A stretch of 64,000 bases of DNA, from assembly GCA_945905925.1 (NCBI GenBank), contig CAMDQN010000013.1, positions 1-64,000 of the forward strand. The letters run 5' to 3'. Made by a program: the position numbers and the translations under genes. This stretch comes from Singulisphaera sp. GP187 (GTDB lineage Bacteria > Planctomycetota > Planctomycetia > Gemmatales > Gemmataceae). Of the stretch, positions 1-64,000 are shown in pieces (position 1 is the first letter of the stretch; each line of letters opens with the position of its first letter). Below the pieces are notes generated by a model that did not search any database, had not been told where the DNA came from, and saw only the letters and a program-made list of their open reading frames with translations.

Positions 1-120
1 CTGAGGGAACTCCCGGCCAAGTGATTCCATAAGCCCGCGAAGCCGCAAGCGGCCGATCACGTGATCGGCCGCTTGCGGCTTCGCGGGCTTATGGAATCAC
101 TTGGCCGGGAGTTCCCTCAG
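1..120. repeat. Perfect 120-bp palindrome truncated by the window edge
   Basis: Bases 1-60 are the exact reverse complement of bases 61-120, with no spacer. The inner part (about 31-90) looks like a strong hairpin terminator. The outer part is coding: plus-strand bases 1-24 read Leu-Arg-Glu-Leu-Pro-Ala-Lys-stop, identical to the last seven codons of the minus-strand gene ending at 97. The arm reaches base 1, so it probably continues to the left. It may be a tail-to-tail inverted duplication or an assembly fold-back. Confidence 0.95.
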
Positions 121-1515
121 CCGAATCTTGCGGTACTCCATCTGCCCGCGATCCGCCTCAAGTCCGATGGGGCCGGTCGCGGGCACTTTCATTTTGTCGT
201 TGAGCAACTCGCCGTTGCAGGTGCAGTACGCGACCTCGCCCTTCACCACGACGACGATCTCGTTCCAGTCCTGCGCCTTGTACTTCTTCAAGTCCTTGTA
301 CGGTCCGGCGACGAGGTAGTCGCGCACCTGCAACTGCGGCCCGCGAACGAACAACCCGCTGTCCGCGTTGACCTCGGCACGGAATTCGAGGCGCAGCTCG
401 AAGTCCTTCGGGAACTTCGCGGCGGTCCAGAGCTGGTGTGTGCCCTTGCCGGGGTTCACCACGAGGAGGCCGTTCTTCACGGAGTACCGCTTGTCGGACG
501 CTTCCGTCTTGCCGTCGAAGCCCTCGAACTTGTCCTTCAACTGGTAACCCCAACCCGTCAGGTCTTTTCCGTTGAAGAGTTCGATCGTGCCCGGCTCGGC
601 CTTTGGCTCGCTCTTGGGAGCGGACTTCGGCTCGTCGGCTTTCACGCCGCTCAGCGGGTGCGCGGTGGCCGCTTCCCACGCGAGTTCCTGAAGAAGCTTG
701 TTCAGTTTCTCGTCCCAGTCCGCGTTTTTCGCTGCTTTCAGCACCGCGGGAACCGGCAGACCCACTGGGTTGCGTTTGTAGATCACGGCGTAGTGACAGT
801 ACGCTGTCAGTGCCTGAAGCGGTGCGCGCGCGTGACCGATCGCGTCGCTGAAGAGGTCTTCCTGCGACTTCAGCCCCGGCGCGGTTCCCGCGATGATCTT
901 CTCCCGAAGGAGGATCGCCGCTTGCCCCACGGGCACGACGAAGACCACCGACTTGCCATGAGTCTTGTTGAGCGCGTTGACCTGCTCGTCCACGGTGACG
1001 AAGTAGTCCGCGTGGATCTTCTTCATCTCCGCGGCCGTGCGCCCGTTGCGATCTACCTTCTCCATTTTCTTCTTCTGGTAGTCGCGGTCGTAGACGTCGT
1101 GTGGCAGCCAGAACGCTTGAACCAGAACCCGCACCTTCGGGTTGTGTTCGAGGGCGAGTTTGGTGAAGTTGTCGATGCCCGCGTCCGGGTGGAAGATCGG
1201 CGAGAGCGTGAGCACGTCCACTTCACCGGTCTTCAGTGCCGGCTTGGTTTTGTTCTTGTCGTCCGGTTGGTCCCAGTGCTGGATCGTGCGTGACCCACCG
1301 ATGGACGAAGTACCGAGCTGTTTGTGATCCTTGATGCCGCCAGCTTTCGCGAGTTCGCTGAGCGGACCGGGCATGAACACATGGAAGCTGTGGCCCGCGG
1401 AGAAGACACGCTCGCCTTTCGGTGCCGGTGCATCGTCCGCGCGTGCGGGCCGGACCGCGGCGAGCACGCACGCGGCCAGCATGCCGAGAGACAGTATGAA
1501 GAGACGCCGTTTCAT
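97..1515 (-). CDS. Exported SGNH-like hydrolase fused to DUF1080 domain
   Basis: The 472-residue product starts with a Sec signal peptide (about residues 1-26, cleavage near ARA-DD). Residues 35-290 look like an SGNH/GDSL-type hydrolase: GHS at 41-43 could supply the nucleophile and a D-x-x-GH motif sits near residue 217. Residues 303-470 are a typical DUF1080 (3-keto-disaccharide hydrolase-like) domain beginning with ELFNGKDLTGW. DUF1080 is a beta-sandwich common in planctomycetes and linked to sugar binding or cleavage, so a periplasmic polysaccharide role is inferred. It is the last gene of a four-gene minus-strand run, and its 3' end lies in the edge palindrome. The SGNH assignment is less certain than DUF1080. 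Confidence 0.85.
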   Translation of the reverse strand: MKRRLFILSLGMLAACVLAAVRPARADDAPAPKGERVFSAGHSFHVFMPGPLSELAKAGGIKDHKQLGTSSIGGSRTIQHWDQPDDKNKTKPALKTGEVDVLTLSPIFHPDAGIDNFTKLALEHNPKVRVLVQAFWLPHDVYDRDYQKKKMEKVDRNGRTAAEMKKIHADYFVTVDEQVNALNKTHGKSVVFVVPVGQAAILLREKIIAGTAPGLKSQEDLFSDAIGHARAPLQALTAYCHYAVIYKRNPVGLPVPAVLKAAKNADWDEKLNKLLQELAWEAATAHPLSGVKADEPKSAPKSEPKAEPGTIELFNGKDLTGWGYQLKDKFEGFDGKTEASDKRYSVKNGLLVVNPGKGTHQLWTAAKFPKDFELRLEFRAEVNADSGLFVRGPQLQVRDYLVAGPYKDLKKYKAQDWNEIVVVVKGEVAYCTCNGELLNDKMKVPATGPIGLEADRGQMEYRKIRLRELPAK

Positions 1516-1577
1516 CGGGAGAGACTCCAGTTGGGGGAGAGAATCGCCTGGGGCTTACGCCCACAGGCTTCTAATCG

Positions 1578-2876
1578 CTACTTGGCTTTCACGTCGAAGG
1601 AGAAGAGCAACTCCTGGTCGCGGAGGAACAGTTGGCCGTTCGCGACGACGGGCGGGGTCCACACCTTGCCCTGCGGCTGGCGCTGCTTCGACGCCTTCGG
1701 GAGTTTGAAGCGGCCGGTTTCCTTCCATCCGGTGGGCGAGGCTTCGACGAGCGCCGCGGAGCCGTCGTTTTCGGCGAAGAGATACAACTGACCGTCCGCG
1801 AACGTGACCGCGCCGGCCGGGAACTTCTGGCGCTCGGACCATGCCACTTCACCCGACTTGAAGTCGAGGCATGTCCACCCGCTGCCGGAACCGTAGATGT
1901 GCTTGCCGACCAGCACGACGTTCCCGTGGTGGTTCAGCAGGTTCTTGTTGCTGTACACCGGCGACACCTTGAACGCGTCGCCGTCTTTCTCGACCTTCAC
2001 GAGTTCGCTGGCCCCGTTGCCGACCGCGACCGTGGTGAAGATGTGCCCGTCGTGGATGACTGGCGTGTTGATGACTTCCGTTCCGTAAGGCGGCTTGCGG
2101 CGATGACTCCAAAGAAGCTTCCCGTCCTTCGCGGCGATGCCCGCAAGACCCTGGTTCGTGAGGATCACGTACTGCTTCACACCGCCGAAGTCCGCTGGCA
2201 TGGGCGACGTGTACGCGGCCTGATCGGTGAGTTCGGTGCTGCGCCACACCACGCGCCCGGACTTCTTGTCGAACGCCGCCAGCGTGCCCTTCGGACCGCC
2301 GACTGCGACGATGAGGTTGTCACCATCGACGAGCGGTGACCCGGTGAAGCCCCAGCCGAGGTTCTTCGGCCCGCCGCCGATCGGGTTCACCTGACCGTCG
2401 AGGTCATTGGGAAGGTTCGCGCGCCACTTCTCCTTGCCGACAGTGGACACACAAACGAGATCGCCGTTGCCACCCAGAGCGAAAAGCAACTCGCCATCGA
2501 CGGTCGGCGCGGCACTCGGGCCAGCGCTCCAACTATTCCCCTTCCAGCGGAACGTCGGGCCGATTTCCGCGACCCACGCTTCTTTCACGGCACCGTCTTT
2601 CGCGCTCTTGAGATCGAGAGCGATGAGGAACTCTTTGTCCTCTCGCCCGCCGGTGATGTAGAGCCGGTCGCCAACGACCGCCGGCGGTGAGTAACCCACA
2701 CCCGCGCCTTCATATGTCCAGCGCACCGCAGGGCCGGCCTTCGGCCACTCCTTTAGCAATCCGGTTTCGAGTGACACGTCGTCGCGGTTCGGACCACGAT
2801 ACTGCGGCCAGTCGGCCGCCGGCGCCGCGAGAGCGCATGCGGTCACGGTGAGTATCGCGAAGAGGAGAGTGCGCAT
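1578..2876 (-). CDS. Exported PQQ-like beta-propeller (BamB/quinoprotein-like)
   Basis: The product has 432 residues from the ATG at 2876; in-frame sequence further upstream overlaps the neighbouring gene and is not used. A signal peptide spans residues 1-20 (MRTLLFAILTVTACALAAPA). It is followed by WPQYRGPNRDD, the hallmark N-terminus of planctomycete PQQ-like propellers. Repeated strands such as VVGDRLYITGG, NLIVAVGG, IYGSGSG and GQLYLFAEN recur about every 45-50 residues, fitting seven or eight blades. Whether it binds PQQ or is only a scaffold cannot be told from sequence. It starts 35 nt after the SMP-30-like gene stops and ends 62 nt before the DUF1080 gene. Confidence 0.9.
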   Translation of the reverse strand: MRTLLFAILTVTACALAAPAADWPQYRGPNRDDVSLETGLLKEWPKAGPAVRWTYEGAGVGYSPPAVVGDRLYITGGREDKEFLIALDLKSAKDGAVKEAWVAEIGPTFRWKGNSWSAGPSAAPTVDGELLFALGGNGDLVCVSTVGKEKWRANLPNDLDGQVNPIGGGPKNLGWGFTGSPLVDGDNLIVAVGGPKGTLAAFDKKSGRVVWRSTELTDQAAYTSPMPADFGGVKQYVILTNQGLAGIAAKDGKLLWSHRRKPPYGTEVINTPVIHDGHIFTTVAVGNGASELVKVEKDGDAFKVSPVYSNKNLLNHHGNVVLVGKHIYGSGSGWTCLDFKSGEVAWSERQKFPAGAVTFADGQLYLFAENDGSAALVEASPTGWKETGRFKLPKASKQRQPQGKVWTPPVVANGQLFLRDQELLFSFDVKAK

Positions 2877-2911
2877 GATTCGGCCCAGTTGTTCGTGTGT
2901 GAACCGCGAGG

Positions 2912-3841
2912 TTACTTCTTCTGTCGCTGCTGCCACGCGAGGCCCGGTGTATCGACGCGGAACGTCACCACGCGGTTGAACTCGACTTCGGTCACGTACG
3001 CGGTGCGTCCGTCCTGCCCGCCGAAGCAGATGTTGCTCGGCTTCTTGCCCAGCACGTCGATCTCTTTGAGAACCTTGCCTTCGGGCGAGAGCTTCACGAC
3101 GGTGCCCGCGCCGTATCGCGTGATGTACAGGTTGCCGTCCGCGTCGCAGCGCATTCCGTCGAAGCCGTGGTCGTCGAACTTCTTCAGGAGCTTCTTTGCG
3201 CCGAGAGTTCCGTCGGCCTTGATCGGGAACGACCACACGTTCCGCTGTACGCTCTCGTTCACGTAGAGCGTCTTGCCGTCGGGGCTGACATCAATGCCGT
3301 TCGTGGTGCCCATGTCGGTCGCGATCTTCGTGACCTTCCCATCAGTGCCGATCTTCCAGAGTTGTCCGGTGTTTTTGCCCCAGTTGGGGTCGCTCGCGTA
3401 CAGCGTGCCGTCGGGCGCGATGGCGACGTCGTTCGGTTGGTTCATGGTCGCTTCGTGCGCGAAGACTTCGATCTTCTTCGTCTTCGGGTCGATCTTCAAC
3501 ACGTTGTGCCCGGTGTAGTCCGCGACGTACATGAGGCCCTTCTTGTCGAACACGATGCCGTTACCGACGCTCTTGTCGGGTAGCTCCACGAACACCTCGA
3601 CCTTTCCTTCAGGCGTCACTTTCGCGATGTCACCGTTCTTCTTGGGGCCGTCGCCGTTGTTCTTGAGATTGACGACGTAGAGGTTGCCGGCCGCGTCGCA
3701 GGCCGGTCCCTCGATGCCGGGCGTGAAGCTGTTCTTGTCCGTGAGCGGCTTCGCGGTGAAGAGTTCGTCCTTGTCGGCCGCGCTCGAAGCGGGCAGCAGA
3801 GTAACGATTGCGAGCAAAAGGAACGTTGTGTAGCGGGGCAT
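2912..3841 (-). CDS. SMP-30/gluconolactonase-like exported beta-propeller
   Basis: The product has 309 residues from the ATG at 3841, which follows a CGGAG ribosome binding site. Residues 1-22 form a signal peptide ending near ASSAAD. The rest is a six-bladed propeller of the SMP-30/gluconolaconase/LRE type, with repeated D-A-x-G-N-L-Y-V motifs and sugar-lactonase-like stretches (NDVAIAPDGTLYASD, NGIDVSPDGKTLYV, GFDGMRCDADGNLY). Members hydrolyse sugar lactones or related esters with a bound divalent metal. A periplasmic lactonase role alongside the sugar-related downstream genes is inferred. It lies 69 nt after the acyl-CoA synthetase gene and is probably cotranscribed with it. Confidence 0.88.
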   Translation of the reverse strand: MPRYTTFLLLAIVTLLPASSAADKDELFTAKPLTDKNSFTPGIEGPACDAAGNLYVVNLKNNGDGPKKNGDIAKVTPEGKVEVFVELPDKSVGNGIVFDKKGLMYVADYTGHNVLKIDPKTKKIEVFAHEATMNQPNDVAIAPDGTLYASDPNWGKNTGQLWKIGTDGKVTKIATDMGTTNGIDVSPDGKTLYVNESVQRNVWSFPIKADGTLGAKKLLKKFDDHGFDGMRCDADGNLYITRYGAGTVVKLSPEGKVLKEIDVLGKKPSNICFGGQDGRTAYVTEVEFNRVVTFRVDTPGLAWQQRQKK

Positions 3842-3910
3842 ACGTTGCTCCGGGAAGGGCGGCTTGCGGGAGTGGATTGTTGCTCGCGGGCGCGCGGAAC
3901 GCAAGCACCC

Positions 3911-5542
3911 TCACGACGAACTGGCGCTCGCGCCACGAAGTTCCTCGGTCGCCAGTTCGCGCATGCGGTACTTCTGCACCTTCCCCGTGACGGTCATCGG
4001 GAACGCGTCCACGAACTTCCAGTGGCGCGGAATCTTGTACGTCGCGATGCGCCCGTGGCACGCGGCGCGCAGGTCGTCGCCTGTTAGTTTCGCTCCAATC
4101 TGGAGACGAACCCAGGCCATGACTTCCTCGCCGTACGTCGGACACGGCACGCCAATCACCTGCGCCTCCGCGACTCCCGGTATCGTGTGCAAGAACTCTT
4201 CGACCTCGCGTGGGTACACGTTCTCGCCACCGCGAATGATCACGTCTTTGAGGCGCCCGACGATGCTGACGTAACCTTCGTCGTCCATCACCGCGAGGTC
4301 ACCGGTGTGCATCCAGCCCGCGGCGTCGATGGCCTTCGCGGTCGCTGTCGGGTCTTCCCAGTAACCGAGCATCACCAGATAGCCGCGAGTGCATTGCTCG
4401 CCCGCGACGCCGCGCGGAACGACTTCGCCGGTTGAAGCGTCGATGATCTTGATTTCGCCGTGCGGCATGGGGCGTCCCACGGTCGCGACGCGCTTCTCGA
4501 ACGGGGAGTCGCGTGCAGTTTGCGTCGCGGCCGGCGATGTTTCCGTCATGCCGCACACGTTCGTGACTTCGCGCATGTGCATCTGCGACAGCACCTGCTT
4601 CATGACTTCGACCGGGCACGGCGCGCCCGCGATGATGCCGGTGCGCAGCGACGACAGATCGAACTCCGCGAATCGCGGGTGGTTCAGCTCCGCGATGAAC
4701 ATCGTTGGCACGCCATAGAGCGACGTGCATCGCTCTGTTTGCACCGTTTCGAGAACACCGAGCGGGTCGAACGATTCGTCGGGGACGACGATGCACGCGC
4801 CGCGCGTGGTGCAGCCGAGGTTGCCGAGGACCATTCCGAAGCAATGGTAGAACGGCACCGGTACGCACACGCGGTCGCGTTCGGTGTAGCCCAACCCCTC
4901 CGCGACGAAGAATGCGTTGTTCAGGATATTGTGGTGTGAAAGCATCGCGCCTTTGGGAAAACCGGTCGTGCCCGATGTGTACTGAATGTTGATCGGGTCA
5001 TCGAACTGCAACCGCGATTCGATCTCAGCGAGAGCCGCTTCGCTGACAATGCTTCTGGCCGCGAGCAGTGCGTTCCAGTCGGTGTCGATCACGAGCGTAT
5101 CGCGAAGTTGCGGGCAGCGGTCGCGCACTTCGGCGAGGATCGCGAGGTAATCCGTTTGGCGGAACCCGCGCGCGAGGCAGAGCAGACTCACGCCGCTTTT
5201 GTTCAGCGCGTACTCAAGTTCGACGGCCTTGTACGCCGGGTTGATGTTCACGAGGATCGCGCCGACGCGCGCGGTCGCGTATTGCAGTACGACCCACTCG
5301 AAGCGATTCGGCGCCCACACGCCGACGCGCTCGCCGGTCTTCACGCCGCGCGAGAGTAGCCCACGAGCCGCGAGGCCAATCAGCTCCCACAACTCGCGGT
5401 ACGTCGCGCGGAAGTTCTGGTGTCGCACGACGAGCGCGTCGCGCTCACCGAATCTCTCGACAGTACGAAGCAAGTTCGCGCCGATGGTTTCGCCGAGCAG
5501 CGGAATGGAACAAGCGCCGTGTGCGTAGGAGAGGAATGTCAT
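3911..5542 (-). CDS. AMP-binding acyl-CoA synthetase (ACSF2-like)
   Basis: The 543-residue product is an ANL-superfamily ligase that activates a carboxylic acid with ATP and CoA. The phosphate-binding loop YTSGTTGFPKG is at residues 188-198, followed by a GMTETSP motif and the hinge motif with GGENVYPREVEEFL. The catalytic lysine lies in TVTGKVQKYR near the C-terminus. The family resemblance is to medium-chain acyl-CoA synthetases such as ACSF2/FadD, but the substrate cannot be read from sequence. It is cytoplasmic, unlike the exported proteins downstream of it, so it may simply share a promoter with them. The 552-bp upstream gap contains two long palindromes. Confidence 0.92.
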   Translation of the reverse strand: MTFLSYAHGACSIPLLGETIGANLLRTVERFGERDALVVRHQNFRATYRELWELIGLAARGLLSRGVKTGERVGVWAPNRFEWVVLQYATARVGAILVNINPAYKAVELEYALNKSGVSLLCLARGFRQTDYLAILAEVRDRCPQLRDTLVIDTDWNALLAARSIVSEAALAEIESRLQFDDPINIQYTSGTTGFPKGAMLSHHNILNNAFFVAEGLGYTERDRVCVPVPFYHCFGMVLGNLGCTTRGACIVVPDESFDPLGVLETVQTERCTSLYGVPTMFIAELNHPRFAEFDLSSLRTGIIAGAPCPVEVMKQVLSQMHMREVTNVCGMTETSPAATQTARDSPFEKRVATVGRPMPHGEIKIIDASTGEVVPRGVAGEQCTRGYLVMLGYWEDPTATAKAIDAAGWMHTGDLAVMDDEGYVSIVGRLKDVIIRGGENVYPREVEEFLHTIPGVAEAQVIGVPCPTYGEEVMAWVRLQIGAKLTGDDLRAACHGRIATYKIPRHWKFVDAFPMTVTGKVQKYRMRELATEELRGASASSS

Positions 5543-5587
5543 GGCGAGGAACTCCGGGCGCGGAATGCGTTCGTGTTCGCACAGGTT

Positions 5588-5718
5588 ACACAGGGCTTCC
5601 GCCCTGTGCTACAGACGGCGACCCCTCCGGGGCGGAAATCCAGTACCCGGCGCGCCTGCCTTATGGTTTTGCACTCCGGAGGGGTCGCTGTTCGTAGCAC
5701 AGGGCGGAAGCCCTGTGT
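5588..5718. repeat. Long imperfect inverted repeat, 43-bp arms
   Basis: The arms are 5588-5630 and 5676-5718, with a 45-nt spacer and about four mismatches clustered mid-arm. Each arm also holds its own small hairpin (ACAGGGC/GCCCTGT around TTCC), so the element can form a cruciform or two separate hairpins. The wording resembles interspersed intergenic palindromes rather than a terminator, since it lies upstream of both flanking genes. Confidence 0.85.
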
Positions 5719-5897
5719 GCGGATGCGGGGATGCGGGCGATTGCCGCGCAGGCGCTTGCATCGCGCCGCGGGTCGGGTATTCTCACCACATCCTTCTAGA
5801 TTGGTCTAGCTCGCTGCTTTGCAGCAGGACGATGTTGCGTCGTCCGAGCGAATCGCCAGGCACTCGACGCGGGGAAGGCTGTTCCAGCACCGCTTTC

Positions 5898-5980
5898 GGG
5901 CGGAGGGTGACCTCCTCCAACGCGGTCTGGAACAACCCCACGGATCGTGGTTCCGCGTTGGAGGAGGTCACCCTCCGCCC
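5898..5980. repeat. Perfect 28-bp inverted repeat
   Basis: The arms 5898-5925 and 5953-5980 are exact reverse complements, separated by 27 nt. A further 7-bp match just outside (GCACCGC/GCGGTGC) extends the stem across a small internal loop. It lies 115 bp upstream of the decarboxylase ATG, so it would be in or near that gene's leader. Confidence 0.9.
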
Positions 5981-6094
5981 GGCGGTGCCGTGAGCCTTCC
6001 GCGACACAGGTTAGATAGTAGATCATTCCGAAGGATGACCGGGCCGCGAGGTTCTCTCGCGGCTCGGTTCGTTTGCTCCTGCTGCGAGGTTCCG

Positions 6095-7525
6095 ATGTCC
6101 CCCGACGAGTTCCGCGAATACGGCCACAAGCTCATCGACTACATCGCGGATTACCGCGCCACCATCGCAACGCGACCCGTCCGCGCGACCACCGAGCCGG
6201 GTGCGGTGCGGGCACAACTCCCCGCGGAGCCGCCAGCGCACGCGGAGCCGTTCGACGCGGTTCTCGCCGACCTCAACAACATTCTGATGCCGGCGCTCAC
6301 GCACTGGCAACACCCCAGGTTCTTCGGCTACTTTCCATCGAACGCGACGCTCGCGAGTGTGCTCGGCGACTTCCTCAGTACGGGGTTGGGCCAACTCGGG
6401 CTGAACTGGCAATCCAGTCCGGCACTCACGGAGCTGGAAGAACTCGCGTGCGACTGGATGCGCCAGATGGTCGGGCTGAGCGCCGCGTGGAGCGGCGTGA
6501 TACAGGATACCGCTTCGACCGCGAGCTTGCTCGCGCTGCTCTGTGCGCGCGAACGGACCTCGAACTTCTCGCTCAGTCGCGGCGGGCTGCAAGCGGAACC
6601 GAAACCGCTGGTGGTGTACGTTTCGACGCAGAGCCACAGTTCCGTGGAGAAAGCGGCGCTGCTCGCGGGGTTCGGCCGCGACAACCTCCGCGCGGTTCCG
6701 ACGGACGACGCGTTCGCGATGCGCGCCGACGTGTTGGAAGAATTCATTCGCGAAGACATCGTTGCGGGGAAGGTGCCGTGTGCGGTGGTCGCGACAATCG
6801 GCACGACGGCTTCCACCGCGGTTGATCCGGTCGGCGCGATCGCGGAAGTTGCATCGCGCCATCACCTCTGGGTTCACGTCGATGCCGCGATGGCCGGCTC
6901 CGCGATGATCCTCCCCGAATGCCGGTGGATGTGGGACGGTATCGAGCGCGCCGACTCGCTCGTGCTGAACCCGCACAAGTGGCTCGGCGCGGTGTTCGAC
7001 TGTTCGCTGTTCTACGTTCGCGATACACAGCACCTCATTCGCGTGATGTCTACCAGCCCCAGCTATCTGCGCACAGCGGCCGACGGCCAGGCGCCGAACT
7101 ATCGCGACTGGGGCATCGCGCTCGGTCGCCGGTTCCGCGCGCTGAAGGTGTGGTGCCTCATTCGCGCGGAAGGCGTGTCCGGGTTACAGGCGCGGCTGCG
7201 GCGCGACATCGCGAATGCGCAGTGGCTCGCCGTGGAAGTCGCGGCAACGCCGAACTGGACGGTGGTCGCTCCGGTTCCGCTACAAACGGTCTGCGTGATC
7301 CACGAACCGCCCGGGATTTCGAGCGAATCGCTCGATGCGCACACGCGGGCCTGGGCTGATCGCGTGAACGCTTCCGGCGCGGCCTACGTCACGCCTGCGA
7401 TACTCGCGGGCCGGTGGATGGTTCGCGTCTCGATCGGCGCGATTGCGACCGAACGCGCCGACGTGGAAGCCGTCTGGAACGCCATGCGCCGCGCCGCCGA
7501 AAACACAACAACGGGAGAGCCATGA
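6095..7525 (+). CDS. PLP-dependent decarboxylase (aromatic-L-amino-acid decarboxylase family)
   Basis: The product has 476 residues from the ATG at 6095. It is a group II PLP decarboxylase, of the family that includes DOPA/tryptophan, histidine and glutamate decarboxylases. Family features are HPRFFGYFPS near residue 72, a Thr/Ser-rich cofactor pocket, HVDAAMAGSAM containing the aspartate that binds the pyridine nitrogen, and the Schiff-base lysine K295 in NPHKW. Length fits the family (about 470-480). Aromatic amino acids are the likeliest substrates, but this is not proven by sequence. Its stop codon overlaps the start of the aquaporin gene (ATGA), indicating translational coupling. Confidence 0.92.
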   Translation: MSPDEFREYGHKLIDYIADYRATIATRPVRATTEPGAVRAQLPAEPPAHAEPFDAVLADLNNILMPALTHWQHPRFFGYFPSNATLASVLGDFLSTGLGQLGLNWQSSPALTELEELACDWMRQMVGLSAAWSGVIQDTASTASLLALLCARERTSNFSLSRGGLQAEPKPLVVYVSTQSHSSVEKAALLAGFGRDNLRAVPTDDAFAMRADVLEEFIREDIVAGKVPCAVVATIGTTASTAVDPVGAIAEVASRHHLWVHVDAAMAGSAMILPECRWMWDGIERADSLVLNPHKWLGAVFDCSLFYVRDTQHLIRVMSTSPSYLRTAADGQAPNYRDWGIALGRRFRALKVWCLIRAEGVSGLQARLRRDIANAQWLAVEVAATPNWTVVAPVPLQTVCVIHEPPGISSESLDAHTRAWADRVNASGAAYVTPAILAGRWMVRVSIGAIATERADVEAVWNAMRRAAENTTTGEP

Positions 7526-8229
7526 ACGACGTACTCGGTGAGTTTCTCGGCACGATGATTCTGATTCTGCTCGGTAACGGTGTCGTCGCGGGCGTGCTTC
7601 TGAACAAGTCGAAATCGCAGAACGCGGGCTGGATCGCGATTACCGCGGGGTGGGCGTTCGCGGTGATGGCTGGCATCTACACCGCGAAGGCCATTGGGGC
7701 GCCGGGGTTCATCAACCCGGTCGGTCCGCTCGCGGAGGTGTTGAAGGGAAAACTCGATGTGGAGAAAGCGTTCGCGTTCGCGGCGGCGGAGGTGGTCGGC
7801 GCATTCACGGGTGCGGTTCTCGTGTGGCTGCACCACTGGCCACATTGGGCAGAAACGCCCGGCCCCGCCACGAAGCTCGCGTGCTTCTGCACGTCGCCCG
7901 CGATCCGCAACTACCCCGCGAACGTCTTCAGCGAAGCACTCGCGACGTTCGTGTTGGTGTTCGTCGGAACCGCGGTCGATCGGAGCAACCCCGGTGGAGT
8001 TGGGGTTCCGCTCGCCGGTGTGATTGTGTGGTCGATCGGGTTGGGTCTTGGAGCGACAACGGGTTACGCGATCAATCCCGCGCGCGACCTCGGCCCGCGC
8101 CTCGCGCACGCGATTCTACCGATTGTGGGGAAGGGCGGGTCCGATTGGGGTTACGCGTGGGTGCCGATCATCGGGCCGCTCCTGGGCGGCGCGGCCGGCG
8201 CTCTCGCGGCAATGTCTGTCATGGTCTGA
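7522..8229 (+). CDS. Aquaporin/glycerol facilitator family (MIP) channel
   Basis: The 235-residue protein has six hydrophobic segments and two half-helix loops typical of MIP channels. The N-terminus (LGEFLGTMILILLGNGVVAG) and C-terminal NPARDLGPRL are GlpF-like. The second pore motif is canonical NPA (185-187), but the first is N65-P66-V67 in a GFINPVGP context instead of NPA. That change at the pore constriction may alter selectivity. The start overlaps the decarboxylase stop by four bases, so the two are cotranslated. A role in moving a small uncharged metabolite related to the decarboxylase is speculation; water or glycerol transport is the family default. Confidence 0.93.
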   Translation: MNDVLGEFLGTMILILLGNGVVAGVLLNKSKSQNAGWIAITAGWAFAVMAGIYTAKAIGAPGFINPVGPLAEVLKGKLDVEKAFAFAAAEVVGAFTGAVLVWLHHWPHWAETPGPATKLACFCTSPAIRNYPANVFSEALATFVLVFVGTAVDRSNPGGVGVPLAGVIVWSIGLGLGATTGYAINPARDLGPRLAHAILPIVGKGGSDWGYAWVPIIGPLLGGAAGALAAMSVMV

Positions 8230-8317
8230 TCGCGGAATCCGTGTGTCGGTTGGTTTGCGGGTGTGGTATGCTCGAAAGTCCTGCCTCACCCCTGCTGAAG
8301 TCGCGTGGGAACTCGCC

Positions 8318-9676
8318 ATGCAAGCCACTCTCGGCCGCCGACAACTCCTCCAACTCGGCGGGATCAGCGTACTCGGGCTAGGCCTCCCGGACCTGCTGCG
8401 CGCGTCGCCTGGTGGGAGTCTCGCGAGTCGCGGCACGCCGAAGTCGTGTATCTTCATCGTGCAGTACGGCGGGTGTAGTCAGATCGACAGTTTCGACTTG
8501 AAGCCCGACGCGCCGGCGGAGATTCGCGGGCCGTTCAAGCCCATCGCGACGAGCGTTCCCGGCACGCGAATCTGCGAACACATGCCGCGCCTCGCGCGCC
8601 TCGCGGATCGGTATTGCCTCGTGCGCTCGATGACGCACGGCAATTCTGGGCACGACGGCGGGATGCACGTCTGCATGACCGGCCACTCTCAACCCGTCGA
8701 GAACACGCCATACTTCGGTTCGGTGGTAGCGAAGTTGTGCCCGCCAGCGGGGAACGTTCCGCCTTATGTGTGGCTGCAGAACCTCGCGGGCGACGTGCAA
8801 CCGCGATACCTCACCGGCGGCTTCCTGGGTGCAGCCTACGCGCCGCTTCGCGTCGGTACCGACCTCGATAATCCGTCCGCGCCCGGCTTCAAGGTGAAGT
8901 CGTTCGACCCGCCCGCGGACGTGCCGACCTCGCGCCTTCTCGACCGGCAGAAGTTGCTCGCGAGTGTCGAAGGTGCCGGGCAATCTCCGGCCGGTCCCGA
9001 ACCCGCGAACATGGGAAAGTACCGCGAGAAGGCGGTCGATCTGCTGACCGGGCCTGCAGCGCGTGTCGCGTTCGATCTGGATCGCGAGTCGAACCGCACG
9101 CGCGACCGCTACGGTCGTCACCCGCTTGGGCAGAATCTGCTGATGGCGCGCCGGCTCGTCGAAGCCGGGACGCGGCTCGTGAGCGTGACCGCGTGGACCG
9201 GGCTGCCGCCGGGCGAGAAGTTCCGCAATGTGCAGACCTGGGACATGCACGGCACCGGACCCGGATTGGGTAGCATCTTCGGCGCAGGCGCGTTCGGGTT
9301 AAGTTGGGCGCTGCCGCGAGTGGACGAAGCCGTGTCCGCGCTTCTCACCGATCTCGAAGATCGCGGGCTGTTGGAAACGACGCTCGTGGTGTTGGTCGGC
9401 GAGTTCGGGCGCACTCCGCGTGTGTCCGGCGACGGCCGCGACCACTGGCCGGCGTGCTACTCCGCGCTGCTCGCCGGTGCCGGTGTTCGCGGCGGGTTGG
9501 TGTACGGCTCGTCCGACAAGACCTCGGCTTACGTGAAAGACAGCCCGGTGCGCCCGGAAGACTTCGGAGCGACGCTCTTCCACGCTCTCGACGTGCCGCC
9601 GGAAACCAAACTCGGCGCCGACGGCTTCACCAAACCCGTGAGCGCTGGGAAGCCGGTTCTCGACCTCTTTGGTTGA
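8318..9676 (+). CDS. DUF1501 exported protein (paralogue 1)
   Basis: The product has 452 residues from the ATG at 8318. The N-terminus has a twin-arginine-like signal (LGRRQLLQLGGISVLGLGL). The mature part is a DUF1501 domain: QYGGCSQIDSFDLKPDAP near the start, an RSMTHGNSGHDGG block, and a C-terminal VLVGEFGRTPRVSGDGRDHWP block. DUF1501 belongs to the alkaline-phosphatase-like superfamily (a relation to sulfatases), and its enzymatic role in planctomycetes is unknown. These proteins are usually encoded next to PSCyt2/PSD1 genes, but the neighbours here are a channel and an esterase. A second paralogue is at 29977-31401. Confidence 0.92.
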   Translation: MQATLGRRQLLQLGGISVLGLGLPDLLRASPGGSLASRGTPKSCIFIVQYGGCSQIDSFDLKPDAPAEIRGPFKPIATSVPGTRICEHMPRLARLADRYCLVRSMTHGNSGHDGGMHVCMTGHSQPVENTPYFGSVVAKLCPPAGNVPPYVWLQNLAGDVQPRYLTGGFLGAAYAPLRVGTDLDNPSAPGFKVKSFDPPADVPTSRLLDRQKLLASVEGAGQSPAGPEPANMGKYREKAVDLLTGPAARVAFDLDRESNRTRDRYGRHPLGQNLLMARRLVEAGTRLVSVTAWTGLPPGEKFRNVQTWDMHGTGPGLGSIFGAGAFGLSWALPRVDEAVSALLTDLEDRGLLETTLVVLVGEFGRTPRVSGDGRDHWPACYSALLAGAGVRGGLVYGSSDKTSAYVKDSPVRPEDFGATLFHALDVPPETKLGADGFTKPVSAGKPVLDLFG

Positions 9677-9875
9677 CCCCACATTTTGCGCAATCGAACG
9701 ATCGTCATTCAAACGAACGACTACTCTCCATGTGGAACGTAGGTGCACTACGGCACCAAAACAGGCTGCGCGCTCCGCAAACGCGCGAACTGCACCGTTG
9801 CCTTTCCGCGCACAGGGGCTTAACCTGTCTGCGCCTACCATTCGCGATTCCCTCTGCACCTTTGGAGCCTCTCAA

Positions 9876-11498
9876 ATGCGTCCGTTCAAGGCCGTACTGT
9901 TCGCAGTAGCGGTGAGCGCGCTGTCGCTGGGCACTGCCCGCGCCGACGTCAAGCCGCACCCAATCTTCAACGACAACATGGTGCTTCAACAAGGCACCGA
10001 ACTCACCGTCTGGGGCAAGGCCGACCCGAACGAACAGGTCAACGTGTCACTCGAACAGAAAACCCCGAACGCGGTGGGAGTCGCCGCTGTCTCCGCGAAC
10101 GCCGACAAGGACGGGAACTGGTCCGTGAAGATCGGCAAGCAAACCGCCGGCACTGCGTACACCCTGACGGTCAAGGGGAAGGCGAATACCATCGCGTTCA
10201 AGAACGTCGCGGTGGGCGAGGTGTGGGTCTGCTCCGGTCAGTCGAACATGCAGTGGTCAGTGAACCAAGGCGAGACGCCCGACAAGGTGAAAGAAGGCGC
10301 GAAGAACCCGAACCTGCGCCTGTTCTACGTGCAGCGCCGACCGGCCAGCACGCCGCAGTACGACATCCCCGTGACCAAGACGGAAGGCATCTGGACCGAG
10401 TCCAACGCGGAGACGGTCGCGAACTTCTCGGCGGTCGCGTACCACTTCGGTCAGAAACTCCAGAAAGAACTCGGCGTACCGGTCGGACTGATCCACTCGT
10501 CGTGGGGCGGCACTGTGTGCGAAGCGTGGTGCAGCAAAGAGGCGCTCGCCGCCGTGCCCGAACTGAAGTACTTCGCCGACAATGCGGAGAAATCGTTCGC
10601 GGCCTACGAGCAACTGAAGAAGAGCTACGACCCGAAGAAGGCGCTCGCCGATTACGAGATCGCGCACGCGAAGTGGAAGGAAGCCGCTGACAAGGCCAAG
10701 GCCGACGGGAAGCCGGCACCGAAGGAGCCGACCAAGCCGGGCGCGAACCCCCCATCGCTCAACCCGAACATCCCCACGGCCCTCTACAACGGGATGATTC
10801 ACCCGATCCAGAACTTCAAAACGAAGGGCGCGATCTGGTATCAGGGCGAGTCGAACGCGGGCCGCGCGTACGAGTACCGCACACTGTTCCCGACGATGAT
10901 CAAGGACTGGCGCAAGCAGTACGCGTGTGACCTGCCGTTCATGCTGGTTCAACTCGCACCGTTCAGGGGCGGCGCGAGTGGCGTCGATTACGCCGAACTC
11001 CGTGACGCGCAGTTGCACGCGGCGCAGTCGCTGCCGAAGACCGGGATCGCGGTCATCACCGACGTGGGCAACGAGACCGACATTCACCCGAAGCCGAAGG
11101 GACCGGTCGGCGAACGGCTCGCGCTCGCGGCGCTGGGCATCGAGTACGCGAAGAAGATCGAGTACTACGGTCCCGTGCTGAAGGACGCGAAGTACGCGAG
11201 CGGCACCGCGACGCTGACGTTCACGCACGTCGGTGGCGGGCTGGTCGCGAAGGACGGCGACCTCATTGGGTTCCAGATCGCGGGCAAGGACGGGAAGTTC
11301 CACCCGGCGAAGGCGACGATCAAGGGCGACACGGTCGATGTGAAGAGCGACATGGTTGCGGAACCGACCGCGGTTCGCTACGGCTGGGTGAACTTCTCCA
11401 AGCCGACGCTGAACTTCTTCAACAAGGAAGGGCTGCCGGCCACGCCATTCCGCACGGACGACGCGCCGTACACGACGCAGCCGATGCCGAAAAAGTAA
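9876..11498 (+). CDS. Exported sialate O-acetylesterase family protein
   Basis: The product has 540 residues from the ATG at 9876; in-frame sequence further upstream overlaps the DUF1501 gene and is not coding in style. A signal peptide spans residues 1-24 (ending TARA). An immunoglobulin-like N-terminal domain (DNMVLQQGTELTVWG) precedes an SGNH-type esterase domain with nucleophile motif CSGQSNMQW and the downstream IWYQGESNA block. Family members remove O-acetyl groups from sialic acids or plant polysaccharides such as xylan or pectin. In a planctomycete the second is more plausible. It is transcribed with, or 200 bp after, the DUF1501 gene. Confidence 0.93.
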   Translation: MRPFKAVLFAVAVSALSLGTARADVKPHPIFNDNMVLQQGTELTVWGKADPNEQVNVSLEQKTPNAVGVAAVSANADKDGNWSVKIGKQTAGTAYTLTVKGKANTIAFKNVAVGEVWVCSGQSNMQWSVNQGETPDKVKEGAKNPNLRLFYVQRRPASTPQYDIPVTKTEGIWTESNAETVANFSAVAYHFGQKLQKELGVPVGLIHSSWGGTVCEAWCSKEALAAVPELKYFADNAEKSFAAYEQLKKSYDPKKALADYEIAHAKWKEAADKAKADGKPAPKEPTKPGANPPSLNPNIPTALYNGMIHPIQNFKTKGAIWYQGESNAGRAYEYRTLFPTMIKDWRKQYACDLPFMLVQLAPFRGGASGVDYAELRDAQLHAAQSLPKTGIAVITDVGNETDIHPKPKGPVGERLALAALGIEYAKKIEYYGPVLKDAKYASGTATLTFTHVGGGLVAKDGDLIGFQIAGKDGKFHPAKATIKGDTVDVKSDMVAEPTAVRYGWVNFSKPTLNFFNKEGLPATPFRTDDAPYTTQPMPKK

Positions 11499-11539
11499 GG
11501 TATTCGTCTCGCGGCTAACGTGTTTGCTGGGGGGTTCGT

Positions 11540-12787
11540 ATGGCGAATCGTGTGGTCGTCGTTGGCGGCGGCGTGGTGGGCGCCTGTTGCGCCTATTACC
11601 TATCGAAAGCCGGGCACGCGGTCACGGTGGTCGATCGTGGCGCGTTCGGGTCGGGCTGCTCGCACGCGAACTGCGGCTACGTGTGTCCGAGTCACGTGCT
11701 GCCGTTCGCCGCGCCTGGCGCGCTCTGGACAACACTCAAAACGCTCTTCAAACGGAACTCGCCGCTCAAGGTCCGGCCCCGCGTCGTACTCGCGAACCTG
11801 CGCTGGTTCACCGGCTTCGCCCGCAAGTGCAACACGCGCGACATGATGGCCGCCGGCCGCGCGATTCAGGCGCTGCTCAACTCCTCTCGGGTGCTGTTCG
11901 ATGAACTGATCGCGAACGAGCGAATTGAGTGCGAATGGGAGTCGAAGGGGCTGCTATTCGTCTTCCAAACGCAGAAGCACTTCGACCACTACGCCCACAC
12001 CGACGAACTCCTACACCGCGAGTTCAACATGCCCGCGAAGCGGTTCGATTCGGGCGCACTCGCCGCGCTCGAACCGGCACTGAAGCCCGGTATGGCCGGT
12101 GGCTATCTGTACGAGTCCGACGCGCACCTTCGCCCGGACCGGCTGATGGGTGAGTTGAAGCGTGTGTTGCTCGCGCGCGGCGTCGAGATTCGCGACAACT
12201 GTGCCGCTCGCGGCTTCGCGAGTACCAACGGCCTCGCGACCGCACTGAAAACAAGCTCTGGTGAGGTAGGAGCCGACCAATTCGTGATTGCGACCGGCGC
12301 GTGGACGCCGCAGTTGAACGCCGAACTTGGGTGCCGCGTGCCGATTCAGCCCGGGAAGGGCTACTCGGTCACGATGCCGCGACCCGCGATCTGCCCGGAG
12401 TACCCACTCATCTTCGAGGAACACCGCGTCGCGGTCACACCGTTCGCGAGCGGCTACCGTTTGGGTTCCACGATGGAGTTCGCGGGTTACGACGACACAC
12501 TGAACCGGTCGCGACTGTCGCTGCTCACGGATGCCGCGAAGTTGTACCTCCGCGACCCGCTGGCTGAACCGGTGCAGGAAGAGTGGTGGGGCTGGCGCCC
12601 GATGACGTTCGACGGGTTACCCGTGATCGACCGCGCGCCGGCTGCGAGCAACGTGCTGATTGCCGCTGGACACAACATGCTCGGCCTCTCGATGGCGCCC
12701 GCGACTGGGAAGTTGGTCAGCGAGATGTTGGGTGCAGCAGCGACGCACATTGATGCCGCGCCGTACGCGCTCAAACGATTGGCTTGA
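11540..12787 (+). CDS. FAD-dependent amino acid dehydrogenase (DadA/DAO family)
   Basis: The 415-residue protein starts with a Rossmann FAD motif (VVVVGGGVVGACCAYYLSKAG, residues 4-24). It has the DAO-superfamily C-terminal motif GWRPMTFDGLPVIDR and a closing GHNMLGLSMAP segment that contacts FAD. DadA-type enzymes oxidise D-amino acids to 2-oxoacids and ammonia, passing electrons to the respiratory chain. Substrate is unknown here. Length (about 415-430) fits DadA. The stop codon lies inside a 10-bp hairpin (12776-12802). Confidence 0.9.
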   Translation: MANRVVVVGGGVVGACCAYYLSKAGHAVTVVDRGAFGSGCSHANCGYVCPSHVLPFAAPGALWTTLKTLFKRNSPLKVRPRVVLANLRWFTGFARKCNTRDMMAAGRAIQALLNSSRVLFDELIANERIECEWESKGLLFVFQTQKHFDHYAHTDELLHREFNMPAKRFDSGALAALEPALKPGMAGGYLYESDAHLRPDRLMGELKRVLLARGVEIRDNCAARGFASTNGLATALKTSSGEVGADQFVIATGAWTPQLNAELGCRVPIQPGKGYSVTMPRPAICPEYPLIFEEHRVAVTPFASGYRLGSTMEFAGYDDTLNRSRLSLLTDAAKLYLRDPLAEPVQEEWWGWRPMTFDGLPVIDRAPAASNVLIAAGHNMLGLSMAPATGKLVSEMLGAAATHIDAAPYALKRLA

Positions 12788-12817
12788 GCGACAAGCCAAT
12801 CGATTGCAACCGATTGG
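12776..12817. terminator. Stop-overlapping hairpins between convergent genes
   Basis: A perfect 10-bp stem (12776-12785 with 12793-12802, loop GAGCGAC) covers the stop codon of the DadA-like gene. An alternative 7-bp stem pairs 12796-12802 with 12811-12817. The two are mutually exclusive and sit in the 42-bp gap before the converging amidase gene, so a bidirectional terminator is likely. Confidence 0.65.
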
Positions 12818-12829
12818 GTGAACTGCGAC

Positions 12830-13708
12830 TCAATCAGCAACCCTTTTGGTGATGCCTCCATAAGCATCGATGCGCCGGTCTCGGAAGAACGGCCAGTTGC
12901 GACGCACGTCCTCCATGAGCTTGCGACTGCACTCCACGACGAGAACCTCTTCCCTGTCGGTACTCCCGCGTTTCAGGACGCGCCCGAATGGGTCGCAGAC
13001 AAACGACTGACCCCAGAACTCTAGCCCCTCGCCCACGATGACTTCGTGCCCGACGCGATTCACGGCGCAGACGTAGGTGCCGTTCGCGATGGCGTGCCCA
13101 CGCATGCTCGTTTCCCATGCGGAATGCTGCCCTTCGCCGTACTCTTCCTTCTCGCGCGGGTGCCAGCCGATCGCGGTCGGGTAGAAGATCACCTCCGCGC
13201 CTTGTAGCGCCGTGAGCCGCGCCGCTTCGGGATACCACTGGTCCCAGCACACCAACGTGCCGACCTTCGCCGCCGGGGTGGTGAAGGCCTTGAAGCCGAG
13301 ATCGCCGGGCGTGAAGTAGAACTTCTCGAGGAACAGCGGGTCGTCCGGGATGTGCATCTTGCGGTACAACCCGAGCAGGTTCCCGCCGGCGTCATGAACG
13401 GTCGCGGTGTTGTGGTACACGCCCGCCATCCGGCGCTCGAACAACGACCCGACTACCACAACCTTGTTGTTCTTCGCGGCGGCGCTGAGGCGTTCCTCGC
13501 TCGGACCGGGGATCGGTTCCGCCAAGTCGAATAGCGCGATGTCTTCCTTCTGGCAGAAGTAGTAGCCGGTAAACAACTCCGGCAGGCACACCACCTGCGC
13601 CCCTTGTTTCGCGGCCTCGGCTATAGCGGCCTCCGCTTTCGCGAGGTTCGTATCGCGGTCTGGGCTGATCTTCATCTGCACCGCGGCGATCGTAAAGGTA
13701 TCTGCCAT
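12830..13708 (-). CDS. Carbon-nitrogen hydrolase, N-carbamoylputrescine amidase-like
   Basis: The product has 292 residues from the ATG at 13708, preceded by a strong GGAGGAGG ribosome binding site. It belongs to the nitrilase superfamily; the catalytic triad is visible as E44 (PELFTG), K117 (YRKMHIPDD) and C154 (VCWDQWYPE). The [10 protein letters not shown] and [11 protein letters not shown] wording is that of N-carbamoylputrescine amidases (AguB), which turn N-carbamoylputrescine into putrescine, CO2 and ammonia. No agmatine deiminase gene is in the window, so the pathway link is unproven. It diverges from acs. Confidence 0.88.
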
Positions 13709-13770
13709 GCCTCCTCCGTTGCGGTTCGGTCCGTTCCGGCCTAATCTGAGCCTACTCGCTATGGTCGTTG

Positions 13771-13823
13771 TAGGGTGGGCACCGCCCACCGCAAGCGTGT
13801 CCCAGTGGGCGGTGTCCACCCCA
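13771..13823. repeat. Inverted repeat in the amidase/acs divergent gap
   Basis: The arms 13771-13790 and 13804-13823 match at about 17 of 20 positions around a 13-nt spacer. It ends 12 bp before the acs ATG, where it could fold in the acs leader and hide the ribosome binding region, or serve as an operator-like palindrome. It could equally be one more interspersed palindrome. Confidence 0.6.
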
Positions 13824-13835
13824 CGAGAAACGAAT

Positions 13836-15788
13836 ATGTCCTCTCCAGAAAAGAACATTACCAGTGTCCTGAAGGAAACGCGGCAGTTCCCGCCGTCGGC
13901 GGAGTTCGTCGCACAGGCGAACGTGAGCGCCGCCGAGCGCGACAGGCTCGCGGAGTGGGCCGCACGCGACCCGGATGGCTTCTGGGCGGAGCAAGCGAAA
14001 TCGCTCCACTGGTTCAAGCCGTGGGATAAGGTGCTCGATTGGAGCAACTCGCCGCACGCGAAATGGTTCGTCGGCGGGAAGATCAACGCGAGCGATAACT
14101 GCCTCGACCGGCACCTCGCGACACGCGGCAACAAGGCCGCGCTCGTGTGGGAAGGTGAACCTGGCGATTCGCGTACGCTCACCTACCAGCAACTCCATCG
14201 CGAAGTGTGCAAGTTCGCGAACGCGCTCAAGTCGCTCGGCGTGGTTCAGGGCGATCGCGTCACGATCTACATGCCGATGATACCGGAAGCGGCAATCGCG
14301 ATGCTCGCGTGCGCCCGGATCGGCGCGATGCACTCGGTTGTGTTCGGTGGGTTCTCCGCGGAAGCGGTCGCCGATCGTAACAACGACGCCGCATCGAAGT
14401 TGGTCATCACCGCCGACGGCAGTTGGCGCCGCGGCAAAGTCGTGCCGCTCAAGGCGAACGTGGATGCGGCACTGGAGAAATCACCGACCGTCGAGAAGTG
14501 CGTGGTGTTCAACCGCTGCAACAACGCGGTGGACATGAAGGCCGGGCGCGACGTCTGGTGGCACGACCTGATGGCGAACGCCAGCCCCGATTGCCCCGCG
14601 GAACAACTCGACAGCGAACACCCGCTGTTCATCCTCTACACATCGGGCAGCACCGGGAAGCCCAAGGGCGTGCTGCACACCACCGGCGGCTACCTGCTCG
14701 GTACTTCACTCACGCACAAGTGGGTCTTCGACATCAAGGAAGACGACGTTTACTGGTGTACCGCGGACGTGGGTTGGGTGACCGGGCACAGTTACATCGT
14801 GTACGGCCCGCTCTGCAACGGCAGCACCGTTGTCATGTACGAGGGTGCTCCTAATCAACCGCGCGAAGACCGGTTCTGGGAGATCATCGCGAAGTACAAG
14901 GTCACGATCTTCTACACCGCGCCGACCGCGATTCGCGCATTCATCAAGTGGGGCGATCAACACCCGAAGGGCCACGATCTCTCTTCGCTGCGGTTGCTCG
15001 GGAGCGTCGGTGAACCGATCAACCCGGAAGCGTGGATGTGGTACCAGTCAGTCATCGGCGGTGGGCGCTGCCCGATCGTCGATACGTGGTGGCAGACCGA
15101 AACCGGCGCGATCATGATTTCACCGCTGCCAGGCGCGGTGCCCACCAAACCCGGCAGCGCGACCAAGCCGCTCCCGGGCATCGCGGCGGAAGTCGTCGAT
15201 AAGCAGGGCAACCCGGTGCCTGCGGGTTCGGGCGGATTCCTCGTCGTGAAACGCCCGTGGCCGAGCATGATGCGAACCATCTACGGCGATGACGATCGCT
15301 ACAAGGCGACCTACTGGAGCAACTACCCCGGCATTTACTTCACCGCGGACGGCGCGCGCCAGGACGCGGACGGCTACATCTGGGTCATGGGTCGCGTGGA
15401 CGACGTGCTGAACGTGAGCGGTCACCGGCTCAGCACGATGGAAGTGGAGAGCGCGCTGGTTCACCACCCGAAAGTCGCGGAGGCCGCCGTGGTCGGGAAA
15501 CCGGATGACCTGAAGGGCGAAGGGATCGTCTGCTTCGTCACATTGAAGCAAGGTGTGACCCCAACCGACGAACTGAAGTCCGAGTTGAAATCGCACGTAG
15601 TGAAGGACATCGGTGCGCTGGCGCGGCCGGACGAAATCCGCTTTACGGACACGCTGCCGAAGACGCGCAGCGGGAAAATCATGCGGCGGTTCCTGCGCGA
15701 CATCGCGGCCGGGCGCCAGTCCACCGGCGACGCGACCACGCTCGAAGACCTTAACGTGCTCGCAAAGTTGCGCGAAGAAGACGAGTAA
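13836..15788 (+). CDS. acs: Acetyl-CoA synthetase
   Basis: The 650-residue protein matches AMP-forming acetyl-CoA synthetase in length and motifs: N-terminal ACAS block ([21 protein letters not shown]), phosphate loop [31 protein letters not shown], and the C-terminal TRSGKIMRR with the lysine that is acetylated in regulated enzymes. It activates acetate to acetyl-CoA in the cytoplasm. The start at 13836 is the ATG nearest the conserved N-terminus; upstream sequence holds a palindrome. It is monocistronic, followed by a large hairpin. Confidence 0.97.
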
Positions 15789-15800
15789 TTGTAATGTGAC

Positions 15801-15885
15801 ACCACATCACGACACCAGCCCGCAACGCCAGTAAGGGGTCAAGCAAGACCCTTGCTGGTGTTGCGGGCTGGTGTCCTGATGTGGT
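15801..15885. terminator. Long hairpin between convergent acs and exported-protein genes
   Basis: The arms 15801-15840 and 15847-15885 are near-perfect reverse complements (about 39 bp) with a six-base loop. It lies 12 bp after the acs stop and 22 bp before the converging gene's stop. It is far longer than a usual intrinsic terminator and has no clear T-run, so it may be an interspersed palindrome acting as a bidirectional terminator. Confidence 0.8.
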
Positions 15886-15907
15886 GGGTGGGGTGGTCGC
15901 ACTCGCC

Positions 15908-17419
15908 TCACGCGAGCGCCGCGCGAGTGCGCTTCACGAGTGCCGAATCCGGCGCGTCGCTCCCCCTCAGCCAGAACACGCTCGCGGCCAGGAAGTGGTC
16001 CCGCCACTCCGGTGAGACGAAACCCGCGTCCTCCATCACCGACGTGCTGAACTTGTAGTCGTGCGCGTCGGTGCCCTTCATGAAGATGAGTCGGCGGCCC
16101 TCGTCGATAAAGTCCTTCGCTTTCTTCGGGTCCGCCTTCAACACCGTGAGCGCGGTCCGCGCCGCAGTCTCCTTGTCGCGCGACAGTTCTGCGTACACGT
16201 CACCCACACTAAATTTTTTCGCCTCGATCCGCCCGTTGAGTTCGTCGATCTTCGCGTCGCCGACTTTGCCGCGAGCCTTCATCGCGTCGCGGAACATCGG
16301 CAGGAACGACGCCGCTTGCAACAGGAGCAGCTTGCGCAAGTCGGCGTCGCCGGTCGTGCGCGCCGCGTAGTGCAGCGCGTTCAGCGTGGTGAGCGTGTGC
16401 AACCCGACGATGCCCGGTTGCCGCATCAGCAACTCACCGGCACCGAGGAACAACCCGTCCCACATGAATCGCGGCGACACGCCGAAGTCCATGTGATGGG
16501 CGACAGCTTCGCCCATCTGATCGGCTGTCGCGGTGCGGAGCAACTTGATCAATTCGGCCGTCAGTTTGGGTGCCGGCCCATCGGCGACCCCGCGCGGCTG
16601 TTTGGGGTTCCGCACGCGCTCCGCGTTCTTACGACCGGTCCGGTCCGGTTCGAGGTCTTCCTTCGCGGGGTTCTTGCCGTCGTGCTTGAGCAGCGCGAAC
16701 GCCAGCGATCGCAACACCGGTTCCGCGTGGTGCCAGCCGATCACCTCCAGCGTTCGGAACGCGTTGCACACGTAGATGATTTTGTGGCCGATGTCGCGGA
16801 AGTCGCGGCTCCCGTACTTCGCGAACAGGTCGAACAACTCGCCCGCCGTCAGGGAACGCGCCGCTCCGGACACGGCCGCGTCCGCGGCTTCGACGTCCCA
16901 GTTGTCCATTGCGGTCGTGAAGGCGAGGCGCGCTTTCTGCGCGGTCGGAACCTTCGACTCGTTCGCCGGTTTCATCCGCCAGCCGCTTTCCTTCAGGTTT
17001 GTCGCCTGTGCGCCTTTGAAGCCGTCGAGTGCCCAGAAGATGGGAAGCCAGCGCTCGTTATCTGGACCCGCGAGCGCGGCCTGGTGCGCCGAGTTCACGA
17101 CCAACACCGCGTGGAACTTGAACCCGACGCTCGGCCGCGGTTGCACGTTCCGCACGCCGGCAAGCAGCAGACCCGCCAGCACTTCGCGATACGAAAGTCC
17201 CTTCTTGATGCGGCTTCCGATCTCTTCGAGCAACTTGCTGCGCTCGGTGTCTTCGATGAGCCGCACGAGCGGTTCGATGTCGGGAGCTAGGCTGACCAGG
17301 TCTTTGTCGAGTTTGGTGTCCGCGGCGCTCACCGACGGGAGATCAGAGAGGAACGCGAGACCCGCGCCGAACGCGGCGGAAGACTGGATAAACGTTCGGC
17401 GGTCGGGAGAGGTTGACAT
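15908..17419 (-). CDS. Tat-type exported protein of unknown family (paralogue A)
   Basis: The 503-residue protein has a twin-arginine signal (DRRTFIQSSAAFGAGLAF, residues 6-23). The mature part looks mostly helical, and I cannot name the family. Visible landmarks are GFKFHAVLVV near residue 100, GHKIIYVCNAFRTLEVIGWHH in the middle, GLHTLTTLNALHYAA in the second half, and a C-terminal GTDAHDYKFSTSVMED. The same layout, including the early GF-x-x-H and the late H-x-x-K, is found in the protein at 45385-46950, so the two are distant paralogues. The conserved histidines suggest metal binding or catalysis, but no function is assigned. Confidence 0.8.
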   Translation of the reverse strand: MSTSPDRRTFIQSSAAFGAGLAFLSDLPSVSAADTKLDKDLVSLAPDIEPLVRLIEDTERSKLLEEIGSRIKKGLSYREVLAGLLLAGVRNVQPRPSVGFKFHAVLVVNSAHQAALAGPDNERWLPIFWALDGFKGAQATNLKESGWRMKPANESKVPTAQKARLAFTTAMDNWDVEAADAAVSGAARSLTAGELFDLFAKYGSRDFRDIGHKIIYVCNAFRTLEVIGWHHAEPVLRSLAFALLKHDGKNPAKEDLEPDRTGRKNAERVRNPKQPRGVADGPAPKLTAELIKLLRTATADQMGEAVAHHMDFGVSPRFMWDGLFLGAGELLMRQPGIVGLHTLTTLNALHYAARTTGDADLRKLLLLQAASFLPMFRDAMKARGKVGDAKIDELNGRIEAKKFSVGDVYAELSRDKETAARTALTVLKADPKKAKDFIDEGRRLIFMKGTDAHDYKFSTSVMEDAGFVSPEWRDHFLAASVFWLRGSDAPDSALVKRTRAALA

Positions 17420-17479
17420 GCCATCGCTCCGGGAGAAGTGGAGACCGGTGGCATTGTACCGCGCCAGAGTTCGACACGG

Positions 17480-18427
17480 TCATTCGTCGGCGGAAGAGCG
17501 GTCACGGCGCTTGATCATGGTGCAGCGGTTGCCGGTCGAGTTGTACCGCACTTCGTCCATGAAGGCGCGCATCAGCAGGATGCCGCGCCCGCTGGCGCGT
17601 TCGAGGAAATCGTCGTCGGTCGGGTCCGGGAGCTTGCTCACGTCGAACCCCGGTCCTTGATCCACGATGACGAACGTTCCCTGCGAGGGGGTGAGCCGCG
17701 CCGTGACTCGCACACGGCGCGCGCCGTAGGGTTCGAGGGACCGGCGCTCGCGGGCCAACTTGTGGAACGCCCCGTCGCCTCCTTCGCGCAACTCGGAACT
17801 GACTTCGAGGTTGCCGTGGTACATGGCGTTGAGCAGCGCCTCTTCGAGCGCGATCCCGGCCCGCGTCGCGCCGGTCAGGTCACACAGACCCATCTCGATG
17901 AGGTCTTCGCGGAACTGCGCGACCAGCGGCGGCACCAAACCCGGGTCGCTTTCGAGAATGTACCGCGAACTACGCCGAGTCATCCCTTTGAGTACCTGAT
18001 ACCGCCGGTGGGCGGCTTGTCCGACGGAGAGGACACGTTCGAGAACCGGAATGAGGTCGTTGGTGAGTGCCTGTTTGGGAACGTAGTCGGCAGCCCCGGC
18101 CTTGAGTGCGGCAACGGCAATCCGTTCGCTCCCACTCCCCGTCATCAGTACGACGGGGACGCGCGGGAATCGTTCGCGGACTTTCTCGACGAGGGTTAGC
18201 CCGTCCATCCGCGGCATGTTCATGTCGGTGAGGAGCAGTGCCGGTTGCGACTGGGTGACGGCTGCGAACGCCTCCTCGCCGTTGCGAGCGTACACGATCT
18301 TCCAGCCGCCGTGCTGATCGAGGATCCGACCGACGTATCGCTGTTCGAGGAGCGAATCGTCGGTCACCAGAATCACGGGCAATTCCGGCACCGCTGGGGG
18401 CGTAGTGGGAGTTGACGGGCCGGCCAT
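17480..18427 (-). CDS. Response regulator fused to RsbW-like HATPase
   Basis: The product has 315 residues from the ATG at 18427. Residues 17-135 are a receiver domain with acidic pair D23/D24, phospho-acceptor D68 (LLLTDMNMPRMDG), T96 and K118. Residues 160-310 are a GHKL ATPase of the anti-sigma/serine-kinase type, with an N-box (EEALLNAMYHGN, N200), G1 box DQGPGFD and G2 box GRGILLMRAF. There is no dimerisation/phospho-His domain, so it is not a normal hybrid kinase. A partner-switching role, where phosphorylation of the receiver gates binding of an anti-anti-sigma partner, is inferred. It is 60 bp upstream of paralogue A on the same strand. Confidence 0.88.
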   Translation of the reverse strand: MAGPSTPTTPPAVPELPVILVTDDSLLEQRYVGRILDQHGGWKIVYARNGEEAFAAVTQSQPALLLTDMNMPRMDGLTLVEKVRERFPRVPVVLMTGSGSERIAVAALKAGAADYVPKQALTNDLIPVLERVLSVGQAAHRRYQVLKGMTRRSSRYILESDPGLVPPLVAQFREDLIEMGLCDLTGATRAGIALEEALLNAMYHGNLEVSSELREGGDGAFHKLARERRSLEPYGARRVRVTARLTPSQGTFVIVDQGPGFDVSKLPDPTDDDFLERASGRGILLMRAFMDEVRYNSTGNRCTMIKRRDRSSADE

Positions 18428-18777
18428 AGGCGGCAATCTCGAGACGCAGACACAGGGCGACGTGTGCAAGTACACTAGCAGATTCTCTGCCCAGTGTCAC
18501 CGCCCACTGGTTCGCCGAGAGGCTATTGCGCGTTCGGCGTGCGCCAGGATTTGCAAGTGTTGGTGCGGGTCGCAAAAGTGCGTTACCCCAATCGTCTTGG
18601 CGTTCAAGCGGTTTATCTCGGCTGGTCTAGAGTTACGCAGTTGGTGTTCGACTTCTCGGTTCCAGGGGTTGAAACCCAGGAACCGAACCAACTGCGTAAC
18701 TCCTACCTTTATCTTCTCTGTACCCTTGTGACTCTGTGGTTAACTTATCTTCTGCTGGAAGGCCTTCCGAGACAGCC
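18428..18777. other. 350-bp divergent intergenic region
   Basis: This gap separates the divergent response regulator and mmsA genes, and must hold the promoters of both. The only structure I can support is the nested palindrome at 18630-18702. The sequence around 18710-18777 is AT-richer than its surroundings, which would suit an mmsA promoter, but no exact promoter elements can be called. Confidence 0.6.
18630..18702. repeat. Nested inverted repeat upstream of mmsA
   Basis: The outer arms 18630-18644 and 18688-18702 are perfect over 15 bp. An inner stem pairs 18657-18663 with 18679-18685. The structure ends 76 bp before the mmsA ATG. It has the look of an interspersed palindrome, though a regulatory role cannot be excluded. 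Confidence 0.75.
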
Positions 18778-20202
18778 ATGAAATACCCCGCGATTCAGAA
18801 CTTCGTCGGTGGTCGTGCGAGCGAGTGCCGCGGCGAACACGCCGAGGTGATTTCGCCGCTCGACGGCACGCACCTTTCGCGTGTGCCGCTCTCCTCGACA
18901 GCAGATGTCGATGCGGCTGTTCGCAGTGCGTCGGCGGCGTTTCCCGCGTGGTCGGCCGAGACGCTCAGACAGCGGTCACAGGTCGCCTACGCTTACCGCG
19001 AACTGCTCCGCAAACACATCGACGAAATCGCTGGACTGATTCACGAAGAGAACGGCAAGACACTCGATGAAGCCCGTGCGGAGATCGTTCGCGCGATTGA
19101 AGTTACCGAGTTCGCATGTTCGCTGCCGCAACTGGCGTGCGGAGAGGTGCTGGAAGTGAGCAAGGGCGTCGAGTGCCGCGTCGAGCGCGCGCCGCTGGGG
19201 GTGGTTGCGTCCATCACGCCATTTAACTTCCCGGCGATGGTACCGCACTGGACCATTCCAATCGCGCTCACGCTTGGCAACACGATGGTATTCAAGCCGT
19301 CGGAAAAAGTGCCGCTCACAACGAACCGCACCGCGGAGTTGCTTGCCAAAGCCGGGTTGCCGGCGGGCGTGTTCAACGTCGTTCACGGGCAGAAAACGGT
19401 GGTCGAATCTCTCTGCGATCACGCTGAAGTGAAGGCAATCACGTTCGTCGGTTCGACGGCGGTCGCCAAGAGCGTCTACGTCCGCGCGACGAGTCGCCTC
19501 AAACGCGTACTCGCGCTCGGCGGCGCGAAGAACCACCTGATCGTGCTACCCGACGCGCAAGTCGGCCCGACCGCCGCGAACGTCGTCGCGTCGATGGCTG
19601 GTTGCGCCGGGCAGCGGTGCATGGCCGCGGCGTCGATGCTCGCGGTCGGAGCGGTGGACCCGATCATTCAGCAAGTTTGCGACGAAGCCCGAAAGATGGT
19701 TCTCGGGAAGACCCTCGGCCCGGTGATCTCGGCTGCATCGAAAGCGCGAATTGAGGGCTTCATCGCGGAGGCCGAAGCCGCCGGTGCGCGGGTGCTGGTG
19801 GATGGTCGAGGGGCGGTTGTTCCCGGTCGCGAGGGCGGGTTCTACATCGGTGCCACGGTCATCGACCACGTGCGTCCCGACATGCGGATCGCACAGGAAG
19901 AAGTCTTCGGCCCGGTGCTGGCGATCATCCGTGCGCGTGACGTGGACGAGGCGATCGCCATCGAAAACGCTTCGCCCTACGGCAACGCCGCGGCCGTTTA
20001 CACCACCAACGGCGCACAGGCGCGAATGATCGCGCGGCGTGCGAGTGCCGGCATGATCGGCGTGAATGTCGGGGTGCCGGTGCCGCTGGAGCCGTTCGGG
20101 TTCGGTGGGTGGAACGACTCGCGGTTTGGCGTCTGCGACATCACCGGTAAGAGTTCGATCGAGTTCTGGACTCAGTCGAAGAAGATTACGACCCGCTGGT
20201 AA
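18778..20202 (+). CDS. mmsA: CoA-acylating methylmalonate-semialdehyde dehydrogenase
   Basis: The product has 474 residues from the ATG at 18778. It is an aldehyde dehydrogenase of the MmsA type: NAD motif ITPFNFPAMVPHW near 146-158, FVGSTAVAK (223-231), and the catalytic cysteine C281 in the MmsA-specific GQRCMAA. These enzymes turn methylmalonate semialdehyde or malonate semialdehyde into propionyl- or acetyl-CoA, in valine and inositol breakdown. Length (about 490) is slightly short but complete. No other valine or inositol genes are adjacent. It converges on the glycolate oxidase operon. Confidence 0.9.
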   Translation: MKYPAIQNFVGGRASECRGEHAEVISPLDGTHLSRVPLSSTADVDAAVRSASAAFPAWSAETLRQRSQVAYAYRELLRKHIDEIAGLIHEENGKTLDEARAEIVRAIEVTEFACSLPQLACGEVLEVSKGVECRVERAPLGVVASITPFNFPAMVPHWTIPIALTLGNTMVFKPSEKVPLTTNRTAELLAKAGLPAGVFNVVHGQKTVVESLCDHAEVKAITFVGSTAVAKSVYVRATSRLKRVLALGGAKNHLIVLPDAQVGPTAANVVASMAGCAGQRCMAAASMLAVGAVDPIIQQVCDEARKMVLGKTLGPVISAASKARIEGFIAEAEAAGARVLVDGRGAVVPGREGGFYIGATVIDHVRPDMRIAQEEVFGPVLAIIRARDVDEAIAIENASPYGNAAAVYTTNGAQARMIARRASAGMIGVNVGVPVPLEPFGFGGWNDSRFGVCDITGKSSIEFWTQSKKITTRW

Positions 20203-20270
20203 ACGAGGAGGCGCGATGTGTCGTTGCGTCACACAGAGAAAGAGCATGGGCACGCGGTACTTCTGCCAAT

Positions 20271-20326
20271 GAGCCGCGACTGCCAGGGGACAAGCAGCCT
20301 AAACCACTCCCTCGCTGTCGCGGCTC
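20271..20326. terminator. Hairpin between convergent mmsA and glcF
   Basis: A perfect 10-bp stem pairs 20271-20280 with 20317-20326. A weaker inner pairing (CAGGGGA with TCCCTCG) lies within the loop. It is in the middle of the 170-bp gap between two converging genes, where termination of both is expected. The rest of the gap shows nothing else. Confidence 0.55.
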
Positions 20327-20372
20327 GTTGCGGGCTACACATTTCCTTAAAAGCGTTCTCACGGGCCGCACA

Positions 20373-21758
20373 TCAGCCCCCGATCTCCTTCGGCATCTCA
20401 CCGCTGTAACTCGCCCACAGCGCATCCACTGGGTGAGCGCACCACACATCGGGTTCGAGGGCCTTCAGGTGCCGCGTGATCTGCATTAGGCAGCCGACGT
20501 TGCCTGTGAAAAGCGCCTTCGCACCGGTCGCCGCGATGTTCGTCGTCTTTCGTTTCCCCAAGCGGTCTGCCATTTCAGGTTGCGTCAGGTTGTAGCTGCC
20601 GGCCGCGCCGCAACAGAGTTCACTTTCGGGGAGCGGGATCAGTTCCAGGCCCGGGATCATTTCGAGCAACTGACGCGGTTGTTTGAAGATCTGTTGCGCG
20701 TGCCTGAGGTGGCAGGCGTCGTGGTACGTCGCCTTGATGTTCAGCGGGTGGTTGGGCTTCACCGGGCCGAGTTCCATCAGGAACTCGCTGATGTCCCGCA
20801 CCTTGCTCTGGAACCGCGCCGCGACCTCCGCGTGCGGCGTGTTGTGCATCATGTGCGCGTAGTCTTTCAGTTGATAGCCGCAACCGGCCGCGTTCGTGAT
20901 GATCGCGTCGAGCGACTTGAAACGCTCCGCATCGGTCGCGCCGAACGCTTCGCAGTTCGCCGCCGCGAAGTCGCGTGCAGGAGCTTCTTCCGCCGAGTGG
21001 TAGTGCAGTGCGCCGCAACACCCCTGACTCCGCGGAATCCACACCTCGCAGCCGTTCGCCTGAAGCACCTTCGCGGTCGCGTAATTCGTTTCGGGATAGA
21101 GCGAATCCGCCACGCATCCCAGGAATAGCGCGACGCGTGCTCGCGGCTTGCCTTCGGGTTCCAGTACTTCCGGTAACTGCCCGTAATGCGGCTTCAACTT
21201 CGGGAGCATCTGCTTCATGCTGCGGAGTGATTCCGGCATCAATCCCATGATGCCGCTTTTCTCGGTCAACCAGTCGAGGCCGGTCCACTGCATGAGCCGG
21301 GCTGGGGCGAGCGAAACGCGATTGCGCCATCTGTAGGGAAACACGTGGAACAGCAGAAACTTCTGAAGCGCGTTGAGCGATTGGATCTGCCGCCCGGGTT
21401 CGAGTTCGTTCATGAACTCGCGGAACGGTTCGAGGATGCGTCCATACTGCACGCCCGACGGGCACGCGGTTTCGCACGCGCGACAGTTGAGGCACAGGTC
21501 GAGGTGCTGCTTCACGTCGTTGTCGAGTTCGAGCGTGCCATCGATCACGCTCCGCATCAGGTAGATGCGTCCGCGTGGCGAGTCGGCCTCGTTGGACGTT
21601 TCGACGTAGGTTGGGCAACTCGCGGTGCAGAGACCGCAGTGTACGCAGTCGAGTACGAGTTCGTAATCGACTTTTGGCCCGTGCGAAGTCGGGCACGCGC
21701 TTTCGGCGTGCGGAACAACGGGCAGTGCTGTTTTCGTCGGCGTGGCGGTAGCGGACAT
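20373..21758 (-). CDS. glcF: Glycolate oxidase iron-sulfur subunit
   Basis: The 461-residue protein carries two 4Fe-4S motifs, C38-x2-C41-x2-C44-x3-C48 and C89-x2-C92-x2-C95-x3-C99. Two CCG domains follow, seen as QGCCGALHYHS and SELCCGAAGSYN. This is the GlcF layout (related to heterodisulfide reductase HdrD), which passes electrons from glycolate oxidation to the membrane quinone pool. It is the last gene of the glcD-membrane protein-glcE-glcF run and starts 50 nt after glcE stops. Lactate or other 2-hydroxyacids are possible alternative substrates. Confidence 0.93.
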   Translation of the reverse strand: MSATATPTKTALPVVPHAESACPTSHGPKVDYELVLDCVHCGLCTASCPTYVETSNEADSPRGRIYLMRSVIDGTLELDNDVKQHLDLCLNCRACETACPSGVQYGRILEPFREFMNELEPGRQIQSLNALQKFLLFHVFPYRWRNRVSLAPARLMQWTGLDWLTEKSGIMGLMPESLRSMKQMLPKLKPHYGQLPEVLEPEGKPRARVALFLGCVADSLYPETNYATAKVLQANGCEVWIPRSQGCCGALHYHSAEEAPARDFAAANCEAFGATDAERFKSLDAIITNAAGCGYQLKDYAHMMHNTPHAEVAARFQSKVRDISEFLMELGPVKPNHPLNIKATYHDACHLRHAQQIFKQPRQLLEMIPGLELIPLPESELCCGAAGSYNLTQPEMADRLGKRKTTNIAATGAKALFTGNVGCLMQITRHLKALEPDVWCAHPVDALWASYSGEMPKEIGG

Positions 21759-21808
21759 ATCGAATGTGGCTTGGTTGTGTGGTTAGCGTCGGACCCGGAG
21801 GGTCCGAA

Positions 21809-22963
21809 TTAGTCGGCGAACATCCGGCCGGGGTTGAACACGTTATCAGTGTCGAGCGTCTTCTTGACGTGCCGCATCAGTTCCCACGCTGGCGGCTGCG
21901 ACGCGCCGGCGCCGCGACGAACCGTCGCGCCTTCAGGGAGTGTCTCGCCGTGCGACCAGATCACGCCGCTCAGAGCGTGCGCGTGGAGGATCGTATTCGC
22001 GGGTAGATTCGTAACGGTCTCGGCCAACTTGCTCGGAAGCACGCACACCTTCCCGATACACCGCGATTCGGGCCGCAGTTGTAACGCGGTCAGCGCCGCG
22101 CAGAATGCTGTGTCAGGGAATTCGGCCGCGTCGCGCACGGGAGCGGACTTTAGTTCGTCGAGAAGGGTGGAAACCTGCCACCGCACCGCTGCGAACTTCT
22201 CCTCGAAGCCAACGAAGACGGTCCATTCCTGTTCGGAGGCAAGTGGGCGGCGTCTGCCGTCTGCCGCTTCACCAACGCGCCAAGCAGTCTGATTCAACAA
22301 CTCAACCGCGACCGGGCGCGTTTTCGAAGACGCAACGATATCGAGCACCGCGCCGAGCGAAGCGGAGTCGCAACCGAATACCACTGACCCTGCGGCTTCC
22401 GGCTTCGGCTTAACCTTCAGCGTGAGTTGCGTCACCACGCCGAGCGTGCCCAGCGCGCCGATTTGCAACTTCATCAGGTCGTAGCCGGCCACGTTCTTTA
22501 CCACTCGCCCGCCGGCCTTCACTTCCACGCCGTCGTCAGTTACGAACGAAATGCCGATCACGTAGTCGCGGAGCGTGCCGTAACCCAGTCGTCGCGGGCC
22601 GCTCGCGTTGATCGCCACCGCGCCGCCCAGCGTGGCCTTTTCAGGTGAAGCCACGTCCACCGGAAGCCACTGCCCTTCCTTCGCGAGTTCCGCCTGTACC
22701 GCGGCCACCGTCGTGCCAGCGCGCACGGTGATGGTCATGTCGCGCGCCGGGTAGTCGATCACCCCTGCAATTGCCGTCGTGTCGCACGCGACGCCCGGCT
22801 TGCTCGGCGGAAGTCCGATGTCGAGCGTTGTCCGCCCGCCGACGGGGTACAGCCCATGCTTCGCGGCGCGAGTCTGCGACACGAGCGCGCACAGGTCCGC
22901 GACGTTCGCGGGCAGCTCCACGGGTAGTGGAGCAGATGAGTCGATGGTGATGGAGTTGGCCAC
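21809..22963 (-). CDS. glcE: Glycolate oxidase FAD-binding subunit
   Basis: The product has 384 residues from a GTG at 22963; upstream in-frame sequence is Arg-rich and unlike the family. It has the FAD-binding type-4 fold: YPVGGRTTLDIG, a VDVASPEKATLGGAVAINASG cofactor block and GRVVKNVAGYDLMKLQIGALGTLG, typical of GlcE. GlcE works with GlcD and GlcF in membrane-linked oxidation of glycolate to glyoxylate. The C-terminal MRHVKKTLDTDNVFNPGRM is the family end motif. The gene follows the small membrane protein with a 109-nt gap. The GTG start is the least certain part. Confidence 0.9.
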   Translation of the reverse strand: MANSITIDSSAPLPVELPANVADLCALVSQTRAAKHGLYPVGGRTTLDIGLPPSKPGVACDTTAIAGVIDYPARDMTITVRAGTTVAAVQAELAKEGQWLPVDVASPEKATLGGAVAINASGPRRLGYGTLRDYVIGISFVTDDGVEVKAGGRVVKNVAGYDLMKLQIGALGTLGVVTQLTLKVKPKPEAAGSVVFGCDSASLGAVLDIVASSKTRPVAVELLNQTAWRVGEAADGRRRPLASEQEWTVFVGFEEKFAAVRWQVSTLLDELKSAPVRDAAEFPDTAFCAALTALQLRPESRCIGKVCVLPSKLAETVTNLPANTILHAHALSGVIWSHGETLPEGATVRRGAGASQPPAWELMRHVKKTLDTDNVFNPGRMFAD

Positions 22964-23072
22964 GGTTGCGGAGTGTCTCGGTCGGGGAGAACGACCGTGG
23001 TGTTGTATGAACCGCGCGGCGCGCGGTCGCGGGGTCAGTGTTTCTCGGTCGAGGCTTTCGCGGTTCTCGGTT

Positions 23073-23402
23073 TCAGCGGGCGTCGTCGCGAGCGTTTTCC
23101 ACCGGGCGGACCGCGACCACCGCCCCAGCGCCAAACACGACCACCGCGACACACAGGCAAATGCCCAGTTCGATCCCGTTGAGGATCCACACGACCTGCG
23201 CAAGTGACCGCGGTTCGGCCGGGTTCTCGGACATCGCTAACAGAAGACCGGCCGTCGCCGCGAGCGGTAGCGGGGTCAATGCCACCAACCCGAGCACGCG
23301 CGCAGGTGTCCCGACAACGACGCGCGTTCTGGTGACGGCCAACCGGCCGCGACACAGCGCCAGCACCCCCACGACGGTAAGTACGATCTCGAAACCGAGC
23401 AT
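23073..23402 (-). CDS. Small membrane protein within the glycolate oxidase operon
   Basis: The product has 109 residues from the ATG at 23402, 32 nt after glcD stops. Three hydrophobic stretches are visible (about residues 2-16, 36-56 and 71-95), with a polar ENPAEPRSL loop between the second and third. I do not recognise a family. It sits between glcD and glcE, so it might help anchor the peripheral GlcDEF complex or share its quinone link; that is an inference from position only. A shadow ORF is possible, but its codon use and clean spacing argue for a real gene. Confidence 0.65.
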   Translation of the reverse strand: MLGFEIVLTVVGVLALCRGRLAVTRTRVVVGTPARVLGLVALTPLPLAATAGLLLAMSENPAEPRSLAQVVWILNGIELGICLCVAVVVFGAGAVVAVRPVENARDDAR

Positions 23403-23434
23403 CAACCGCGCTCCCGAAAGTTGGCGCTGTGCCG

Positions 23435-24925
23435 TCACACCGCAGCGCGGCGCCCGGGCTTGGTTTGCCCGACGAAGCTCGATGGCTCGGAACACCCGCC
23501 GGCGGTCGGCAGCATCTTCCCCGGACTACACCGGCTGTCCGGGTTGAAAGCGGTGCGCAACCTTACCATGTAGTGCAGGTCGTCGGGCGTGAACATGAGC
23601 GGCATGAAGTCGATCTTCTCGACACCGATCCCGTGCTCGCCCGTGACGCTGCCGCCGAGGTTGATGCACTCCGACAGGATCTCGTGGCTCGCGTCCATCA
23701 CCGCTTTCACTTGCAGCGGGTCGCGCTCGTCGAACATCAGGATCGGGTGAACGTTGCCGTCGCCCGCGTGAAACACGTTGCAGATGCCGAGTTTGTATTT
23801 CTTCGCGGTGGCTTGGATGTGGCGCATGATCTCCGGGAGCTTCGTGCGAGGCACGACGCCGTCTTGTGTGCAGTAACTGGGATACCCTAACCGGCCGATG
23901 GTGCCGAACGCTTGCTTTCGCGCCTTCCACAATGCCATGCGTTCGGCTTCGGTGTTCGCCTTCCTTACTTCGCGTGCGTTGTTCTTCTTCGCGATGCCTT
24001 CGATGCGATCCGCTTCTTCCTGAAGCCCGGCCGCGAGTCCATCGACCTCCATGATGACGACCGCCTCGGCGTCGAGCGGGAAGCCGAACTTGAACGCGGC
24101 TTCGACTGCCGAAAGCATCGTTTTGTCGAGCAGTTCGAGCGCTGCTGGAACGATGCCGGCACCGATGATGTCGCTGATGGTGTTAGTGGCGTCGTCGATG
24201 GTCTCGAACACGCCGAGCAGCGTGCGGTACGCTTCCGGGTTCTTGGTCAAGCGTACCCACACTTTGGAAACGACACCGAACGTGCCTTCGCTTCCAACAA
24301 TCGCGCCGGTAAGGTCGTAGCCCGGCGTGTCTTCGGTGGGTCCGCCACAGATCACAACGCGGCCATCAGGCAGCACGAGTTCGACACCGAGAATGTGATT
24401 AACGGTGACGCCATACTTCAGCGTGTGCGGCCCGCCGGAGTTGGTCGCGACGTTCCCGCCGATGGTGCAGGCGCCCTGGCTCGACGGGTCTGGCGCGTAG
24501 TGAAGGCCGTGTGGCTTGAGTGCGTTGGTGAGCCACACGTTCACGACGCCCGGTTCAACGACCGCGTACCGGTCTCGCACATTCACTTCGAGGATGCGTT
24601 TCATGCGTGCGAGCGCAATCATGACGCCGCCGCCGACGAGGACACACCCGCCCGCGAGGCTTGTCCCGGCTCCGCGAGCGAGGAACGACACGCCGAGTTC
24701 GTTGCACGCTTTCACGATGCCGACGATGTGTTCCGTGCTCGTAGGGAACACAACGACGTTTGGTTTAGTCTTCGCGATGGTGAACCCATCGCACTCGTAC
24801 GCGGCCATGTCCGCGGCGGCGGTGAGCACGTTGTCGTTCCCGACAACGGCCTTCATCCGCGCGACGAGTGCCACGTGTGAGAAGCCCGGAGCCGCGGTCG
24901 GGGCGGGAGGGGTGAGGGTGTTCAT
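23435..24925 (-). CDS. glcD: Glycolate oxidase FAD-linked catalytic subunit
   Basis: The product has 496 residues from the ATG at 24925; further upstream is a palindrome, not coding. FAD type-4 motifs are clear: SFLARGAGTSLAGGC, YAPDPSSQGACTIGGNVATNSGG, and TPGYDLTGAIVGSEGTFG. The C-terminal domain has GDGNVHPILMFD, GEHGIGVEK and a FNPDSRCSPGKM end motif. GlcD oxidises glycolate (or a related 2-hydroxyacid) to glyoxylate. It opens the operon glcD-membrane protein-glcE-glcF. A 23-bp perfect palindrome lies 56 bp upstream of its start. Confidence 0.95.
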   Translation of the reverse strand: MNTLTPPAPTAAPGFSHVALVARMKAVVGNDNVLTAAADMAAYECDGFTIAKTKPNVVVFPTSTEHIVGIVKACNELGVSFLARGAGTSLAGGCVLVGGGVMIALARMKRILEVNVRDRYAVVEPGVVNVWLTNALKPHGLHYAPDPSSQGACTIGGNVATNSGGPHTLKYGVTVNHILGVELVLPDGRVVICGGPTEDTPGYDLTGAIVGSEGTFGVVSKVWVRLTKNPEAYRTLLGVFETIDDATNTISDIIGAGIVPAALELLDKTMLSAVEAAFKFGFPLDAEAVVIMEVDGLAAGLQEEADRIEGIAKKNNAREVRKANTEAERMALWKARKQAFGTIGRLGYPSYCTQDGVVPRTKLPEIMRHIQATAKKYKLGICNVFHAGDGNVHPILMFDERDPLQVKAVMDASHEILSECINLGGSVTGEHGIGVEKIDFMPLMFTPDDLHYMVRLRTAFNPDSRCSPGKMLPTAGGCSEPSSFVGQTKPGRRAAV

Positions 24926-24980
24926 ACTGGTAGTGTAGCAGCGAAGTGATGTGGCGAAACGTCTCGCGGAACGGAATCGA

Positions 24981-25051
24981 GCCGCGACCGGTGGGGATCG
25001 CGCAAAGCACCTTTGCTTTAGGTGCGTGGCGCGATCCCCACCGGTCGCGGC
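24981..25051. repeat. Perfect 23-bp inverted repeat upstream of glcD
   Basis: The arms 24981-25003 and 25029-25051 are exact reverse complements. A short inner stem (GCACCT/AGGTGC) nests in the loop. It fills most of the 147-bp gap between the phosphoesterase stop at 25073 and glcD, where it could terminate the upstream gene or form in the glcD leader. Confidence 0.85.
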
Positions 25052-25072
25052 TTGTTCTGTACGCAACTCGCC

Positions 25073-26365
25073 TCACCCCCTCTTTGCGGGGCGTTTGCCA
25101 CGGGTGCCGTACACATCCGCCACACGGCCGCTCTCTTCCAGCGCGACGTGATACCGCTGTTCCCCCTCGAGCCGGTGAACCGTCATGTGGTACGCCTTGC
25201 CCACCGTTGCCAGGTACGGCCGCTTCTCCGGCGTGTTTGGTGTGCGAAGCAGGCCCCACGAGCCGTCGCCCAAGTACGGAACGCCGTACTTGTCCACCAA
25301 CCCGCCCTTCAGCGGGTGGGTCCGCTTGAACGTGTGGTCGTGGTGTTCCAGCACCGCGTCCACGTTGTACTTCTCGAACAGCGGGCACCAGTGTAAACGG
25401 TTCGCCTCGCCCGTCCCGAACTTGTCCTTTACACCCTCCGGGGCACGGTACGACGGGTACGCCGGGACGTGGTTCGCCACGAGCAGGTGTGGTCGGTCCT
25501 GGCGCTCCGCCAGCGCCGAATCGAGCCAGTCCGTTTGGTCGCCGCCGATCTTCGCACAGTGCCCCGTGTCCAGCAGCACCAGGCTCAGGTAGTCGCCGAA
25601 GTCGAGAGTGCCGTAAGTGGTTTCCTTGTACAGCCCGTCGAACAATGGCAAGTAGTACGTCGCGTCCTCGCGTTTGGTGCTGTAGCCGCCTCGCACCTCG
25701 TGGTTGCCGATGCACGTCACCATCGGAATGAGCCGACCCTTCGGGTCGATCATGTGCTTCGTGTAGTTTTGGAGGAACTGGATCGCGGTCTTCGCGGAGG
25801 AACCGTTGTCGTAACCGAGGTCGCCACCGATGAGCGCGAAGTACGGTTCTTGTTTTGCCGCGATGATGTTCGTACCGATCGCGTGCGGCCCGGTGCCACA
25901 GTCGCCACCGGATACCCACTGGAACGTGTCGGTGGCCTTCGCGGGCATCGTGCGGAACCGGTGCGATTGCCCACCCTTCCCGATCTGAAGCAGGTACTCG
26001 GTTCCCGGCGTGAGACCGGTGAACTCAAAGCGGTGGACCTTCAAGTCCGTGTTGCCGAACGGCTTCGTTTCGACCGTGCCGGTCTTCCACTCGTCGCCAT
26101 CGCGCGGCACGACACGAACCGTGGTGGCGTCCTTGACCGGCCCGACCCACTGCGCGGTGATGGTCGTGGTCGGGTCGCGTTGCCATGTGAGGAACAGAGT
26201 GTCTTGCGGGGTGAGGTTGGTCGGGGTCGGGCTGATCACCGGGCGTGGCGAGGGCGCGACTTCGGCGGGGGCGTCCTGTGATCGCGAGTTGTGTCCCGCG
26301 ACGAACGCGGAGAGCAACCCGCCAGCAGAGGCACGCAGGAAGGCGCGACGGCTTGACGGCGTCAT
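25073..26365 (-). CDS. Tat-exported metallophosphoesterase (purple acid phosphatase-like)
   Basis: The product has 430 residues from the ATG at 26365. A Tat signal (SSRRAFLRASAGGLL) occupies residues 4-18. Residues 45-150 resemble the fibronectin-like N-terminal domain of purple acid phosphatases. The calcineurin-like domain follows with its five metal motifs: GGDCG, GGDLGYD, GNHE, ANHVP and HHDH. It probably releases phosphate from periplasmic monoesters with a dinuclear metal centre. The first motif is D-C-G rather than D-x-H, so the metal set may differ from classical enzymes. Confidence 0.9.
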   Translation of the reverse strand: MTPSSRRAFLRASAGGLLSAFVAGHNSRSQDAPAEVAPSPRPVISPTPTNLTPQDTLFLTWQRDPTTTITAQWVGPVKDATTVRVVPRDGDEWKTGTVETKPFGNTDLKVHRFEFTGLTPGTEYLLQIGKGGQSHRFRTMPAKATDTFQWVSGGDCGTGPHAIGTNIIAAKQEPYFALIGGDLGYDNGSSAKTAIQFLQNYTKHMIDPKGRLIPMVTCIGNHEVRGGYSTKREDATYYLPLFDGLYKETTYGTLDFGDYLSLVLLDTGHCAKIGGDQTDWLDSALAERQDRPHLLVANHVPAYPSYRAPEGVKDKFGTGEANRLHWCPLFEKYNVDAVLEHHDHTFKRTHPLKGGLVDKYGVPYLGDGSWGLLRTPNTPEKRPYLATVGKAYHMTVHRLEGEQRYHVALEESGRVADVYGTRGKRPAKRG

Positions 26366-26494
26366 GTGGCAGTGTGGGTTTCTTGGGTGTTTAGCGTGGT
26401 AGGGCAGCACTGACCATGGTGCGCGAGGGCGCGGGAAAAAGCGAGAGCGGAAGTCAAACTTTCGCACATCCTTCGCGCGAAGCAAACGAAGAAC

Positions 26495-27868
26495 CTACCC
26501 CAGTCCTTCAGCGGTCAGCGATTCGATGCTCGCCTCGAACGCGGTCAGCGTGTGGTCGATCACCGCGTCCGTGTGATCGCGACTCGTCATCCCCGCGAAG
26601 CCCCACCAATCGACACCGTTGAGCAGCATCGCTTGGCGTAACGAGGAATACTGCTTCATGTTCTTCGGGCCGTCGAGCTTGTTCACGTCGCCGTCGAACG
26701 GGACGAACCCGTTGTTGACGCCGCTCGTTGTGCTCGGGCGCGCGCCGTGATAATTCGGCACCACGCGGACCATGCTGAAGTCGCCGTAAGCCACCCACGG
26801 CCACTCACGCGCCTCGAACAATTCGTTCAGTTTGTTGCGGAGGCGAGTCGCGGCGGCGTTCGCCTTATCGCACGGCTCACCGGTCGCGACGCGCTTCAGG
26901 GCCGCGATGCCGGCTGCGGCCGAAAGCGGGTTCGCGTTGTAGGTGCCCGGATGCTTCATCTTCGGCTTACCGGGTCGCGGCTCGATGAACGCGAGTACGT
27001 CGGCGCGACCCGCGACACAACCTCCGGGCAACCCGCCCGCGAGAATCTTCGCAAGCGCCGTGAGGTCCGGCGTGACGCCGTAGAACGCTTGTGCGCCGCC
27101 CGGCGATACGCGAAAACCTGTAATCACCTCGTCGAAGATAAGCAGCCGGTTATGGCGCGTGCACACTTCGCGCAGCCCCTGCAAGAACGCCCCGCGAATC
27201 GGGACCGCGCCCCAGTGCCCGCCGGTCGGTTCGAGGATAACAGCGCCGATTTGCGGGTCGGCTTTCAGCGCGTCCTCGACGCGGTTGAGGTCGTTTGGCG
27301 GCACTGCGACGCAGTGACGTGCCACGTCGTCGGGAACGCCGGGTGTTCCCGGTGCATCGTACGGGTAATCCGCCGATACGGTGACGTAGTCGTGCCAGCC
27401 GTGGAAGTGACCGTGGAACTTGAGGAACTTCCCGCGCCCGGTGTAGAGCCGCGACAACCGCAGCGCCATCATGGTGGCTTCCGTGCCACTGCCGGTGAAC
27501 CGCACGCGTTCCGCGCTCGGGATCAACTTGCGCACCAACTCGCCCCACTCGATTTCCGCATCATGACACGCGCCGTGGTGCGTGCCCCGCGCCATCTGTT
27601 CCTGAACCGCTTTAACCACATCATCCGGGCAGTGGCCGAGCAGGTGCGAACCGTGCCCGACGAAGTAGTCGGTGAGTTTGTGGCCGTCCACGTCCCACTT
27701 GTGCGCGCCGAGTGCGTGAGAAATGTAAACCGGGAACGGGTCCATCATGCGGGCGTCGTGCGTGACGCCGGTGGGGAACACGCCTTTCGCGTGCTCGAAC
27801 CGCTGCTTCGATCCTGGGAACGCGGCGGAATAACGCTCGGCAAGGGTCAGCGTCGCGGTCGCGGGCAT
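26495..27868 (-). CDS. Class III aminotransferase, glutamate-1-semialdehyde aminomutase-like
   Basis: The product has 457 residues from the ATG at 27868. PLP-fold features are FTGSGTEATMMALRLSR (124-140), IFDEVITGFR (244-253, D246 binds the cofactor) and Schiff-base K274 in ALAKILAGGLPGG. The overall pattern is that of HemL. However, the usual GTLSGNP block is GTYNANP, and the C-terminal part is longer and divergent. It could be a secondary-metabolite or amino-sugar aminotransferase instead of the haem enzyme, so no symbol is given. It is downstream of the candidate selenoprotein, separated by a perfect 33-bp hairpin. Confidence 0.85.
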   Translation of the reverse strand: MPATATLTLAERYSAAFPGSKQRFEHAKGVFPTGVTHDARMMDPFPVYISHALGAHKWDVDGHKLTDYFVGHGSHLLGHCPDDVVKAVQEQMARGTHHGACHDAEIEWGELVRKLIPSAERVRFTGSGTEATMMALRLSRLYTGRGKFLKFHGHFHGWHDYVTVSADYPYDAPGTPGVPDDVARHCVAVPPNDLNRVEDALKADPQIGAVILEPTGGHWGAVPIRGAFLQGLREVCTRHNRLLIFDEVITGFRVSPGGAQAFYGVTPDLTALAKILAGGLPGGCVAGRADVLAFIEPRPGKPKMKHPGTYNANPLSAAAGIAALKRVATGEPCDKANAAATRLRNKLNELFEAREWPWVAYGDFSMVRVVPNYHGARPSTTSGVNNGFVPFDGDVNKLDGPKNMKQYSSLRQAMLLNGVDWWGFAGMTSRDHTDAVIDHTLTAFEASIESLTAEGLG

Positions 27869-27880
27869 TGGGTGCCTCCA

Positions 27881-27968
27881 AAAGGCGAGCGGGGGCGTAA
27901 GCCCTGTTAAACGTGTTCGCTTAGTGTAGCGAATGCGTTTAACAGGGCTTACGCCCCCGCTCGCCTTT
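27881..27968. repeat. Perfect 33-bp-arm hairpin element (GGCGAGCGGGGG family)
   Basis: The arms 27881-27913 and 27936-27968 are exact reverse complements, and the stem continues into the loop via TTCGCT/AGCGAA. It ends one base before the stop codon of the candidate selenoprotein gene and starts 12 bp upstream of the aminotransferase ATG. The end sequence GGCGAGCGGGGGCGTAAGCC is shared, with mismatches, by the element at 51542-51626, so this is a repeat family rather than a one-off terminator. Confidence 0.9.
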
Positions 27969-27969
27969 G

Positions 27970-29034
27970 TCACTTCGTGTTGACCGGGAGCGTGGACACC
28001 TTCTCCTTCAGCACGTCCTCGAACACGATCGTGAAGAGTTGCGACAACTTCGGCAGCGGGTAGTACGCGAGCAGCGCGTGAACCTGACCCTGGTTGCCGA
28101 GTCCGCGACCCGCGTTGGTGCGGAGTTGGTTGTTCGTCGGCACCGGCGGCGGACCGTTCAGAATCGCCGGCAGCGTCTTCGGTGGCAGCGTCAAACTCGA
28201 TTCCGACGCGAGCCGTTCCAGGTGACCTTTGCGAAGCGCCGCGCGGTACTTCGCCGCGTCGCCGCCGGCTTCGCTCGCCGCGAGCTTCCGCAGATCGACC
28301 GCCCAGCGCGCCTCGCGCAGGAACGCTTGCGCGCCGAGCGGACCCGCGACCGCGTGAATCACGGTGCCGTCGCTCAGGCAGAAGTACGCCACGACGTTCC
28401 CGCCGACCTTCACCCCGCTCACCACGCGGAACGTGCCGACCTTCTGGTACGTCGATTCAAAGTTGTCGCCGAGGAACTTCCCAACCGCGTCATCGGACAA
28501 GGCTCCCACACGGAGAGCTTGAGCGTTGTTTCACGTGAAGCCCGGGTCGTCGAAGTGCCCGGAGATGTGCAGCACGAGCAGCAACTTCTTGGAGGTCTTT
28601 GCTTCTTCGGCCGCTTCGGGCATACCGGCGTGGAACTTCACCTTAGTGTTGAACGTCTGGCACCGCTCGGCGGGCATCAGTTCGCTCGCGGGCAGTTTGA
28701 AGTCCGGCACCGCGGGCGCGGCGACAACGACCGGTTCGCCTGGCGTTACGACCGGAACCGCAATCGGCACCGCGACAATCTGAGTGCGAATCACGATCTC
28801 GCGCGGCATTGGGATCGGTTCATCGGGCAAGGAACCAGGAGGCGGAAGATCGGGGGGGACGAGTTCGAGACTTGCGAACAGTGAGACCGTCGGTGCGGCG
28901 GGACGCGTCACGACGACGCCCGTGAGGAACGCCCAGAGCGGCAGCCCGATCGCGGCGACCGTGCGCCAGTCGATGATCTTGAGGAACCCCGCGCGCGCGG
29001 TTGGAACCGGGGCGGGTTTTGGAACCGATGACAT
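27970..29034 (-). CDS. Membrane-anchored thioredoxin-like protein with in-frame TGA: candidate selenoprotein
   Basis: Read through the single TGA at 28533-28531, the product has 354 residues. The ATG at 29034 follows an AGGGAG ribosome binding site. Residues 25-42 form an N-terminal membrane segment, followed by a Pro/Val-rich linker. From about residue 130 a thioredoxin-like pattern appears: the strand LLLVLHISG (151-159), loop HFDDPGFT, codon 168 TGA, then an N-terminal helix starting NNAQALRV and a strand pair VGGNVVAYFCLSDG. In thioredoxin folds this loop-to-helix position holds the redox Cys. Both halves share one frame, and the downstream 186 codons keep good coding character. The alternative is a Cys-to-stop mutation or a read error. 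Family not recognised. Confidence 0.7.
28498..28533 (-). promoter_or_regulatory. SECIS-like hairpin after the in-frame TGA
   Basis: In the sense strand, TGA (28533-28531) is followed by nine nucleotides, then a stem: CAAGCTCTC (28521-28513), loop CGTGT (28512-28508), and GGGAGCCTTG (28507-28498). It has nine pairs including one G-U, with a single C bulge at 28501. The loop begins 18 nt after the TGA and has G at its second position. From memory, bacterial SECIS elements need a loop with an early G, about 16-37 nt downstream of the TGA. The match is good but not unique, since GC-rich coding sequence folds easily. Confidence 0.55.
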
Positions 29035-29128
29035 CAGGCGCTCCCTAATCATGGGTCGTGCGGCAGCGTCAGTTGCTGGAACGAATTTACCGCGATGTCG
29101 TTTGTGGCGAGCGGGGATTTTCGCGAGA

Positions 29129-29869
29129 TCAGACGCCGCGCGTGGTTGGTTCCCAGATGTACTTGTGCATCTGCAACTGCATCCGCACACGGTGCAGACC
29201 GGATTCGAGCAACCACCCGACCAGTTCCACCGGGCGAACGCTGGAGAACACGCAACTCACTAAACACGTGAAGCGACTATCGAGACGTTGCTTGCGGACC
29301 ACGCTCGCGGTCCAGTCCCAGTCCGCGCGCGACGCAATCACGAACTTAATTTGATCACTCGGCTTCAACGCGTCGAGGTTCGCCCACCGGTTGCGGTGGC
29401 TTTCGCCGCTGTCGGGGCACTTCAGATCCATGATGACGTGAACACGCGAATCGACCACTGTCACGTCGTGCGCGCCACTCGTTTCGAGCAGCACCGTCTT
29501 TCCCGCGTCGCACAACTCGGTCATCAGCGCGAACACATCGGCTTGCAATAACGGTTCGCCACCGGTGATCTCCACGAGCGGACACCCGAAACTGAGTGCC
29601 TTTGCCAACACGTCAGCGCGCGTCATCCGCGTGCCTTGGTTGAACGCGTGCGGGGTGTCGCACCAACGACACCGTGAGTCGCATACGGAGGTTCTCACGA
29701 ACACACACGGCAATCCTGCGAAAGTGGATTCGCCTTGCACGCTCAGGTAAATCTCGTGGATCAGCAACTCGCCCGGCGGCACGTCGCGCAACAGTGCGAC
29801 GCGGTGCGATGCTTCCGCGGGCACGTCGAGCAGTGGGTAAGGTAACGTTGTTTGCATGACACCAACCAT
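29129..29869 (-). CDS. queE: 7-carboxy-7-deazaguanine synthase
   Basis: The product has 246 residues from the ATG at 29869 (a second ATG at 29857 is also possible). It is a radical SAM protein with the C-x3-C-x2-C cluster motif in SVCDSRCRWCD, preceded by IHEIYLSVQGES, the QueE signature, and followed by VEITGGEPLLQ. QueE converts 6-carboxytetrahydropterin to 7-carboxy-7-deazaguanine in queuosine synthesis. Length and motifs fit fully. The next gene starts 94 nt downstream; no other queuosine gene is present in the window. Confidence 0.93.
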   Translation of the reverse strand: MVGVMQTTLPYPLLDVPAEASHRVALLRDVPPGELLIHEIYLSVQGESTFAGLPCVFVRTSVCDSRCRWCDTPHAFNQGTRMTRADVLAKALSFGCPLVEITGGEPLLQADVFALMTELCDAGKTVLLETSGAHDVTVVDSRVHVIMDLKCPDSGESHRNRWANLDALKPSDQIKFVIASRADWDWTASVVRKQRLDSRFTCLVSCVFSSVRPVELVGWLLESGLHRVRMQLQMHKYIWEPTTRGV

Positions 29870-29976
29870 GATAGCAGGTGGCCGAGTCCCACTCTTGGAA
29901 TGTCGTTGACCGCGATCGGTTGCGGGCACACACTGATCGGTAAGTCTCTCCGTCGTACCGGCTGAGGAACGCCCGC

Positions 29977-31401
29977 ATGTCCACTAGCCGTCCGCTCGAC
30001 CGCCGCACCTGGCTGAAACTAGGTGGTCTCAGCCTCGGGGCACTCGTCAGCGGCACCGGGCCGAACCTGGCGCAACTGTTCGCCACCGAGTCGGCCGCGG
30101 GCAGCGACTTCTCCGTTATCCTGTTCTGGGCTAACGGCGGTCCCAGCCACCTCGACACGTTCGACCTCAAGCCCGACGCCCCCGCGGAGGTTCGCGGCCC
30201 GTTCAAACCGATCAAGACGAACACCGTCGGGGTTCACATCACCGAGCACCTGCCCCGGATCGCGAAGCTGGCGGACAAGTTCGCGCTCGTCCGCAGTCTG
30301 CACCACAACCGGGGCGAGCACTCCGGCGGCAGCCACCGGTTCCTGACCGGTTACCCGTCGGTCGCGGCGAACCTCAACGACGCCGAGTACCCGGACGTCG
30401 GGTCGGTCGTCTCCAAGGAACTGGATGGCCGGGGAGGGGAGGTCCCGACTTATGTGTCGAACACCAAGTCCTACGGGAGCGGGCCGGGCCACCTGGGGCC
30501 GGGGTTCGCCCCGTTCATGCCCCACGCCAACCCTGTCACATCGACCGGGGCGAACGCCTACGACCCGGTCCCGTTGCACCTCACGAAGGAGGGCCACGCG
30601 GGTCTGAGCCTCGACCCGGACGGGACGGTAACCCTGCGCCGCCGGGACGACCTGCGCCGGAGCCTCGACGCGCTCCCGCGCTGGCTCGACGACCGCTCCG
30701 GTCCCACGGCCGAGTTCGGCCGGCACCAGCGGCGGGCGGTCGAACTCCTGGCCGGTCCGCGCACCCGCGCGGCGTTCGACTTGGGCCGCGAGGACGCGCG
30801 CACGGTTGCGAGATACGGCGACTCCGACTGGGGGCGCGACCTACTGACGGCCCGACGGTTGGTCGAAGCCGGCGCCCGGTTCGTCCAGTGCCAGGCGAAC
30901 ATCCGGCTCCGCTCGGACACAGGCCGGATCACCACCTGGGACGACCACTCGGTCAACTGCGACATCTTCCGCGCGTACGAGGAGCGGATGCCGGTGCTCG
31001 ACCGGGCGGTGTCGGCGCTGATCGAGGATCTGTCCGACCGCGGGCTGGACCGGCACGTCCTGTTCGTGTTCTGCGGCGAGTTCGGGCGCACTCCGCGGAT
31101 CGCGTATCAGGATGCGAGCCGCCGACCTGGCCGGGACCACTGGCCGCGCGCAATGAGCGTACTCTTGGCCGGCGGGGGGCTGCGGATGGGGCAAGTCGTC
31201 GGCGCGACGAACGGACGGGGCGAGGAACCGACTCACCGGGCGATGGACAGCAACTGCCTGCTCGCGACCATTTACCAGCGGTTTGGAATCGACCCCAATC
31301 GGGCGCACCGCGACCGGGCGGGGCGCCCGATCGCGATCCTCCCCGAGTGCGAACCAATCGCGGAACTGATCGGCACCCGGCCCGCGCGCGGAGTCGGCTG
31401 A
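29977..31401 (+). CDS. DUF1501 exported protein (paralogue 2)
   Basis: The 474-residue protein has a twin-arginine signal (DRRTWLKLGGLSLGALVSG, residues 8-26). The DUF1501 core is clear: FWANGGPSHLDTFDLKPDAP, RSLHHNRGEHSGGSHRF, and FCGEFGRTPRI followed by GRDHWP. It shares these blocks with the protein at 8318-9676 but also has an extended C-terminus (RFGIDPNRAHRDRAGRP) like other planctomycete DUF1501 proteins. Enzymatic role unknown. It diverges from queE across 107 bp. GC is even higher than its neighbours, in contrast with the region just downstream. Confidence 0.92.
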   Translation: MSTSRPLDRRTWLKLGGLSLGALVSGTGPNLAQLFATESAAGSDFSVILFWANGGPSHLDTFDLKPDAPAEVRGPFKPIKTNTVGVHITEHLPRIAKLADKFALVRSLHHNRGEHSGGSHRFLTGYPSVAANLNDAEYPDVGSVVSKELDGRGGEVPTYVSNTKSYGSGPGHLGPGFAPFMPHANPVTSTGANAYDPVPLHLTKEGHAGLSLDPDGTVTLRRRDDLRRSLDALPRWLDDRSGPTAEFGRHQRRAVELLAGPRTRAAFDLGREDARTVARYGDSDWGRDLLTARRLVEAGARFVQCQANIRLRSDTGRITTWDDHSVNCDIFRAYEERMPVLDRAVSALIEDLSDRGLDRHVLFVFCGEFGRTPRIAYQDASRRPGRDHWPRAMSVLLAGGGLRMGQVVGATNGRGEEPTHRAMDSNCLLATIYQRFGIDPNRAHRDRAGRPIAILPECEPIAELIGTRPARGVG

Positions 31402-31436
31402 ACGCGACGAGCCAACAGGGATCAGGAACGCCTCTC

Positions 31437-31844
31437 GTGCGAAGTGTTGACAACCCGCCGCATACGTCGTTCGGGCGCGGGCCATTGGTGAACTCCTTGA
31501 GCAGAGTCTACACCGTTAACTTCGTGTCCACCAAACTTGGGGAACCTCAAGTGTCGGCAAACACTGCAGCCTTTACTGGTGGCGGAATCCATCTCCTCAA
31601 CGGCGATCTCCGGCTCGATGGTTCGCTGATTTGCTGCAATAACGCTGTAAACAACTTCAGCGAAGCCACCCGCGGTGGCGGCGTCTTTGCCGCCGACGGA
31701 ACGAACGTGATCGCTGCAAACAATCCGACCATCGCTTCCAACGGCGCGCTGACCGGGGACGGACTTTATCTCGAAGCAGGTGCCGCGCGCACAGGCACGA
31801 TCATCTACGTCGAAGATTCGGAATACGACGGCAATCCGGCCTGA
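31437..31844 (+). pseudogene. Orphan C-terminal fragment of a parallel beta-helix protein
   Basis: One frame ending at 31844 reads as the last coils of a right-handed beta-helix or Pmp-like surface protein: AAFTGGGIHLLNGDLRLDG, ICCNNAVNNFSE, GGGVFAADGTNVIAANN and GDGLYLEAG. There is no good start codon with a ribosome binding site (a GTG at 31488 is the only candidate), no signal peptide and no upstream coils. I read it as the remnant of a larger gene. The sequence between 31402 and 31437 shows nothing, so the whole 475-bp gap between the two complete genes is explained by this remnant. Confidence 0.6.
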
Positions 31845-31876
31845 TTCGGTTGTGGCATACTCCTGAGGAACCGGAC

Positions 31877-33094
31877 ATGGTGACCAAGCAATTGCTTCGC
31901 TGCCTGCTTCTCGCGGGTGGTCTGGCAACGCTTCGTCTCGTCGCGGCGGAACCAGTGCCCGCGCCGCGCGTGGTGTCACCTGGGGAGTTGGTGCGCCGCT
32001 TGGCCAGCCCAAGCGAGCAGGAGTGGCAAGAGGCACGCCGCCAGTTACTCCTGCTTGAATCAGAGCCACCGGAACTGCTTCGGGCAACAGAATCAAGTGA
32101 CCCGCTGCAGCGCGAGCGTGCAGCAAATGTCCTCAGCAAGATGGCTCAATCTCGGGCCGATCGCGTCATGAATCGGGCGGAACGATACGTCAATTCTGGG
32201 CAAATCGACCTGCTCGTGGCCAACTCCCAAATGTGGACGTTGGCCACTGGAGAGGAGCGTCTCTGGATGCCCGCGTTTGAACTGTCCGAGCGGATTGCGG
32301 CAAAAGGGAAATTGCAATGGCCGCTGGGAGGGAAAAAGGCAAGCGGTGTAAAGGGTTTCGTAACCTGGACCGATCCGACGTTCGTGCGGACTGACGAACC
32401 GTTCCGCCCGCAGGCGCGGATCGGAAAAGGGAACCGTATCCCCTGCCATTCCGTTGGCATCATCGCGCCAGAGATCGAGTCCCCGAACTCGATCTATAAA
32501 GCGTTTCTGGTATCACGCGGGATTGTTCGTACACGCGACAATATCTCCCAGAGCGTCGTCATCGCAAACGGAGATGTCGCCGGATACACGGTGACCAACG
32601 CCATCATCATAGCCGATGGTGACATTACGATCACTTTGGCGACCGACACGATCCTGATCGCCCGCGGCAAAATCAACACGGCCGCGGCAACCGGTTCCCA
32701 CCTCTCCGTTGGCGAGACCATCAAATTTCGATACCCGGGGATGTCTCCAGGAGATCCGAATCTGGGCAACACCGCCAAAGAAAGCGAGACGAAACATCTC
32801 GGGTTCCTCACCTTCTTCGAGCTGTCGCGTGTCGGGTTGGAGGTGACCGCAAAGGACAAGTCTTTGCGTATCGCCAAACTGACCGACGGTTCCCCGCTCC
32901 GCAAAGCTGGCGTTGCAGTCGATGATGTTATCGCGAAGGCGAATGGCGTGTTCGTCACGACGGCCGAGGAACTGCGCCGAGCGCTCCGCGACGCTCACCG
33001 TCGTTCGCGCCGGGAAGTCGATGGAAATCCGCGTCCTGCTCCCGGAGTAGCCCGGCCTCACTTCCGACGCAAGCGCACCGCGTCCGCGTGCTGA
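31877..33094 (+). CDS. Exported PDZ protein with a C-terminal frameshift
   Basis: The ATG at 31877 follows a GAGGA ribosome binding site. Residues 1-23 form a signal peptide. A middle region has repeated hydrophobic strands (VVIANGDVAGYTVTNAIIIADGD), possibly a small beta-helix. A PDZ domain ends the protein: HLGFLTFFELSRVGLEV, then DGSPLRKAGVAVDDVIAKANG and TTAEELRRALR. Near 32990 the frame should shift by one base: the other frame reads TLTVVRAGKSMEIRVLLPE and stops at 33050, completing the PDZ. As it stands the open frame runs 37 bp into the converging plsC gene. A one-base error or a real mutation is likely. Confidence 0.75.
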   Translation: MVTKQLLRCLLLAGGLATLRLVAAEPVPAPRVVSPGELVRRLASPSEQEWQEARRQLLLLESEPPELLRATESSDPLQRERAANVLSKMAQSRADRVMNRAERYVNSGQIDLLVANSQMWTLATGEERLWMPAFELSERIAAKGKLQWPLGGKKASGVKGFVTWTDPTFVRTDEPFRPQARIGKGNRIPCHSVGIIAPEIESPNSIYKAFLVSRGIVRTRDNISQSVVIANGDVAGYTVTNAIIIADGDITITLATDTILIARGKINTAAATGSHLSVGETIKFRYPGMSPGDPNLGNTAKESETKHLGFLTFFELSRVGLEVTAKDKSLRIAKLTDGSPLRKAGVAVDDVIAKANGVFVTTAEELRRALRDAHRRSRREVDGNPRPAPGVARPHFRRKRTASAC

Positions 33095-33726
33095 GCCACA
33101 ATCACGCGGAACAAGTCGTCGAGCATCGCCTCTCGCTTCATGTTCGCGTAGCGCGCCGGGTCGATCGGTTCGCCGATCGAAATCGCGATCGTACTCGGTT
33201 CGGGCGGCAGCAGCAGCGGCGAGAACTTCGGCCACTTCATGAACCGCGACCACGCGGCGAACGCACCCGCGATTCCCACGGGCACGATCGGACACTTCAC
33301 TCGCTTGATGAGCAGCGACACGCCCGGCTTCAACGGTTGAACTTCACCATCGTGCGTGCGCTCGCCCTCCGGGAACATCAGCACGGCCTGCCCCTGACCG
33401 AGCGCGTCGAGTACCGCCTGGATGCCGTCCTTCCCCATGTTGCGGTCGATCGGGATCGCGTTCAGACTGCGGATGAGCGGGGCCAGCCCGCGCTGCTCGA
33501 AGAGCGTTTTGCGCGCGAGGTACGACAGGTAGCGCCGCGACGAGAGGCCGACCATCACCGGGTCGAGCATCGACTGATGGTTTGCCAGGAGCAGCACCGG
33601 CCCGGTGCGCGGCATGTTCTTCCAGCCCGCTCGCCTGATGCTGAAGCCGAACGTAAAGAAGGTAAACGAGGACCAGAAGACGGTGTCGTACCACATGCGG
33701 CCGACGAAGTCCGGGCGGTCAGCCAT
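33058..33726 (-). CDS. plsC: 1-acyl-sn-glycerol-3-phosphate acyltransferase
   Basis: The product has 222 residues from the ATG at 33726. It carries the acyltransferase motifs NHQSMLD (HX4D), PIDRN and FPEGERT, plus VPVGIAG. PlsC makes phosphatidic acid in phospholipid synthesis at the membrane, and the hydrophobic N-terminus (about residues 11-27) fits. It starts 29 nt after cmk stops; the cmk-plsC pairing is common in bacteria. The substrate preference could differ, since the family is broad. Confidence 0.92.
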   Translation of the reverse strand: MADRPDFVGRMWYDTVFWSSFTFFTFGFSIRRAGWKNMPRTGPVLLLANHQSMLDPVMVGLSSRRYLSYLARKTLFEQRGLAPLIRSLNAIPIDRNMGKDGIQAVLDALGQGQAVLMFPEGERTHDGEVQPLKPGVSLLIKRVKCPIVPVGIAGAFAAWSRFMKWPKFSPLLLPPEPSTIAISIGEPIDPARYANMKREAMLDDLFRVIVAQHADAVRLRRK

Positions 33727-33755
33727 AACCGGGTGCTCTCTGCCGGTCGCCGCGG

Positions 33756-34421
33756 TCACCGGTGGCGCGAACACGCGCGCTGGTCGCGGACGATGTTCTC
33801 TAATCGCTCGATAACCTCTTTCGAGGTGAGGTGTGTTGTATCGAGTATCACCGCGTCCGGGGCGGGTGCCATCGGCGCGAGTTCGCGTGCCGCGTCACGC
33901 CGGTCGCGCTCGTCCTGGTCGCGCATCACATCCTCGACGCTCACGCGCTGCCCGGCCGCAGCGAGTTCACCGACTCGCCGTTCGGCGCGAACGCGTGCGT
34001 CGGCGATGAGGAAGAACTTGCACTCCGCGAGTGGGAACACGAATGAACCCTGGTCGCGGCCGTCGCAGATCATGTCGCGTCCGGTCGTGGCGGCTCGCTG
34101 CGCGGCGACGAGCATAAGACGCACCGCCCGGTGAACGCTCACCTCGCTCGCGCCGCGCGACAACTCCGGCGTGCGGATCAAGTGGGCCACGTTCTCGCCG
34201 TTGAGCACCACGCACCCCGGCGGCAGTTCGACGTGAACGCCAGGCAGCGCGGCGGTGACTGCGGCTTCATCGGTTAAGCGGACCCCGAGCCTCTGCACCG
34301 CGAGCGCGACGGCGCGGTACATCGCGCCGGTGTTGAGGTACTCGAACCCCAACCGGGTCGCGAGTTCCTTCGTGACCGTACTCTTCCCGACCCCGGAGGG
34401 TCCATCGATGGTGACAATCAT
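33756..34421 (-). CDS. cmk: Cytidylate kinase
   Basis: The product has 221 residues from the ATG at 34421. The Walker A motif GPSGVGKST is at residues 7-15, followed by YLNTGAMYRAVAL, the family signature for CMP binding. A GRDMICDGRDQGSFVFP block and RVRAERRVGEL complete the pattern. It phosphorylates CMP/dCMP with ATP for nucleotide synthesis. The longer in-frame start upstream runs into a palindrome and is rejected. It is the first gene of the cmk-plsC pair. Confidence 0.95.
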   Translation of the reverse strand: MIVTIDGPSGVGKSTVTKELATRLGFEYLNTGAMYRAVALAVQRLGVRLTDEAAVTAALPGVHVELPPGCVVLNGENVAHLIRTPELSRGASEVSVHRAVRLMLVAAQRAATTGRDMICDGRDQGSFVFPLAECKFFLIADARVRAERRVGELAAAGQRVSVEDVMRDQDERDRRDAARELAPMAPAPDAVILDTTHLTSKEVIERLENIVRDQRACSRHR

Positions 34422-34429
34422 ACCTGTAA

Positions 34430-34482
34430 AGTACTGAGTGATGAGGAAAGGCACCTGTTGCCGTTCCTCATCACTCAGTACT
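34430..34482. repeat. Perfect 19-bp inverted repeat upstream of cmk
   Basis: The arms 34430-34448 and 34464-34482 are exact reverse complements around a 15-nt spacer. Extra GAGTGATGAGTA-type units follow in tandem to 34493. It lies between the Pro-rich protein gene and cmk, and a degraded look-alike of the same units occurs near 55840-55915. Confidence 0.85.
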
Positions 34483-34505
34483 CATCACTCATTACTGCGA
34501 ACAGG

Positions 34506-36074
34506 TTACTTGATCCGCAGCGTGACGGTTTCCTTGTCCTTGATGACGCTGCGCGTGGCCGCGGCACCGGACTGGAGCAACTGGTAGCTGAAGTCGCCGG
34601 CCGGAACCTCGACCTCGATCTTGGTGTTCGGCGCGATCCGGTGCGACTTGTCGTTAATGACCATCGAGATTTCGACCGGGTACTCGTTCACCACCTTCAC
34701 GACACCTTTCGGCTTCACCTCGGGGACGATCGCTGGTTTAAGTGAACTCTGCGTCTTGATCGCGTTCAGCTCGGTGTCGAGTGCCGCGATCCGGTTCTTG
34801 AGTCGCTTGATCTCCTCGACTGCGCCGGGGTCGCTCGGGAGGATCGTTTTCCCGTCGGCGTCCTTCCGCCCGGTCAGCAACTCCGTGAGCTTATCGACCT
34901 GCTTCTCGAGCGCCGCGATCTTCTTGTTGGCCTCGTCGAGATCCTTCTTGAGTTTGTCCGTCACTTCCTTGTCGTCGGCCTTGACCGGCGTGGCCGGGAC
35001 GGTGGGGACGATCGGCGGGAACAGCGCGGCTGACCGGGCGTTCTCGGCGGTGAACAGTGCCCCGCCGATGACCGCGAGCGCGGCCGTGTGTTTGAGGTTC
35101 AGCATGGCGGCCTCTCGTGGTGTCAGACTGAGTGGGTTGCTGCTGGGCGCCGGGAACACGAACTTGTCGGTCGTGCCGAACGGCGGTTCCGAAGGCTTCG
35201 GGCGGTCCACGGTCGTGCCGGGCACTTCGCGCCCGCCCGGATTGAGGGGTGGGAACACGATCGGCACCGCTGGCGCGACCGGCGATGGTGGATTGAGCGT
35301 ATTCCCCGGAATGAGCGGGTGCAAGCCAGAATCCGGTTTCACAGGCAACAATGGCTGCACTGGATCGGCAAGTTTGAACGGTTCCGGTGGCGGCACAGTT
35401 TTCGCAGGCTGCGGGGGGACGGGTGTCCCCGGCATCGTTGGCGGGTTGTACGCCGGCACGGGAACCACAGGCGCCTTCGGTGGCTCGACCGTCGCGCCGG
35501 GCAACGGTGGGAACGGCAATCCGTCCGGCGCGGGCGGCGTGATTGGGAGTACCCCAGGCGCTCCCGGCCCGGGTGGGGGGAACAGTCCGGTCGGCGTTAC
35601 GAACGGCTTCAGATCCATCGGTGCGGCGGGCACCTTCGGCAGATCGACTACCGGAACCGCAGGCAGCGCCGGTAGAGGAATCTTGTCGGCAGCGACCAGA
35701 CCCGCGTCTGGGGCGCGCGGACCAGCCACGGGTGGTTCGAGGCCAGACGGGAACGGCGCCGGCGGCACCGGGATGAGCGGCGCGATGGGCACATCGGGCA
35801 CGCCCATATTCGTACGGGGAATGGGGATCGGGAGCGTGGCGCTCACCTTAACAACGCCGTGGCTCGGAGCGGCGCTGCGCTCGACTTCCGAGACCGACGG
35901 TGCGGTTGCGGTCGGGACCGGCGATCGTGCCCACGCGCCGTGATCGACGATTGGGAGCGCCTTGTTCGGTTCCGCGGTTGCCCGGACGATGCCGAACAAC
36001 CCGGCCGCTACAACGCCACCACCGGCCGTAAACGCCACGACCTTCCGCCACCACTTCTTGCTATCAGTCGACAT
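34506..36074 (-). CDS. Proline-rich membrane-anchored coiled-coil protein
   Basis: The 522-residue protein has an N-terminal membrane segment (about 10-30, FTAGGGVVAAGLFGIVRA). Residues 80-325 are extremely proline-rich, with PxPxxP repeats. A second hydrophobic stretch (TAALAVIGGALFTAENA) precedes a coiled coil at about 370-440 (KLKKDLDEANKKIAALEKQ). The C-terminal 80 residues form a compact domain (VNEYPVEISMVINDKSHRI) that looks like a small beta-sandwich seen at the end of other planctomycete proteins. I do not recognise a family. A cell-envelope spanning or scaffold role is an inference from the layout. Confidence 0.75.
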   Translation of the reverse strand: MSTDSKKWWRKVVAFTAGGGVVAAGLFGIVRATAEPNKALPIVDHGAWARSPVPTATAPSVSEVERSAAPSHGVVKVSATLPIPIPRTNMGVPDVPIAPLIPVPPAPFPSGLEPPVAGPRAPDAGLVAADKIPLPALPAVPVVDLPKVPAAPMDLKPFVTPTGLFPPPGPGAPGVLPITPPAPDGLPFPPLPGATVEPPKAPVVPVPAYNPPTMPGTPVPPQPAKTVPPPEPFKLADPVQPLLPVKPDSGLHPLIPGNTLNPPSPVAPAVPIVFPPLNPGGREVPGTTVDRPKPSEPPFGTTDKFVFPAPSSNPLSLTPREAAMLNLKHTAALAVIGGALFTAENARSAALFPPIVPTVPATPVKADDKEVTDKLKKDLDEANKKIAALEKQVDKLTELLTGRKDADGKTILPSDPGAVEEIKRLKNRIAALDTELNAIKTQSSLKPAIVPEVKPKGVVKVVNEYPVEISMVINDKSHRIAPNTKIEVEVPAGDFSYQLLQSGAAATRSVIKDKETVTLRIK

Positions 36075-36133
36075 GAGGGCGTCCTTCCCCGTCAGCCGTG
36101 TTTGCCGTTGCTAATGATCACTCCCGCCGCGCG

Positions 36134-36691
36134 CTACTCATCAAACATTGCGACCCGGTTCACCGGTTCACCACCGAACTCGGCCCACTCTTCGACGGCC
36201 GGGTGGTACTCCATCTGGTACGCGTCCTCGCCGCTGTCCTCATAGTAGTTGCGCAGGACTCGCGCTGCCTTGAACCGGTGTGCGCGGAAGAACATCTGCG
36301 CGGCCGTGTTCCCCTCACGAACCGCAAGGCTCAACTTCTGTCGGCGGTGGCTACACAGTTTGTAGAGCAGTTTGCCGACCAGTAACCCGCCGACCCCGGA
36401 CCGGCGCGCCGCCTGGGCCACGGCAAAGTTCAGCAGTTGGAGCCGGGTGCGGTGCAACTCGTAGATCATGAACCCGACGATCGTGTCGCCCCGCTCAGCG
36501 ACCATCCCGATGCAGTTCCGCTGGCGCAGGCACCGGAGGAAATCATCCTCGGTCCAGGCGTACTCGAAACTCCCCAGTTCGATGCCCATCACGTCGGGCA
36601 TGTCTCGCCGGATCATCCAACGGATGTGGGTCGTGTTCGCGTCGGCCGCGACCCGTTCTCGGTTCCAGCGCGTCGTGCGACTAATGCTCAT
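36134..36691 (-). CDS. GNAT N-acetyltransferase, RimI-like
   Basis: The 185-residue protein has a GNAT domain. Visible are the RWMIRRDMPDVMGIELGSFEYAWTEDD N-terminal block (RimI-type), the acetyl-CoA loop QAARRSGVGGLLVGKL near residues 93-108, and a C-terminal AAQMFFRAHRFKAARVLRNYY block. This order is that of RimI, which acetylates the N-terminal alanine of ribosomal protein S18, but other substrates are possible. The C-terminal tail (about 30 residues past YYED) is longer than in E. coli RimI. It lies between two large envelope-type genes on the same strand. Confidence 0.85.
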   Translation of the reverse strand: MSISRTTRWNRERVAADANTTHIRWMIRRDMPDVMGIELGSFEYAWTEDDFLRCLRQRNCIGMVAERGDTIVGFMIYELHRTRLQLLNFAVAQAARRSGVGGLLVGKLLYKLCSHRRQKLSLAVREGNTAAQMFFRAHRFKAARVLRNYYEDSGEDAYQMEYHPAVEEWAEFGGEPVNRVAMFDE

Positions 36692-36765
36692 GAAAGGACT
36701 CCTCCCCCGGCCTTATTTCCGTGCCCCCGCACGAACACAAGGCGAAATCCAAAACAATCAACTCT

Positions 36766-36814
36766 CGAAATGCGAAACAAGCCCGACCACCCGTCCGCCT
36801 TCTTTCGCATTTCG
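36766..36814. repeat. AT-richer inverted repeat between GNAT and DUF11 genes
   Basis: A 12-bp perfect stem pairs 36766-36777 with 36803-36814. A second copy of the right arm phrase (GCATTTCGT) follows at once, to about 36830. The 158-bp gap is noticeably lower in GC than its neighbours. It may act as a terminator for the DUF11 gene. Confidence 0.55.
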
Positions 36815-36849
36815 TACTTTGCATTTCGTGCTTGCCTGCGAAACAGGGC

Positions 36850-39030
36850 TTACTCCTTGTAGAACCGCGTGCTCTCTTCCTTCACGACTGGCGTGCGGAC
36901 CTGGTCACATGTGAGTTGCACGCGGAACCGCTGGTCGCCGGCCGCGGCGCCGCGGACGCGCACGCGGTACACCGTCTCACCCTTCACCGCGAGCGTCGCG
37001 ATAGGCTCGAACACCAGCGTCTGCGGTGTACCGGTAACCTTTCCCTGGGTCGGGCCATTCGAACTGGTGAACGTTGTGCCGTCAGCAAGGGCAGCCATGA
37101 TCTGCACGTTGGTGCAGGCGCCGGTGCCCTGGTTCACGATCCGAATCTCGTAGATCGCTTCCTTGCCGACTTCGACCGGGTTCTCAAGACCGGCCACGTC
37201 GAACCGCAGCGCGGCCACGCCCTCGGCCTTGATCACAGTTTCGGCCTTCGCTTCGAGTACGCGACCGGCCCGCACCGCGACCCCACCAGCGGGCGCCACC
37301 CCTGCGGGTTGAGCTTCGGGCGCGGCAACCGCCACCGTGCGAAGCACCACGTCGCCCGCAACACCGGCGCGGAGTTTGACGCCGACCGCCTTCGTGCCGC
37401 CCGCGGGCAGCCCGGTTAGCTTCCAACTCACGGCCCGGTTGGTCGCGTTGAAAGTACCGGCATCACTGGCCTGCACGAAGTCGAAGCCGTCCGGCAGCAC
37501 CGCGTGAACCGTGATGACGTCCGTCGAAGCAGTGCCCGGGTTCGAGAGCGTGATCTCGTAAGTCGGCTCGGCGCGAACGAGGCACTTCGCCGGCCCTGTC
37601 TGCGCGAGCTGAAGCAATGGCTCGACCACGTTGACGCTCGCCTTCGCGGTGGCTTCCTGGCTGCCCTCGGCAGTTACCGTAACCTGGCACGACTGCAAGC
37701 CCGACTTCAGCGCGCTAAGCGGAAGATCGACCGTGCGCGATTCGCCCGCAGGCAGGTTCGCGAGCTTCGTTTCGAGCCGCGTGCCCTGGTTGCGGTAGTC
37801 CAGACCGTCGGTCAGCACGGCCTGGAACACCATCTGCTGCGCCGGACCAGTGCCGCTGTTCGTCACCTTGATCTTGAAGACCGGTTCTTCGCCGGCGCGG
37901 GCCACTTCGGGGCACAACACCGTGACCGCGACGCGGGGCCGCGTGACCTTCGTCCTGGCCTCGACAGTCGCCGTATAGCTCACCGTCGCGCGGCTGCGGA
38001 GTTCGCCCTCTTCGGTCGGCCGAACGCGAACCACGATCCGCTTCTCGCTGCTCGTGTCCTTCGCGTCCATGGTGCCGATCGTCCAAACGAGACGGTCGCC
38101 GTTCAGTTCGGCCGGCGGATCGCTGCCGACGTACTTGACGCCGACCGGAATCTCGTCTTCGACGCGCACGTTATGCACCGCGACGTTGCCCGCGTTGCGG
38201 ACGACGATCTCGTAGCGGCACTCCGTGTTGAACACGACGGACTCTGGGCACACCGCGTCCACGGTCACGGTCTGCGAAACGCGGCTCGGAAGGTTCGCGG
38301 CTCCGACCGGCGCGGCGGGCGATCCGGTCGCCGACAGAGCGGGAATGTTCCCCCCCAGCGCGGGCAGCGGAACGAGCAGCGCCGGTGGCTTGGTATTGCC
38401 GCCCGGCGTCGGGAACGGGGGTGGCTCTGGAACGAACCGCTTGTCGCCCGGGTAGATCGGCTCACCACCCGAAGGTGACGGCGTGGGCACAACTCCGCTC
38501 GGAGCCGGCGGAATCGGAACAAGCGGCGGTGGAGTTACGCCACTACTCGGCGGCGTGTACTTGCTGTCGGGTTCGACACTCAGGCTCGGTGGCGGAAGCA
38601 GGCGTGGCGGCTGTGCGCTGGCGCCAGGTTGCACTCGCGTGCCGGGCAGGTCCATGCTCGGCGGTGGGATGTCGAGACCGCCCACAGGCCGAATTGGAGC
38701 GACGCCCGCGACTCCGGGCCGTGGCCGGTTGGTCGGTGTTCCGCCGGCGGGTGGGTAACTCGTGTTCTGCGGTTGACCGCTTGGCGGCAAGTACGAGCCG
38801 CCCGCAGGTCGCACGGTGGTGTTACCGTTTCCAAGTCCGGCGGCAGGCGAAACACCGGGCTGCGGCGTGGTCGGTGTCCAGTCGGCATACGGTCGCACCG
38901 TGGTCGCCGGCAGCGTGCCGCTCGACTTGGGTTGCCCGAAACCACCCGGTTGTTGGGCAACCACCGTCCCCAACACGGCTAAACCCATGACCGCAACAGC
39001 GGCAGCGAGCACAATCGGTCGTTTACGCAC
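36850..39030 (-). CDS. Exported DUF11-repeat protein with Pro-rich N-terminal region
   Basis: The 726-residue protein has a signal peptide (1-25, ending VVAQ). Residues 30-240 are low-complexity, rich in Pro, Gly, Thr and Ser. From about 250 to the end there are at least four DUF11 (conserved repeat domain) units of about 110 residues, recognised by YEIVVRNAGNVAVHNVRV, FKIKVTNSGTGPAQ, YEITLSNPGTASTD and YEIRIVNQGTGACT. DUF11 units form immunoglobulin-like beta-sandwiches in large bacterial surface proteins. A cell-envelope structural role is likely. The length is modest for the class. Confidence 0.88.
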   Translation of the reverse strand: MRKRPIVLAAAVAVMGLAVLGTVVAQQPGGFGQPKSSGTLPATTVRPYADWTPTTPQPGVSPAAGLGNGNTTVRPAGGSYLPPSGQPQNTSYPPAGGTPTNRPRPGVAGVAPIRPVGGLDIPPPSMDLPGTRVQPGASAQPPRLLPPPSLSVEPDSKYTPPSSGVTPPPLVPIPPAPSGVVPTPSPSGGEPIYPGDKRFVPEPPPFPTPGGNTKPPALLVPLPALGGNIPALSATGSPAAPVGAANLPSRVSQTVTVDAVCPESVVFNTECRYEIVVRNAGNVAVHNVRVEDEIPVGVKYVGSDPPAELNGDRLVWTIGTMDAKDTSSEKRIVVRVRPTEEGELRSRATVSYTATVEARTKVTRPRVAVTVLCPEVARAGEEPVFKIKVTNSGTGPAQQMVFQAVLTDGLDYRNQGTRLETKLANLPAGESRTVDLPLSALKSGLQSCQVTVTAEGSQEATAKASVNVVEPLLQLAQTGPAKCLVRAEPTYEITLSNPGTASTDVITVHAVLPDGFDFVQASDAGTFNATNRAVSWKLTGLPAGGTKAVGVKLRAGVAGDVVLRTVAVAAPEAQPAGVAPAGGVAVRAGRVLEAKAETVIKAEGVAALRFDVAGLENPVEVGKEAIYEIRIVNQGTGACTNVQIMAALADGTTFTSSNGPTQGKVTGTPQTLVFEPIATLAVKGETVYRVRVRGAAAGDQRFRVQLTCDQVRTPVVKEESTRFYKE

Positions 39031-39134
39031 GGCCTATTCCCCCTCAACAGGTCGAACCGTTGCCAGATCGGATGCGGCGTCCCGACATCCCCCGAGTCGG
39101 AATCCGCTCGCGAACTCATCCGCGTCGCACCGGA

Positions 39135-39464
39135 CTACGCCGGGGCCGGGTACTTGATCGCGTTCTTCGTCATCTTCGCCGCAACCGCTTCGGACAGGTC
39201 GATCCCGGTGTGAACGCTGAGCAGGAACACGATGTTCACGATGTCCGCGAGTTCGTCTGCGATGGCCACACGTGTGGCCGCGTCGGACGCGACTGCGACC
39301 GACTCTTCGGGCGTCAGCCAACGGAGGATGTCGCACAACTCGCCGACCTCGCTGGCCAGCGCCATCGCGAGGTTCTTGGGCGTGTGGTACGGCTCCCACC
39401 CGCGAGCTGCGGCGAACTGCCGGATCGCGTTCTTGAGCGACTCCACCGGAGTGGTCGAGTCCAT
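39135..39464 (-). CDS. MazG-like nucleotide pyrophosphohydrolase
   Basis: The product has 109 residues from the ATG at 39464, the start that fits the family best; a longer frame up to 39578 is possible. It has the all-alpha NTP-PPase pattern of the MazG/RS21-C6 type: HTPKNLAMALASEVGELCDILRW, then DELADIVNIVFLL. The acidic residues of EVGEL and DELAD bind magnesium. These enzymes hydrolyse NTPs or dNTPs to monophosphate and pyrophosphate, sanitising nucleotide pools. The 104-bp gap to the DUF11 gene shows nothing else. Confidence 0.88.
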   Translation of the reverse strand: MDSTTPVESLKNAIRQFAAARGWEPYHTPKNLAMALASEVGELCDILRWLTPEESVAVASDAATRVAIADELADIVNIVFLLSVHTGIDLSEAVAAKMTKNAIKYPAPA

Positions 39465-39718
39465 CGTCTCACTTGTTTCGGTACTCACGGTAGTTTGCGT
39501 GCGGCTGCCGGTCGTTTCCCCCGTCGGCAGTCGCCCGTTTTCGGCCGCGAGGTATAGCGGGGTCGAGATGTGTGTCAACTGAAGATGAACGAAAAACGCC
39601 CGCGCAACTGCGTGGGCGTGGCAGATCAGGCGAGTTCGTGTTCAGGTGAAACGTGCTGCGGTCTCCAAAGTTGTGCGGAAGAAGCGGCCGGCGCTTGTGC
39701 GCCAGCCGCGGGGTTGGA

Positions 39719-40612
39719 TCACTTCACGGTCGTGCGGGTCTCCTCGCCGTCGATGTCGATTTGATTCTCGACCTCCACGCCGGCAGCGGCCTGCTTCCCG
39801 ATGATCTTGCCGCTCCCTTTCATCTTCATCACGCCGTCGAGCGTGGATCCGTCGATGGCGGTGTCGAGCGTCATCGTCATGCTGATGGTGCCGCTCAATG
39901 CGATGCCCCCCTGCGTCCCATCGAGGACGACGTCGAACTTGATTTCGATCACCCCCCACTGCGCCCCGTCCTTGGTGTACGTCTTGAGGAGCCGCCCGCT
40001 TCCCGAACTCTTTTCCGCACTGATCGGCGTGTCGAACGCGGTGCCGATCTTCTTCAGGATCACCTGATCCAGTGACCACTTCTCGTTCACCTGCACGGCC
40101 TTCTTCGGGAGCATGTCCTCGTTCTTGAGCTTGTCGGTCTTCTCGTAGGCCTCTCGGAACGGTTGGGCCTCGTCGGGGCGGAGGGCGACTCCGTTCACCG
40201 TGTAGGTGAACCCGGCTCCTTTCTTCTGGATCATGACCGTCTTGTTAGCGTAAGACATCGACTTCGCGGCCTTATCGTCCTCGCTCTTCTCCGCCACCTT
40301 GTACGCGCGCGTGGCCTTAGTCGCGCGGTCGCTGCCGACCATTTCCAGAACACTCTCCATGTACTCGGCCTTCTCGACCGTCTTTTGCGACTTCGAGAAC
40401 TTCCCCTTCGGACCGCTCGCGTTCTGCGCGACAGTGCTGGTCTTCGTCACGACGATCTGCACCTTGTCGCCAACTTTCTCATCCCGGAGTTTGATGGTGA
40501 TCGGCGGTCCGCTCGGCGCCGCGTCGGGATCGCTACCTCCGCCCGTGTCCTTCTTCTTGCACCCTACAACAATCACGAGTGCCACGGCCAGCGGAATCAT
40601 CTTGCGGAACAT
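39719..40612 (-). CDS. Predicted lipoprotein of unknown family
   Basis: The 297-residue protein has a lipoprotein signal with lipobox VVGC (C18) followed by a Lys-rich and Gly/Asp-rich linker. The mature part is rich in Lys and Thr and appears to be beta-rich, with regularly alternating strands such as KLRDEKVGDKVQIVVTKT and GTISMTMTLDTAID near the end. I do not recognise the family; similar Lys-rich lipoproteins of this size are common in Gemmata. It is transcribed away from carB, with 191 bp between the two starts, where both promoters must lie. Confidence 0.8.
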   Translation of the reverse strand: MFRKMIPLAVALVIVVGCKKKDTGGGSDPDAAPSGPPITIKLRDEKVGDKVQIVVTKTSTVAQNASGPKGKFSKSQKTVEKAEYMESVLEMVGSDRATKATRAYKVAEKSEDDKAAKSMSYANKTVMIQKKGAGFTYTVNGVALRPDEAQPFREAYEKTDKLKNEDMLPKKAVQVNEKWSLDQVILKKIGTAFDTPISAEKSSGSGRLLKTYTKDGAQWGVIEIKFDVVLDGTQGGIALSGTISMTMTLDTAIDGSTLDGVMKMKGSGKIIGKQAAAGVEVENQIDIDGEETRTTVK

Positions 40613-40803
40613 CGGTCGGCTCCATTCGAGATGAGTGACACGCCGGGGTGGCGCGGTTGGATCATGCTATGCGAAGATTCGTCGCTCGCCACGGGTGTAG
40701 TGCTCTTGGCCGTTGGTGCCATATCCGTAGGCTAAGCGGAGTTTGCGCGGACATTCCCCACTCGCTCCGCCACGCGTCGCGAATAACGAGTTGATTGAGA
40801 ACC

Positions 40804-44133
<3,330 letters not shown>

Positions 44134-44166
44134 GTGCGGCCACCCTTGCGGGCGGGTGCGCCGGAC

Positions 44167-44523
44167 TCACGCCACCGTCCGCTCACGGCGGGCCGGGTTG
44201 CCGATCGTATCGAGCAGCGCTTGCAATCCGTGGACGTGTTTGCAGCAATACGCGTGGCGGTTCTCGCCGTGGTACACCGCGTCCGGGCAGGTGCAGTGCC
44301 AATACAAGTAGCCGTCGTCGGTGCGTTCAGCCGCGATCTGGTATTCCTCCCGCCCACCGGTCACGTTCCAGGTCATCACGCACCCCAGTTCAGTCGGGTT
44401 CGGGTTCCGATACGTGATGTGGAACAGGTACGGTGCCGGGTTCCGCTTCCGGTCAGGCCCGGGCAACACAACGGTGACGATCGCGAACGCGGCGCGTTGT
44501 TGAGGTTGGTTCTGCTTGACCAC
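44167..44523 (-). CDS. SWIM zinc-finger protein
   Basis: The product has 118 residues from a GTG at 44523, chosen because a GAGG ribosome binding site lies before it and the longer frame (to 44643) reaches the promoter zone of the divergent gene. The C-terminal half has a SWIM-type zinc motif: WHCTCPDAVYHGENRHAYCCKHV, a C-x-C...C-x-H pattern. SWIM domains bind nucleic acids or protein partners. The N-terminal half (ITYRNPNPTELGCVMTW) is unassigned. It converges on carB. Confidence 0.7.
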   Translation of the reverse strand: MVKQNQPQQRAAFAIVTVVLPGPDRKRNPAPYLFHITYRNPNPTELGCVMTWNVTGGREEYQIAAERTDDGYLYWHCTCPDAVYHGENRHAYCCKHVHGLQALLDTIGNPARRERTVA

Positions 44524-44648
44524 GGGAAGCCTCGGTTTGGTGTTGGGTTTTGGTGTTGGTATTTTACCCTCGCAGATGTCCACTCCCGATGTCGGTAGCC
44601 CCTTCCGCTGGTAGACTGCCCGAACCCCCCCGGACGGAGTCAAACGCG

Positions 44649-45269
44649 ATGGATGACAACACCAAGCCGACCGACCCGCAGACGATGAAGGAGTTCATCC
44701 GCAAACTGGCCCGCGCGAATCGCGTGGCCCAGAAAAACAAGGACGCAATTAGTCTGGACATCTGCCGAAAGTTCACCGAACTGCCAGCCTACAACGTCGC
44801 GAAAACGGTGATGTGGTACGTCGACGCCGGGAGCGAGGTGCGCACCCGTCACACGCTCCCCGAGGCACTCACCCACGGCAAGCGAGTGGTCGTTCCGTGG
44901 TGTGTGGTGGAGACGAACCAGCTCGAACTGTTCTGGCTCGAACACATGAGCGAACTGGTCGAGGGCGCGTACAAGATTCTTGAGCCGAAAGAGGAACTTC
45001 GCGGCCTCCCGCAAAAGAAGGTGCTGCCGGACGAACTCGACTTGGTGATGGTCCCCGGCACCGCGTTCGACACGCGCGGCGGGCGCATGGGTCAGGGCAA
45101 AGGGTACTACGACCGTCTCCTGTCGCACGCTCGGCTGGACGCGCCGCTCGTTGCCCTCGCGTTCGATTGCCAAATCTTCGACGAGATTCCGGTAGCGGCG
45201 CATGACGTGTTCATGGACCTGGTGATTACCGAATCACGCGTCCTCACCGGGAAGGGCCGCGCCAGTTAA
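44649..45269 (+). CDS. 5-formyltetrahydrofolate cyclo-ligase
   Basis: The product has 206 residues from the ATG at 44649. It has the family signatures VMWYVDAGSEVRT, the folate/ATP block PGTAFDTRGGRMGQGKGYYDR and ALAFDCQIFDEIPVAAHDVFMD. It converts 5-formyl-THF to 5,10-methenyl-THF with ATP, salvaging the formyl folate. Length (about 190-210) fits. Known members are named YgfA/FthC. It diverges from the SWIM gene across 125 bp; no other folate gene is near. Confidence 0.93.
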   Translation: MDDNTKPTDPQTMKEFIRKLARANRVAQKNKDAISLDICRKFTELPAYNVAKTVMWYVDAGSEVRTRHTLPEALTHGKRVVVPWCVVETNQLELFWLEHMSELVEGAYKILEPKEELRGLPQKKVLPDELDLVMVPGTAFDTRGGRMGQGKGYYDRLLSHARLDAPLVALAFDCQIFDEIPVAAHDVFMDLVITESRVLTGKGRAS

Positions 45270-45384
45270 TCGCGGTTTGTTCTTCCTTCGCCAAACGACA
45301 CGCTGTATCCTCAAACTCAGTTCCTACGTTGCTTTCTCCCGGACGCGGCTCGCACACCGCGCCCTCCCTCCCCGGGAGTCTCTC

Positions 45385-46950
45385 ATGTTGCATCAGACCC
45401 GTCGTGAACTGTTCGCGGACATTGGCAGGGGCATGATTGCCGCGAGCGTCGGTACCGCGTTCGCCAGTGACCTGGGATTCGGCACCGCCTTCGCAGCCGA
45501 GGAACCCACCAAACTCACGTTCGGCGACCTCGACCCGCTCGTGAACTTCCTCCAAGAGACTCCGCCCGACAAGCTCGTCGCGGCGGTCGTGGCGAAGCTC
45601 AAGACAGGCACCGAACTCAAGCAACTCGTCGCGGCGGCGGCGCTCACTAACGCCCGCGCGTTCGGCGGCGAGGACTACATCGGGTTCCACACGCTGATGG
45701 CGCTCGCACCCGCGTTCCAGATGTCGCAGGAAGAAACGGACGCCGCGAAGAAACCGCTCGCGGTGCTGAAGGTGCTGCACCGGAACGCGTCGCGACTGAA
45801 GGACTTCGGCGCCACGAAAGAAACGCTGAAGCCGGTGAAGCCGGGCAAGTTGGCGACAGACCAGCGTGGCGGCGAACACCTCCGCGACGCGGCCCGCAAG
45901 GCTGACATGAACGCGGCCGAAGCGACGTTCGCCGCGATCTGCGCGAGCGGTAAACCGGAGGACGCGCTTAATGAATTGATGATCGAAGTGGACGATGCGA
46001 CCGAGGTTCACCGCGTCGTGCTGGTGTCGCGCGCGTGGGACCTGACGCGGTTCGTCGGTACCGAGCGCGCGGCCACGATGCTCCGCCAATCGGTTCACTA
46101 CTGCGTGAAGATCGAGGCAAACCCGAACCAGGTGAAGTACAACGCCCCGATCCGCGAACAGCTCCCGAAACTTCTCGACCAGTACAAACTGGTCGGCTCG
46201 AAGCCCGGTGCGAAGTCGGCCGACGACGCGTGGGTGCTGAAGTTCGCGGAGACGATCTTCAAGGCGGACGGCGCGCAGTGCGCCGACGCGGTGGCCGCCG
46301 CACTCGCGGAAGGGTTCAGCGCGGAGGCGATCGGCGAGGCGCTGTCGCTGGCCGCGAACCAACTGATCCTGCGCGACGAGGGACGCCCGAAGTCGTGGGT
46401 GTCCGCGGGCAAGCCGGAAGGCAGCATTCACGGCGACTCGATCGGTGTCCACTCGTGCGACACGATCCACGCGTGGCGGAACCTCGCGAGCGTCGGCGAC
46501 CGCCGCACGCAAGTCACGAGCCTTATCCTCGCGGGCTACCAGGTCGGTCGCGACCGCGCTCAGCGTGGCGAGTTCACGAAGTGGGATCCGTACCCGCGCG
46601 CGGAACACGCCGAGAAGGTGAAGGGACTGCCGGCCGATTCGCTGATGAAGGAACTGGACGCCGCGATCCGTGCCAAGGACCAAGTACAGGCCGCTGCGAT
46701 CACCGCGCGCATTGGCACCGAGAAGCCGAACACTGCGAAGGACGTGTTCGGATTGTTCCGCACGTTCGCGATCAGTGAGGACGGTGCGCTACACGCGGAG
46801 AAGTACTACGCGACCGCGACCGACGAGTTCGCGCGTGCGCGGAGTGTGTTCAAGTGGCGGCAACTGATCGCGCTGGCCCGCGTGACCGCGAGTGCCTACG
46901 GCTACGCAGCCCCGGCGCACAAGGAAGCGAGCGAGTTGCTCAAGGGGTGA
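45385..46950 (+). CDS. Exported protein of unknown family (paralogue B)
   Basis: The product has 521 residues from the ATG at 45385. A Tat-like signal with TRRELFADIGRG and a hydrophobic stretch ends near FAAEE. It is a distant paralogue of the protein at 15908-17419: shared landmarks include GFHTLMALAP (like GFKFHAVLVV), EVHRVVLVSRAWDL (like GHKIIYVCNAFRT), GVHSCDTIHAWRN (like GLHTLTTLNALHY), and ALHAEKYYATATDEF near the end (like AHDYKFSTSVMED). I cannot name the family. It is probably exported folded, judging by the Tat-type signal, and the shared histidines hint at a metal site. Confidence 0.8.
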   Translation: MLHQTRRELFADIGRGMIAASVGTAFASDLGFGTAFAAEEPTKLTFGDLDPLVNFLQETPPDKLVAAVVAKLKTGTELKQLVAAAALTNARAFGGEDYIGFHTLMALAPAFQMSQEETDAAKKPLAVLKVLHRNASRLKDFGATKETLKPVKPGKLATDQRGGEHLRDAARKADMNAAEATFAAICASGKPEDALNELMIEVDDATEVHRVVLVSRAWDLTRFVGTERAATMLRQSVHYCVKIEANPNQVKYNAPIREQLPKLLDQYKLVGSKPGAKSADDAWVLKFAETIFKADGAQCADAVAAALAEGFSAEAIGEALSLAANQLILRDEGRPKSWVSAGKPEGSIHGDSIGVHSCDTIHAWRNLASVGDRRTQVTSLILAGYQVGRDRAQRGEFTKWDPYPRAEHAEKVKGLPADSLMKELDAAIRAKDQVQAAAITARIGTEKPNTAKDVFGLFRTFAISEDGALHAEKYYATATDEFARARSVFKWRQLIALARVTASAYGYAAPAHKEASELLKG

Positions 46951-46957
46951 TGTGTTG

Positions 46958-46992
46958 AAAGTAGTAGGCACATGCCACGTGCCTACTACTTT
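46958..46992. terminator. Perfect 14-bp hairpin between convergent genes
   Basis: The arms 46958-46971 and 46979-46992 pair perfectly with a seven-base loop, eight bp after one stop and six bp before the other. A T/A-rich end on each arm (AAAGTAGTAG / CTACTACTTT) suits bidirectional termination. The same arm ends occur in the larger element at 61223-61323. Confidence 0.8.
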
Positions 46993-46997
46993 GGAAC

Positions 46998-48068
46998 TCA
47001 ATGATTCAAGAACTTCACGTCGCGGACGTTCTGCTCCGCGACGGAGCGCGTGATTTTCCCAGCACGTAGCAACAACCGCACCGACTCATCACACGTGTAC
47101 ATCCCTTCGTCGCGCCCGGTCAGGATGTAGTTGTCGATACTCTCCACTTTCCCGGTGCGGATCGCGCTCGCGATCGGGTGCGTGTTCCACATCACTTCCA
47201 GCGCCAAATGCCGCTTCTGCGTCTTCTGGATGCTTGGCAATAACCGCTGACTCACGATCGCACGCAAGCTCATCGCAAGCTGCGACCGCACTGCGGACTG
47301 TGCCTCGGAAGGGAACAGGTCCGGGAAGCGTGTTACCGCGCCCTTCGCATCGCGTGTGTGCAACGTGCTGAACACGAGGTGTCCTGTTTCGGCCGCGCTG
47401 AGCGCCATCTGCGCCGTCTCGCGGTCGCGGATTTCGCCCACCAGAATCACGTCGGGGTCTTGCCGTAAACCGTACTTCAAGCCGTCCGCGAACGAGAGCA
47501 CGTCGCTGCCAACTTCGCGCTGTGTGACGACCGAATTCGGTTCGCACGGGAATCGGTATTCGACCGGTTCTTCCACCGTGATGATGCGGTAGCCGCCAGC
47601 CTTGTTGAGCCGGTTCACGAGCATCGCGAGCGTCGTCGATTTGCCGGATCCTGTCGCGCCAGTGACGATCACCAAACCGTCGCGGACCGCGACCAGCCGG
47701 GCCGCGAGGTCACCGGGGAACCCGGCCCACGCGAGATCGGGGATCGTGTCGGGGATGACGCGGAAACACCCGCCGGTGTCGCCGCCCGCGAGGAACACGG
47801 TCGCGCGAAATCGCGCGGTCGTCCCCTCGACCGGGCACTCGAACGAGAAGTCCGCGTTCTTGGTTTCGTGGAGGCGCCGCGTCGCATCTTCCGGGCACGC
47901 GGAGAGCAGCAGCGGAAGAGTTTCGGCAGCGGTGAGCGGGGCTTCCGGGAGTTCGGAGAGATCACCGTGTAAGCGAATAACGGGCGGGTAGCCAGCGACG
48001 ACGTGTAGGTCGGAGGCACCGCCCTGGACCGCCCATTCGAGCCACTGACGGAGCTTCTCGGCGATCAT
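46998..48068 (-). CDS. pilT: Type IV pilus retraction-type ATPase PilT
   Basis: The product has 356 residues from the ATG at 48068, which has an AGGG ribosome binding site six bases before it; another ATG 12 bp upstream lacks one. It is a PilT/GspE-type ATPase: N-terminal PAS-like domain (QGGASDLHVVAGYPPVIRLHGDL), Walker A GATGSGKSTT, Asp box, Walker B DPDVILVGEIRDRETA and His box HLVFSTLHT. PilT powers retraction of type IV pili. No other pilus gene is adjacent, so it could act with pili encoded elsewhere. Downstream it converges on the exported paralogue B. Confidence 0.93.
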   Translation of the reverse strand: MIAEKLRQWLEWAVQGGASDLHVVAGYPPVIRLHGDLSELPEAPLTAAETLPLLLSACPEDATRRLHETKNADFSFECPVEGTTARFRATVFLAGGDTGGCFRVIPDTIPDLAWAGFPGDLAARLVAVRDGLVIVTGATGSGKSTTLAMLVNRLNKAGGYRIITVEEPVEYRFPCEPNSVVTQREVGSDVLSFADGLKYGLRQDPDVILVGEIRDRETAQMALSAAETGHLVFSTLHTRDAKGAVTRFPDLFPSEAQSAVRSQLAMSLRAIVSQRLLPSIQKTQKRHLALEVMWNTHPIASAIRTGKVESIDNYILTGRDEGMYTCDESVRLLLRAGKITRSVAEQNVRDVKFLNH

Positions 48069-48084
48069 AAGAACCCTCATTGCG

Positions 48085-48174
48085 GAGAAGGGGAGAAGGG
48101 GAGAAAGGGAGACGAAGCCATGGGCACTCCTGGCTTCATCTCCCTTTCTCCCCCTCACCCCTTCTCCCCTTCTC
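48085..48174. repeat. Purine-rich hairpin element upstream of pilT
   Basis: The arms 48085-48120 and 48132-48174 pair around an 11-base loop, with one five-base interruption in the right arm. The left arm is tandem GGGGAGAA-type units. It fills the gap between the PSCyt2/PSD1 stop and pilT. It may terminate the upstream gene and separates the two transcription units. Confidence 0.85.
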
Positions 48175-48181
48175 TTCCCCG

Positions 48182-51100
48182 TTAGTGGTTGAACAAGAAC
48201 GCCGGGTTGTTGATGAGCGCCCAGATCAGGTCTTGCGCGCCGAGCACGCGGGCATCTGAAGGCGGTGCGTTCGCGGCTGCCGCAGCCAGACGCGCGTGAT
48301 CCTTGTCTTGCGCGAGGTACATCTGACGGAGCGTATCCTTCTGTGCGGCGGTCCGCTGCTCGACTGGCGTTTCGAGGAGCGCGACTTGCGCCGGCGTTAG
48401 CACGCTCTGCAGTTTTGGGTTCGGGTCCGTCGTCACAGAGAACCGGAACTTCCCGACCAAGTGTTTGGTCCCGAATCGCTGGTCGAGCACTGCCGTGAAG
48501 AACACCCCGGCCGGGCCGCTCACCGGCTTCTCGAACTTGAACAGCGCCGCGTTGTCTTGACCGATCCGGCCCGCAGTGGCCCACCCGGTCGCGGGGTTCG
48601 CGTCCACTGCGAAAGCGGCCGGGAAGTTCGGCTGCGCGAAGATCTGGTCGAGCGCGGCCAGTTTGATCGCCACTGGGTTCGCGTCCGGTTTGTCGAGACC
48701 CTTGTAAGTGAGTCGGAACTCGTTCAGCACGAAGTTGCCGTTGTCCGAACGGCCTGGCCCCTTCATCGGCAGCGTCGGGTCGGCCAACACTTCGAGTTTG
48801 ATCGCGGTGATCGGCAGGTCCGTCTCCGTGAGTCCGTAAACGGTGTAGAGGTCGGTCTCGGGCACCTTCCCAGTGGCCAGGATCGAGCTGTCTTTGCCCA
48901 CCTTCAACACGGTGTCGGGCGTCTGAGCGTTCGCGCGCCGGATGTCGAGTACGGTCCACGCGGTCGGCTTTTGCGTCTTCAGTCCGGCTTCCCACGCTTT
49001 CTGCTTCGCGTCGAGCGTGAGCTTGTAGGCGTCGAAGGCCTCGACCTTCGGCTTGAACTCGGCCATCAGTTCCGCGTGATCGGCAGCGGCGGCGCGGATC
49101 GCCGTGATCGCGGCGGCCCGTTCCTTCGCGTTCGGCAGTCGGTTCAACACCGCGAGGTAGATTTCATCCGCGGCCTTGCTGTCGTCCTTCTCCGCCAACA
49201 CGAACTTGTTGAGCCGGTTGTTCGGGTCTTTGATAGCGTCGGCAACGATCGGGCCGTTCACCATTGCCAAGATTGGACCGAGGTTCAGCCCGGAGCCGCG
49301 TTCGCACTCGCAGGAGCTTTCGCGGACCGGCTTGTTGAAGAGATCGAGGAACCCGCCCGGCAGATCGACGTTGCTATCGAGGAGTTGCGCGGCGCGGGCA
49401 CCGAGCGGCAAACCCGGCAACCGCGTTTGCGAACCCGTGACGCGGTGGATGCTGTCGAACAACACTTCCGCCGGGAGCCGCCGCGCGAGCGCGTGCGAGT
49501 AGTTGATTTCGTCGTCCTTGTTCCACTTGTTCGTCGCGAGTGAGAGCTGATACGTGCGGCTCTTGCAGATGGTCTTGATGAGCTTCTGCGTGTCGAAGCC
49601 ACTCTGAATAAAGTCCGCCGTCATCTTGTCCAACAACTCTGGGTTCGTTGCCGGGTTACCGGCGCGGATGTCGTCCACCGGTTCGATGATGCCGACGCCG
49701 AGCAGGTAGCTCCATACGCGGTTGACATAACTCTTCGCGAAGTATTGGTTCTTCGGCGAGGTGATCCACTTCGCCACTTCGACACGGCGAGTCTCGCCCT
49801 GCGTCTGTTCGCCAACGACCGGGTACGGGAAACTCGCTTTCGCATCCAGGCTGGTGCGGTCGTGCTTGATCTCACCGGCCTTCAGATCGGTGATGACTTC
49901 AACCAGCGGCTTCGCACCCTCGACCGCCGTGCCGCCGAGCTTCTGCCCGCGGTACTTCGGGTCTTCGGTCCGACCCACCTGCGCGAAGTACGCGGCCAGA
50001 CTGAAGTATTGGTCTTGCGTCCACTTCTCGAACGGGTGGTCGTGGCACTTGTTGCAGTTGAACCGCACCGCGAGGAACAGTTGCGTGGTGTTCTCCATCA
50101 CTGCGTCGGCGGTGCGGAGCGTCTTGTAGTACGCGCCTGGCGGGTTCTCCACGTTAGACCCGGCCGCGGTGATGATCTGGTACGCGAACTTGTCGTAGGG
50201 CCGGTTCTCCGAGACTGCATCGCGGATCCATTTGCGGAACGCGGTCGCGCCCACATCACCGAGGAACTTGCGGTTCACCATGAGCATGTCGGCCCACTTG
50301 TTCGACCAGTGTTCAACGAAGCCCTCGCTGCCGACGAGCTTTTCAATCACGGCATCGCGCTTCGCCCGGTTCTCGCGCTTGTCTTCGGCGAACTCCCGCA
50401 CTTGATCGGAGGTCGGCGGCAGCCCGGTGAGATCCAAATACACGCGGCGCAGGAACGCGGCGTCGTCGGACAGATCGCTCGCTTGAACTTTCACCTTCTT
50501 CAACTTCGCATCAACGAGGTCGTCGATGGCGTTGTGAACGGGTCTGGGTTCCCACGCAAAACCGGACCGATCACCCATGATGACGATCGTGCTCGCGGCG
50601 TAGGCGCCCTCGTAGCGCGCGAGCATCGTCGTTTCGCCGCGACGGAGTGTCGTCGCCAGCCCGGCTTTGTCGATGGTCGCGCCTTCGGTGTTGCTGCTCT
50701 CGATGAAGGTTTCGGCGGTCACATCGCGAACGCGGCCGTCGGTGTAGGTCGCAATCGCGGCGAACTGCACCTTATCCCCAATGCGCCCGACAGTCGGGTT
50801 CTTCGGGAAGATTTCGAGCGACTTGACGCGGACCGCGTCGAGATCGAGTTTCACCCCCTGCGCGATCCACAGACGAACGAGTTCATAGTTCGGATCACCG
50901 GCGGTCATGGTGACGCCGCCCTGGTGCGGCACCGCGCCTGCTGGCTTCAACAACATGAGACTCTTCTCCGGCGCAGCCCGGTTGAAGCGGCGGCCTTCGA
51001 GGTCGTCGGTGAGCGCGCGGAAGTCGTAGATCGGGTCGTACCCACGGAGCGAGAGTTTGAAGCCGTTCTTGCCGGCCTGCGCGCCGTGACAGGTGCCCGC

Positions 51101-51508
51101 GTTGCACCCGAGTTTGCCGAGAACCGGTTGCACGTCGGTCACGAAACTGACCGGCCGATCTTCGGTGAATCGCTTCGCGCTGAACGGGATGTTGGCGTTC
51201 AGCCCCGCGAGTGACACCGCGATGTCACCGACGCCGTCGGCGGTCGGCCGCACAAGACCCACCGCGTTCACGGTCGCGGTCTTCGGCACGGTGATCTTCG
51301 CCATGCGAGTCGCATCGATGATGTCGCCGTTATCGAGCGTCGCGGTGACGAGCAACTGTGAGTACGCGAACGGTCCAGTGAGTTCGACCTTTGCGGGGTG
51401 AACGTCGAGTTTCGTGACCTTCGCTCCGTCGGGGAGTTTTTCTTGAGCGAAGGCCGGCAGCGCTACCGCGACCAACAGAGCAGCGGCGGCGTATCGGTAG
51501 AGTTTCAT
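48182..51508 (-). CDS. Planctomycete PSCyt2/PSD1 (DUF1549/DUF1553) protein
   Basis: The product has 1108 residues from the ATG at 51508; a longer frame to 51787 is rejected as it overlaps the neighbouring gene. A signal peptide spans 1-21. An Ig-like part is followed by a cytochrome-like LGCNAGTCHGAQAG motif (C-x4-C-H, not canonical CxxCH), a second Ig-like part, DUF1549 with FNCNKCHDHPFEKWTQDQY (a canonical CxxCH), and DUF1553 (ANGxxRRxVxxWxTxxxNxYF-like: RVEVAKWITSPKNQYFAKSYVNRVWSYL). A C-terminal unit of 200 residues is unassigned. Such proteins are thought to be periplasmic redox or sugar-linked enzymes of planctomycetes. It follows the WD40 gene. Confidence 0.92.
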   Translation of the reverse strand: MKLYRYAAAALLVAVALPAFAQEKLPDGAKVTKLDVHPAKVELTGPFAYSQLLVTATLDNGDIIDATRMAKITVPKTATVNAVGLVRPTADGVGDIAVSLAGLNANIPFSAKRFTEDRPVSFVTDVQPVLGKLGCNAGTCHGAQAGKNGFKLSLRGYDPIYDFRALTDDLEGRRFNRAAPEKSLMLLKPAGAVPHQGGVTMTAGDPNYELVRLWIAQGVKLDLDAVRVKSLEIFPKNPTVGRIGDKVQFAAIATYTDGRVRDVTAETFIESSNTEGATIDKAGLATTLRRGETTMLARYEGAYAASTIVIMGDRSGFAWEPRPVHNAIDDLVDAKLKKVKVQASDLSDDAAFLRRVYLDLTGLPPTSDQVREFAEDKRENRAKRDAVIEKLVGSEGFVEHWSNKWADMLMVNRKFLGDVGATAFRKWIRDAVSENRPYDKFAYQIITAAGSNVENPPGAYYKTLRTADAVMENTTQLFLAVRFNCNKCHDHPFEKWTQDQYFSLAAYFAQVGRTEDPKYRGQKLGGTAVEGAKPLVEVITDLKAGEIKHDRTSLDAKASFPYPVVGEQTQGETRRVEVAKWITSPKNQYFAKSYVNRVWSYLLGVGIIEPVDDIRAGNPATNPELLDKMTADFIQSGFDTQKLIKTICKSRTYQLSLATNKWNKDDEINYSHALARRLPAEVLFDSIHRVTGSQTRLPGLPLGARAAQLLDSNVDLPGGFLDLFNKPVRESSCECERGSGLNLGPILAMVNGPIVADAIKDPNNRLNKFVLAEKDDSKAADEIYLAVLNRLPNAKERAAAITAIRAAAADHAELMAEFKPKVEAFDAYKLTLDAKQKAWEAGLKTQKPTAWTVLDIRRANAQTPDTVLKVGKDSSILATGKVPETDLYTVYGLTETDLPITAIKLEVLADPTLPMKGPGRSDNGNFVLNEFRLTYKGLDKPDANPVAIKLAALDQIFAQPNFPAAFAVDANPATGWATAGRIGQDNAALFKFEKPVSGPAGVFFTAVLDQRFGTKHLVGKFRFSVTTDPNPKLQSVLTPAQVALLETPVEQRTAAQKDTLRQMYLAQDKDHARLAAAAANAPPSDARVLGAQDLIWALINNPAFLFNH

Positions 51509-51541
51509 GGAAGTAGTCTCGCGAATCTTGTTTGGTGTCCT

Positions 51542-51626
51542 GGCGAGCGGGGGGGCGTAAGCCCCCTGATTCTTCAGAAGTTGTTTGTTGCGCGTCGGAT
51601 CTGGGGGCCTTCCGCCCCCACTCGCC
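51542..51626. repeat. Imperfect hairpin element (GGCGAGCGGGGG family)
   Basis: The arms 51542-51566 and 51603-51626 pair with a few mismatches around a 36-nt loop. The ends match those of the element at 27881-27968. It lies between the WD40 and PSCyt2/PSD1 genes, inside a likely two-gene operon, so it would be part of the transcript. Confidence 0.8.
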
Positions 51627-51636
51627 TGCGCCGAGG

Positions 51637-53073
51637 TTACTTTTTCGGCAGCACAACGAAGCTGTGGAGCAACTTGCCGGTCGCGGGGTCGTGCAGCCAC
51701 ACGGTTCCGTCGAACCCGGCGGACGCGATCATCTTCCCCGCGGGGTGCCACGCGACCGCGTAGGTCGGGCCGGTCACCTTCTCGCACACCACCTTCGTGC
51801 CGGTGTTCGCGTCGTACACGCGAACCTCACCCTTCCCGTCCAGGCTGCTGACCGCGGCGAACTTGGTGCCCTCCGCGTTGAACGCCGCCGCAGAGATGCG
51901 ACCAGGCATCGCCTCGTATTCGCGGACCTTGTTCGAGTCGTCGCCGATCTCGCGTTTCACTTCACGGTGCATCTTGTAGAGCCGCGGCTTGCCGTCGGAC
52001 CCGGCAATGATGACCTCGTCGTAAACATTAGGTTTCGCGCCCGGTGTGTCAGCAGGGATCTTCTGCATCTTCTTTTCCTTCATCGGTCGGCGGTCCACGG
52101 CCATCAGCCCGCCTTTTAGCGCGCCCGGGGTGATGCTCGTGATGTTGTCCACGAACCGCTGCGTGCCAACCTCGGTGAGCTTCATACTCATGTCGCGCCC
52201 GACAGAGACGAGGTGCAACCCGTCTTGCGAGAACACGGTGCCCAACACCCAATCCGAGTGTGTGCCCATTTGAAGAATCTGTTTCCCATTGGTCGCGTCC
52301 ACCGCGCGAACGGTGTTGTCGGAGCAGCCGAACGCGAGCGCCTTGTTATCCGGCGACCAGCTCACGCCATAGAGCGTGTCGAACGTGACCGGCGCGGAGA
52401 CGAGGAGCTTTTCGGCTTCGGGGTTCCACACCTGAACCTCACCGAATCGCCCGGGCGCGCCGCCGACGGCCGCGAGCTTCTTACCGTCTGGCGAATACGC
52501 GATCGACTGCACACGCTCCGAAATGCCGATGAGTCGTGTCTTGAGCTGAAGTTCTGCCGTGTCGTAGAGCAGAATTTCGTGGTAGCCGGTCACCGCGAGC
52601 CGCGAACCGTCGCCGTTGAAGGTGAGTGCCGTCACGACGGGCGGTGCGGAATACTTCGGCGGGTTCGTGGCATCGACGACCACCGCCTTCGCGCTCGCGG
52701 GTGTATCATCCGTGGCGCCTTGCGTGATCCAATCAGTAATGAGCTTGATCTGGATCACGTTGAGCGGGTCGCGGTTCTTCGGCATTTCGGCTTTGCCGTT
52801 GGCGTGAACCTTGATCTGCTCGACGAGGTGACTCATCGCGGGCTTCCCCGCAACGACGCCGGCTTTCCCGCGTTCGCCGGGCTTGAGCAGGTCCGCGTGG
52901 GTGGTCATCACGTAGCCGCCGAGCGGCTTCGCAGGTTGGTGGCAGCCGTTGCAGTTCTGCTGGAAGATCGGCCGCACGTCTTTGTAGTAGCTCACCTTCG
53001 CCGGTTCTTCGGCGCGGGCGCCGAGCGGCAAAGCAGCAGCGGCGAGAGCAACGATCGCGTAACGAATCCGCAT
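51637..53073 (-). CDS. Exported WD40 protein with N-terminal haem-motif domain (PSCyt1-like)
   Basis: The 478-residue protein has a signal peptide (1-22, ending GARA). Residues 25-130 form a PSCyt1-type cytochrome c domain: SYYKDVRPIFQQNCNGCHQP with a CxxCH haem site at about 39-43, and the second ligand region MPKNRDPL. From about 145 to 475 there are WD40 repeats forming a propeller (VTALTFNGDGSRLAVTGY, VQSIAYSPDGKKLAAVGG, YGVSWSPDNKALAFGCSD, YAVAWHPAGKMIASAGFDG). It is encoded just upstream of the PSCyt2/PSD1 protein, a conserved planctomycete pairing. A periplasmic electron-transfer partnership is inferred. Confidence 0.93.
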   Translation of the reverse strand: MRIRYAIVALAAAALPLGARAEEPAKVSYYKDVRPIFQQNCNGCHQPAKPLGGYVMTTHADLLKPGERGKAGVVAGKPAMSHLVEQIKVHANGKAEMPKNRDPLNVIQIKLITDWITQGATDDTPASAKAVVVDATNPPKYSAPPVVTALTFNGDGSRLAVTGYHEILLYDTAELQLKTRLIGISERVQSIAYSPDGKKLAAVGGAPGRFGEVQVWNPEAEKLLVSAPVTFDTLYGVSWSPDNKALAFGCSDNTVRAVDATNGKQILQMGTHSDWVLGTVFSQDGLHLVSVGRDMSMKLTEVGTQRFVDNITSITPGALKGGLMAVDRRPMKEKKMQKIPADTPGAKPNVYDEVIIAGSDGKPRLYKMHREVKREIGDDSNKVREYEAMPGRISAAAFNAEGTKFAAVSSLDGKGEVRVYDANTGTKVVCEKVTGPTYAVAWHPAGKMIASAGFDGTVWLHDPATGKLLHSFVVLPKK

Positions 53074-53411
53074 GGAAGCGAACCTCGCGGGAGGGAGCGA
53101 ATCGGACCGGAGGTCGAAGTTGGGCAGGAAGATGTAGTGTAGCAGTCAGTAGGGCGAGCGTTCAACCGTTCCGTGCGAAATCTTCGCGGGCTTCGCGGCG
53201 TTGAGCAGAGACCGCAACTCACCGGCGCAGTATCGTAGCAGTTTCGCATACGCGCATAGGCGGCGCTTCGGGGTTGCGTCGGGCAGGTTCCGCGAGTTCG
53301 TGGTCCGCAGCAGGCCGAACCCGGCGCGACACCAGACCCGGCCGTGGGTTCGTTCTGTTGGTGGTGGCCGTTCGTGGCGGTAGCATGTTAAGAACCCGTC
53401 CAGCGGTCACC
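53074..53411. other. 338-bp divergent gap, nothing recognisable
   Basis: This stretch lies between the WD40 gene start and a small plus-strand gene. I see no RNA gene, palindrome or credible ORF in it. Promoters for both flanking units are expected here. Confidence 0.5.
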
Positions 53412-53609
53412 ATGAGCGAACCCGTTAGCCACTTGCTCAATCTCTTCGACGCGCTCGCGGAACCGGACAAGCAATCCGTGGTGGCCGAGATTCTCCGCCG
53501 CAGCCCGCAGGGTGAAGCCGACATCCCCGATGCCGGGTTTGACGCGCTCGCGGGGAAACTGTTCGCCGCGCTCGACGCCGAGGAAGACGGTCGTCGCGCG
53601 GGTCGTTGA
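53412..53609 (+). CDS. Small acidic protein, orphan antitoxin-like
   Basis: The product has 65 residues from the ATG at 53412. It is helical and acidic with a conserved-looking LLNLFDALAEPDKQSVVAEI block and a Leu/Asp-rich end (GKLFAALDAEEDG). Its size and pattern resemble addiction-module antitoxins of the short helical type that are frequent in Gemmata genomes. No toxin-like gene follows (the next gene is a DUF2459 protein), so it may be a solitary remnant or have another role. Assignment is by look only. Confidence 0.5.
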   Translation: MSEPVSHLLNLFDALAEPDKQSVVAEILRRSPQGEADIPDAGFDALAGKLFAALDAEEDGRRAGR

Positions 53610-53650
53610 CTTGAAGCCGTGCCCGCGTCGTCCCGTTTGGAGCCGACTAC

Positions 53651-54400
53651 ATGCCCGCCGAGCCGCCCTCCCCCGCCGACGCCCCCGCACCGACGCCTGC
53701 CCTCCCGCGCCGCACCCTCCGCGGGCGGATCTTTCGCGGCTTGCGACGGTGCGTCCGGGTTCTTCTCTACTTCCTCGTCCTCTTCGTCCTCGTCATTCTG
53801 GTCGGCCTCATCCCGGTCAATAACGGCTTCCAACCGACCGAGGACGGCGTGGAAATCACCGTCACCTCAACCGAAATCCACGCTGACTTCGTTTTGCCTA
53901 TGCGGAATGAGACGGTCGACTGGAGCAAACACCTTCTGCCGGGTGACTTCACGGGCGACGTCAGCGGTGCCACTCGTGTTGCGTTCGGCTGGGGCAACAA
54001 AGAGTTCTACATGGATACCCGGACTTGGGCCAACCTGAAGGCGGGGGCCGTGTTCCGCGCGATGTTCTGGCCGTCCCCGACCTGCATGCACGTCTTTCTG
54101 TGGGACGACAACATCGCCTTCCCCAACTCCCGGAAAACCAAAATCTCCCACGAACAGTATCGCCGCCTCGTCGAATACATCCAGGGCACCTTCCGCCGCG
54201 ACGAGAGCGGCCGTTTCATGTGCGTCAAAGGTCGGGGGTACGCCACGAACGACGCCTTCTACGAAGCGCACGGCTCCTACCACGTCCTCAACACCTGCAA
54301 CTGTTGGGTCGGCCAGGGGCTGAAGGTCGCCGGGGTCCAGACCGGTTGGTTCACCCCGCTCCCGAAGACGGTCAGCCTCTACATGCCCGCCGCGCGGTGA
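53651..54400 (+). CDS. DUF2459 membrane-anchored protein
   Basis: The 249-residue protein has a Pro-rich cytoplasmic N-terminus and one membrane segment (about residues 37-57, VLLYFLVLFVLVILVGLI). The rest is a DUF2459 (TIGR02117) domain: ITVTSTEIHADFVLP, VAFGWGNKEFYMDT and LNTCNCWVGQGLKVAG. The H-x-D...GWG...NC-W set is typical; its function is unknown, although a Cys/His peptidase-like site has been suggested by fold. It starts 42 bp after the small protein gene. No obvious partner in the neighbourhood. Confidence 0.85.
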   Translation: MPAEPPSPADAPAPTPALPRRTLRGRIFRGLRRCVRVLLYFLVLFVLVILVGLIPVNNGFQPTEDGVEITVTSTEIHADFVLPMRNETVDWSKHLLPGDFTGDVSGATRVAFGWGNKEFYMDTRTWANLKAGAVFRAMFWPSPTCMHVFLWDDNIAFPNSRKTKISHEQYRRLVEYIQGTFRRDESGRFMCVKGRGYATNDAFYEAHGSYHVLNTCNCWVGQGLKVAGVQTGWFTPLPKTVSLYMPAAR

Positions 54401-54501
54401 GCGTGTCGTTCCGCACTTCGGCTTGACGCGCTCGCGCCATTCTTGCGAACATTCGCGCGGGGGAAGGATTCTCACCCGGTCCAAGGACGGATGGGGTACG
54501 C

Positions 54502-55830
54502 ATGTCCAATTTGCTTTCGGCTCTCCTATCGCGCATCCAGAGCAACACTGCCACGGTCGGAATCATCGGCCTCGGGTACGTCGGGCTGCCACTGGCGCGC
54601 GCCTTCTCGAATGCCGGTTTCCGCGTCCTCGGCTTCGACATCGACACGCACAAGGTCGAGAAACTGAACGCCGGTAAGTCGTTCATCAAACAAATCCCCG
54701 ACGCGGTCGTCGCGGGGATGCGCGCCTCCGGCTTCGAGGCCACCGACCGCTTCGAGCGTCTCAACGAACCCGACGCGATCCTGATTTGCGTGCCCACTCC
54801 CCTCACCGAAGCGCGCGAGCCCGACCTCACCTACGTCGTCAACTCCGCGAACGCGATCGCGTGCCGACTGCGCGCGGGTCAACTTGTCATCCTCGAAAGC
54901 ACCACCTACCCGAGCACGACGCGCAACGTGATGCTGCCGGTTCTTGAGCGCACCGGTCTTGTCGCGGGGACGGACTTCTTCGTCGCGTTCAGCCCCGAGC
55001 GCGAAGACCCGGGCAACCCGACGCACTCCGTCACACACGTCCCGAAAGTGGTCGGTGGTCTCGACGACGCCAGTGGCGACGCGGCCTGTGCGCTATACTC
55101 CGCGATCGTGCCGAAAGTGGTTCGCGTCTCGACGCCGGAGGTCGCGGAGGCATGCAAGATTCTGGAGAACACGTACCGGGCAATCAACATCGCGCTCGTG
55201 AACGAAATGAAGGTGCTGTACGATCGCATGGGCATCGACGTGTGGGAAGTGATCGACGCGGCCAAAACCAAGCCGTTCGGCTTCCAGGCATTTTACCCCG
55301 GGCCCGGTCTCGGCGGTCACTGCATTCCTCTTGACCCATTCTACCTGAGTTGGATAGCACGGCACCACGGCATGACGACGCGGTTCATCGAACTCGCGGG
55401 TGAGGTGAACACCGCAATGCCCGCTTACGTCATCACGAAGGTAACCGACGCGCTCAACGACGCCGGCAAAGCCGTTCGCGGGAGTAAGATCGCGATCCTC
55501 GGCATGGCGTACAAGAAAGACATCGACGACCCGCGGGAATCGCCGAGCTTCGAGCTCCTCGACCTTCTTCTGAAGAAGGGCGCGAGCGTCAGTTACAACG
55601 ACCCGCACATCCCGACGCTGCCGCGAATGCGGCACTGGCCGCATCTCGAACCGATGACGAGCGCCGCTCTAAGTCCGGAGTACCTCAGCGAGCAAGACTG
55701 CGTGCTCATCGCCACCGATCACACCGCTTACGACTACCAGTTCATCGTGAAGAACAGCCGGCTCGTGATCGACACGCGGAATGCGACCAAGCCCGTCACC
55801 GCGGGCCGTGAGAAGATCGTGCGGGCATAG
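54502..55830 (+). CDS. UDP-N-acetylglucosamine 6-dehydrogenase family (WbpA-like)
   Basis: The 442-residue protein is a nucleotide-sugar dehydrogenase. It has the NAD motif GIIGLGYVGLPLA (20-32), the middle-domain EVAEACKILENTYRAINIALVNE, and the catalytic cysteine C274 in GLGGHCIPLDPFYL. The C-terminal domain shows ILGMAYKKDIDDPRESPS. This order matches the WbpA/WbpO group, which oxidises UDP-GlcNAc or UDP-GalNAc to the uronic acid in surface polysaccharide synthesis; UDP-glucose dehydrogenase is the alternative. No glycosyltransferase genes are adjacent. Confidence 0.92.
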   Translation: MSNLLSALLSRIQSNTATVGIIGLGYVGLPLARAFSNAGFRVLGFDIDTHKVEKLNAGKSFIKQIPDAVVAGMRASGFEATDRFERLNEPDAILICVPTPLTEAREPDLTYVVNSANAIACRLRAGQLVILESTTYPSTTRNVMLPVLERTGLVAGTDFFVAFSPEREDPGNPTHSVTHVPKVVGGLDDASGDAACALYSAIVPKVVRVSTPEVAEACKILENTYRAINIALVNEMKVLYDRMGIDVWEVIDAAKTKPFGFQAFYPGPGLGGHCIPLDPFYLSWIARHHGMTTRFIELAGEVNTAMPAYVITKVTDALNDAGKAVRGSKIAILGMAYKKDIDDPRESPSFELLDLLLKKGASVSYNDPHIPTLPRMRHWPHLEPMTSAALSPEYLSEQDCVLIATDHTAYDYQFIVKNSRLVIDTRNATKPVTAGREKIVRA

Positions 55831-55928
55831 AAAAAGTGCTGAGTAATGGGTGATGCGTGATCAGGAAGACGGTAGACTCGGGCAGCACGTGTCGAGGTTG
55901 TCACTCATCACTCCGCGACTGGTGAAAC

Positions 55929-56315
55929 ATGTACCGCGCGTTCGGCCTACTCTCGCCCGACACGGACTTCAACCTCGACGAATCGCTCGCGCGGATGACG
56001 GAGAAGTTCCCGGGCTTCACGGTCGCGCGTGACGGCGACCGGATCAACGTGAGCAAAGGCGAGTGGTGGATCTCACTCGCAGTCGTCGCGGGCGCGCACA
56101 TCCAGAAGGAAACGGAAGGGCTGATCGGGCACTTGGCGGGTGTGGAACCTGCCGAGGCCGAGGCGCTCGTGGCGTCCGACCGCCGCGTCGAGGTGTGGAC
56201 CGACGTGCCCGACCCATTCATGGAGCACTTCAACGACTATCTATTCGTCGTGGAGGTGTTGAAGTCATTTACCGGGTTGCTCGCGGTTGATCCGAACGAA
56301 CCGGGTGTGCTGTAG
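55929..56315 (+). CDS. Hypothetical 128-residue protein
   Basis: The product has 128 residues and no signal peptide or membrane segment. Landmarks are SPDTDFNLDESLARMTEKFPGFTVARDGDRI and LAVVAGAHIQKETEGL, suggesting a small alpha/beta cytosolic domain. I do not recognise the family. It starts 98 bp after the dehydrogenase, and the gap holds GAGTGATGAGTA-like repeat units seen also before cmk. The short distance (48 bp) to the LRR gene suggests cotranscription. Confidence 0.7.
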   Translation: MYRAFGLLSPDTDFNLDESLARMTEKFPGFTVARDGDRINVSKGEWWISLAVVAGAHIQKETEGLIGHLAGVEPAEAEALVASDRRVEVWTDVPDPFMEHFNDYLFVVEVLKSFTGLLAVDPNEPGVL

Positions 56316-56363
56316 CGACTCGCGCCTTGCCCCGCGAACCGGTACGTCTGCTATCATGTGAGC

Positions 56364-58112
56364 ATGTCCACCGAAGCCGCCCTGCTCCGCGCGATCCGCG
56401 ATAATCCGGACGAGGACACCCCGCGCCTCATCTACGCCGACTACCTCGACGAGGAGGGCGATTCGGCGCGCGCCGAGTTCATTCGCGTGCAGGTCGAACG
56501 AGCGTGCCTCTCGCAGAGGGATCCCAATCGCGCCAAACTCGAAGACCGCGAACACGAATTGCTCGCGGAACACGAATGTGATTGGCTCGGTGTCGCAGCA
56601 GACGACCAGGACGAACTCACGGAATGGGAGTTTGATCGCGGGTTTGTAAGCGAAGTCGCCGCGTCGCCGGTGTTCATGCGAACCGCGGGCACGGATCTCT
56701 GCGCCGCGCACCCGGTGCGGCGCTGGCGAGTCATGTCAGGCGACACTGGAACCAACTTTCCAGCGGACCTGCGTGAAGCGGGTCAGCGCGGGTGGTTCGG
56801 CCGACTCGAAGCGGTTGATCTGACCGGGTGGTATGCCGATCTCGGGGAAACCGGCGGGTTCCTCGCTCGCTCTCGCTTCGAGCACCTCCGAGAACTCGAC
56901 CTGACCGGGCGCGGTCCGCTCGGATCACTTCCCGACATCCTCGAGTTCGCCCCGTTCCGCAACCAACTGAAGGTACTCCGCTGTGGCGCCGCGGGCTACG
57001 AGGGCGGCCGACTCGACCCGCCAGACTTCGTCCGTGCTATGGGGAAAGTGTGCAGGTTGGAAGCGTTCGCAGCGCCAACCGCGCTGCTGCTGGCTGACGA
57101 TCTGCCCGACCTGCTCGCGGCACCGGTGTTCGCGGCGCTTACCTCGCTCGACCTTCGCGACAACCAGATCGAAGCGAACGGCTGGGAAGCGTTTCGCGAC
57201 GCCAAGTTCCGGCTACGCGAGTTGGACATCTCCGGCACGCAACTCGGTAACGCGCTCGATCGGCTCTTGATGTGCTCCGCGCTCCGGGAGTTGCGCATTC
57301 TTCACCTGAACCGTTGTGGGCACACCACGGAAAGCATGAGTGAGATCGCCGCGTCGCCGTTCTGGGCGCAAGCCGAAGAACTGCGGATGCAACGAGGGAT
57401 GGGTGCGTGGAACGGAGACAATGAGGAGGCCGAAGCGCCACAGGAAGCGGTGGCCCCGAGTCTGGACCCGCTGTTTGCCGCGACCGGGCCGAGCAACCTT
57501 CGCGTTCTGGACATCGCGGGGAATGGTTTGCGCGATGCCGGCGTGGCGCAGTTGTGCGGCACCGCGTGGGCCAGGTCCATCACCTACCTCGACCTGTCGC
57601 AGAACTACCTCTCCGATGAATCGCTGCGCACAATCGCGAGCAGCGGCCGGTTCAAGAACCTCCACACGCTGCACCTGAACGGTAACAGCGTGTATCACCT
57701 CGCCGACGCTGCGCAACACGAATCGATCACCGACGCCGGGTTGAAGGCGCTCGCGGAGTGCCCCGACCTGGCGAACCTGCGAGTCCTCTCCGTGAGCGGC
57801 ACGCGCATCACCGCGGATGGCGTGAGCGCGATCTTGAACTCACCGCACTGGCGGCTCAGCGGTCTACGGCTCGCGCAGTGCCAGTTGCGTCAGAACTCGC
57901 TGGACGCGCTCGCGTCGTCACCGCGCTTAGCGTGGCTCCAGGTACTCGATCTGAGCGGGAACGACGAGATTCGCGTGGACCACCTATCACCGCTGGCGGA
58001 TTCCGAATACCTGTCGCGGCAAACCGAACTGGACATTCGCGGGCTGTACGACGGCAACTCCGCGGTGCGGTCCGCGCTCGAAGCGCGTCTCGGCCGCCGG
58101 CTCAGTGTGTGA
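56364..58112 (+). CDS. TIGR02996 domain leucine-rich-repeat protein (1)
   Basis: The product has 582 residues from the ATG at 56364; a GTG six bases upstream is possible. Residues 1-45 form the TIGR02996 repeat-companion domain, AALLRAIRDNPDEDTPRLIYADYLDE. The rest consists of leucine-rich repeats of the ribonuclease-inhibitor type (LxxLDLxxNxLxxxGLxxL), with LRVLDIAGNGLRDAGVAQL, ITYLDLSQNYLSDESLRTI and LRVLSVSGTRITADGVSAI clear. Function is unknown; LRRs of this type bind proteins. It is followed 58 bp later by a shorter relative, and the pair looks like a tandem duplication. Confidence 0.9.
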   Translation: MSTEAALLRAIRDNPDEDTPRLIYADYLDEEGDSARAEFIRVQVERACLSQRDPNRAKLEDREHELLAEHECDWLGVAADDQDELTEWEFDRGFVSEVAASPVFMRTAGTDLCAAHPVRRWRVMSGDTGTNFPADLREAGQRGWFGRLEAVDLTGWYADLGETGGFLARSRFEHLRELDLTGRGPLGSLPDILEFAPFRNQLKVLRCGAAGYEGGRLDPPDFVRAMGKVCRLEAFAAPTALLLADDLPDLLAAPVFAALTSLDLRDNQIEANGWEAFRDAKFRLRELDISGTQLGNALDRLLMCSALRELRILHLNRCGHTTESMSEIAASPFWAQAEELRMQRGMGAWNGDNEEAEAPQEAVAPSLDPLFAATGPSNLRVLDIAGNGLRDAGVAQLCGTAWARSITYLDLSQNYLSDESLRTIASSGRFKNLHTLHLNGNSVYHLADAAQHESITDAGLKALAECPDLANLRVLSVSGTRITADGVSAILNSPHWRLSGLRLAQCQLRQNSLDALASSPRLAWLQVLDLSGNDEIRVDHLSPLADSEYLSRQTELDIRGLYDGNSAVRSALEARLGRRLSV

Positions 58113-58170
58113 ACAGAGTTCCACCAGTTTTTCGGCTGCACGAGCTGCGCGCGCAGGTTACGATGCGGTT

Positions 58171-59499
58171 ATGTACTTCACGGACGAGCAACCGTTCCTC
58201 GACGCGGTGTTCGACCGGTACGCGGACGACCGGCCGCGACTGGTGTACGCCGACTTCCTCGACGACTCCGGTGCACCGGAGCGCGCGGAACTGATCCGCG
58301 TTCAACTCGCGCTCGCGCGCCTCGACGAAGACGACCCGCGCCGGCTCGCGCTCGCGGACCGCCAAGCCGAACTCCTCACCAAGAACCGCGACGAGTGGAC
58401 CTCGCACCTCGCGGGACTCGTCGAAACAGTCGATTTCCGCCGCGGCGTGCCGGACTCCGCATCCGTTGATGCCGCGACGTTCCTCGAACGCGGCGACGAA
58501 CTGTTCGAGCGCCTCCGCGTCCGCCGGTTGAGCCTCCGCGACGCGGCCCCCGTGATGGTGAAAGTGGCCGCGTCGCCGCTGCTCGCGCGTGTCCTCGAAC
58601 TCGACCTCTGCAATTGCTCACTGGGAAACCGCGGGCTGAACTTGCTAGTGCAGTCGCCGCACCTCCAGAAACTCGATACGCTCGACCTCGGGTTCAACGG
58701 TCTGGATGACGCGGACGTGAACATCCTCGCGCGAAGCAGCAACTTCCCGAGCCTCACTTCACTCGCACTCAACGACAACGACACGATCGGCGACGCGGGA
58801 GCGACCTCCCTTGCCGCCTCGCCGTTCTTCGCGGGGTTGACCACGCTGGACTTCTCCGGCAATGACATCAGCGACGCGGGGTTCATCGCGGTGGTCGCGA
58901 GCGAGTCATTCGCGAAACTCCGCACGCTCCGCGTGAGCGGCAACCGCATCGGGGATGCGGGAATCACCGTGCTCGCGCGTTCCGCTATGCTCGCGCGCAT
59001 CATCAAAGCGGAATCGGAACTCGTGTTGCGGGCGAACACGATCGGGCACGCGGGCGCGGCGGTTCTCGCGTCGCGCCCGGCGCTCGCCGCGTGTACAACG
59101 CTCGACCTGTCGCACAACTATCTCGGCGATTCCGGTCTCGCCGCTCTGCTCGACTCGCCGCACCTCGGTCGGTTGAAAACGCTGCGCCTGGCGCGGAACC
59201 AATTCACCGACGCGAGCGTGATTGCGTGCCGCGAAGCCTTCGACCGGCTCTTCGCTCACCTGCGATTCCTGGACCTGTCCGGTAACCGGCTCACACGCAG
59301 CGGAATGGGCGTGCTGACCGCGATACGCGGCGAGCGCACGGTTCACATCGACGTGACCGGGAACGTGCAGTCCGCAGTCGCTGGTCACGCGCCTGTGGCT
59401 GTATCCGACGTGTTGCCAGGCGTACTCGACGGCGTCGCGGAGGCCGCGCTCCGACGACGCCAAATCGCCCACCCGCACCACCGGACCGAGGGCGTATGA
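58171..59499 (+). CDS. TIGR02996 domain leucine-rich-repeat protein (2)
   Basis: The product has 442 residues from the ATG at 58171. The TIGR02996 domain is at residues 5-50 (EQPFLDAVFDRYADDRPRLVYADFLDD). Ribonuclease-inhibitor-type LRRs follow: LDTLDLGFNGLDDADVNIL, LTTLDFSGNDISDAGFIAV, CTTLDLSHNYLGDSGLAAL and LRFLDLSGNRLTRSGMGVL. It shares architecture with the preceding gene but differs widely in sequence, so the duplication is old. Function unknown. The C-terminal tail after residue 400 is His-rich and unassigned. Confidence 0.9.
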   Translation: MYFTDEQPFLDAVFDRYADDRPRLVYADFLDDSGAPERAELIRVQLALARLDEDDPRRLALADRQAELLTKNRDEWTSHLAGLVETVDFRRGVPDSASVDAATFLERGDELFERLRVRRLSLRDAAPVMVKVAASPLLARVLELDLCNCSLGNRGLNLLVQSPHLQKLDTLDLGFNGLDDADVNILARSSNFPSLTSLALNDNDTIGDAGATSLAASPFFAGLTTLDFSGNDISDAGFIAVVASESFAKLRTLRVSGNRIGDAGITVLARSAMLARIIKAESELVLRANTIGHAGAAVLASRPALAACTTLDLSHNYLGDSGLAALLDSPHLGRLKTLRLARNQFTDASVIACREAFDRLFAHLRFLDLSGNRLTRSGMGVLTAIRGERTVHIDVTGNVQSAVAGHAPVAVSDVLPGVLDGVAEAALRRRQIAHPHHRTEGV

Positions 59500-59637
59500 A
59501 AGTTACAGTTCCTCGCACGCTTTGCTTGCCACCATGCAGCGTGGCGCTTAGAGTTGGCGGAAACCGTTCGTTGTGGGAGACCACCCCTGCGGTGCCGTGG
59601 CCGCATTCGTCCTAACCACTTTAACTGGGAATCGCTG

Positions 59638-60372
59638 ATGAACAACACATGCCCGACGTGCGGGGCGTTGTATAATGTGGCCGCGAAGGACATTGGACGG
59701 CGGTTGAAGTGCAAAAAGTGTAGCTCCGCGCTCACGGTCACTGAGGCGGGGTTGGTCGTGGACGACGGCTCCGAACCGGTCCCGGCGCCGCGATCGGAAA
59801 CGTACGAAACCGACGAACCCGTGATCACCAAAAAGAAGAAGAGTTCCGGCCCCGGCATGAACCTGAACGCGATCGGCGGCGTGCCCGGCATCCTGTTCGG
59901 CACCGGCGTGTTCTTCGTACTGTTCTTCACGTTCTTACAGGTTCTCGCCGTAGCCGCCAATCAGCGCGCGGCGGAGTACGAGCAGAAACTCGTACTCGAC
60001 GAGAAGGTAATGCTCCGCGAGAAACTCCCAAAGGGCAAGAACGAGGTCAGCGAGTTGACCGCCGAGGAGAGAACCGCGTACGACGCCGCCAAGAAAAAAC
60101 TCGACGAAGAGTTCATCCCCAAGAAGAAGATCGCCGCCGAAGACAAGCAGTACACCGAGATCGGAAACAAACGGTCGCGGTTGTACGAGGGCTACGGCGC
60201 GATGCTCGGCTTCATGCTCCTCTCGGTCGGGTGCCTTGGGTTCCTGCTCACTGAGCGCGCCTTGCTGCTCCGTATCGTCGCGGGGTTCATCCTCACCGGG
60301 ATGGTGCTCGGCTTGTTCAAGATCGCGGTCGGTGCCGCCGCGGGGTTCGCTGCCGGGGTCGGCATCGGTTAG
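59638..60372 (+). CDS. Zinc-ribbon membrane protein of unknown function
   Basis: The product has 244 residues from the ATG at 59638. It opens with a zinc ribbon (C5-x2-C8...C27-x2-C30 in NTCPTCGALY and LKCKKCSSAL), the MJ0042-like finger often placed at the start of planctomycete membrane proteins. A first membrane segment lies near 80-102 (VPGILFGTGVFFVLFFTFLQ). A Lys/Glu-rich coiled region (110-175) faces one side, and two or three more membrane segments close the protein. No family is recognised. It precedes pyrH, separated by a hairpin. Confidence 0.8.
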   Translation: MNNTCPTCGALYNVAAKDIGRRLKCKKCSSALTVTEAGLVVDDGSEPVPAPRSETYETDEPVITKKKKSSGPGMNLNAIGGVPGILFGTGVFFVLFFTFLQVLAVAANQRAAEYEQKLVLDEKVMLREKLPKGKNEVSELTAEERTAYDAAKKKLDEEFIPKKKIAAEDKQYTEIGNKRSRLYEGYGAMLGFMLLSVGCLGFLLTERALLLRIVAGFILTGMVLGLFKIAVGAAAGFAAGVGIG

Positions 60373-60382
60373 CCTGTCACCG

Positions 60383-60425
60383 GCGTGGGCGGTTCGTAGT
60401 CTGACTCCAAGCGAACCGCCTACGC
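60383..60425. terminator. Hairpin between zinc-ribbon gene and pyrH
   Basis: The arms 60383-60396 and 60412-60425 pair at 13 of 14 positions with a 15-base loop. It starts 10 bp after the zinc-ribbon gene stop and ends 45 bp before pyrH, so it is placed as a terminator insulating pyrH. Confidence 0.6.
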
Positions 60426-60470
60426 GGGCGCACGTCGCGCCGCGTCCCTGCACACGTCCGCCACACCAAG

Positions 60471-61214
60471 ATGCCCGACACCTCCGACACACTCGCGCCG
60501 AAGTTCAAACGCGTGCTGCTCAAACTCAGCGGCGAGGCACTCGGCTTCACGGACCGCAAACTCGGCATTGACCTCGACGAAACAGAGAAGATCGCGCGGC
60601 AACTCGCGCGGGTCGCCGCACGAGGGGTGCAACTTGCCGTCGTGATCGGCGGCGGGAACCTGTTGCGCGGTGCGCAGTTCTCAGCCGGTGCCGATCGCAT
60701 CAAACCCGCGACCGCCGACTACATGGGGATGCTCGCCACCGTGATGAACGGATTGGCGCTGCAAGACACGCTCGAAGCGATGGGCGTAGAAACGCGGTTG
60801 CAGAGCGCGATCCGCATGGAGACGGTCGCGGAGCCGTATATTCGCCGCCGCGCGCTCAGGCACTTGGAGAAAGGCCGCATCGTGATCCTCGCGGGCGGCA
60901 CCGGGAACCCGTTCGTCACCACCGACACCGCCGCCGCGCTCCGCGGCACCGAGCTTCAAGCCGATGTACTCTTGAAGGCCACAAAAGTGGACGGCGTCTA
61001 CAACGCCGACCCGGTGAAGAACCAGTACGCCGAGAAGTTCGAGAAGCTCACCTTCGATCAGGTCATTCAGAAGCAACTCGGCGTGATGGACATCGGCGCG
61101 TTCGAGATGTGCCGGCTCGCAAAGTTGCCCATTCTGGTGTTCAACTACAAGCAGAACGGCGCGATCGAGAAGGCCGTCGCCGGTCTGCCGATCGGGACCA
61201 TCGTCAGCGGGTAG
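60471..61214 (+). CDS. pyrH: Uridylate kinase
   Basis: The 247-residue protein is a bacterial UMP kinase of the amino-acid-kinase fold. It has [15 protein letters not shown] near the start, [13 protein letters not shown], the UMP-specific [19 protein letters not shown] and [18 protein letters not shown]. It makes UDP from UMP in the cytoplasm. Length fits (about 240). It is followed by frr, as in most bacteria, but the two are split by a 101-bp palindromic element. Confidence 0.97.
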
Positions 61215-61222
61215 TGGCTCTT

Positions 61223-61323
61223 AAAGTAGTAGGCACACTCCGTAGGCCGTCGTTTCAGAGCTCAAGTACGCGAAGCAATTCCGACTCGTTCAGCGACGGC
61301 ACATGGAGTGTGCCTGCTACTTT
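61223..61323. repeat. MITE-like inverted-repeat element between pyrH and frr
   Basis: The terminal arms 61223-61252 and 61294-61323 pair at 26 of 30 positions around a 41-nt centre. The outer ends (AAAGTAGTAGGCAC and GTGCCTGCTACTTT) match the short hairpin at 46958-46992. It separates pyrH from frr by 198 bp, where these genes are usually close. No target-site duplication can be confirmed by eye. Confidence 0.75.
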
Positions 61324-61412
61324 CAAACGCTGAGCCTTCGCCCATCTTCCCGGACCGCATGTCACCTGCGACAATAGCTGCACGCGAATCGAACACCGAA
61401 CACGGGTGCCAC

Positions 61413-61973
61413 ATGAACGCCGCACAAATTCTGAAAGACTCCGAAGACCGGATGGAAAAGGCGCTCGACGTCTTCCGCAACGAACTGCGAGGTCTGCGGA
61501 CCGGGCGCGCATCGCCGCAGATGCTCGACTCGCTCCGCGTGGACAACTACGGCACCATGTCGCCGATCCGCGACGTGGCCAGCGTCACGTGCCCGGACGC
61601 CGCGACCATCGTCATCAAGCCCTACGCAGCCGACAGCCTCAAGGAGATCGAGAAGGCGATCCGCTCCAGCGACCTCGGGCTTGCGCCGAACAACGACGGC
61701 AAGGTGATCAGGCTCTCGATGCCCTCGATGAGCGGCGACCAGCGCAAGAAGATCGTCGCGCAACTGAAGAAGTCGGGCGAGGCCGCGAAGGTGTCGTGCC
61801 GCAACATCCGCCGAGACGGAAACAAGCACTTCGAGGACGCGGAGAAAGCCAAGACGATGACCGAGGACGACCGAGACAAGGGCAAGGTGAAAATGCAAGA
61901 CCTGCTCAAGAGCTACGAGAACAAGATCGACGCGATCAGCGCCACCAAAGAAAAAGAAGTCATGGAGCAGTAA
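61413..61973 (+). CDS. frr: Ribosome recycling factor
   Basis: The product has 186 residues from the ATG at 61413. It has the RRF signatures FRNELRGLRTGRASPQMLDS, the central PYAADSLKEIEKAIRSSDLGLAPNNDGKVIRL, and the C-terminal MTEDDRDKGKVKMQDLL. RRF releases ribosomes from mRNA after termination, together with EF-G. Length (185) is exact for the family. Confidence 0.98.
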   Translation: MNAAQILKDSEDRMEKALDVFRNELRGLRTGRASPQMLDSLRVDNYGTMSPIRDVASVTCPDAATIVIKPYAADSLKEIEKAIRSSDLGLAPNNDGKVIRLSMPSMSGDQRKKIVAQLKKSGEAAKVSCRNIRRDGNKHFEDAEKAKTMTEDDRDKGKVKMQDLLKSYENKIDAISATKEKEVMEQ

Positions 61974-62042
61974 CGGGGCATGACTGCACATCGCAGATTC
62001 CCTTTTCAGGCGCGACACGCAGCGGAGCGTTCGAGGTTCACG

Positions 62043-62453
62043 ATGGCCGAGCCGAGCGAGAAGCTCACCGCAATCGCTGAGAAGTTGCAGATCGGACAGT
62101 TCCACCGGCACGTGTTGCTTTGCGTGGGTGACGCCTGTTGCGCTGAGATCGGCAAGGACGGCGCACAAGCCGCATGGGACAGACTCAAGGGCGAGTTGAA
62201 GGACCGTGGGTTGTCGCTGGCGACCGGCCCGACCGCGTGCTACCGCACAAAGGTCGGGTGCATGCGAATCTGCACCGGCGGGCCGATCCTGGTCGTGTAC
62301 CCCGAGGGAACGTGGTACGCGGGCATGACCGCCGACCGCATCTCGCGGTTCGTGCAAGAACACCTCATCGACGGCAATCCGATTGAAGAATGGATCTTCG
62401 CTCGCAACCCGCTGCCAAGCGACTGCGAAACCTCCGCTCGGAGTCACGGCTAA
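62043..62453 (+). CDS. Thioredoxin-like 2Fe-2S ferredoxin-type protein
   Basis: The product has 136 residues from the ATG at 62043. It has the pattern of 2Fe-2S ferredoxins with a thioredoxin fold: HVLLCVGDACCAEIG near residues 22-36, followed by TACYRTKVGCMRIC and PILVVYPEGTWYAGMT. The cluster ligands would be Cys residues of CVGDAC and the C-x-x-x-x-x-x-C-x-x-x-C segment. It is a soluble electron carrier, partner unknown. It starts 69 bp after frr. Confidence 0.85.
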   Translation: MAEPSEKLTAIAEKLQIGQFHRHVLLCVGDACCAEIGKDGAQAAWDRLKGELKDRGLSLATGPTACYRTKVGCMRICTGGPILVVYPEGTWYAGMTADRISRFVQEHLIDGNPIEEWIFARNPLPSDCETSARSHG

Positions 62454-62535
62454 ACGAACTCTTCACGTGTTCTACGCTCGCCTTCTGCGCACACGCGGCG
62501 CATCATGACCGCACCCTTATCTGGAGGTGCTGTAG

Positions 62536-64000
62536 ATGCTACGCGTCAGTTCACTGTTCCTCGCCATTCTCTCCATCGCGGTCTCGGCAGACGACAAGCC
62601 GGGCCCGAAAGCCGACCCGAAGGAACAACCCAAACCGGTGTTCCCCGGCCCGACCGAAACCGGGTTCCTGCTCCCCAACGGCTGGCACCTCACGCCGGTC
62701 GGCAAGCAAGTCGAGATTGCGGACCTGCCGCTCAACATTCACCCGCTCAAGAACGGCACGCACGCGCTCGTTACCACGAACGGCTTCAACCGGCACGACG
62801 TTTCGCTCATCGACCTGAAGGACGGGAAGGTCGTCGCGAGCGAGTGGGCGCGGCAGAGCTGGTTCGGGTTCGCGGTCAACAAGGCCGAAGACAAAGTGTG
62901 GTGGTCCGGTGGCGGCAACGGCTACCTGCACACGTTCGAGTTCAAGGAGAGCAAGTTCACGCGCACCTCCAAGAAAGAAGTGAACCCGGCCGAACTGAAA
63001 CCGGCGGACCTGCTGAAGATGGCCGACGAACTGAAAGGTAACAAGGTTTTCAAAAGCGGTCTGTGCCTCGACGAGAAGCGCGAGGTGCTGTACACGCTCG
63101 ACATTAACGGCGGCACCATCACCGCGCTGAAGCTGAACGGCGAGAAGGAAGAGAAGCCGCTGACCGGCGCGCTCGGCGGGCGCCCCTATGATGTTCTCGT
63201 CGGCCCCGGCGGGAACCTCCTCTACGTCTCCGACTGGTCGCGCAAACAGGTACTCGCGGTCGATCCGGTCGAACTCCGCGTGCTGGCGAAAATCCCGGTC
63301 GGCGAACACCCGAACCAGTTGGCGCTGCACCCGAAGGACGGACGTCTGTTCGTCGCGTGCGCGTCGAGCAACTCGGTTCACGTCATCGATACGAAGAAGG
63401 GCATCGTCACGGAAGTGATCTACACCGCGCTCTTCCCGAAGGCGCCGGAAGGCACCACGCCGGACGCGGTCGCGGTGGCGCCGGACGGCAAGACGCTCTA
63501 CGTCGCGAACGCGGACAACAACTGCGTCGCCGTCGTGGACATCGTGAAGCTCAACGAGAGCATCTTAACGGGCTTCATTCCCACGGGTTGGTATCCGACG
63601 GCGGTCGCCGTCACGCCCGACAGCAAGTCGATTCTCGTCGGCGTCGGCAAAGGTAATCAGTCGAAGCCGAACCCGCTGTGCACGAAGGAACAGATCGAGA
63701 AGAAGGAAAAGGACGAGGTGAAGGAGATCGCGCGGCGGTTGATGCCGTACCCGTACATCGGCACCACGATGAGCGGGGCGCTCTCGATCGTTCCGGTGCC
63801 GGACGCGAAGCAGCTCAAAGAGTACACCGCGCAGGTCTTCAAGAACTGCCCGTATTCGGATTCGCTGCTCACCGCAGCGCCGCACCCGGTGAAGACCGCG
63901 ATCCCCACGAAGGTCGGTGACCCTTCGCCGATCAAGTACGTGATCTACGTCATCAAGGAGAACCGCACCTACGACCAGGTGTTCGGCGACCTCGCGGACG
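62536..64000 (+). CDS. Beta-propeller plus phosphoesterase protein (C-terminus beyond window)
   Basis: The gene starts at 62536 after a GGAGGTG ribosome binding site and is still open at base 64000, so 488 residues are visible. A signal peptide covers residues 1-18. A YncE-like propeller follows, with ALVTTNGFNRHDVSLIDLK, YDVLVGPGGNLLYVSDWS, NQLALHPKDGRLFVACAS and DAVAVAPDGKTLYVANADNN. The last visible residues, VIYVIKENRTYDQVFGD, are the opening motif of the AcpA/phospholipase-C phosphoesterase domain. Such propeller-phosphoesterase fusions are common in planctomycetes. The phosphoesterase catalytic site lies outside the window. Confidence 0.9.
   Translation, partial: MLRVSSLFLAILSIAVSADDKPGPKADPKEQPKPVFPGPTETGFLLPNGWHLTPVGKQVEIADLPLNIHPLKNGTHALVTTNGFNRHDVSLIDLKDGKVVASEWARQSWFGFAVNKAEDKVWWSGGGNGYLHTFEFKESKFTRTSKKEVNPAELKPADLLKMADELKGNKVFKSGLCLDEKREVLYTLDINGGTITALKLNGEKEEKPLTGALGGRPYDVLVGPGGNLLYVSDWSRKQVLAVDPVELRVLAKIPVGEHPNQLALHPKDGRLFVACASSNSVHVIDTKKGIVTEVIYTALFPKAPEGTTPDAVAVAPDGKTLYVANADNNCVAVVDIVKLNESILTGFIPTGWYPTAVAVTPDSKSILVGVGKGNQSKPNPLCTKEQIEKKEKDEVKEIARRLMPYPYIGTTMSGALSIVPVPDAKQLKEYTAQVFKNCPYSDSLLTAAPHPVKTAIPTKVGDPSPIKYVIYVIKENRTYDQVFGDLAD

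Follow-up and report, generated by a model that had tools for sequence, protein, structure and literature searches.

The usual way to detect a selenoprotein is to pair it with Cys homologues, which are far more common. Proteins without such homologues may be filtered out, as the authors of deep-Sep point out (PMC12013277). Some of the described families are thioredoxin-like, namely the VPGUxxT selenoproteins (NF041382/NF041383) as well as the Trx7/PDZ domain (seleno)protein NF041199, which Table 1 of a 2026 review lists with CxxU alongside other Trx-fold selenoproteins with Sec in the active-site loop (PMC13188914). Among the nearest solved folds to the protein described here are those of DsbD-gamma and of the DsbH/Thioredoxin_7/AGR2-3 group, extracytoplasmic proteins in which a redox Cys stands before the first active-site helix, accompanied by a resolving Cys and a cis-Pro. 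Within the Planctomycetota, Sec-insertion genes have been reported in Gemmata obscuriglobus and Isosphaera pallida, and the supplement of the same study lists selenoprotein candidates of two other planctomycetes (PMC4807772); no word beginning with planctomycet or Gemmat occurs in the main text of the 2026 review (PMC13188914). Here we describe a planctomycete gene that very probably encodes a selenoprotein, with UGA codon 168 decoded as selenocysteine.

Gene structure

The window, that is, the whole stretch of DNA analysed, comprises 64,000 nucleotides of a contig from Singulisphaera sp. GP187. On its minus strand, a frame runs from 29034 to 27970, with an ATG at 29034 and a terminal TGA at 27972-27970, and its product has 354 residues before the stop, counting Sec at 168 (Table 1). 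The sole internal stop is the TGA at 28533-28531, which has 167 codons on its 5' side and 186 on its 3' side. The initial annotation had joined the two halves around this codon into one frame, and our reading-frame check agrees: there is no further stop before the terminal one, and both peptides quoted in that annotation, HISGHFDDPGFT and NNAQALRV, are found in the translation. From its sequence, the hydrophobic stretch near the N-terminus is a probable anchor that would hold the protein in the membrane.

Table 1. Features of the selenoprotein gene, in window coordinates.
Feature	Position	Strand	Basis and remarks
Whole coding frame	27970..29034	-	354 residues, Sec at 168; start matches the Gemmata sp. 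IIL30 relative L138 in the alignment
In-frame TGA, very probably read as selenocysteine (Sec168)	28531..28533	-	Frame, paralogue, homologue alignment
Putative SECIS hairpin GCUCUC-CGUGU-GGGAGC	28502..28518	-	Apical loop 28512-28508; loop start 18 nt after UGA
Probable membrane anchor near the N-terminus (residues 26-42, hydrophobic)	28909..28959	-	Sequence reading
Proline-rich linker, about residues 43-123	28666..28908	-	Sequence reading
Thioredoxin-fold domain (predicted), residues 124-253	28276..28665	-	AlphaFold2 model, fold matches, conservation; Sec168, Asn at cis-Pro position, Cys219 (YFC)
C-terminal region, residues 254-354	27973..28275	-	Helical in the modelled part (to residue 305); conserved in close relatives

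Two further features lie at the locus. Directly after the gene there is a 41-nt inverted repeat (window 27881-27968; 95% complementary, 6-nt gap), a possible terminator or small mobile element, and an 18-nt piece of it is present within the window in its two arms only. A long open frame also runs antisense to the gene (window 27967-28884, plus strand) and recurs at 40 of the 68 loci L136-L203; it is probably a by-product of G+C-rich codon use.

Homologues and selection

The window's genome holds a paralogue (L002) that is 49% identical over the matched stretch, carries a TGA at the same column (GLT-U-NNAEALR) and has what looks like an N-terminal signal peptide in its sequence. Matches were found in 48 of the 102 genomes of the order, each with at least one match holding an in-frame TGA (table read by eye), and in 75 of the 392 genomes of a phylum sample, where a hand tally gave 56 with a TGA-bearing match and 19 with TGA-less matches only; one genome of this sample holds seven TGA-bearing matches. 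Named species genomes, when scanned, yielded 68 loci, all with titles that we take to be planctomycete names, and the closest to the window is that of Gemmata sp. IIL30 (82%).

With all stops read open, the codon-168 column of 175 aligned rows is TGA in 146, TGC in 18, TGT in 3, another residue in 5 and a gap in 3, and in no row is it TAA or TAG. These are counts of fetched rows, made up of 90 loci for 125 listed phylum places plus the loci of the order, with the duplicate loci L001, L003, L026 and L106, the machinery loci L004-L025 and the named loci L136-L203 (many of them the same contigs as other rows) set aside. The rows with Cys codons include CxxC relatives and a sister clade, as would suit the Cys-to-Sec replacement suggested at the outset: 11 rows of the sister clade read S-C-ANSR where Sec forms have C-U-ANGR or C-U-TNAR, and the first, attacking Cys of CxxC thioredoxin relatives (e.g., ADW-C-HFC and AT-C-HWC) aligns with the Sec. 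Outside this column, the matched stretches of the 175 rows contain one TAA and no TGA, and for lack of any other TGA we reject a general reassignment of the stop codon.

We then placed 168 of these rows (144 Sec, 20 Cys and 4 other) in a maximum-likelihood tree with a midpoint root, leaving out duplicates, rows with a gap and rows shorter than 85 residues. The ANSR Cys rows belong to a fully supported group of 14 that includes three Sec rows, and this group lies within a starred group of 27 whose other members are Sec; one Sec row is placed weakly among the Cys rows. Because the Cys group is nested in Sec forms, the tree points to a Sec-to-Cys change in the ANSR clade, on a midpoint root only. 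The window's clade consists of 77 Sec rows and two others (Ala and Ser), with no Cys form among its 79 rows. It is therefore the kind of clade that methods based on Cys/Sec pairs lose, which would explain its having been missed.

Several loci depart from the common pattern. The two rows of the window's clade with Ala or Ser at the Sec column (L073 and L083) keep the YFC motif and are perhaps non-redox paralogues. Loci L103 and L104 each have two thioredoxin domains with an in-frame TGA per domain (motifs UMGS and CULAG). In one genome of the same genus, some 40 kb separate the two pieces of a window-type gene (L084 and L085, at about 4082600 and 4123365 of contig C1), as if a large insertion had split it. 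Around the 68 named loci we recognised no redox partner; the neighbours include queE at three loci (76-85% identical) and a class-III aminotransferase at one (86%). The one unrelated recurrent neighbour recognised by eye is a gene that we take from its sequence to be serpin-like, which stands beside the selenoprotein gene in five of the 68 (L151, L159, L161 and L172 among them), while other clusters overlap the gene, lie antisense to it or carry no identification.

Against Gemmata sp. IIL30, the thioredoxin part has a dN/dS of 0.12 before the TGA and 0.06 after it, the N-terminal 108 residues have 0.20 and the C-terminal part has 0.23. The more distant relatives L136 and L137 give 0.20 and 0.30 after the TGA and 0.24 and 0.51 in the C-terminal part, and in all three pairwise comparisons dN is higher in the N-terminal 108 residues than in any of the other three parts. 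The codons 3' of the TGA are under purifying selection, which is in keeping with the earlier observation that these 186 codons form an open and protein-like sequence. Apart from the stop codon being there at all, we found nothing to suggest that the gene is a pseudogene, has recently acquired a nonsense mutation or contains a base error, and we give this reading a negligible probability: the same TGA stands in 146 of the 175 rows, dN/dS is low on both sides of it, and its recurrence in many assemblies argues strongly against an error of sequencing. With a recurrent TGA and purifying selection, we reject it.

Translation might also stop at the TGA and restart at the in-frame GTG at 28509, from which a 179-residue frame is open, so that the gene would yield two polypeptides. 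We consider this highly improbable. In the predicted model, the break would separate the active-site helix of the thioredoxin fold from the first central strand, and the GTG is not conserved, being present in 59 of the 79 window-type rows (GCG in 9, GAG in 8, others in 3). The TGA, by comparison, is conserved and is replaced by Cys codons and never by TAA or TAG. As the fold would be cut and the restart codon is not kept, we reject the split gene.

Selenocysteine machinery

The window's assembly (6.47 Mb in 251 contigs, 96.6% complete) contains selA, selB, selD and tRNA-Sec, the genes that had been named as the test of the initial annotation. SelA scores 555.6 bits, SelB 365.4 bits over its frame and SelD 387 bits, each above its curated cut-off; the tRNA-Sec scores 69.5 bits, also above the cut-off, and ARAGORN calls it tRNA-SeC(tca). 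The tRNA-Sec covariance model has two further matches in this genome: one of 49.8 bits (L005, contig C5, 83745-83849), above the cut-off and about 18 kb from the first, where ARAGORN called no tRNA, and one of 47.8 bits that is a tRNA-Ser.

In the phylum sample, selA was found in 246 of 392 genomes at E ≤ 1e-20 (239 over the cut-off). It is present in 50 of the 56 genomes with a TGA-bearing match, compared with 186 of the 317 without any match (Fisher p = 4e-6) and with 10 of the 19 that have TGA-less matches only (TGA-bearing versus TGA-less, p 0.0015). The six TGA-bearing genomes in which selA was not found are all drafts, 67-91% complete. Nearly every genome of the order has selA (90 of 102; 45 of the 48 with the family and 45 of the 54 without), so co-occurrence discriminates little there; two of the three family-bearing genomes of the order in which it was not found are 92% and 95% complete.

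Downstream hairpin

Published limits for the bacterial SECIS are a loop of 3-9 nt with G in its first two places, a stem of 4-16 bp, a distance of 16-37 nt from the UGA and an MFE ≤ -7.5 (PMC13188914). The hairpin after codon 168 lies within them, with a 5-nt loop (CGUGU), 6 bp, a distance of 18 nt and -7.6 kcal/mol for the 19-nt hairpin; it lies within the coding sequence and starts 12 nt after the UGA. The pairs 12-28, 13-27, 14-26, 16-24 and 17-23 are all formed in 94.7% of 76 distinct window-type sequences; in 500 codon redraws that kept the amino acids, all five were formed in 19.2% on average and 32.9% at most. Pair 14-26 is GC in 59 of the 76, CG in 5, AT in 4, TA in 3, GT in 2 and unpaired in 3, and the window itself has the compensatory TA (U-A in the RNA) where most window-type relatives have G-C. 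When the 3' side was shuffled 1000 times and six pairs were scored, among them the weak pair 11-29 (formed in 38 of 76), the observed value was 0.899 against a mean of 0.853 and a maximum of 0.875, which is less telling because the columns are conserved; slid versions of the pair set score 0.26-0.53.

The codons that follow the TGA are frozen at synonymous sites in the 79 window-type rows. Over the loop, the Arg codon at +7 is CGT in 71 of 79, CGG in 5, AGG in 2, AGA in 1 and never CGC, while Arg codons of the flanks are CGT in 1 of 34 and CGC in 16 of 34 (Fisher p 8e-20; p-values serve as guides only, because the rows are related). The invariant AAC at +1 (79 of 79) is less telling, because most Asn codons of the flanks are AAC as well (100 of 123).

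Among sequences that extend at least 63 nt past the codon, 134 of 144 distinct Sec sequences have a hairpin that fits the published limits, and in at least 111 of them the loop is at 18 or 23 nt. By motif type, it occurs in 70 of 76 window-type sequences (58 with the loop at 18 nt), in 13 of 14 CUTNAR and 4 of 4 CUANGR (all at 23), in 27 of 29 USAG (21 at 23) and in 20 of 21 classed as "other" (14 at 23). The Cys-bearing SCANSR sister clade has lost the hairpin (0 of 11), though its peptide is nearly the same. The search is permissive, since 9 of the 15 non-Sec rows that do not belong to SCANSR also pass the energy limit (CxxC 5 of 9, others 4 of 6), at scattered distances; what counts is therefore the fixed position. 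In the isolated 40-nt RNA of the window, a competing pairing (-11 kcal/mol) is preferred over the family hairpin, the z-score is only -1.49, and 18 of 200 shuffled sequences reach a fold as good; the 5' strand of the competing pairing would presumably be covered when a ribosome pauses at the UGA. An Rfam search of the region gave one match only, far below the gathering score.

A UGA can also be read through without selenium, by a near-cognate or reassigned tRNA that inserts Trp or Cys, and an open, conserved frame after the TGA fits recoding of any kind. We regard this as very unlikely here: tRNA-Sec, SelA, SelB and SelD are present, the matched stretches contain no TGA elsewhere and a single TAA, and the UGA is followed by a hairpin of bacterial SECIS layout that is lost in the Cys clade. 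The machinery, the TGA/Cys column, the hairpin, the selection and the predicted fold described below support the thioredoxin-like selenoprotein that had been put forward as a candidate.

Fold and active site

The AlphaFold2 model (pLDDT 89.9, pTM 0.81) predicts a thioredoxin fold, in which Sec168 directly precedes the first active-site helix. This is the loop-to-helix turn at which the TGA had first been placed. Structural neighbours include 3f9u (Z 13.0, rmsd 2.0 over 106 residues), 3ira (12.4), 2lst (11.7), the DsbH-type domain 7tkv (11.3), AGR3 (10.4), AGR2 (10.2), DsbH (10.1) and DsbD-gamma (up to 9.8). Foldseek E-values are modest (best 1.1e-3), and a profile search of the PDB gave nothing better than E 0.028. 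The protein thus resembles DsbD-gamma and the DsbH/Thioredoxin_7/AGR2-3 group in fold (Z about 9-13), in the place of the redox residue and, as we infer, in an extracytoplasmic setting, but it differs from them in having Sec for Cys, Ala for the resolving Cys, Asn for the cis-Pro and a longer loop before the Sec. Among 78 window-type Sec rows, Ala stands at U+3 in all 78 (U-N-N-A) and Asn takes the cis-Pro place in 77, with one gap; neither a CxxC active site nor a cis-Pro was seen in these rows. Cys219 (YFC) is kept in 76 of the 78, and a Cys lies 25-55 residues before the Sec in 67 of 72 window-type rows. In sister rows, an adjoining Cys-Sec pair is found in 12 of 14 CUTNAR, 4 of 4 CUANGR and 12 of 21 "other" rows.

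The family had not been recognised at first sight, and the window protein indeed has no match in Pfam at E ≤ 1 or in NCBIfam at E ≤ 10. It does not reach the gathering score of Thioredoxin_7 (PF13899) or Thioredox_DsbH (PF03190), five relatives tested were below the cut-offs, and at E ≤ 0.1 each of these two families picks up 2 of the 22 A1 rows. The profiles of the VPGUxxT selenoproteins have no match at E ≤ 10 in the window protein or its paralogue. They match two relatives weakly, the CUTNAR row L112 (E 0.0017, 18.1 bits) and L086 (E 0.016), but the better of these stands at 18.1 bits against a cut-off of 275 bits, and the motif of the window family is not VPGUxxT. Row L112 also matches NF041199 at E 0.12, a protein that differs in its CxxU motif.

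Proposed function

SelB and tRNA-Sec would decode UGA168 as Sec under the direction of the downstream hairpin in the coding sequence. The product would be anchored in the membrane and probably extracytoplasmic, with a thioredoxin fold of the DsbD-gamma/DsbH type in which Sec stands where CxxC has its attacking Cys and the resolving position is Ala. In a cycle with one selenol, the selenolate would attack either a disulfide or some oxidised substrate. Another thiol would then resolve the bond; it may come from a partner or from the protein itself, in which Cys125 and Cys219 are conserved. Taken together, the fold, the Sec position, the Ala at U+3 and the conserved Cys suggest an extracytoplasmic oxidoreductase that works through a selenol and whose motif lacks the usual resolving Cys. 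We lean towards selenol-based thiol-disulfide oxidoreductase chemistry. The conserved Sec codon, the machinery, the hairpin, the selection and the predicted fold come from computation, whereas the location, the direction of the reaction, the resolving thiol and the substrate are inferred.

A selenoprotein of the same fold might instead be a peroxidase or a selenium- or metal-handling protein, whose lone selenol reduces peroxides or binds a ligand. The invariant Ala at U+3 and the Asn in the cis-Pro place are both unlike classical disulfide oxidoreductases and would suit such a role. However, the nearest solved folds are mostly of disulfide oxidoreductase type (DsbD-gamma, DsbH and putative disulfide isomerases), and the neighbouring Cys-Sec pair in several sister rows suggests thiol redox work, so that we hold this alternative to be possible but doubtful beside thiol-disulfide chemistry.

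Conclusions

Among the 119 prokaryotic selenoprotein families in Table 1 of the 2026 review (PMC13188914), we saw no entry that fits, and no description of the family was found in the literature by title or the start of the abstract; an earlier mention in supplementary tables is possible. The family appears to be a previously unlisted one among the Trx-fold selenoproteins, unusual in being Sec-dominated and phylum-wide. The gene in the window is probably one twig of a thioredoxin-fold superfamily of the Planctomycetota in which Sec is usual and Cys the exception, with at least five motif types (T-UNNA, CUTNAR, CUANGR, USAG and CULAG/UMGS) and some proteins with two Sec domains. Because searches based on Cys homologues would skip much of this superfamily, the phylum may be overlooked as selenoprotein-rich. 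For the window protein itself, annotation that takes the UGA as a stop would truncate it at residue 167. If our reading is true, a Sec-dominated, phylum-wide thioredoxin family would enlarge the known use of selenium by bacteria, and, as nature supplies it with Sec clades that have the hairpin and a Cys clade that lacks it, the family would offer a setting in which to test the value of selenium.
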